From Rubrivivax sp. (GTDB taxonomy: Bacteria > Pseudomonadota > Gammaproteobacteria > Burkholderiales > Burkholderiaceae_C), in contig JAIYCN010000340.1 of assembly GCA_027487995.1 (NCBI GenBank), positions 1-33,890 of the forward strand: a stretch of 33,890 bases of DNA. Reading direction: 5' to 3'. Shown here in pieces: positions 1 through 33,890 of the stretch. Made by a program: the position numbers and the translations under genes. The number at the start of each line of letters is the position of its first letter. The first letter of the stretch is position 1. The notes under the pieces were generated by a model. It had not been told where the DNA came from. It was given only the letters and a program-made list of their open reading frames with translations, and made no database searches.

Positions 1-168
1 ATGCTCACCATGACCCGGTGCAGCAAGTGCAGTGGTCACTTTGTGACGCACCCCCACGAAATTGCGCGTCACTTTGTGTGCGGTCTGTGCAACCCGCCGG
101 CACGTGCAGGCAAGGGTCGTGCGCTGTCGGGGCTGCGTGAGCGCGACGAACTCGAAGTTCTGCACTGA
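1..168 (+). CDS. flhC: Flagellar transcriptional activator FlhC, C-terminal fragment (5' end outside window)
   Basis: Frame +1 reads MLTMTRCSKCSGHFVTHPHEIARHFVCGLCNPPARAGKGRALSGLRERDELEVLH*. The CxxC...GHFVTH...FVCGLCxPPxRAG pattern is the FlhC zinc-binding C-terminus. Not in the ORF track (too short). Confidence 0.88.
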   Translation: MLTMTRCSKCSGHFVTHPHEIARHFVCGLCNPPARAGKGRALSGLRERDELEVLH

Positions 169-170
169 AC

Positions 171-923
171 ATGGCGCTGCGCTGGCCACTGCCGGCGCTG
201 CTGGCCTGGGCGGCCGGTTGGCTCCTGTGGCACTCCCTGCAATCCCCTTGGGATCTGCCCGTGAGCACCCTGCCGGTGGCACTGGCCATCGGATGGGTCA
301 AGGGACGCACGCGGCGCGCGGTGCTGTTGCTCGGATGGCTGCTTTCGCTGTGGTTGCTCATCGGATCGGACCGCCTGCCGGCCTGGATCTGGTTGTTCGC
401 ACTGGGGGCGCTGCTGCTGGCGTACCCCATCTCGGCCTGGCGCGACGCCCCGGTATTCCCCACGCCCGCGGGTGCGCTGGACCCCTTGGCTCATCGCGTT
501 CACCTTCCGGCGCAGGCCTGCGTGCTTGACGCCGGCTGCGGTACTGGTGCTGGCCTTGAAGCGCTGCGCAGAGCCTTTCCGCAGGCGCGGTATCACGGCA
601 TCGAGCGCAGTCTTCTCCTGACCCTTTGGGCTCGCCTGCGCTGCCCCTGGGCGGTCATATTTCACGGCGACATCTGGCAGAGGTCCTGGGCCGACTCCTC
701 GCTCGTGTATCTTTTCCAACGCCCTGAAAGCATGCAGCGGGCATGGGAAAAGGCCTGCCGCGAGATGACCGACGGTTCCTGGTTGGTCAGTCTGGAATTC
801 CGAATCGAAGGACAACGCCCGCAGGCATCGTGGCCCTTGGGTCCAGGCAAGCGGCTCTGGCTCTACAAGATCAAACGCTCAAGTCCCACCACGCGCCCGC
901 CGATAACCGTTCAAACTCGGTAA
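171..923 (+). CDS. Membrane-anchored class I SAM-dependent methyltransferase-like protein
   Basis: Hydrophobic N-terminal segments (LLAWAAGWLLWHSL, VLLLGWLLSLWLLIG, WIWLFALGALLLAYPI), then SAM motif I VLDAGCGTGAGLEALRRAFPQARYHGIERS. Starts 2 nt after the flhC stop. Confidence 0.75.
   Translation: MALRWPLPALLAWAAGWLLWHSLQSPWDLPVSTLPVALAIGWVKGRTRRAVLLLGWLLSLWLLIGSDRLPAWIWLFALGALLLAYPISAWRDAPVFPTPAGALDPLAHRVHLPAQACVLDAGCGTGAGLEALRRAFPQARYHGIERSLLLTLWARLRCPWAVIFHGDIWQRSWADSSLVYLFQRPESMQRAWEKACREMTDGSWLVSLEFRIEGQRPQASWPLGPGKRLWLYKIKRSSPTTRPPITVQTR
879..906 (+). promoter_or_regulatory. Candidate sigma-28 (FliA) promoter for motA: TCAAGTCC-N12-GCCGATAA
   Basis: -10 element GCCGATAA (899-906) is an exact match to the sigma-28 consensus. 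-35-like TCAAGTCC at 879-886 with a 12-nt spacer. The same pattern lies upstream of flgM and flgA. Confidence 0.6.
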
Positions 924-935
924 AAAGCGAACATC

Positions 936-1796
936 ATGTTTGTCATCATCGGCTGGCTCGTGGCCATGGGCTGCATCTTCGGGGTCTTCATTGGCCACGG
1001 GGGAAACATCGGGGTGGTGCTCACCGCGCTTCCCTTCGAAATGACCACCATTGGGGGCGCCGCGTTGGGTGCCTTCCTGGCCAACAACCAGATGAAGGTG
1101 GTGAAGGCCACCGCCAAGGGGCTGGGCGACTGCTTCAAGGGCAGCAAGTACACCAAGGCCCGTTACATGGAGTTGATGTCACTGCTGTACGACATCCTGC
1201 AGAAGGCTCGCAAAGAGGGTTTGATGGCCATTGAAAAGGACGTCGAGGACCCTCACAACTCGCCCCTTTTCCAGAAGTACCCGACCGTTGGGCATGACCA
1301 CCACGTGGTGGAGTTCATCACCGACTACCTGCGCATGATGGTGTCGGGGAATCTGAACGCCCACGAGATCGAAAGCCTGATGGACAACGAGATCGAGACC
1401 CATCACCATGAAGCCCATGCCGCGGTGGGTGCGTTGCAGCGCCTGGCCGGAGCGCTGCCCGCCTTCGGCATCGTGGCGGCGGTGTTGGGCGTGGTCAACA
1501 CCATGGGTTCGGTGGGCCAACCGCCGGCGGTCCTGGGCGGGATGATCGGCTCGGCCCTGGTGGGCACCTTCCTGGGCATCTTGCTGGCCTATGCATTCGC
1601 AGAGCCGCTCGCCGGGCTGTTGGAGCAGAAGGTGGATGAGGCCGGCAAGGAATTGCAGTGCATCAAGACCACGCTGCTGGCCAGCATGCAGGGCTATGCG
1701 CCTCAGGTCGCCATCGAGTTCGGCCGCAAGGTGCTGTATTCCACTGAGCGTCCCTCATTCAGTGAACTCGAGTCGCACGTCAAGGGCAAGAAGTAA
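936..1796 (+). CDS. motA: Flagellar motor stator protein MotA
   Basis: 286 aa. MotA signature residues including FGIVAAVLGVVNTMGSVGQPPAVLGGMIGSALVGTFLGILLAYAFAEPLA. Followed by motB. Confidence 0.97.
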   Translation: MFVIIGWLVAMGCIFGVFIGHGGNIGVVLTALPFEMTTIGGAALGAFLANNQMKVVKATAKGLGDCFKGSKYTKARYMELMSLLYDILQKARKEGLMAIEKDVEDPHNSPLFQKYPTVGHDHHVVEFITDYLRMMVSGNLNAHEIESLMDNEIETHHHEAHAAVGALQRLAGALPAFGIVAAVLGVVNTMGSVGQPPAVLGGMIGSALVGTFLGILLAYAFAEPLAGLLEQKVDEAGKELQCIKTTLLASMQGYAPQVAIEFGRKVLYSTERPSFSELESHVKGKK

Positions 1797-1817
1797 GTCC
1801 TCCAAGGGCGCACCATC

Positions 1818-2759
1818 ATGGCAGGCGACAACAAGAAACTTCAGCCGATCATCGTCAAGCGGGTCAAGAAGGCCGGCCATGCCGCCCACGGCGGCGCTTG
1901 GAAGATTGCCTACGCCGACTTCGTGACGGCCATGATGGCTTTCTTCCTCTTGATGTGGCTATTAGGTTCCACCACCGAGGGCGATCGAAAGGGCATTGCT
2001 GATTTCTTCAACGCACCCCTGAAGATCTCGCTGTTCTCCAATGGGTCGGGCGCGGGTGATGCATCCCATGTGATCAAGGGTGGCGGCGAGGACCTGACTC
2101 GACAACACGGACAGGTCAAGCGCGGCGATGTGCCTGCGGACAGCACCTACACCCTGGCCGCTCTGCGTGAAGAACAGCGCCGCCAGGAAAGCCAGAAGCT
2201 CGAGCAGTTGCGGATGAAGGTCTTGAGCCAGATCGAAGACAACCCGAAGCTGGTGGGCCTGGCCGAGCAGATCAAGTTGGACATGACGCCCGATGGGCTT
2301 CGGATACAGATCATCGACCAGCAGAACCGCCCCATGTTCGCCCTGGGCAGTGCGCAAGTGCAACCCTACATGCGCGATTTGTTGCGCGAGGTCGGCAAGG
2401 TTCTCACCGATGTCCCGAACCGCTTGACCCTGGAAGGGCACACCGATGCGGCGGCCTATGCGGGCGGCGAGCGTGGGTACAGCAATTGGGAACTGTCCGC
2501 GGACCGGGGCAATGCGTCCCGCCGCGAACTGTTGGCCGGGGGCTTGCCCGAGGACCGTGTTCTGCGCGTGATGGGCCTGGCGTTCAGTCGGCCCTTCAAT
2601 GCCCAGGACGGGCGGGACCCGCAGAACCGGCGCATCAGCATCATCGTGATGAATCGGGATGCCGAGGAGCGGTTCTTCAAGTCCGCCACCGACATCTCCA
2701 AGTCCCTGGACTCCGGCGCACCACCAGGGCGCATCGCGCTGCCTTTCGACAGGCCCTGA
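1818..2759 (+). CDS. motB: Flagellar motor protein MotB
   Basis: 313 aa. WKIAYADFVTAMMAFFLLMWLLGS plug/TM region and OmpA-like LTLEGHTDAAAY...NWELSADRGNASRREL. Confidence 0.97.
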   Translation: MAGDNKKLQPIIVKRVKKAGHAAHGGAWKIAYADFVTAMMAFFLLMWLLGSTTEGDRKGIADFFNAPLKISLFSNGSGAGDASHVIKGGGEDLTRQHGQVKRGDVPADSTYTLAALREEQRRQESQKLEQLRMKVLSQIEDNPKLVGLAEQIKLDMTPDGLRIQIIDQQNRPMFALGSAQVQPYMRDLLREVGKVLTDVPNRLTLEGHTDAAAYAGGERGYSNWELSADRGNASRRELLAGGLPEDRVLRVMGLAFSRPFNAQDGRDPQNRRISIIVMNRDAEERFFKSATDISKSLDSGAPPGRIALPFDRP

Positions 2760-2813
2760 ACCAAGGCCGTTGCCGCAACACCGAACATCTAAGCCTCCAC
2801 GGGAATCACCATC

Positions 2814-3218
2814 ATGGCCCCTTCCGAACTTCGCTATCTGATCGTGGACGACTTCTCCACCATGCGCCGCATCGTGCGGGGCCTGCTCAAGGAGATGGGG
2901 TGCAACAACGCCGACGAGGCCGAAGACGGCGTGCACGCGCTTCAGATGCTCCGCTCACAGAAGTTCGACTTCGTGGTCAGCGACATCAACATGCCCAACA
3001 TGAACGGGTTTGAGCTTCTCAAGCAGATCAAGGCCGATCCGGTACTCAAGACGCTGCCGGTGTTGATGGTCACGGCCGAGGCGCGCAAGGAAGACATCAT
3101 CCTGGCGGCGCAGACGGGTGCCGCCGGCTACATCGTCAAGCCCTTCACCAAGGCCACCCTGGAGGAAAAGGTGCAGAAGATCGTCCAACGCATGGCTGCC
3201 GCCGGCACCAGCGCTTGA
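2814..3218 (+). CDS. cheY: Chemotaxis response regulator CheY
   Basis: 134-aa stand-alone receiver: [50 protein letters not shown]. Confidence 0.96.
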
Positions 3219-3925
3219 GGGTGGCGGCCGTGAACAGCGTCCACAGCACCTCGAGCGATCAGGTTGATGGCAGCGCCGCTTCAGCTGGGATGGAACCTGC
3301 GGCGGCTGCGCAGGGTTCAACCCCATCTCCGGCCGGCCTGTACCAGGAACTGGGCCACATCACGCGGCAACTTCACGACTCCCTGGCGCAACTGGGTGTG
3401 ATGCCCCGGCTGCAGCAGGCCGCTCAAGGCCTGCCCGATGCCCGCAGCCGCTTGAACTATGTGGTCGAGAAAACCTCAGAGGCCGCTCATCGTGTTCTGA
3501 ACTCGGTCGATGCTGCAAAGGTGGGCAACCGCGGTTTGGAGGACCAATCCCGAGGATTGATGCAGATGCTGGGTCAACCCGGCACCACCGCCATTCCCGC
3601 GGCTGCCGTTCTCGCCTATGTCCAGTCGGTGCAGTCGCACACTTCCGAGCTGGACCAGCACCTCACCGACATCATGCTGGCGCAGGACTTTCACGACCTG
3701 ACTGGACAGGTGGTCCGCAAGATCCTGGACATGGCCACTGCCCTGGAAGACAGCCTCGTGCACCTGTTGGTGCAGTCGGCTCCGGAGGAGCTGCAGGCCC
3801 TGACCGCAAAGCCTGAACCTGCGGCCTCTGACTTGCAGGGACCCGTGGTGGCCGGCACCCAGCAGGGCGAGGTGGTCAGCAACCAGGGCGAGGTCGATGA
3901 CCTGCTGGCCAGCCTGGGCTTCTGA
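3215..3925 (+). CDS. cheZ: Protein phosphatase CheZ (start uncertain: TTG 3215, GTG 3221 or GTG 3230)
   Basis: CheZ core [16 protein letters not shown] and C-terminal CheY-binding peptide [12 protein letters not shown]. Directly downstream of cheY. Confidence 0.93.
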
Positions 3926-3964
3926 GGCGGTCCTTCGCGGACGCATCATCTAGCCGTCGAAATC

Positions 3965-4012
3965 AGGGGCAAGGTCCCCTCTTATCGGCCTTAAGTCCTC
4001 GCATGAGCGAGG
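3965..4012 (+). promoter_or_regulatory. Structured leader upstream of flhB (two hairpins)
   Basis: Stem AGGGG(3965-3969)/CCCCT(3976-3980) and perfect 6-bp stem CCTCGC(3997-4002)-ATGA-GCGAGG(4007-4012). No U-tract follows. Confidence 0.35.
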
Positions 4013-4047
4013 CACCATGAGGGAAAGCTTCCAGTCCGGATTTCCCC

Positions 4048-5220
4048 ATGGCCGATCAAGGCGCGCAAGACCGCCATCTCCCCGCAACCGAACGCAAGAT
4101 CGAAAAGGCCCGTGAAGAGGGTCAGGTCGCGCGTTCGCGCGATCTGGGCCATCTTCTGATGATGGCCGGCGGTGGCTTGGCCTTGCTGGCCGCTGCGCCC
4201 GCACTGTCGGACTGGACGGAGCGCCTGCTGCGCGTCGGGCTTCGTTTTGACTCGCAGAGCATCCACCACCCCGAGTTGATGGTCGAGCGCATGGCCAGCA
4301 TGGTGATGGACGCCACTTGGGTGGTGGCCATGATCGGAGCCGTGGCGGTGGTGCTGGCCCTGGCCGGCGGATTGGGCAGCGGTGGGTGGAACTGGTCCTT
4401 CAAGGCGATCGAGCCCAAGGCTTCGAAGCTCAATCCCCTCAACGGCTTGGGGCAGATGTTCTCGGGCCAACAACTGGCCGTCACCGGCAAGACGTGTCTC
4501 CTGGCCCTGGTCCTGGGCGTGATCGGGGCCGCGGTCCTGGTGCTGCGCATGGATGCGTTCGCGTCGGTGCTGACCATGGACTTGAATGCAGGCTTTGCCC
4601 ATGCGCTCTCCGAGATCACGGCCGGCCTGGGGTTGATGCTGCTCGCGTTGGCCGCCTTCGCCATCGTCGATGTTCCGCTGCAGCGGTTCCTTCTGTCCAG
4701 ACGCCTGCGCATGTCCTTCAAGGAAGTGAAGGATGAAAACAAGGAGGTTGAAGGCAACCCCGAGGTGAAGATGCAGATGCGCCAGCGCATGCGTGAGATG
4801 AGCCGCCGCCGCATGATGGCGGCCGTACCCAAAGCCGACCTGGTGGTGATGAACCCCACCCACTATGCCGTGGCCTTGAAGTACGACGAGGCTTCCATGG
4901 GGGCACCGCGTGTGGTGGCCAAGGGTGCTGACGCCCTGGCCTTGCGCATCCGCGATCTGGCCCGTGAGCACGGCGTTCCGGTTCTCCAGGCACCGGCCTT
5001 GGCCCGTGCGCTCTATGCGCACACGGAGATCGACCGCGAGATTCCCGGTCGGTTGTTCTCGGCGGTGGCGCAGGTGTTGGCCTGGGTGTACCAGCTGCGC
5101 ACAGCCCGCCAGCAGCAGCAGCCTGAGCCGCCTGCACCAACCCCTGACCGACTGGTGGTGCCTGAGGACCTGGATCCGCACCACAAGGGCGCTGTGCCGC
5201 GTGAAGGAGGGGCGCCGTGA
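4048..5220 (+). CDS. flhB: Flagellar type III export switch protein FlhB
   Basis: 390 aa. ATERKIEKAREEGQVARSRDLGHLL N-terminus and autocleavage motif VVMNPTHYAVALKYD. Confidence 0.97.
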   Translation: MADQGAQDRHLPATERKIEKAREEGQVARSRDLGHLLMMAGGGLALLAAAPALSDWTERLLRVGLRFDSQSIHHPELMVERMASMVMDATWVVAMIGAVAVVLALAGGLGSGGWNWSFKAIEPKASKLNPLNGLGQMFSGQQLAVTGKTCLLALVLGVIGAAVLVLRMDAFASVLTMDLNAGFAHALSEITAGLGLMLLALAAFAIVDVPLQRFLLSRRLRMSFKEVKDENKEVEGNPEVKMQMRQRMREMSRRRMMAAVPKADLVVMNPTHYAVALKYDEASMGAPRVVAKGADALALRIRDLAREHGVPVLQAPALARALYAHTEIDREIPGRLFSAVAQVLAWVYQLRTARQQQQPEPPAPTPDRLVVPEDLDPHHKGAVPREGGAP

Positions 5221-7325
5221 ACGCGGTGATGGGACGCCTGCAGTCGGTGCTGGATGCACCGCTTCTGGCCCAGGCCGGTGGACTGGGCCGTGCGCTCATG
5301 GCGCCGCTGTTCATCATCATGGTCATGGCCATGATGGTGCTTCCCTTGCCGCCCCTGGCCTTGGACGTGCTCTTCACCTTCAACATCGCCCTGGCGCTGA
5401 TGGTGGTGATGGTGGCGTCCCGGTTGGTTCGGCCCCTGGACTTCGCCGCCTTCCCCACGGTTCTCCTGGTCACCACCCTGCTGCGACTGTCCTTGAACGT
5501 GGCCTCCACGCGCGTGGTACTGATGGACGGCCATACCGGCCCGGCTGCAGCGGGCAAGGTGATCGAGTCCTTCGGTCATTTCCTCATCGGCGGCAACTTC
5601 GCTGTGGGTCTGATCGTCTTTGGCGTGCTGGTGATCATCAACTTCATCGTGATCACCAAGGGTGCCGAGCGCATCGCCGAGGTGGGTGCGCGCTTCACCC
5701 TGGACGCCATGCCGGGCAAGCAGATGGCCATCGACGCCGACTTGAACGCCGGCCTCATCAACGAGGAACAGGCCCGCCAGCGCCGCGCCGAGGTGGCCGA
5801 GGAGGCGGACTTCTTCGGCTCCATGGACGGCGCCAGCAAGTTCGTGCGTGGAGATGCCATTGCCGGATTGATCATCCTGTTCATCAACATCGTCGGTGGA
5901 CTCATCATCGGTGTGGTTCAGCACGACCTCACGGCAGCCCAGGCCGCCAACACCTACATCCTGTTGGCCATCGGTGATGCGCTCGTGGCCCAGGTGCCGG
6001 CGCTGCTCATCAGCGTGGCCTCCGCCATGGTGGTCTCCCGGGTGGGCAAGGACAGTGACGTGGGCACCCAGATCCGGGAACAGGTCTTCGGCTCACCCAC
6101 CGTGTTGGGCGTCACTGCCGGCATCATCGCGCTGCTCGGCGCCATTCCGGGCATGCCCAACCTCATCTTCCTGTTGCTGGCCGCCCTCATTGGTGGCGGC
6201 GCGTGGCTGATGCGTCGGGATCAGCGTCGCAAGGCAGCCTTGGCCGCCACGCCGGCTGCCGGAGCAGCCGAAGCCAACACCAACGCCGAGGCGTCCTGGG
6301 ACGACCTCCAGCCCGTGGATGTGCTGGCCCTGGAGGTCGGGTATCGGCTCATCAGCCTTGTGGACAAGAACCGCCAGGGTGACCTGCTCACCCGCATCAA
6401 AGGCGTACGCCGCAAATTCGCCCAGGACGTGGGTTTCCTGCCTCCATCGGTGCACATCCGCGACAACCTTGAACTCAAGCCCAGCCATTACCGCATCCTG
6501 TTGCGAGGTGCCGTGGTGGGTGAAGGTGAGGCCTATCCCGGCATGATGATGGCCATCAATCCGGGCGGCGTGACACAAACGCTCATCGGAACGTCCACCA
6601 CCGACCCGGCATTCGGATTGCCCGCCGTGTGGATCGAGGAACGCCAGACCGAAGCGGCACAGGTGGCCGGCTACACGGTCGTGGACTGCTCCACCGTGGT
6701 GGCCACCCATCTGTCCCATCTCATGCAGGTCCACGCCGCCAAGCTTCTGGGCCGCTTGGAGACGCAATCGCTCATCGAGCATGTGGGTCAGCAGGCTCCC
6801 AAACTCCTGGAGGACGTGGTGCCCAAGCTGGTGGGCGTTCCCACCTTGCAGAAGGTCCTGCAGCTGCTTCTCGAAGAAGGTGTGCACATCCGTGACATGC
6901 GCTCCATCGTCGAGTGCCTGGCCGAATACGGAGGCACCGTCTCCGAACCCGCCGAGCTGGCCCAGCGCCTTCGGATTCACCTGGCCCCGGCCATCGTCCA
7001 GCAGATCTTCGGCACCGTGTCTGAGTTGGATGTGATCGCGCTGGAGCCTGACCTGGAACGTCTGGTGTCGCAGGCCTTGAATTCGGCCAACGGCGCCGTC
7101 CTGGACCCCGGAGTCGCGGACTCGATTGCACGCGGTGCAGCGCAGACCGCGCGTGATCAAGAGGACCTGGGCTTGCCCGCCTGCCTGTTGGTCCCGGACT
7201 CCATCCGCTCGGCCATGTTCCGTCTGCTGCGTCGAGCAGCCCCCCGGCTGAAGGTTCTCGGTCACAGCGAGATTCCTGAAACCCACACCATTCGCATCGG
7301 CTCCCTCATCGGAGGCAAAGCATGA
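5217..7325 (+). CDS. flhA: Flagellar export gate protein FlhA (GTG start)
   Basis: 702 aa. FHIPEP signature region RPLDFAAFPTVLLVTTLLRLSLNVASTRVVL, MPGKQMAIDADLNAGLINEEQARQRR, large cytoplasmic domain. 4-nt overlap with flhB. Confidence 0.97.
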   Translation: MNAVMGRLQSVLDAPLLAQAGGLGRALMAPLFIIMVMAMMVLPLPPLALDVLFTFNIALALMVVMVASRLVRPLDFAAFPTVLLVTTLLRLSLNVASTRVVLMDGHTGPAAAGKVIESFGHFLIGGNFAVGLIVFGVLVIINFIVITKGAERIAEVGARFTLDAMPGKQMAIDADLNAGLINEEQARQRRAEVAEEADFFGSMDGASKFVRGDAIAGLIILFINIVGGLIIGVVQHDLTAAQAANTYILLAIGDALVAQVPALLISVASAMVVSRVGKDSDVGTQIREQVFGSPTVLGVTAGIIALLGAIPGMPNLIFLLLAALIGGGAWLMRRDQRRKAALAATPAAGAAEANTNAEASWDDLQPVDVLALEVGYRLISLVDKNRQGDLLTRIKGVRRKFAQDVGFLPPSVHIRDNLELKPSHYRILLRGAVVGEGEAYPGMMMAINPGGVTQTLIGTSTTDPAFGLPAVWIEERQTEAAQVAGYTVVDCSTVVATHLSHLMQVHAAKLLGRLETQSLIEHVGQQAPKLLEDVVPKLVGVPTLQKVLQLLLEEGVHIRDMRSIVECLAEYGGTVSEPAELAQRLRIHLAPAIVQQIFGTVSELDVIALEPDLERLVSQALNSANGAVLDPGVADSIARGAAQTARDQEDLGLPACLLVPDSIRSAMFRLLRRAAPRLKVLGHSEIPETHTIRIGSLIGGKA

Positions 7326-8872
7326 ACGTCAAACGATTTGTCGGCAGAACGTCCCACGAGGCCCTGGGTCGCCTCAAGGCAGCACTGGGTCCAGATGCCG
7401 TGGTCCTGTCGACCCGTCCCTGCGCTGAGGGCGTGGAGATTCTGGCCATGGGCCCGGAGGCGATCACCCGTGGACCATCCGAGGTGGCCCAGGACGTCGA
7501 GGGCGATGCACAGACGCTGTCCATGAGCACCTTGTCCTTCCAGGACTATGTGCGCGAGCGCATGCTCAAGAAGAGGGAGGCCGAGCGCAAGGCCGCCCAG
7601 CAGGTGCAGGAGGCCCGTGCAATGCAGGCGCCTCAAGGCGATTCACCGCGCCAGGCGCGGGACCTCCATGAACGAGCCCGTGCCCAGGCGGAGGTGCTCG
7701 GTGCAGGGCGCGCTCCGGCTTCGGATTTCGGTGGGCAGGCTCCAGGGGTGATGTCACCCACCCGCAGCCGCGAACCGCTGGCGGGCTCACGCAGCCCAGT
7801 AGCCGCTCACCAACTGCGTTCTGCAGCGCGGGGGGACCAGGCCGCGGCCGGTGATGCAGGCGCACCCCACGCGGGACGCGGTGCCGATCACTCGACCCAC
7901 TCCAATGCGGCGATGGTCGAGGAGATCCGTTCCATGAAGGGGCTGATCGAGCAGCGCTTCAGCGCGCTCACGTTTCTCGAGCGGCTTCAGCGTCAGCCGG
8001 CTCAGGCTCGGCTGGCGCAGCGGCTCCTTGAAGTGGGGTTCTCTCCGGCCCTGGCACGCAAGCTGACGGAACTGCTCCCGCAGGATGCACCCTCTGAGGA
8101 GCGTTGGGCGGCAGCCACCCTGGAGCGCAACCTTCAGGCGGCTGAGACCATGCCCGCCGTGGAAGACCAGGGCGGCGTGATCGCGCTGATCGGCTCCACC
8201 GGGGTGGGCAAGACGACCACCACGGCCAAGCTGGCGGCCGCCTTTGCGTCTCGCCACGGCGCCAGTTCGCTGGGCCTGATCACATTGGACGCCTACCGGG
8301 TTGGTGCGCAGGAGCAGTTGCGTGCCTACGGTCGCATCCTGGGAGTGCCCGTGCACAGTGCGCATGACCGCGCGTCGCTGGAGGATCTCCTGGCCTTGCT
8401 GGCGGACAAGCGCCTGGTGCTCATCGACACCGCGGGCATGGCCCAGCGGGACAGCCGCACACGCGAAATGCTGGACATGCTGGCGCACCCCTCCATCCAG
8501 CGTGTGTTGGTGCTCAGCGCTGCGGCTCAGGGCGAAACGCTGGACGATGTGGTGATTTCGTGGCGGGCTGCCAACTGCAAAGGCGTGGTGCTCAGCAAGG
8601 TCGATGAGGCGGTTCGTCTGGGGCCTGCATTGGACACGGTCATCCGGCACAAGCTGCCCGTGCTGGGTGTGGCCAATGGGCAGAGGGTGCCGGAGGATTG
8701 GCATCGGTTGAGTGCCCAGGCCCTCGTGCAGCGGGCGATGCGGGAGACCGCACGTGGCCACTGGCGGATGGACTCGGAGTCCGTCGAACTGGTGTTTGCC
8801 GATGTGCCGTCAGCAGCGACTTCCTCACTGGGTGGAAGCGCGCTTTCCGTGGGTGCGGAGTGGCGGACATGA
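7322..8872 (+). CDS. flhF: Flagellar SRP-like GTPase FlhF
   Basis: 516 aa. MNVKRFVGRTSHEALGRLKAALGPDAVVLSTR N-terminus; GTPase motifs ALIGSTGVGKTTTTAKLAA, LITLDAYRVGAQEQL, LIDTAGMAQRD. Confidence 0.95.
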   Translation: MNVKRFVGRTSHEALGRLKAALGPDAVVLSTRPCAEGVEILAMGPEAITRGPSEVAQDVEGDAQTLSMSTLSFQDYVRERMLKKREAERKAAQQVQEARAMQAPQGDSPRQARDLHERARAQAEVLGAGRAPASDFGGQAPGVMSPTRSREPLAGSRSPVAAHQLRSAARGDQAAAGDAGAPHAGRGADHSTHSNAAMVEEIRSMKGLIEQRFSALTFLERLQRQPAQARLAQRLLEVGFSPALARKLTELLPQDAPSEERWAAATLERNLQAAETMPAVEDQGGVIALIGSTGVGKTTTTAKLAAAFASRHGASSLGLITLDAYRVGAQEQLRAYGRILGVPVHSAHDRASLEDLLALLADKRLVLIDTAGMAQRDSRTREMLDMLAHPSIQRVLVLSAAAQGETLDDVVISWRAANCKGVVLSKVDEAVRLGPALDTVIRHKLPVLGVANGQRVPEDWHRLSAQALVQRAMRETARGHWRMDSESVELVFADVPSAATSSLGGSALSVGAEWRT

Positions 8873-9684
8873 TCTCGCCGGCGCACGCGGCCCACAGTGG
8901 GCACGTCCACACGTCCTGGGCGAACGCTCGCGTCGACAATCGTCCATCTGCCGATCAGGCCGAAGGATTGAGGCGGCTGTTCGACGGTCGTTCCACCCGT
9001 GCGTTGGCTGTGGTCAGCAACCCGGCCGTGGCGTGGTCAGGCCTGCTCATCGAAAGCTTGAGCGAGTCGATGGCTGCTGCGGGCCTGCACACGCTCGTGG
9101 TCGACGCCTCGGAAACGGCGCCAGTGGCCAGCGAATGGGCGCATTTGGATCTTCGCTGGGCCATCGAGCCTCGTGCCGACCAATCGTCCTACCTGGGAGC
9201 CCGGGGGTTGCTGCGGCACCACGTGGATGCGCAGGGCCGTGCGCACGGTTTCCTGCGCCGTGCCGCTGAGGCCGCGCCGTGGGCCGATGTGCTTCTGATG
9301 CACGCACCTGCCCGAGATCTCATGCGGCTGTTTGCCGGTCATGATTGGCGCCCCATTCTGCTGGCGGATGCAACGCCAGTGGGTGCGATGCAGGCTTACG
9401 GCTCGCTCAAGTCCATGGCCCGCAGCGGCTTGTCCACGTTCGACATTCTTCTGGAGTCCAGTTCAAGACCTGTGCTTGGCCCGCGAGTGGCCTTGCGATT
9501 GGCCGACAGTGCCAGCCGTTTCCTGTCTTGGCCGGTGGGCCACTCGGTGGTGCTGCAAGGGCCTGCGCACCAGGACCCGGCCGAGTCCAGTCGCCTTCAG
9601 GACCTGATCCGCGCACAGTGGGCGCAGGCCGTCACCTGCGCCGTTCATCGAACCCCTGCCTTCAACCACGAGAGGCTCGCATGA
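8869..9684 (+). CDS. FlhG/FleN-position protein (MinD/ParA-like) with degenerate Walker A
   Basis: ATGA overlap with flhF and ATGA overlap with fliA, the canonical flhG position. N-terminus aligns by eye to the MinD fold (RALAVVSNPAVAWSGLLIESLSESMAAAGLHTLVVDAS) but lacks GKGGVGKT. Confidence 0.7.
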   Translation: MISPAHAAHSGHVHTSWANARVDNRPSADQAEGLRRLFDGRSTRALAVVSNPAVAWSGLLIESLSESMAAAGLHTLVVDASETAPVASEWAHLDLRWAIEPRADQSSYLGARGLLRHHVDAQGRAHGFLRRAAEAAPWADVLLMHAPARDLMRLFAGHDWRPILLADATPVGAMQAYGSLKSMARSGLSTFDILLESSSRPVLGPRVALRLADSASRFLSWPVGHSVVLQGPAHQDPAESSRLQDLIRAQWAQAVTCAVHRTPAFNHERLA

Positions 9685-10460
9685 ATCCCTTTGCCTCCGC
9701 CACCCCGGCCAAGGCTGAAGCCACGACAGCATTCACGGCCCCGGTCTACAACGCCAAGGGTCGCATGGACCGCAATCATCTGTTGCGCCAGCACATGCCC
9801 CTGGTGCGGAAGTTGGCCCATCAGATGATGGCCAAGCTGCCAGCCAGCGTGGAGCTCGACGATTTGATCCAAGTCGGGATGATGGGCCTCAACGATGCGA
9901 TCTCCCGCTTCGACGCGACGGCCGGCGCGCAGTTCGAGACCTTCGCCACCCAGCGCATCAAGGGCTCCATGCTGGACGAACTGCGCAGCCTCGACTGGAT
10001 GAGTCGTGGCGACCGCAAGCTCCAGCGCGACATCGAGTCGGCTGTGCATCGCCTGGAGCAGAAGCTCCACCGTGCGCCCACCGAGTCCGAGATTGCGCAG
10101 GCACTGGAGATGTCCTTGGAGAGTTACCAGGAGACCCTTGGCCGGGTTCGCGGCACACAGATCGTTCATCTGGAGGACATGGGCTCCCACGAGGAGGGCG
10201 GTGAAGACTTCCTCGACCGTCATGTGGCTGACGAGGCGGCCAATCCCATGGCGCTTCTGCAGGACCACCGCATGCGTCAGGCCTTGGTCGACGCCATCAA
10301 GAATCTTCCCGAACGCGAGCAGTTGATGATGAGCCTGTACTACGAACAGGACATGAACCTCAAGGAAATCGCCTTGGTGTTGGGTGTCACGGAAAGCCGC
10401 GTGTGCCAACTCCACAGCCAAAGCATTGCTCGCCTTCGATCCCGCTTGCGCGCTTGGTAA
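9681..10460 (+). CDS. fliA: RNA polymerase sigma-28 factor FliA
   Basis: Translation from ATG 9681: HMPLVRKLAHQMMAKLPASVELDDLIQVGMMGLNDAISRFD...FETFATQRIKGSMLDELRSLDW...LPEREQLMMSLYYEQDMNLKEIALVLGVTESRVCQLHSQ. Confidence 0.97.
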   Translation: MNPFASATPAKAEATTAFTAPVYNAKGRMDRNHLLRQHMPLVRKLAHQMMAKLPASVELDDLIQVGMMGLNDAISRFDATAGAQFETFATQRIKGSMLDELRSLDWMSRGDRKLQRDIESAVHRLEQKLHRAPTESEIAQALEMSLESYQETLGRVRGTQIVHLEDMGSHEEGGEDFLDRHVADEAANPMALLQDHRMRQALVDAIKNLPEREQLMMSLYYEQDMNLKEIALVLGVTESRVCQLHSQSIARLRSRLRAW

Positions 10461-10477
10461 TCCAGCCGAAGCCAAAA

Positions 10478-10502
10478 AAAGACCCGCCTTCAGCGGGTCT
10501 TT
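10478..10502. terminator. Bidirectional rho-independent terminator between convergent fliA and flgMN
   Basis: AAAGACCCGC-CTTCA-GCGGGTCTTT: perfect 10-bp stem, 5-nt loop. The upstream A7 run gives a U-tract for minus-strand transcripts. Confidence 0.85.
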
Positions 10503-10518
10503 GTCCATCACGGCTTGT

Positions 10519-10932
10519 TCAGGCGTAGGTGCCGCCGGTGCGTGGCATGGCGGATTGGTATCCGCCCGCGTTGTAGCCCGGCGCAGCAGAGGCGCGTGTC
10601 GGCACAAGACCCTGGGCGCTGAGTCCCATGGTGTCGCCCATCAGAAGTTCCAGTCCGCGGCCCAAGCGCGCCTGCGCGCGCACAACCGCCTGTTGCAGGG
10701 CGGCAACTCGGGTGGCCATCTCGCCGATCAAGGCACTGCGGACTTCGTTCGAGGGCCAATGGGCTTGGGGCAATTGCCGCAACTCACGAAAGACTTGGGC
10801 CCAAGCCCCTGATGCCTGGACGATCCGCTCCGGTTCGGCTTGGGCCAATGCAGCCTCGGCTTCATCCAGAAAGAACGAAAGGCGCGACAACAGGCGCGCC
10901 GTTTCTGGAGTCAGTGCGACCGTGCTGTTCAT
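10519..10932 (-). CDS. flgN: Flagellar export chaperone FlgN-like protein
   Basis: 137-aa helical protein (TPETARLLSRLSFFLDEAEAALAQAEPERIVQASGAW) overlapping flgM by 4 nt. FlgN assignment rests partly on context. Confidence 0.75.
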   Translation of the reverse strand: MNSTVALTPETARLLSRLSFFLDEAEAALAQAEPERIVQASGAWAQVFRELRQLPQAHWPSNEVRSALIGEMATRVAALQQAVVRAQARLGRGLELLMGDTMGLSAQGLVPTRASAAPGYNAGGYQSAMPRTGGTYA

Positions 10933-11264
10933 ACCTTGGGCTTGAGCAAGGCCTGGGCGCTGGCGATCAACTCGTCTGCGATGGCCTCAGGGTTCACCTT
11001 GTAGGTGCCCTGTGCCAAGGCCGCTTGCACCTGGCGCACCTTCTCAAGATCCACGTCAGGTCCTGCGTTGGCGGCCGTCATCGCGCCGGCAGCCACGTTG
11101 GAAATCTTCACGGTGGCGGCATCGACGGCAGCGCCGAGTGCGCCGGCCACGGTACCCGCCCGAATGAGTGCTGCACGCGTGTCCGCGCCGGTCTTGCTGC
11201 TGCGGCCAGTGGCGGCACCCGTGGTGTCCGCATAGGCGGAAAGGTCCTGCGGTCCGATCTTCAT
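10929..11264 (-). CDS. flgM: Anti-sigma-28 factor FlgM
   Basis: 111 aa. MKIGP start and C-terminal VDLEKVRQVQAALAQGTYKVNPEAIADELIASAQALL, typical FlgM sigma-28 binding region. Confidence 0.9.
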   Translation of the reverse strand: MKIGPQDLSAYADTTGAATGRSSKTGADTRAALIRAGTVAGALGAAVDAATVKISNVAAGAMTAANAGPDVDLEKVRQVQAALAQGTYKVNPEAIADELIASAQALLKPKV

Positions 11265-11318
11265 GTCTGGCTCCTGCGGGTTGAGGCGTCAACCCGTTGA
11301 TGTCTGCAATGCCTGATC

Positions 11319-11345
11319 CTATCGGCAATCCAGGCACGCACTTGA
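11319..11345 (-). promoter_or_regulatory. Candidate sigma-28 promoter for flgM: TCAAGTGC-N11-GCCGATAG (minus strand)
   Basis: Plus strand reads CTATCGGC (11319-11326)-N11-GCACTTGA (11338-11345). About 55 nt upstream of flgM ATG. Confidence 0.6.
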
Positions 11346-11376
11346 GGGCGACCCTCGTGAAAAAACGATGCGCAGC

Positions 11377-12102
11377 TCACATCGCCACCTCGACACGCCT
11401 GGTGCCAACCGCCGTTCCCTGAAGCACACGGCCGTTGTCCAGGCGCACCTGGGTGGCCTGTCCATCCAGCCCCGGTGTCAGCGCAACCCCTTCCGAGGTC
11501 ACGGCAAATCCAGGGCCCCGCGCCACCAGCGTCACATTCTGGCCTGCGGTGAACCACTGGCGTGCGCGGACGTGCTGGACGCGCAGGGGCTGGCCGGCCT
11601 TTACCGCGGTTGCCAGTTGTCGCCCCGCCAGGTTGTCGGTGGCACCCAGGATGGCACCAGACTCTGAACTCCACTCCGCTTCCTGGCGCCGCACGTCGGA
11701 ATCACCAATCAGATGCCCCGCCGGCAGCGCGGAAGCGGCCACCCAGGCAGGTCCGTACACGCGAATGGTGGCCGGCACGTAAACGTTCCAGCGGACCGGA
11801 CCCTGGGTGCAGCGCAGGCCGATTCGAATGTCACCCCATGCACGGCTGCCCGGATTGACATGGGGTTGGGCCGCTTCGCAAGGGGCCAGCTTGAGTTGTG
11901 GATTCAAGGCGCCCACCTGGGTGGTCACGCGCACACCGGGGTAAGCGGCCATTACCGACTGCGCGGCCTGCTCAACACCCTCGCGCACAAGTGCCAGCAG
12001 CGCCGCTTGCGTCAAGCCGGTGGACTCACCCGCCGCGCGGACTGGCGTTGTCGCGCCGATCAGGGCCATGAGCGTCAGGACAAAACGAAGGACACGTTTC
12101 AT
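11377..12102 (-). CDS. flgA: Flagellar basal body P-ring formation protein FlgA
   Basis: Start at MKRVLRFVLTLMALIGATTPVRAAGES (signal peptide). SAF-like C-terminus with LAGRQLATAVKAGQPLRVQHVRARQWFTAGQNVTLVARGPGFAVTSEGVALTPGLDGQATQVRLDNGRVLQGTAV. Confidence 0.92.
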   Translation of the reverse strand: MKRVLRFVLTLMALIGATTPVRAAGESTGLTQAALLALVREGVEQAAQSVMAAYPGVRVTTQVGALNPQLKLAPCEAAQPHVNPGSRAWGDIRIGLRCTQGPVRWNVYVPATIRVYGPAWVAASALPAGHLIGDSDVRRQEAEWSSESGAILGATDNLAGRQLATAVKAGQPLRVQHVRARQWFTAGQNVTLVARGPGFAVTSEGVALTPGLDGQATQVRLDNGRVLQGTAVGTRRVEVAM

Positions 12103-12222
12103 GAGGACGGAATCTACGCCTGCGAACCATTCATGAGGCACGGAATTGAGCCGGTCGTGCACCGCTATTCCGAGCTCTGACCAAGTGCGAACTCCACACA
12201 ATCCGCTTCAACCCTGACCGCG

Positions 12223-12250
12223 TTATCGGCAGGCATTCGCATCCACTTGA
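12223..12250 (-). promoter_or_regulatory. Candidate sigma-28 promoter toward flgA: TCAAGTGG-N12-GCCGATAA (minus strand)
   Basis: Plus strand reads TTATCGGC (12223-12230)-N12-CCACTTGA (12243-12250), in the flgA/flgB divergent intergenic region. Confidence 0.5.
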
Positions 12251-12259
12251 GCGCCCAAC

Positions 12260-12715
12260 ATGCCATTGCCCAACCGCCTGACCCAAAACCTGGATTTCCA
12301 GGCGCAGGCCTTGACGCTGCGCTCGGAGCGTCAGCGGCTGTTGGCCAGCAACATCGCCAACGCCGACACACCGGGCTTCGTCGCCCGGGACCTGGATTTC
12401 AATGCCGCCCTGCGCCAGGCAACCGGGCATCTGGGGACTCCTGGGGCGACTGCGGCCGGTGGAGCGCCCGCCCTGCTGCGGCCTCAGGCGACGCGGCCTG
12501 GGCACATCGGTGGAGGGTTGGCGCCGCACAGCACTGGACTGTCCACCTTGGCCTACGCGCGAAACAGTCAAAACAGCATCGACCGCAACTCGGTGGACCT
12601 GGACCGTGAACGGGCCACCTTCGCCGACAACACCCTGCGCTATGAGGCGGCCTTGCGCTTCATCAATGGCAGCGTTCGCACGATGCTCGATGCGATGAAG
12701 TCGCATACCCAGTAA
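12260..12715 (+). CDS. flgB: Flagellar basal-body rod protein FlgB
   Basis: LRSERQRLLASNIANADTPGFVARDLDF and NSVDLDRERATFADNTLRYEAALRFI. Confidence 0.95.
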   Translation: MPLPNRLTQNLDFQAQALTLRSERQRLLASNIANADTPGFVARDLDFNAALRQATGHLGTPGATAAGGAPALLRPQATRPGHIGGGLAPHSTGLSTLAYARNSQNSIDRNSVDLDRERATFADNTLRYEAALRFINGSVRTMLDAMKSHTQ

Positions 12716-12730
12716 CCACCGGAGCCCACC

Positions 12731-13168
12731 ATGTCCATGTTCCAAATCTTCGGTATTTCAGGCAGTGCAGTGAGTGCGCAAAGCCAGCGACTGAACGTGG
12801 TGGCTTCGAACCTCGCCAACGTCGACACCGTTGCCGGGCCGGATGGCAAGTCCTACAAGGCGCGGCAGGTGGTGTTCCAGACCGAATTGCTGGGCGCATC
12901 TGCCCAGCCGGGCACGCCACCGGAGGCCGGTGCGGGCCACTCCGGCGTGCGCGTGAGCACCATCAAGGAGGACGACACGCCGGGGCGCCGGGTGTTCGAC
13001 CCCAAGCATCCTGCCGCTGATGGAGAAGGCTACGTGACCTTCAGCAACGTCAATGCCGTGGATGAGATGGTCAACATGATCGCGGCCTCTCGTTCATACC
13101 AAAACAACGTGGAGGTGATGAACACCACGAAGTCCCTGCTGCAGAAGACGCTGCAGATGGGTCAGTAA
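12731..13168 (+). CDS. flgC: Flagellar basal-body rod protein FlgC
   Basis: FGISGSAVSAQSQRLNVVASNLANVDTVAGPDGKSYKARQVVF and VNAVDEMVNMIAASRSYQNNVEVMNTTKSLLQKTLQMGQ. Confidence 0.96.
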   Translation: MSMFQIFGISGSAVSAQSQRLNVVASNLANVDTVAGPDGKSYKARQVVFQTELLGASAQPGTPPEAGAGHSGVRVSTIKEDDTPGRRVFDPKHPAADGEGYVTFSNVNAVDEMVNMIAASRSYQNNVEVMNTTKSLLQKTLQMGQ

Positions 13169-13201
13169 ACGGTTCACCGCCACCCTCTACAGGACTCGAT
13201 C

Positions 13202-13945
13202 ATGGCCACCAGTGTTGCAACCCCCACCGCCGGGAGCGACTTCGTCTCCCGACTGAGCAATCCCGCATCGGCCGCCTCGGCATCCACCGGTGACATGTCG
13301 GACCGGTTCCTGAAGCTGCTGGTCACGCAAATGCAGAACCAGGATCCCCTGAATCCTCTGGACAACGCGCAGGTCACCACGCAGATGGCGCAGATCAACA
13401 CCGTGTCCGGGATTGAGAAGCTCAACCAGGGCATCAGCTCCATGAGCCAGATGCTGTCCGAAAAGCTCGGCGGCTTGGCCATCGGCTCAAGCCTGGATTC
13501 CCTCAATGGCACCCTGCAAACCCTGCAGGGTCAGATGCTTCAGTCCCAGGCCGTGCAGGGCGCTGCCTTGGTCGGGCGCACCGTGCTGCTGGAGGGATCA
13601 GCCTTGCAGATGGCCCAGGGGCAGGGCATTGGCGCCTTTGACCTCTCCGGTCCCGCTGACCGCGTCAAGGTTGAGGTGTTGGGGCCTGCGGGGCAGGTCA
13701 TCGACACACTGGACCTGGGCGCGCAATCCGCCGGTCGTGGCGGCTTCTCCTGGTCACCGCCCGACAAGGCCGACACGCGTGGGCTGACGTTCCGGGTCAC
13801 CGCCCAGTCGGGGTCGGCCAGCGTGGCGGTCAAGCCACTCATGGCCGACACCGTCAATGCGGTTTCCATGGGCGGCAATGGCCTTGTTCTCGAACTGGCC
13901 CGTGGCGGATCCACCGCTTTCAATCTCGTCAAGGCGCTGTCCTGA
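13202..13945 (+). CDS. flgD: Flagellar hook assembly protein FlgD
   Basis: FLKLLVTQMQNQDPLNPLDNAQVTTQMAQINTVSGIEKLNQ. Confidence 0.95.
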   Translation: MATSVATPTAGSDFVSRLSNPASAASASTGDMSDRFLKLLVTQMQNQDPLNPLDNAQVTTQMAQINTVSGIEKLNQGISSMSQMLSEKLGGLAIGSSLDSLNGTLQTLQGQMLQSQAVQGAALVGRTVLLEGSALQMAQGQGIGAFDLSGPADRVKVEVLGPAGQVIDTLDLGAQSAGRGGFSWSPPDKADTRGLTFRVTAQSGSASVAVKPLMADTVNAVSMGGNGLVLELARGGSTAFNLVKALS

Positions 13946-13993
13946 GCCTGGCGCCACCTTCCACTTCCACACTGAATCAACGGGAGAACCACC

Positions 13994-15355
13994 ATGAGTT
14001 TCCAGCAAGGTCTGTCCGGCTTGAATGCCTCCAGCAAGAACATCGAGATCATCGGCAACAACGTTGCCAACGCCAGCACCTTTGGTGCGAAGTCATCCCG
14101 GGCTGAATTTGCGGACGTGTACGCCAACGCGCTCAACGGCGCGGGTGTGAACACCATCGGCATCGGCGTGAACCTCGCTGCCGTGGCCCAGCAGTTCACC
14201 CAAGGCAACATCACCACCACCGAGAACCCGCTGGATTTGGCGATCAACGGCTCGGGCTTCTTCCAGGTCAGTGACGGCAAGAACCCGACGATGTACACGC
14301 GAAACGGTCAGTTCAAGATCGACCGCCAGGGATTCGTCATCAACAACCAGCAGCAGAAGTTGCTGGGATATCCGGTGGATGCCAACGGCACCATCAAGCC
14401 GGGTGAGGCGCAGCCGATCAAGCTGCCCACCCAGGGCATCGACCCAACCCCGACCAATCGCATTGACCTCGAACTGAATCTGGATTCGCGCTCTCCCAAT
14501 ACGGAAAACAAGGCCGCGCTCGACGAGATCAACTTCAACGATCCCAAGACCTACAACAACGCCACCTCGGTGACGGTGTATGACATCAAGGGACAGCCTG
14601 TGGCGCTGACCTACTATTTCCAGAAGACGGACACCGACAAGTGGAACGTCTACATCACCGCCAACGGCACCTCGCTGTCCAACACGGGTACGGGCGCCAA
14701 CGCCAAGGCGCGACCTGTGGCCAGCGTTGCCTTCCCCGTCTCGGGCGCCGCACCGATGGGCTCGACCGTCACGCCGTTGGTGGAAGGGGCGCCTGGATCA
14801 GTCACCGTCTTCGACAAGGACTTCGCCAATCCCAAGACCAGCGCCACGGGTCTGCTCAGCCTACCCGACATCCCCGCCGTGAAGCTCGCCGGCGGTGGAA
14901 CCTCAGAGCCCATCCTCGGCGTCAATCTCAGCCTGTCGTCGGTGTTCCAGTACGGCTCCGCGTTCGGCGTCACCAACGTTCAGCAGAACGGCTATGCACC
15001 TGGCCAATTGGCCGGCCTGAACATCGAAGACAACGGTGTGATCACGGCCCGCTACAGCAACGGCAAGACGCGTGCGGCCGGTCAGCTGGAATTCGCCAGC
15101 TTCCGCAACCCGCAGGGCCTGCAGGCCTTGGGTGGCAACGCCTGGGCGGCCACCTTCTCCAGCGGTGAGCCTGTGCGCGGCGCACCCGGAGACGGCAACT
15201 TCGGTGTGCTTCAGTCCGGCGCCCTGGAGGAAAGCAACATTGACTTGACCGGTGAGTTGGTGAACATGATCACCGCACAGCGCATCTACCAGGCCAACGC
15301 CCAGACCATCAAGACACAGGACCAGATCCTGCAGACGCTGGTCAACATCCGTTGA
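13994..15355 (+). CDS. flgE: Flagellar hook protein FlgE
   Basis: MSFQQGLSGLNASSKNIEIIGNNVANASTFGAKSSRAEFADVYA N-terminus; SGALEESNIDLTGELVNMITAQRIYQANAQTIKTQDQILQTLVNIR C-terminus. Confidence 0.96.
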   Translation: MSFQQGLSGLNASSKNIEIIGNNVANASTFGAKSSRAEFADVYANALNGAGVNTIGIGVNLAAVAQQFTQGNITTTENPLDLAINGSGFFQVSDGKNPTMYTRNGQFKIDRQGFVINNQQQKLLGYPVDANGTIKPGEAQPIKLPTQGIDPTPTNRIDLELNLDSRSPNTENKAALDEINFNDPKTYNNATSVTVYDIKGQPVALTYYFQKTDTDKWNVYITANGTSLSNTGTGANAKARPVASVAFPVSGAAPMGSTVTPLVEGAPGSVTVFDKDFANPKTSATGLLSLPDIPAVKLAGGGTSEPILGVNLSLSSVFQYGSAFGVTNVQQNGYAPGQLAGLNIEDNGVITARYSNGKTRAAGQLEFASFRNPQGLQALGGNAWAATFSSGEPVRGAPGDGNFGVLQSGALEESNIDLTGELVNMITAQRIYQANAQTIKTQDQILQTLVNIR

Positions 15356-15401
15356 TCCTCGTTTGAACTGAGTACCCGCACCCACCACTGGAGAGCCACC
15401 C

Positions 15402-16142
15402 ATGGACAAGATGCTCTATGTGATGAACTCCGGCGCCAAGGCTGCCATGCAGCGGCAGGAGGTGTTGGCCAACAACCTGGCCAACGTCTCCACCGTCGGC
15501 TTTCGCGCCGAACTGCACGCCATCCGCTCCGTGCCGGTGACGGGCACTGCCGCCAACACTCGCGCCTTCGCGCTCGAAACCACGGTCGGCTACAACGATC
15601 AGCCCGGTGCCCTGCAACCCACGGGACGTTCACTGGACGTGGCCGCGCGTGGGAACACCTGGTTGGCCGTGCAGTCGCTGGACGGAACCGAGGCCTACAC
15701 GCGCGCCGGTGCCTTCGATGTCAACGCCGAAGGTCTGCTGACCTTGCGCAACGGCCTGCCGGTTCAGGGTGAGGGCGGCCCCATCAACATCCCGGCCAAC
15801 GCCCGCGTGGAGATCGCCGGCGATGGCACCATCTCGGCCACCGCCCCGAACCCCGGCGCGCGCCCCGAAGTGGTCGGCCGTCTCAAGTTGGTGGAGCCCC
15901 AGGCGGCCTTGCAGCGGGGCACCGACGGACTGTTTCGCCCTGCCGGTGGGCAGGAGTTGCCCCCCAGCGAAAACGGCCGTGTGCAAAGCGGCGTGCTCGA
16001 GGGCTCCAACGTCAGCCCGGTGGAGACCATGGTCGCCATGATCGCCGCCGCGCGTCAATTTGAGCAGCAGATGAAGCTGATGCAGACGGCCGAAAGGCAG
16101 GAGCAGACCGCCTCCAAGCTGCTCGCGCCCGGCATGGGATGA
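15402..16142 (+). CDS. flgF: Flagellar basal-body rod protein FlgF
   Basis: MDKMLYVMNSGAKAAMQRQEVLANNLANVSTVGFRAEL; C-terminal SGVLEGSNVSPVETMVAMIAAARQFEQQMKLMQTAE. Confidence 0.94.
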   Translation: MDKMLYVMNSGAKAAMQRQEVLANNLANVSTVGFRAELHAIRSVPVTGTAANTRAFALETTVGYNDQPGALQPTGRSLDVAARGNTWLAVQSLDGTEAYTRAGAFDVNAEGLLTLRNGLPVQGEGGPINIPANARVEIAGDGTISATAPNPGARPEVVGRLKLVEPQAALQRGTDGLFRPAGGQELPPSENGRVQSGVLEGSNVSPVETMVAMIAAARQFEQQMKLMQTAERQEQTASKLLAPGMG

Positions 16143-16146
16143 TCCA

Positions 16147-18963
16147 TCAGCCTGAGTTGCGCAACCCAGCGGCAATCCCGTTGATCGAGATGTGGATGCC
16201 CGTCTGCACACGGGCAATCTCGGGGTCGCCTTCCTGTCGGCTGCGGTAGCGGCGAATCAGTTCCACCTGCAGGTGGTTCAAAGGGTCCAGATACGGAAAC
16301 CGGTGTTGGATCGAGCGCGCCAGGGCAGGGTTGCTGGCCAGCCGGTCTCGCTCACCGGTGATCAGTTCGAGTGCACGGTGGCAGCGCTGCCATTCCTTCT
16401 CAATGGCTGCGAACTGCTTCTTGGCCAGGGCTCGGTCTTCCACCAGGTCCAGGTAGCGTGAAGCCACGCGCAGGTCGCTCTTGGCCAGCACCATGTCCAT
16501 GTTGGACAGCAGCGTGCGGAAGAAGGGCCACTGCCGTGCCATGCGGCGCAGCAGTTTCATTCTCTGGTCATGCTCGGCGCCGGGCTTGCCCAACCATCGC
16601 TCCACCGCACTGCCAAACCCTGCCCACCCAGGCAGGCTCACGCGGCACTGGCCCCAGCTGAAGCTCCAGGGGATGGCCCGCAGATCCTCAATCGACCATC
16701 CCTTGCGACCATCCCGGGGCCGCATCGGTGGCCGCGATCCAATATTGAGCTCGGCCAGTTCGCGAATGGGTGTGGCCGAAAAGAAGTACTCGGTGAAGCC
16801 ACGGTCACCATAGACCAGGGCGCGATAAGCCTCGTAGCTGGCCGCAGAGAGTTCCGCCGCGGCCTGCAGAAAAGCCTTCGGTGCCGCTTGTGCAGGCTGC
16901 AGCAGCGTGGCCTCCAGGGTGGCTGATACCAGTGTCTCCAGGTTGCGCCGACCGATCTCCGGGTTCGCGTATTTGGACGCAATCACCTCGCCCTGCTCGG
17001 TCAGGCGAATCTGTCCGTTGACCGTGCCTGGTGGCTGCGCCAGGATGGCCTGGTAACTGGGGCCACCACCGCGGCCCACCGTACCCCCGCGCCCGTGGAA
17101 GAGCCGCAGCTTCAAGCCATGTTCACGGCGCAAAGGCTCGAACAGTTCCACCAGGCCCAACTCGGCCTGATACAGCTCCCAGTTGCTGGTGAAAAAACTG
17201 CCGTCCTTGTTGCTGTCGCTGTAGCCCAGCATCACGTCCTGCTCGCTGCCGCCATTGAGCAGAAGGGCCAGGACCCCGGGCAGCCCCAGGTATTCGCGCA
17301 TCACGGTGGGCGCACGGCGCAGGTCATCGATGGTCTCGAACAGAGGTGACACGATCAGGGCACAGTGGGCGCCCGGCGCACCCAAGCGGCCGTGCATCAG
17401 GCCGCATTCCTTCTGCAGCAGCAGCACTTCCAGCAAGTCGCTCACCTCTTCCGTGTGGGAGATGATGGCGTGGCGAATGGCCCCTGGTCCATGGTTCGCA
17501 ATGCCTTCACGCGCCGCCTCAAACACGGCCAGTTCACTGCGGGTGGTCTCGTTGTAGACCTGGTTCGGCACTCTCAGCGCGCGCGGGTCTCGCAGGGCCC
17601 GCAGCAGCAGCTCGCGCCGTTGCGCCTCATCCAGTGCGGCATACGAGCGGCACATCTGGGCCGCTTCCAGCAACTCGGCCACCACGGCTTCGTGCTTGTC
17701 GGAGCTTTGCCGCAGGTCCACCGTGGCCAGGTGAAACCCAAACACTTCCACCGCGCGGATCAAGGGCTGCAGCCGGGGTGTAGCCAAAGCTTGAGCGCGG
17801 TGATGGTCCAGCGAACGGCGAATCACCTGCAAGTCGGCCAACAGGTCTTCTGGGCTGGCGTAGGGCACCGTGGGCGCCACGGCATGGGCCAGTGCCTCCG
17901 TTCCGGTGAGATGACGCAAGGTGGCCGCCAGTCGTGCATAGATGCCGATCAGGGCACGGCGGTAGGGCTCGTCCTGCCGATGAGGGTTGGCGTCGGTGGA
18001 TCGCTCGGCCAGCGCAGCAAGCTCCGGCGTGACCTCGGCCAAGGTCTGCGAAATCGACAGTTCCGCGCCCAGTTCATGCACCTGGCGCAGGTAGTGCCGC
18101 AGGGCCACTTCGCACTGGCGCGAAAGAGCCCTTTGCAAGGAAGGGGCTCCCACGTTCGGGTTGCCGTCGCGGTCACCGCCAATCCAATGGCCCATCCGGA
18201 AGAAGGGCTCGATGCGGTGGCCCGGCAAGGCCTCCTCCAGCTGCGCGTATAGGCGCGGAATCTCCGAAAGAAACGTACTGCCGTAATAGCCCAGGGCGTT
18301 TTCAATCTCATCGGCCACGGTCAGCCGCGTGGTGCGCAGCATGCGGGTCTGCCAGAGCTGGGTGATGCGCGCGCGAAGTTGCGCCTCGATCGCTGCGCGG
18401 TCCCGTTCCCCATGCGCCTGGTCCCATTGGGCGATCAGCGCGGCCAAGGCGCGCTGCGCATCCAGGATGCTTTGCCGCTGGACTTCGGTGGGGTGTGCCG
18501 TGAGCACCGGAGAGATGTAGGAGTGGCGCAGCAGGCTGGCCACTTCCGAACCTCGAATGCCCGCATCGGCCAATCGTTCCATCGTCAAGGCCAGTGAGCC
18601 TTCCTGCAGATGCCCCTGTGCCTCATGGTGCTCGCGCCGGCGCACATGGTGCCGGTCTTCCGCGATGTTGGCCAGGTGGCTGAAATAGCTGAAGGCCCGG
18701 ATCACCATGACCGTCTGGTCACCGCTCAAGTTGGCCAGCAAACGATTGAGCACGCGCCCGGCCGAGGCGTCCTTCTTCAGCCGAAACGCCACCGACAGCT
18801 GGCGCACCCGCTCCACCAGTTCGAAGGATTCCACGCCTTCATGTTCGCGGATGACATCTCCCAGGAGCCGGCCCAACAAGCGAATGTCGTGGACCAGGGG
18901 TTGCTCCTTGTCGAGTTCGGGGCTGGTGGGTCGCTTGGGCTTGGGCATGGCGGACATGAGCAA
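16147..18963 (-). CDS. ppc: Phosphoenolpyruvate carboxylase
   Basis: 938 aa. PEPC motifs [61 protein letters not shown]-terminal [13 protein letters not shown]. Confidence 0.97.
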
Positions 18964-18981
18964 GGCTGAGTCTCGTGAAAG

Positions 18982-18996
18982 TGTAACTTGGTTACA
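18982..18996. promoter_or_regulatory. 15-bp inverted repeat TGTAAC-TTG-GTTACA in ppc/hemC divergent region
   Basis: Perfect 6-bp arms with 3-nt centre. A second perfect palindrome CTAAATTTAG is at 19007-19016. Confidence 0.45.
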
Positions 18997-19057
18997 AAAA
19001 CGCGTACTAAATTTAGAAACCAGATTTCCAATCCACCTTGATCGTCATAATGACCCC

Positions 19058-20020
19058 ATGAATCCGTCAGGTACCCCATCGTCCCCCGCATCCACCCAAC
19101 CCGGCTCGGTCGTCATCGCCACCCGCGAAAGCCGGCTGGCCCTTTGGCAGGCTGAGCATGTCAAGGCAGTGCTGGAGCAGCGTTTTTCGTTGCAGGTCTC
19201 ACTGTTGGGCATGACCACCCAGGGCGACCAGATCCTGGACCGCGCGCTCAGCAAGGTGGGCGGCAAGGGCTTGTTCGTCAAGGAGTTGGAGACGGCCCTG
19301 CAGGAGCACAGGGCCGACCTGGCCGTGCACTCGCTCAAGGACGTGCCTATGGAACTGCCCGAGGGCTTCACCTTGGCCGCCGTGATGGAGCGTGAGGATC
19401 CGCGGGACGCCTTCGTCAGCCCCCGTTATGAGAACTTGGACGCGCTGCCGCAAGGCGCCTGCGTGGGCACCTCCAGTCTGCGTCGTGTGGTGATGTTGCG
19501 GGCCTTGCGGCCGGACCTGCGGATCGAGCCCCTGCGCGGGAACCTCGACACGCGTCTGCGCAAACTTGACGAGGGGCAGTACGACGCCATCGTTTTGGCG
19601 GCGGCCGGGCTCAAGCGCTTGGGTCTGGCGCACCGCATCCGCGCCGTTTTCGACACGCACCAGATGCTGCCGGCCGCAGGGCAGGGTGCCCTGGGCATCG
19701 AGATCAGGTCCAACGACGCCGCTCTGGCCTCCACACTGGGGCAGTTGATCGACCGCCCCACTTGGCTCGCGGTTCATGCCGAACGTGCGGTCTCCCGAGC
19801 GCTGGGCGGCAGTTGCAGCATGCCGCTGGCGGCCCATGGCCGCTGGGTGGGTTCTGAATTGGCGCTCAGCGCCGCGCTCGGGCATCCCGGTCAAGCGGAC
19901 GCTCCTCTGCTGCGGGTTGAGCTTCAGCAGGCCATCGCCGACGAGGCTGCAGCCGAAGCGCTTGGTCGCCAAGCCGCGCAGGCACTCATGGACCAAGGTG
20001 GGCAGGCGTATCTGGCCTGA
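19058..20020 (+). CDS. hemC: Hydroxymethylbilane synthase (porphobilinogen deaminase)
   Basis: [19 protein letters not shown]...[44 protein letters not shown]...[28 protein letters not shown]...[12 protein letters not shown]. Confidence 0.97.
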
Positions 20021-20040
20021 TAAGCCCAGTACGCGAGACG

Positions 20041-20838
20041 ATGCTGCTGGTCACCCGCCCACGCGAACAGGCGCTTGAGTGGGTGTCGCAGTTGCGCTCT
20101 CGCGGCGTGTTGGCCGCGGCCTTGCCCTTGCTGGGCATCCATCCTGCCCTGGACACGACTGCCGTGCAGCAGGCGCGCCAAGCGCTCGCAACGCATGCAT
20201 TCCGGGCGGCCATGTTCGTCAGCCCCAATGCGGTGGACGCGTTCTTCGCCGGCTCGGGCATCGACGCCGCCTTCGCCTGGCCCCCCAACACCCTGGCGGC
20301 AGCACCCGGGCCCGGCACCGCCGCTGCCTTGCAAGCCCAAGGCGTGCCCCCGCATCTGATCGTGCAGCCGCCCAGCACCGCAGAGCAGTTCGACTCCGAA
20401 TCCCTGTGGCCTGAATTGGCTCGTCACCCCTGGCAGAACGCCGACGTGCTGGTGGTGCGCGGAGAAGGCGGGCGAGAGTGGTTGATCCAGCGTTGGCAGG
20501 AAGCCGGCGCCGCCGTGCAGGCCGTGGCCGCGTATCGGCGTGGCGCCCCACAGCCGTCGACTGAAGAGCGGACGCTGCTGCGTGAAGCGCTCGAATGCCC
20601 CCGTCACCACACGTGGCTGATCTCCAGCAGCGAAGCCTTGGACCACTTGCAGCCCTTGGCTGAAGCACTCTCGCCGCACACGCATTTCGCACATTGGGCC
20701 CAGCAGTCTCCCATGCTCGCCACGCATTCCCGAATCCTCCAGCGGGCCCATGCCCTGGGCTTCGCACTGGCGCAAGCCTGCAGGCCCGACATCAACGCGG
20801 TGGTCGACTCATACAATCGGCTGCACCGTGACACCTGA
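20041..20838 (+). CDS. hemD: Uroporphyrinogen-III synthase
   Basis: MLLVTRPREQALEWVSQLRSRGVLAAALPLLGI; follows hemC; VLVVRGEGGREWLIQRWQEAGAAVQAVAAYRR. Confidence 0.9.
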   Translation: MLLVTRPREQALEWVSQLRSRGVLAAALPLLGIHPALDTTAVQQARQALATHAFRAAMFVSPNAVDAFFAGSGIDAAFAWPPNTLAAAPGPGTAAALQAQGVPPHLIVQPPSTAEQFDSESLWPELARHPWQNADVLVVRGEGGREWLIQRWQEAGAAVQAVAAYRRGAPQPSTEERTLLREALECPRHHTWLISSSEALDHLQPLAEALSPHTHFAHWAQQSPMLATHSRILQRAHALGFALAQACRPDINAVVDSYNRLHRDT

Positions 20839-21973
20839 AGTTCCTCCAACGTCCACACCACCCGCGCCCACTGCCGCTGCCCCCACTCCCTGGGTGTGGG
20901 TCATCGGCGCCGTGTTGGGCTTGGCGGCCATCACGGCCCTGGGTCTGGCCTGGACATCCCAGCAGCGCGTGAAGCTGCTCGAACAGCAATTGGTGGCGCG
21001 GCAGCAGCAGTCCCAAAGCGAGTCAGGCGAGGCCTTGGTGTTGGCCAGGCAGTCGCAAGACACCGCCCGTGAGTCGGCCGCGCGCATGGCCCTGCTTGAG
21101 GCCCGTCTGGCGGAAGCCACGGTGCAGCGCACCCAGCTCGACGAACTGATCCAGTCACTCAGCCGCTCGCGTGACGAGAACCTGCTGGCCGACATCGAAT
21201 CGGCCTTGAGGATGGCCCAGCAGCAGGCCGCATTGACCGGCTCGCTCGAACCACTCCTGGCCACGCTGCGCCAGGCTGATGAACGGTTGGCCCGCCACAA
21301 CCAGCCGCGTCTGGAGCGCGTGCGCCGTGCTGTTCTGCGGGACCTCGAACGCGTGCGCGGCGTGTCCCAGGTCGACGTGGCCACCTTGGTCATCCGCTTG
21401 GACGAAGTGGTCCGTCAGGTCGACGACCTGCCGTTGGTGGCGGTCGCCAAATCGTTGAGTCCTTCGGCCCAGCCGGCCGCGCGGGAAGGCATGCCCAGCG
21501 CAGCGGAGTCCAGCATCACACCACCCTCGGCCGCTAGCTCTGCGGCCACCAGCGCCTTGCCCGCCAACTCCGGTGCCGCTGATTGGTCCGGTTCTCTGAG
21601 CCGCGCCGCCCGCTGGTTGACCCAGGGGCTTGATGTCGTGTGGGGCGAAGTTCGTTCCCTCGTGCGCATCACCCGCATCGAGAACCCCGAATCCGCCCTG
21701 GCCGCCCCCGAGCAGCAGTTCTTCCTGCGGGAGAACCTCAAGCTGCGTGTGCTCAATGCCCGGTTGGCCCTGCTGTCGCGTCAGTTCGACGTGGCGCAGT
21801 CCGACCTTCGTGACGCGCAACGCACGCTCGAGCGCCACTTCGACCCCTCATCGCGGCGCGTGATCGGCGTGGTCGATCTCATGCGCCAGGTGAGCCAGCT
21901 TTCGCGACAGGTCAGCCTGCCGCGGCCTGATGAAACGCTGGCCGCACTGGCCGCGGTCAACACGCTGCGCTGA
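20828..21973 (+). CDS. hemX: HemX-like membrane protein (putative uroporphyrinogen-III C-methyltransferase family annotation; GTG start)
   Basis: Single TM WVWVIGAVLGLAAITALGLAW then coiled coil and WSGSLSRAARWLTQGLDVVWGEVRSLVRITRIENPESALAAPEQQFFLRENLKLRVLNARLALLSRQ. Between hemD and hemY. Confidence 0.88.
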   Translation: MTPEVPPTSTPPAPTAAAPTPWVWVIGAVLGLAAITALGLAWTSQQRVKLLEQQLVARQQQSQSESGEALVLARQSQDTARESAARMALLEARLAEATVQRTQLDELIQSLSRSRDENLLADIESALRMAQQQAALTGSLEPLLATLRQADERLARHNQPRLERVRRAVLRDLERVRGVSQVDVATLVIRLDEVVRQVDDLPLVAVAKSLSPSAQPAAREGMPSAAESSITPPSAASSAATSALPANSGAADWSGSLSRAARWLTQGLDVVWGEVRSLVRITRIENPESALAAPEQQFFLRENLKLRVLNARLALLSRQFDVAQSDLRDAQRTLERHFDPSSRRVIGVVDLMRQVSQLSRQVSLPRPDETLAALAAVNTLR

Positions 21974-21985
21974 GGGCTCTGGCCG

Positions 21986-23260
21986 GTGAAGCTCGTCGTC
22001 TGGCTGGTCCTGCTCTTCGTCGTGGCCGTGGTGGCGGCCATGACGCTGGGTGCCAACGATGGCTTGGCGTCCTTCTACTGGCGCGGCTGGCGGCTCGACC
22101 TATCCCTGAATTTCTTCATCCTCAGCCTGTTGGCCGCCTTCGTGGCTCTGGCCGGCAGCGTGCGCTTTGCGAGGTGGTTGGTCGGGTTGCCGCAACGGGC
22201 TCGCGCCTGGCGAACCGAGCGCCGTGAGCAGGCCCTTCAGGCGGCGCAGCGACAGGCACTGCTGGAGACCTTTGCCGCGCGTTACTCCCGCGCGGTGAAG
22301 GCCGCGCAGCGCGCGCAGGAGCTTGCGCGTGACCTGCCCAACCGTGCCGGCCATGCCGAAACACAGGCCATCAACCATCTGCTGGCGGCCATGGCCCAGC
22401 ACCGGCTGCAGGACCGCGCTGGGCGTGATCAGGAGGCTGCCAAGGCGCAAGCCTGCCTGGACTCCGCAGTCGTCAGCCGCGACAGCGCCAACGCCCGTGC
22501 CCGCGCGCCCTCCGCCGCCGAAGGCTTGAATCTTCTTCGGGCCGAATGGGCGCTGGATGACCACGACGCTGAGGCGGCGCTCGACATCCTGGGCCAACTG
22601 CCGCCGGGCGCTTCGCGTCGCATTCAGGCACAGCGCCTGCGCCTGCAGGCACACCAACTCGCTCAACAGCCTACCGAGGCGCTCAAGTCGGTGCGTCTGC
22701 TGGCCAAGCATCAGGCCTTCAAGCCTGAAGCGGCCCGCAGTCTTATCCGCACCCTGGCCATGGACGTGCTGGACACCGCACGAGATGCCGAGGGACTTCA
22801 ACGCCTTTGGCTGGAATTGGAACGCGAAGACCGTCAGGACGTTCGCGTGCTGGCCCATGCGGTGGAACGGGCGGTGAAGCTCGACGCCGCACCCTGGGCG
22901 CGGCGGGTGTTGCGCCTGGCCTGGGATGCTGCTTCAGCCTTGGAGCAGGAGCAGCGTCACTCCCTAGCGTTGGCGCTGTGGCGCGCGGTCAAGGGCATCG
23001 AGGCAGATTGGCTGGGCCCGGTGGAGGCACTGGCGTCCTCACACCCCCGTGAACCCATGCCGACGGCTGTAGCCGCAGCGGTATACGCCGAGCGCCAGCT
23101 CTGGGGCAAGGCCCAGCCTCTGCTCGACCAAACCGTGCGCAGTGCTGCGCCTCTGGAGGTCCGCCGTGACGCATGGCGCCGCTTGGCTGAGCTGGCCCTG
23201 CAGAAGGGTGATGAGGAGACGGCCAACGCCTGTTTCCGGCAAGCGGCGGAATTGGTCTGA
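21986..23260 (+). CDS. hemY: HemY-like TPR membrane protein (GTG start)
   Basis: MKLVVWLVLLFVVAVVAAMTLGANDGLASFYWRGWRLDLSLNFFI N-terminus; helical repeat C-terminal half; last gene of hemCDXY. Confidence 0.9.
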   Translation: MKLVVWLVLLFVVAVVAAMTLGANDGLASFYWRGWRLDLSLNFFILSLLAAFVALAGSVRFARWLVGLPQRARAWRTERREQALQAAQRQALLETFAARYSRAVKAAQRAQELARDLPNRAGHAETQAINHLLAAMAQHRLQDRAGRDQEAAKAQACLDSAVVSRDSANARARAPSAAEGLNLLRAEWALDDHDAEAALDILGQLPPGASRRIQAQRLRLQAHQLAQQPTEALKSVRLLAKHQAFKPEAARSLIRTLAMDVLDTARDAEGLQRLWLELEREDRQDVRVLAHAVERAVKLDAAPWARRVLRLAWDAASALEQEQRHSLALALWRAVKGIEADWLGPVEALASSHPREPMPTAVAAAVYAERQLWGKAQPLLDQTVRSAAPLEVRRDAWRRLAELALQKGDEETANACFRQAAELV

Positions 23261-23285
23261 AAGCCGTGTTACACTAGCAGGCTCA

Positions 23286-23362
23286 GCGGCTGTAGCTCAG
23301 TTGGATAGAGTACTTGGCTACGAACCAAGGGGTCGTGGGTTCGAATCCTGCCAGCCGCGCCA
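23286..23362 (+). tRNA. tRNA-Arg (anticodon ACG), CCA encoded
   Basis: Cloverleaf by eye: acceptor GCGGCTG/CAGCCGC + G + CCA; D-stem GCTC/GAGT; anticodon stem CTTGG-CTACGAA-CCAAG (ACG at 34-36); T-arm GTGGG-TTCGAAT-CCTGC. Confidence 0.95.
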
Positions 23363-23369
23363 GTAAAAA

Positions 23370-23410
23370 CAAGGGGTTGCATGTTCAAGCATGCAGCCCC
23401 TTGTCCTTTT
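23370..23410 (+). terminator. Rho-independent terminator downstream of tRNA-Arg
   Basis: CAAGGGGTTGCATG-TTCAA-GCATGCAGCCCCTTG stem (one G-T pair) followed by TCCTTTTT. Confidence 0.85.
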
Positions 23411-23421
23411 TGGCGCGGTTC

Positions 23422-24399
23422 TCAGTCCGCAGCGGGCAGGCTCCGCGCCAAGCGCGCAAATTTCCGCCGCTCTGCAGCCACGAAGTCCCTGTAGTCACTT
23501 GGGCTGGCGCTGCTGACCAGCGGCACGTCAGCCTGCGCCGCCATCGTCTGCACGGCTGATTGGCCCAAAGCTGACAGCACCGCTGCGTGCAGCCGTCGTG
23601 CCGTTGCGGGGCTCAGCCCCTTGGGCGCTGAAATCCCCGACCAGCCCTCGATCACGGCGTCTGTCGTGCCCAGTGTCTGCGCCAGCGTGGGAGTCCCCGG
23701 CAACGCCGCGCTAGGCCGCGCGGCCGACAATGCCAGGGCCCGCAACTTGCCCTGGCGGATCAGCGGAATGGCGGTTGATTGCACGGGGCAGGCAAAGGCC
23801 AGTTCTCCCCGTTCCAGCGCCGGGAACAGGTCGACCGAGCCGCGGTAGGGCACATGCAAAGCCGCCGTGCCGCTGCTTCCCAAAAGGGCCAACCCCACGA
23901 AATGGGCCAGCGACCCCACACCACCCGACCCATAGTTCAGTGCATTGGGGCTGCGTCGCATGGCCGCCAGCAACTGTTCCAGGGTCTGGTACGGGCTGGC
24001 CGCTCCAACCGTCACCACGCCATAGCCGCTGCCCGTCAGGGACAGGTGGTCGAAATCCTGTACCGGGTCCAATCGACTCTGCGTGCTGAGTACGGACTGG
24101 ATCACCATGTTCACGGAACTGGCCAACAGCGTGCTTCCGTCCGGCGCGGCCCGCGCCACCGACTCGGCGCCAATCAGCCCGGCGGCCCCTGGCCGGTTCA
24201 CCACCACAACTGACTGACCCAGCGCCTGCTCCAGGTGCTGGGCCAATTTCCGCGTGAGCAACTCGGGTCCACCCCCCGCAGGAAATGGAATCACCAGCGT
24301 GATCGTGCCTTCGCCCCTCGCACGGCCAGGCCACCCAAGGCCCGCCCCCAAGACGCTTGCGCATCCCCAGTTGATCAATTGGCGTCTGACAGCACCCAT
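23422..24399 (-). CDS. Bug/TctC-family periplasmic tripartite tricarboxylate transporter substrate-binding protein
   Basis: ITLVIPFPAGGGPELLTRKLAQHLEQALGQSVVVVNRPGAAGLIGAESVARAAPDGSTLL...GWSGISAPKGLSPATARRLHAAV, classic Bug family pattern. Confidence 0.93.
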   Translation of the reverse strand: MGAVRRQLINWGCASVLGAGLGWPGRARGEGTITLVIPFPAGGGPELLTRKLAQHLEQALGQSVVVVNRPGAAGLIGAESVARAAPDGSTLLASSVNMVIQSVLSTQSRLDPVQDFDHLSLTGSGYGVVTVGAASPYQTLEQLLAAMRRSPNALNYGSGGVGSLAHFVGLALLGSSGTAALHVPYRGSVDLFPALERGELAFACPVQSTAIPLIRQGKLRALALSAARPSAALPGTPTLAQTLGTTDAVIEGWSGISAPKGLSPATARRLHAAVLSALGQSAVQTMAAQADVPLVSSASPSDYRDFVAAERRKFARLARSLPAAD

Positions 24400-24457
24400 C
24401 GGGGTATGCTAGCCCTATCTACCGAAAACGATCAATGAACTTCGGAGCCCCCATCTC

Positions 24458-26233
24458 ATGACGGGTCAAGCCAATGATCCCCTTCGGCTCCCTCCCTTGT
24501 CAGGAATGAGTTCGCTGGGCCATGCCCCGGAGTCACCTCAAGGCAGCGCCGACAACCCAGCCCAACGACTTCAGTGGATCGAACAGGCGCTGACCTATGC
24601 CCGCGAGGTGGTGTGGGAATACGACGTCCGCACTCAGCAACTCGATTACTGCCGCTATGTCGACAGGCTGCACGGCACAGCCCAAAAAGGGCTGCCTTCC
24701 ACCTACGAGGCTCTCGTGGAGTCCATCCACCCCGAAGACCGCCCCGCAGCACGGCAAGCCATGGAGGATTTCCTCACGAAGCCCCTCGAGGAGTTCTACG
24801 TCGAATACCGGCTGTTGCGCGACGACGGGCAATGGGTCTGGAGCCGCAGCCGCGGCCGGGCAGCGGAGCGCGACGAACAGGGCCGCCCCTTGCGCATCCT
24901 GGGCACGGCCGTGGGCATTACCTACCTCAAGGAACTGCAGGCCTCTCTGCAGGAGTCCGAGCGTCGCCTGAAGGCCTCGGAAAGTCAGTTGCGCGAGCGC
25001 GAGCGGGAATTGCGCGCTGCCCTGGCCGCAGCCGAAGAGTCGGTGCGCAGCCGCACGCAGTTTCTGGCCACGATGTCGCACGAGATCCGCACGCCGCTCA
25101 ACAGCATCATCGGCGCCAGCCGGCTGGCCTTGCTGGAGAGTGATCCGACCCACGTGAACGAGCATCTGCAGTTGGTCAACGCGGCCTCGGCGCACCTCAT
25201 GGAGTTGGTCAACAACGTGCTGGACCATTCACGCCTGCAGGCCGGTGCGGTTGAACTGGACCCGCGCCCCACCGCTCTGCGCCATCTGCTGCAGGACCTG
25301 ACCCGCCAATTCAACCAGACCGCTGAAGCTCGCGGTCTGGAACTGCGCCTGCGGCTTGACCCTGCATTGCCTGCCGCCGTCAAGGCCGATGGCCTTCGGC
25401 TCACGCAGGTCATCACCAACCTCATGGCCAACGCCTTGCGGTTCACCCATGTCGGCGGCGTGGAGTTGCGCGCCGAGTCGCTTGGGCAGCACGGCGAACT
25501 GCAGCGCATTCGCCTCAGCGTCTCCGACACCGGCATCGGCATGACCACCGATCAGGCGCAGCGCCTCTTCCATGCCTACGCGCAGGCCGACTCGTCGATT
25601 GCGCGCCGCTATGGCGGCACCGGTCTGGGCCTGGCCATCAGCCATCGACTGGTTCAGATGATGGGCAGTGAACTCACGGTGCAGAGCCAGTTGGGCGTGG
25701 GTTCGGTCTTCGGTTTCGAATTGCTGCTGCCGCCTGCTGAATTGCCGCTGGCCTCCATGGGCGTCGAGGACGCAGAGCGGCGGATGCAGGACCGTGCAGT
25801 TCAGGCACAGGACCGCTGGATGCAGGCGGCCCAAAGCCTGCGTGGGCGTCTCATCCTGGTGGTGGACGACAACCCCATGAATCTCACCGTGGTGCGTCGT
25901 TTCCTGGAACGTGCCGGCGTGCGCGTCATCACGTCGAACTCGCCGGTCCGGGCCATGGCCCTGTTGGCCGACGCGGCAGCCGATCAGTTACCCGACGCCG
26001 TGCTGATGGACCTGTACTTGCCCGAGATGAGCGGCGCAGATGCCACGCGTCTGATCCGTCAGCACATGGGGCTGGTCGACTTGCCGGTCGTGGCGGTATC
26101 GGCCAGTGTCACGCCCGAAGAGCAGCAAGCCTGCACCGATTCCGGCATGAATGACTTCGTCTCCAAGCCGATCGACCCCGAGCGGCTGCTGCTCGCGCTG
26201 CGGCGCTTGATACTGGGCGGCGACCATTCGTAA
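24458..26233 (+). CDS. Hybrid sensor histidine kinase (PAS-HisKA-HATPase-REC)
   Basis: PAS-like IHPEDRPAARQ...EFYVEYRLLRDDGQWVWSRSRGRA; H-box FLATMSHEIRTPLNSIIG; N-box QVITNLMANALRFT; G-boxes SDTGIGM and YGGTGLGLAIS; receiver ILVVDDNPMNLTVVRRFLE...VLMDLYLPEMSGADATRLIR...FVSKPIDPERL. Confidence 0.95.
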   Translation: MTGQANDPLRLPPLSGMSSLGHAPESPQGSADNPAQRLQWIEQALTYAREVVWEYDVRTQQLDYCRYVDRLHGTAQKGLPSTYEALVESIHPEDRPAARQAMEDFLTKPLEEFYVEYRLLRDDGQWVWSRSRGRAAERDEQGRPLRILGTAVGITYLKELQASLQESERRLKASESQLRERERELRAALAAAEESVRSRTQFLATMSHEIRTPLNSIIGASRLALLESDPTHVNEHLQLVNAASAHLMELVNNVLDHSRLQAGAVELDPRPTALRHLLQDLTRQFNQTAEARGLELRLRLDPALPAAVKADGLRLTQVITNLMANALRFTHVGGVELRAESLGQHGELQRIRLSVSDTGIGMTTDQAQRLFHAYAQADSSIARRYGGTGLGLAISHRLVQMMGSELTVQSQLGVGSVFGFELLLPPAELPLASMGVEDAERRMQDRAVQAQDRWMQAAQSLRGRLILVVDDNPMNLTVVRRFLERAGVRVITSNSPVRAMALLADAAADQLPDAVLMDLYLPEMSGADATRLIRQHMGLVDLPVVAVSASVTPEEQQACTDSGMNDFVSKPIDPERLLLALRRLILGGDHS

Positions 26234-26272
26234 CCTGGTGCGGCCCAACGGGCCACTACACACCAAGCCGCG

Positions 26273-28537
26273 TCACTGGTCCACCGACACCGTCAGGCCC
26301 AGGGTACGCGGTGGTCCATAGAGGCCCTTGACGACACCCGTGAAGCTGCGGTCCTGTGAAACCAGATACGCTGTGTTGCGCAGGTTCTCACCCCACAGGG
26401 TCACCGTCCAGCCCGCGGCACGCCCGGCACCCCCTAAGGAAAACCGAGCGCCGGTGGTCGCATAGGGCGCAATGGCGTTGCGGCTGCGGTTGTCGGCGTT
26501 GCTGAACTGGGCCGACACACGGCTGTGGATCACGGACGCTTGAAGCGGTAATCCCGCCCAGTCGCTGCGCGCCTCCAAGGCCGCGCTCACCTTCTGGTCC
26601 GGTGCATAAGGCAGATGGTTGCCGTTGTAGTTCACGCCCAAACCACCGCCATTGAGGAACTCATCGAACCGCGCCCGCCCGCGATGCAGGCCGGCCACCA
26701 AGGTGAACACGCCGCCCAGTTGCGCCCTCGCATCCATCTCCAAGCCGCGCAGGCTCACGCGCCCTGCATTCGTGATGGCAATCGACGTGGCGCCCGTGGG
26801 CAGGGCCACGAACTGCTGCACCTGGTAGTTGCGGCCGTCGGCGTCATAAACGGCAGCGTTCACGCGAAGGGCGCCGTCCCACCATCGTGACTTCACGCCC
26901 ACTTCGTGCGCGGTCACCTGTTCGCTGTCGAACCGCAGTTGGCGTGCGGGGTCTGTGAGCACGGCGGTGATGCCGTCCAAGTTGTAGCCACCACTCTTGA
27001 AGGCCGTGGACCGCGTGGCGTAAGCCATCGTCTGCGGCCCAATCCGCGCGGTCAGGCCCACCCGCGGGGACACATCACGTTCGCGAAGTTCGGCAGTGAA
27101 GGGCGCCAGCGGAAACAGGCCCAACGCCGACAGCACCGGGTCCGCCTCATGCCGAAATGCCACGGACTTGCGCTCCTCCGTCAGCCGCACGCCGGCCAGC
27201 ACGCCCCACACCGGGTTCAGGGCCCATTCAGCATGTCCGAAGGCGGCTGATGAGCGAAGCCGAAGCGTGCCGTCACCCAGGGTGCGCCGATTGGCCAACC
27301 GCGCCTGCGCCGGGCTGCCCGGAGCCGGATAGTCGGCACCCGTCACGCTGGAGAAACGCTCGGCGTTGCGCTGGTCCATCAGGTGTGCGCCCACCACCAT
27401 CTGGCGGCCGGCGCCCCAGGATTTCGTCACGCGCGCCTCTTGGGTGAATTGCCAGAGGTCCGACACCGCATAGTCCGTTTCAATCAGTTCCAGGGGCGTC
27501 CAATCCCCTTCCGCATCGTCATAGCGCGACCGATGCCGCTGCACGGCCGTGATGGAGGTCAGCATCCAAGCCGAGCGCAGCGGCGCCTGCACGGTCAGTG
27601 CGGCGCCGTTGCGTGTGATGCGCTCGGTCGACCGCGTGTCCACCGCTGTGCTCCACGGGCCGGGTGCCAAGTTGAAGGGGCGGGTGCCCACCTCAAGCGC
27701 CTCGCCGTTGTAGCGCTGGCCCACATGGCCGTAGGACTCCACGCTCCATTCCACCCGCAGCCCGTGAGGCCCCTTCCACTGCAGCTGCCCGCGTGCGGCC
27801 TGCGTTCTTTGCTGTGTGGGCCGGTTGCCGTCGCGGAACAGGTTGCGCACATAGCCACCGTCCTGGCTGTCCGACACCATCAGGGCTGCGCTCAGTCCTT
27901 GACCACCGCTGCGGACCGCCGGCGCGTCAGCGCCGGAAACACCCGATGCACCCGGCGCCCCGCTCTCCAGTGGTCCCCCCAGCCAGGCCCAGGCGCGTCG
28001 GCGGCCGAACTCCCCACCTTCCATGGCCGCGCTGAATTCAAAGCGGTCTGCAGGCTTGCGCGTGGTCAGCATCACCGCACCGGCCACCGTGTTGCGGCCC
28101 AGCAGCGTGCCTTGCGGTCCTCTCAACACTTCAACCTGTTCAATGCCCGCCAGCGATTGGCTGAGCGCAGGCTGACGACCCGCATACACGCCGTCCACAT
28201 AGACCGCCACGCTGCCATCAAAGCCCTGGTTGCGCGCAAAGTCGTTGATGCCCCGGATGCCCAAGCGTGCCGCGCCCACCCGGGCCAGCCCACCACCGGT
28301 GACGCTGGCCGAAAGTGCGCTCAGGTCAAACAGGTCGCGCAGTCCCGCACGCTCCAGGTCGCGCGCCCGCTGAACTTCCATGGAAAGCGCCACCTCCTGT
28401 TCGTCCTGCAGCACCTTTTGCGCTTGCACCATCACCACCGGCAATCCCGCTGTCTGGGCGTGGCACGTCACCACCGCCAGCATCAGGCTCGCCGCGCCCA
28501 GGCGCACCGATTTCGAGTCACAGCTTGAATGCGTCAT
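26273..28537 (-). CDS. TonB-dependent outer-membrane receptor
   Basis: From ATG at 28537 (MTHSSCDSKSVRLGAASLMLAVVTCHAQ): plug GIRGINDFARNQGFDGSVAVYVDGVYAGRQPALSQSLAGIEQVEVLRGPQGTLLGRNTVAGAVMLTTRKP; barrel terminus GLYGPPRTLGLTVSVDQ. The ORF-track 5' extension to 28846 overlaps lysR and is unlikely to be coding. Confidence 0.92.
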   Translation of the reverse strand: MTHSSCDSKSVRLGAASLMLAVVTCHAQTAGLPVVMVQAQKVLQDEQEVALSMEVQRARDLERAGLRDLFDLSALSASVTGGGLARVGAARLGIRGINDFARNQGFDGSVAVYVDGVYAGRQPALSQSLAGIEQVEVLRGPQGTLLGRNTVAGAVMLTTRKPADRFEFSAAMEGGEFGRRRAWAWLGGPLESGAPGASGVSGADAPAVRSGGQGLSAALMVSDSQDGGYVRNLFRDGNRPTQQRTQAARGQLQWKGPHGLRVEWSVESYGHVGQRYNGEALEVGTRPFNLAPGPWSTAVDTRSTERITRNGAALTVQAPLRSAWMLTSITAVQRHRSRYDDAEGDWTPLELIETDYAVSDLWQFTQEARVTKSWGAGRQMVVGAHLMDQRNAERFSSVTGADYPAPGSPAQARLANRRTLGDGTLRLRSSAAFGHAEWALNPVWGVLAGVRLTEERKSVAFRHEADPVLSALGLFPLAPFTAELRERDVSPRVGLTARIGPQTMAYATRSTAFKSGGYNLDGITAVLTDPARQLRFDSEQVTAHEVGVKSRWWDGALRVNAAVYDADGRNYQVQQFVALPTGATSIAITNAGRVSLRGLEMDARAQLGGVFTLVAGLHRGRARFDEFLNGGGLGVNYNGNHLPYAPDQKVSAALEARSDWAGLPLQASVIHSRVSAQFSNADNRSRNAIAPYATTGARFSLGGAGRAAGWTVTLWGENLRNTAYLVSQDRSFTGVVKGLYGPPRTLGLTVSVDQ

Positions 28538-29424
28538 CGCCTGTCCGCCAAAAAGTTGATCAGTTCCTGATTGCGCGGCAGCCGCCAGCGCTCGGGCGGC
28601 CCCACCGCCTGGATGTAGTTGCCAAACCGCGTGATCGGCGTCCACGCCGGCAGCACACGCTCCAGGCGCCCATCCACCAGGGCATCTGCACACAGGTAGT
28701 CCGGCAGCAGCGCCACCCCCAGCCCCTGCAGGCAGGCCTCCAGCACTGCCTCGGGGTTGTCCACGTGGTAGCGGCTGTGCACGCGCACCCGCTGTCGCTC
28801 CTGTCCGTTGTCCAGCACCCACCAGTCGTCCGCCGGTTCGCGCCAATAGAACACGCAGGACCGGTCGGCCAAATCACCCGGCACGCTCACCGCCGCCTCG
28901 GCCGCCAACCACGCGGGAGAGGCCGCCAACAACCAACCCACCTGCGCCACGGACCGCACCGTCAGCTCCGGTGCTATCGGGGCCGCACTCCAGCGCAGGG
29001 CCATGTCCAGGCGTTCAAACGCGACATCCATCAGGCGGTCGGCCAACACCAGCTCCACTTCAACGCCAGGGTGCAGCCGCAGGAACTCGGGAAGGCGGCG
29101 GCTGAGCACCCGCTGTCCCCAGGACACCGGTGCCGTCAATCGAATGCGGCCGCTCAGGTCCGACCGCAGGGCCCGCAGCCGTTCTTCGCCTGCGGCCATT
29201 TCACCCAGGGCGCGCCGCGCGTGTTCCAGGTAGGTTTCACCGGCTGGGGTCAGCGCCACCCGCCGCGTGCTGCGGCTGAACAGGGTGGTGCCCACCATTT
29301 CCTCCAGCTGCGCCACCCGCTTGCTGACCACGCTCTTGCCCACGCCCAGGTCCTGCGCGCTGCGGCTCACGCTCAAGGTGTCGGCCACCTTCACGAATGC
29401 CCAGAGCATGTCGGTGCTGATCAC
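28534..29424 (-). CDS. LysR-family transcriptional regulator
   Basis: 296 aa. HTH MLWAFVKVADTLSVSRSAQDLGVGKSVVSKRVAQLEEMVGTTLFSRSTRRVALTPAGETYLEHAR plus substrate-binding domain. Confidence 0.94.
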   Translation of the reverse strand: MISTDMLWAFVKVADTLSVSRSAQDLGVGKSVVSKRVAQLEEMVGTTLFSRSTRRVALTPAGETYLEHARRALGEMAAGEERLRALRSDLSGRIRLTAPVSWGQRVLSRRLPEFLRLHPGVEVELVLADRLMDVAFERLDMALRWSAAPIAPELTVRSVAQVGWLLAASPAWLAAEAAVSVPGDLADRSCVFYWREPADDWWVLDNGQERQRVRVHSRYHVDNPEAVLEACLQGLGVALLPDYLCADALVDGRLERVLPAWTPITRFGNYIQAVGPPERWRLPRNQELINFLADRR

Positions 29425-29448
29425 GATTGTTTCCGAATTGCGTACAAA

Positions 29449-29465
29449 CCGTTCGCATTGAACGG
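29449..29465. promoter_or_regulatory. Perfect inverted repeat CCGTTC-GCATT-GAACGG in lysR/GST divergent promoter region
   Basis: 6-bp perfect arms, 5-nt centre, 25 bp upstream of the lysR start and 84 bp upstream of the GST ATG. Confidence 0.5.
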
Positions 29466-29548
29466 GATATGCAGCCGATCGTCAATCCCGCAGACTCCCC
29501 AAGGTGGGCACTTCAGACCCGCATCACACAACACGAGCAGGAGACATC

Positions 29549-30193
29549 ATGAAGATTTACGCCGATCCCATCACCGTGAACTGCCGCAAGGTGCTGGCTG
29601 GCCTGCAGCTGATGGGCGCGCCCTACGAGCTGGCGCACGTGGACTATTTCAAGGCCGAACAGAAGAGCGAGGCCTACACCGCCCTCAACCCCAACCAGTC
29701 CATTCCGGCCATGGTCGACGGTGACCTCGTGCTCTGGGAATCCAACGCCATCCTGCAGTACGCGGCCGACAAGATCGGCAACGACGCGGTCTACCCCAAG
29801 GACCTCAAGGTGCGCGCCGACGTCAACCGTTGGTTGCTGTGGGAAGCGGCTGCCTGGTTCCCCAGCTGCTACGTGTTCCTGGTGGAGAACTGCGTCAAGC
29901 CGCTGCTTGGCGGCGCGGCTGACCCGGCCATCCTGGACGCACAGGCCCCGAACTTCCACAAGCTGGCCGGCATCCTGGACGCCCGCCTGAAGAACAACCG
30001 GTGGGTGGCCGGCACCGCTGGCCCCACCATTGCCGACATCTCGCTGGCCTCGCCCATGCACCTGCATGGCTGGCAGAAGCTGCCCCTGGGCGACCATCCC
30101 AATCTGCGCCGCTGGCTGTTCGACGACGTCGAGAAGCTGCCGGCCTGGGCCAACACCTGGGTGGGCGAGGGCTTCACCACCAAGAAGGCGTGA
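29549..30193 (+). CDS. Glutathione S-transferase family protein
   Basis: Thioredoxin-fold N-terminus MKIYADPITVNCRKVLAGLQLMGAPYELAHVDY...ALNPNQSIPAMVDGDLVLWESNAILQYAADKIG; C-terminal NNRWVAGTAGPTIADISLASPMH. Confidence 0.94.
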   Translation: MKIYADPITVNCRKVLAGLQLMGAPYELAHVDYFKAEQKSEAYTALNPNQSIPAMVDGDLVLWESNAILQYAADKIGNDAVYPKDLKVRADVNRWLLWEAAAWFPSCYVFLVENCVKPLLGGAADPAILDAQAPNFHKLAGILDARLKNNRWVAGTAGPTIADISLASPMHLHGWQKLPLGDHPNLRRWLFDDVEKLPAWANTWVGEGFTTKKA

Positions 30194-30200
30194 TCTGCCG

Positions 30201-31019
30201 ATGAACGCTCCCACCTCTGTTCGCGCCACCATGAACTACTCGGTGGACAACGGCATCCCGCCGGACTACTACTTCTATGAACCCGATCCTTCGCTGAAGC
30301 TCAACCCGCCGGGCACCGACGTGAAGGAGGTGGAGATCCACAATGGTTGGCCGGAGGTCGAACGGCTGTCTTTGGACCGCGAGGGCTTCGAGCTGCGGGA
30401 GTTCGGGGCCAAGTTCGACCAGTTCGACGACGAGGAGTCGATCAGGACGGTGTTCCATCCGCAGGTGGTCGACTTCGTGAAGCGCCACACCGGTGCCAAG
30501 GAAGTCGTGGTGTTCGACCACACCATCCGCAAGCGCATGGCGTCCGACCTGAAGGTGCAGACGGAGGTGCACCGGCCGGCCGTGATGCTGGTGCACAGCG
30601 ACTACACCGTCATCAGCGGTCCTCAGCGTGTGCGCGACATCATGAAGCAGAAGGCCGAGCCCCTGCTTCAACAGCGGGTGGCCTTCTTCAACGTGTGGAA
30701 GCCGCTGTACCGCCGCGTGGAGGAACTGCCCCTGGCCATGATCGACGCCCAAAGCCACGATCCGGCCGACCTCCTGCGCATGGATTTGAAGTACCGCGAG
30801 CGCACCGGTGAGATCTACGTGATGCGTCACAACCCGGCCCATCGCTGGTTGTACTTTCCTCACATGGAGGCCCACCAGGCGCTGCTGCTCAAGACCTACG
30901 ACTCCAGCACGGATGGACGCTGCCGCTTCATGGGGCATTCGGCATTCGAAGATCCGACCACCCCGGCCGGCGCCCCCAAGCGCGAGAGCATCGAGGTGCG
31001 CACGATGGCCTTTTTCTGA
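30201..31019 (+). CDS. CmcJ/NvfI-family oxidoreductase (putative 2-oxoglutarate-dependent-like oxygenase)
   Basis: Family-characteristic segments PAVMLVHSDYTVISGPQRVRDIM, VAFFNVWKPLYRRVEELPLAMIDAQS, HRWLYFPHMEAHQALLLKTYDSSTDGRCRFMGHSAFEDPTTPAGAPKRESIEVRTMAFF. ATG at 30201, 7 nt after the GST stop. Confidence 0.85.
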   Translation: MNAPTSVRATMNYSVDNGIPPDYYFYEPDPSLKLNPPGTDVKEVEIHNGWPEVERLSLDREGFELREFGAKFDQFDDEESIRTVFHPQVVDFVKRHTGAKEVVVFDHTIRKRMASDLKVQTEVHRPAVMLVHSDYTVISGPQRVRDIMKQKAEPLLQQRVAFFNVWKPLYRRVEELPLAMIDAQSHDPADLLRMDLKYRERTGEIYVMRHNPAHRWLYFPHMEAHQALLLKTYDSSTDGRCRFMGHSAFEDPTTPAGAPKRESIEVRTMAFF

Positions 31020-31071
31020 GTGATCAGAAATCGGTCAAGTTTTTCACGGCAACATTCAACAGAGCTTGTTA

Positions 31072-31087
31072 CCCCCTGACCAGGGGG
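31072..31087. other. GC-rich hairpin CCCCCT-GACC-AGGGGG between the CmcJ-like gene and the adhesin gene
   Basis: Perfect 6-bp stem with 4-nt loop; no adjacent T-tract. Confidence 0.4.
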
Positions 31088-31160
31088 GTCAACACCCCGG
31101 CCTTCAAGGGGACACTTGCGGCTGATCGGTCCTGTTCGGATCACACAGAAGTCAGTCTCG

Positions 31161-33890
31161 ATGAACAAGCTCTCCCTCACCGACAAGCGCAACCGCAGCA
31201 CCACCGAAACCCAGACCGACAAGGTCGCGATGACGCGCCCTGGGGTGCTGATGCTGGAGGCCAGTCGCGCCGACATTACCGGCATCGAACGTGAGGGCAA
31301 CCGCATCGTCGTGCGCTATCGCGACGGTCGCCGCCTGGTGGTCGAAGACTTCTTCCGGGCCGACAGCAGCGGCCTCATCGGTGACGTTGTTCTTCGTGAA
31401 CCGGATGGTTCGCTCTATTGGTGGAGCAACCCGCTGCAGGACTGGGGCATGGCGCGCCTGGAGCCCCTGGCCTCCATTGACCCCTTGTTGTTGACCGAGC
31501 CGGCCAATGCCGGCATGGTGGTCGCCGCTTTCGCCCCCGGTGGTGGTCTGCTGGGTGTGCTGGCTGGTGCGGGTCTCATCGGCGCGGCTGCCGCTGCCGG
31601 TGGTGGCAGTGGCGGCGGATCCAACTCGGGGGGAACACTGCCCCCTGCCGGCGGCGGCACCACCGTTCCGGCGGGCGGCACGCCGGTGGTTGTCAATGTA
31701 CCGGCGGCCAACGACGGGCTGTCACTTACGGAAGTCAACAGTGGCGTGGTCGTCAACATCACTCTGCCCAGCGCTGCCGTGGCGGGCGACCGCATCACCG
31801 TCACGGTCGATGGACGCTCGGGTACCGTCACTACCCTCTCCGCGGCTGACATCACGGCTGGCCGTATTGCCGTCATCTTGCCCAGCAGCAGCCTAATGCC
31901 TGCGGGCGAAGGTACTGCTGTGGTGTTGGTCACGGTGACGGACCCGGCAGGCGTGGCGCGCCCCGGCTCGCCCGGTTCGGTGGCCGTGTCGGTGGACGTG
32001 ATGGCCCCCACACTGCTCAATGCCAATCCCAGCAGCTATGCCGACAACGTAGGGGCGGTCCAAAGCGCGGTTTCTCGCGAACCCATCACCGACGATGCCA
32101 CGCCGGGTCTGAACATCGGCACCATTCCCGCCGGTACCACGCCGCTGCTCTACGCCAACGGCTTGCGCGTGGCCGCCACCTACAGCCCGAGCACCGGCAC
32201 GCTCACGCCGAACTCGGCACTTCCCAATGGCACGCACGACCTCAGCTATTCGTTGTCTGACGCAGCGGGCAACGAGAGCCCCCGCAGCGGTGCCCTCCGA
32301 CTGACGGTCTCGGCCGGCGCCGCATTGGGCATGTCCATCGCCGTGCCGGAGAACAACGGCGGCGGCATCTCCACGACCGAGGCAGCCGACGGTGTGGTGG
32401 TGGTGGTGACCCTGCCCAACACCTTGTCCGACGCGCAGCGCACTTCCTCGTCCTCCAACACCGGGCCTTCTTTGGTGGCGGCAGAGGCGGGGCGTTCTCA
32501 GGCACTCGCTGCACTCCCAGGCGACCGCGTCACGGTGAGGATCGATGACGGCCTTCCGGTCACCGTGGTCCTTACCGCGGCGGATGTGGCTGCCGGCCGC
32601 GTGAATGTGACATTGCCCCTGAGCGCCATCCAGGCAGCGGGGCAGGGCAGTGGCATCGTCAGCGCGGTGTACACCACCTCGGCCGGCGTGGTCTCGGAGC
32701 CGGTGACCACCGAAGTGTTCATCGACACCGACCCGCCGGTGCTGGGGGTGCCCACCCCCACCTCCTATGTCGACAACGTGGGGCCTGTGCAAGACCCGAT
32801 GTCCACAGCGCCGGTCACCGACGACACGACGCCGGGTCTGAACATCGGAACCGTGCCGTCGGGCACCACGGCCATCTTGTACGTCAACGGTCTGGCCGTG
32901 GCGTCGGTGTATGACCCCGCCACCGGCAGCCTCACCCCGGTTTCTCCCTTGCCCAACGGACAAGTGCGCCTGACCTACAGCCTTCGGGATGACGTGGGCA
33001 ATGAAAGCCCCATCAGCAACCCGCTGGTGCTCACCATCAGCACGGGCTCACCCTCGGGCATGTCCATCACGGTGCCCGAGAACGCCGACGGTGGCATCAA
33101 CGCAGCCGAAGCCGCCGATGGCACGCCGGTGATCGTGTCGCTGCCGGTGGGCGCAGCGGCCGGTGAGCGAATTGAGGTGAGCATCAACGGTGGCACGGCG
33201 GTGAACGCCACGCTCAGCGCGGCGGATGTGGCCGCGGGCCGCATCACGGTGACGCTGCCCAACAGTGCTTTGGTGGCCGCAGGTCAGGGTGCGGGCACGG
33301 TGAGCGCGGTCTACACCACGGCTGCGGGCGTGACTTCAGCGCCGGCCACGGCCGATGTGCTCATCGACACCCTTGCACCCACGCTGACCAACGCCAACCC
33401 CAGCAGCTACAACGACAACGTGGGGCCGGTGCAAAACCCGATGTCCACCGCGCCGGTCACGGATGACACGACGCCGGGCCTGAATATCGGCTCGATTCCT
33501 GAGGATGTTGTTGCCATCCTGCTGATCAACGGCACGCCCGTGCCATCGGAATTCGTGAACGGCGTGCTCACGCCGCTGAGCCCGCTGCCCAACGGCCCGG
33601 CAGACCTGGCCTATCGCTTGCGGGATACCGCGGGCAACGAAAGCCCCATCAGCGCACCGCTGCGCCTGACCATCAGCACCAACGTGCCGGTGGGCATGTC
33701 CATCACCGTCCCTGAAAACGCTGACGGCGGCATCAACGCAGCCGAAGCCGCCGATGGCACGCCGGTGATCGTGTCGCTGCCTGTGGGCGCAGCGGCCGGT
33801 GAGCGCATTGCGGTGAGCATCAACGGTGGCACGGCGGTGAACGCCACGCTCAGCGCGGCGGATGTGGCCGCGGGCCGCATCACGGTGACG
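31161..33890 (+). CDS. Giant BapA/LapF-type repetitive (Ig-like) surface adhesin, 5' part (3' end outside window)
   Basis: 910 codons open from ATG 31161 to the last base. BapA prefix-like N-terminus (ADITGIEREGNRIVVRYRDGRRLVVEDFFRAD...DGSLYWW), Gly/Ala-rich segment GLLGVLAGAGLIGAAAAAGGGSGGG, then tandem ~212-aa repeats beginning MSITVPENADGGINAAEAADG. Absent from the ORF track because no stop lies in the window. Confidence 0.88.
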   Translation, partial: MNKLSLTDKRNRSTTETQTDKVAMTRPGVLMLEASRADITGIEREGNRIVVRYRDGRRLVVEDFFRADSSGLIGDVVLREPDGSLYWWSNPLQDWGMARLEPLASIDPLLLTEPANAGMVVAAFAPGGGLLGVLAGAGLIGAAAAAGGGSGGGSNSGGTLPPAGGGTTVPAGGTPVVVNVPAANDGLSLTEVNSGVVVNITLPSAAVAGDRITVTVDGRSGTVTTLSAADITAGRIAVILPSSSLMPAGEGTAVVLVTVTDPAGVARPGSPGSVAVSVDVMAPTLLNANPSSYADNVGAVQSAVSREPITDDATPGLNIGTIPAGTTPLLYANGLRVAATYSPSTGTLTPNSALPNGTHDLSYSLSDAAGNESPRSGALRLTVSAGAALGMSIAVPENNGGGISTTEAADGVVVVVTLPNTLSDAQRTSSSSNTGPSLVAAEAGRSQALAALPGDRVTVRIDDGLPVTVVLTAADVAAGRVNVTLPLSAIQAAGQGSGIVSAVYTTSAGVVSEPVTTEVFIDTDPPVLGVPTPTSYVDNVGPVQDPMSTAPVTDDTTPGLNIGTVPSGTTAILYVNGLAVASVYDPATGSLTPVSPLPNGQVRLTYSLRDDVGNESPISNPLVLTISTGSPSGMSITVPENADGGINAAEAADGTPVIVSLPVGAAAGERIEVSINGGTAVNATLSAADVAAGRITVTLPNSALVAAGQGAGTVSAVYTTAAGVTSAPATADVLIDTLAPTLTNANPSSYNDNVGPVQNPMSTAPVTDDTTPGLNIGSIPEDVVAILLINGTPVPSEFVNGVLTPLSPLPNGPADLAYRLRDTAGNESPISAPLRLTISTNVPVGMSITVPENADGGINAAEAADGTPVIVSLPVGAAAGERIAVSINGGTAVNATLSAADVAAGRITVT
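31686..33890 (+). repeat. Tandem adhesin repeat units: ~31686-32330, 32331-33059, 33060-33695, 33696-33890+ (partial)
   Basis: MSI-V-PEN starts at 32331, 33060 and 33696, with diverged first unit VNVPAANDG. Spacings 729 bp (243 aa) and 636 bp (212 aa). Shared core SSYxDNVGPVQxPMSTAPVTDDTTPGLNIG. Confidence 0.88.

Follow-up and report, generated by a model that had tools for sequence, protein, structure and literature searches.

A divergent LysR, glutathione S-transferase and CmcJ/NvfI-family oxygenase unit in Rubrivivax sp. and related loci, compared with the dcm cluster

The dichloromethane dehalogenation cluster dcmRABC includes the glutathione S-transferase (GST) DcmA, and its DcmB protein is induced by dichloromethane, has no known function and has as closest annotated relative (30%) a cephamycin hydroxylation/methyl-transfer protein (PMC7760279). 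On dichloromethane, dcmA and dcmB rank among the most abundant transcripts (PMC5585157). NvfI (the novofumigatonin endoperoxidase), CTB9 and CmcJ share fold, facial triad and membership of family NF041278 with the oxygenase described here. To our knowledge, NvfI, CTB9 and CmcJ do not occur in GST pairs.

The window, i.e. the whole stretch of 33,890 nucleotides analysed, is contig 177 of a MAG-like Rubrivivax sp. assembly (3.28 Mb, 83% complete, 411 contigs). A sequence-only reading had placed four genes at 26273–31019, and all four were found there, each with a strong family score (Table 1). Two starts were reassigned: the receptor begins at ATG 28537 and not at the listed TTG 28846, which makes the listed ORF too long, and the GST begins at the conserved ATG 29549, for which the ORF list has GTG 29504 instead. 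GST and oxygenase genes are spaced by 7 bp, and the GST-oxygenase unit is present as a single copy in this genome at the 83% completeness of the assembly.

Table 1. Features of the locus (window positions)
Feature	Position	Strand	Basis
TonB-dependent receptor, 754 aa	26273..28537	-	Pfam plug 2.6e-12, barrel 1.4e-27; ATGA overlap with lysR
LysR-type regulator, 296 aa, divergent	28534..29424	-	Pfam HTH_1 + LysR_substrate
Divergent lysR/GST promoter region	29425..29503	.	Intergenic regions of 46 loci
Glutathione S-transferase, 214 aa	29549..30193	+	Pfam GST_N (9.7e-14) + GST_C
CmcJ/NvfI-family Fe(II)/2-oxoglutarate oxygenase, 272 aa	30201..31019	+	NF041278, 275 bits

For comparison with dcm, a sequence taken as the Methylobacterium extorquens DM4 DcmA protein was used as query; its identity is borne out only by what it matched, in that MEDS regulators and nitrilases adjoin its matches. 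Relatives with 61–66% identity were obtained in five genomes from what is presumably the Rhizobiales side. At the three loci with enough sequence (L148, L150, L152), and in part at L151, a CmcJ/NvfI-family gene directly follows the DcmA-like GST gene, and these dcm-type oxygenases score 207–218 bits against NF041278. Around the pair at L148 lie a divergent regulator of the MEDS/DcmR kind (Pfam PF14417), a CoA-transferase gene and a nitrilase gene; L150 and L152 have ORFs of the same kind, recognised by eye. As in the published dcm neighbourhood, a MEDS regulator of DcmR type and a nitrilase thus apparently accompany the pair at all three loci. No CmcJ gene was found at the two loci with weaker DcmA relatives (51%; L153, L154), and no true DcmA or DcmB was found in four Rhizobiales families. 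From the loci of these relatives, and not from DcmB itself, we infer that DcmB probably belongs to the CmcJ/NvfI family of 2-oxoglutarate (2OG) oxygenases.

The dcmRAB core (Methylobacterium, Hyphomicrobium) and the window then have the same apparent layout, a regulator divergent from a GST gene that is followed by a CmcJ/NvfI-family gene, whereas the regulator is a LysR protein in the window and a MEDS/DcmR protein in dcm. The window GST is shorter than the DcmA-like GSTs, is 24.9–28.1% identical to them in local alignments and is not of the DcmA type; the window oxygenase is 31–32% identical to the dcm-type oxygenases and lies in a separate clade. Dehalogenation is the role of the dcm cluster, and the dcm-type loci found here are known from their genes alone. 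The earlier statement that no characterised pathway has exactly this composition was narrowed by these results: the layout is shared with the dcmRAB core, and the regulator and the clades differ. A literature search for the combination of LysR, GST and CmcJ/NvfI gave nothing direct and no expression data.

Membership of the window oxygenase in NF041278 was clear (275 bits, the cut-off being 80; model positions 1–263 of 263), and no Pfam family matched the protein. The sequence match in the PDB was NvfI (3.4e-28) with the triad aligned, the predicted facial triad H132, D134 and H246 (numbered from the ATG) corresponding to NvfI positions 135, 137 and 250. The NvfI triad is printed as His135-His137-Asp250 (PMC8292354), unlike the deposited PDB chain, in which residue 137 is D and residue 250 is H. 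An AlphaFold2 model of the oxygenase (pLDDT 93) was compared with Foldseek, which returned NvfI (TM 0.89) and CTB9 (TM 0.83) as best matches; by its predicted fold, the protein groups with the Fe(II)/2OG enzyme NvfI. In sequence it is about 25% identical to NvfI, CTB9 and CmcJ, and its clade is bacterial and separate from these three biosynthetic proteins. The triad and two arginines close to the C-terminus (R261/R267) are invariant, gaps apart, in GST-linked, dcm-type and unlinked rows of the alignment, and therefore mark family membership and not substrate. The reaction cannot be read from the sequence because chemistries within the family vary (hydroxylation, endoperoxidation). The GST has a thioredoxin-like GST_N domain, a GST_C domain and an invariant E64-S65 (the Glu-Ser motif of the glutathione site). 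Its AlphaFold2 model (pLDDT 95.6) has a phi/theta/Nu-like fold with plant phi-class GSTs as nearest Foldseek matches, and the best plasmid-borne GST relatives outside the module are below 40% identity; the window GST forms a subfamily of its own.

Related loci were collected from genome contigs, most of them MAG contigs, with a profile built on six close oxygenases. The 51 loci obtained come from beta-, alpha- and gammaproteobacteria and comprise Burkholderiales (Limnohabitans, Hydrogenophaga, Rhodoferax, Rubrivivax, Methylibium), many of them from lakes, together with Rhodopila globiformis and gammaproteobacterial MAGs. Carriers of the LysR-GST-oxygenase set are mostly freshwater bacteria; cultured ones include Rubrivivax pictus W35, Hydrogenophaga sp. 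IBVHS2, Limnohabitans sp. 2KL-51 and Rhodopila globiformis DSM 161. A GST gene (62–83% identity) lies directly upstream of the cmcJ gene in 51/51 loci, and a divergent LysR ortholog (53–79% identity) in 46 of them, the copy at L047 being frameshifted; of the five loci lacking an adjacent lysR, four are true absences (L048, L060, L061, L062) and one is a truncated contig (L059). Since it is kept across many genera, the set is a real functional unit. Downstream of cmcJ there is usually an unrelated convergent gene, as there is beyond lysR in most loci, and the flanks of the units are unrelated to one another (metG, ligA, a RuBisCO-like gene, a gene which we take by eye to be fusA, and others; flank genes were called by a simple script and single calls may be wrong). 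In the Limnohabitans group, genes for a RuBisCO-like protein, a four-carbon acid sugar kinase-type protein, a short-chain dehydrogenase (SDR) and a hydrolase follow the unit. A larger pathway in the flanks was rejected, as flank conservation was not seen outside the Limnohabitans group, and a defence system was rejected after PADLOC gave no match. By gene order, the module is in most loci two co-directional genes and a regulator, nothing more.

The shared lysR/GST promoter is conserved as well. In the window it contains a dyad GTTT-N13-AAAC at 29429–29449, a conserved GTTCGCATT at 29451–29459, GTCAAT at 29481–29486 and CAGACT at 29491–29496, and the pattern recurring in the 46 intergenic regions is TGTTTCC-N9-(A)CAAA-N-GTTCGCATT ... 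GTCAAT ... TAGACT. The exact dyad was present in 12 loci, whereas the count with shuffled sequences never rose above 3. A predicted T-N11-A-type dyad, as expected of a LysR-regulated divergent operon, is thus part of the shared promoter. Part of this conservation is due to common ancestry, although the loci cover many genera.

The TonB-dependent receptor behaves differently. It had been proposed as a member of the unit that serves dedicated import, but none of the 51 related loci has a receptor relative beside the unit, and none of 60 related genomes has an ortholog (best relatives there, 27–31% identity); its membership was therefore rejected. The closest sister locus (L016, CmcJ 89% identity) has the same flanks and no receptor, in the order hemD-hemX-hemY, tRNA-Arg, lysR, GST, cmcJ, bapA (hem names are presumptive, assigned by eye), with one unrelated 507-codon ORF replacing the tctC-like, hybrid kinase and receptor genes of the window. 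The receptor gene occupies a variable segment beside tRNA-Arg. The lysR stop and the receptor start overlap by 4 bp as ATGA, so that the two may be co-transcribed in this genome. Of the compact, regulated four-gene unit originally described, the LysR, GST and CmcJ/NvfI genes stand, across many genera, and the receptor falls away; similarly, confinement to this strain applies to the receptor and not to the three-gene core, which recurs at the 51 loci. The conserved unit consists of three genes (LysR divergent from the GST-CmcJ/NvfI pair), a widespread, uncharacterised module whose boundaries are now fixed, with the receptor removed.

A tree of 86 CmcJ rows places the 60 that are GST-linked on one side of a branch with support 100/100, and no GST ORF was found beside 50 unlinked, more distant family loci (their flanks mostly 1.5 kb long, some of the loci duplicates). 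Pairwise protein distances were correlated (CmcJ-GST r 0.71, CmcJ-LysR r 0.80; 0/999 permutations), which fits a unit inherited together and could also result from shared species history alone. A sister subclade with 53–57% identity (G065, G106, G154, G193, G200, G319, G377) adds an SDR dehydrogenase, 72–97% identical to the reference copy; gene order is reshuffled (divergent, or with the SDR gene between), yet GST, CmcJ and SDR remain adjacent. This changed order with kept adjacency is, on the sequences compared, the best evidence of a functional link. The oxygenase of isoprene and styrene degradation is a diiron multicomponent monooxygenase. That system (IsoI GST, IsoH SDR and the oxygenase; PMC10057887) resembles the sister subclade by functional composition, and the window unit, unlike it, has no SDR alongside. 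In the tree, the dcm-type oxygenases fall among family members that have no linked GST. That both kinds of pair, dcm-type and window-type, go back to one origin was rejected by a one-clade AU test (p 2.6e-55), and the GST-CmcJ pairing therefore seems to have arisen separately in the two lineages; two origins are a simpler explanation than many losses of an older pairing.

With moderate confidence, we favour a LysR-regulated two-enzyme operon in which GST and 2OG oxygenase would act on one small molecule, over a four-gene system for import and oxidation. LysR would sense a small-molecule inducer and switch on the divergent operon from the shared T-N11-A dyad promoter; the oxygenase, with Fe(II), 2OG and O2, would introduce a hydroxyl group or a double bond into a small organic molecule, and the GST would add glutathione to, or take it off, either this molecule or a reactive product of it. 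The oxygenase could come first and make an electrophile to which glutathione is added, or come second and open the conjugate. In the sister subclade, the SDR dehydrogenase would take one more step. We infer a shared substrate, induction sensed by LysR and one short route, and most likely a role in breaking down or detoxifying a metabolite, whether environmental or endogenous.

A stress pair is an unlikely alternative: LysR would sense oxidative or electrophile stress, the GST would be a glutathione-dependent reductase or peroxidase and the oxygenase would mend or alter an endogenous metabolite that has been damaged, with no exogenous substrate. In favour, the unit stands alone between housekeeping genes, in most loci with neither a transporter nor a catabolic pathway linked to it, and its carriers span a wide range of lifestyles; against this, its occurrence is patchy (9/57 genera in the search for relatives), unlike a core stress function, and the GST belongs to its own subfamily and is no known GSH reductase. 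GST and oxygenase could also serve separate purposes within one stress response.

Within the favoured two-enzyme operon, a more specific and distinctly doubtful proposal is that GST-CmcJ/NvfI partnership is recurrent, with at least two origins (the module and dcmAB), and that the oxygenase hydroxylates the S-adjacent carbon of the glutathione conjugate made by the GST, which then breaks down into an aldehyde and free glutathione. The compound on which CmcJ acts derives from a tripeptide resembling glutathione, and action on the S-alkyl carbon of a conjugate is suggested, speculatively, by this analogy. If true, glutathione conjugates would be opened by an oxidative route that is new, and DcmB would gain a function. 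The probable place of DcmB in a family whose members pair with GSTs in two separate lineages makes its function testable, and the module or the dcm system could each serve to learn what a GST-oxygenase pair does.

Biosynthesis, in which GST and oxygenase would produce a small secondary metabolite, or tailor one, as CmcJ, NvfI and CTB9 do, is improbable: every characterised family member found is biosynthetic (PMC8292354), but no NRPS, PKS or terpene synthase is among the annotated flanking genes, which are a minority of the flanks. A dedicated four-gene system, in which the receptor would take up an aromatic compound or a natural product, oxygenase and GST would process it and LysR would control all, is very improbable, for although the overlap with lysR may mean co-regulation here, the receptor is missing from the related units and from the sister species, and most loci have an unrelated convergent gene in its place beyond lysR.

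A plasmid collection contained no members of the window CmcJ clade and 23 distant CmcJ matches, all below 60% identity. Some of these distant plasmid matches adjoin sulfur-assimilation genes.

Loci of DcmA relatives (L148, L150 and L152) shared one layout, in which a DcmA-like GST gene was followed by a CmcJ/NvfI oxygenase gene, with a MEDS/DcmR-like regulator gene divergent from them. The layout suggests that DcmB of the dichloromethane cluster is a CmcJ/NvfI protein. CoA-transferase and nitrilase genes were additionally present in L148 and L150, and L150 also carried LysR and second GST genes.

Three Rhizobacter MAGs contained an additional, divergent CmcJ-family gene immediately downstream. 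Genes of RuBisCO-like, four-carbon acid sugar kinase-type, SDR and hydrolase proteins lay close behind cmcJ in L066 (10877-15308) and other Limnohabitans-type loci, and were confined to that group. On Variovorax sp. PBL-E5 plasmid 3 (L142, 522-10554), the neighbours of a distant CmcJ/NvfI gene were sulfur genes: those for EpsC, a rhodanese, a CysB-type regulator and an encapsulin whose cargo is a cysteine desulfurase.

Coordinates of dcm-type loci and second CmcJ-family genes
Feature	Locus	Position
dcm-type locus	L148	6721-11945
dcm-type locus	L150	3288-10040
dcm-type locus	L152	5613-8703
second CmcJ-family gene	L029	4345-5187
second CmcJ-family gene	L033	10836-11663
second CmcJ-family gene	L039	2546-3391

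Window positions 23286-26233 are a variable segment adjoining a tRNA; tRNA-Arg is followed there by genes for a TctC-type binding protein and a PAS hybrid histidine kinase, neither of which is in the sister species' locus (L016). Where the window has the tctC, kinase and receptor genes, that locus has a 507-codon ORF (3476-4999), which carries a zinc-protease-like HEFAHGLH motif and had no match in Pfam. At the other end, the 5' part of a large BapA-like adhesin gene (31116-33890; BapA_N and Ig-like repeats) is cut by the window end; such a gene adjoins the module in the sister species too. The tRNA-Gly called by ARAGORN within the bapA reading frame (31558-31655) is probably a false positive.
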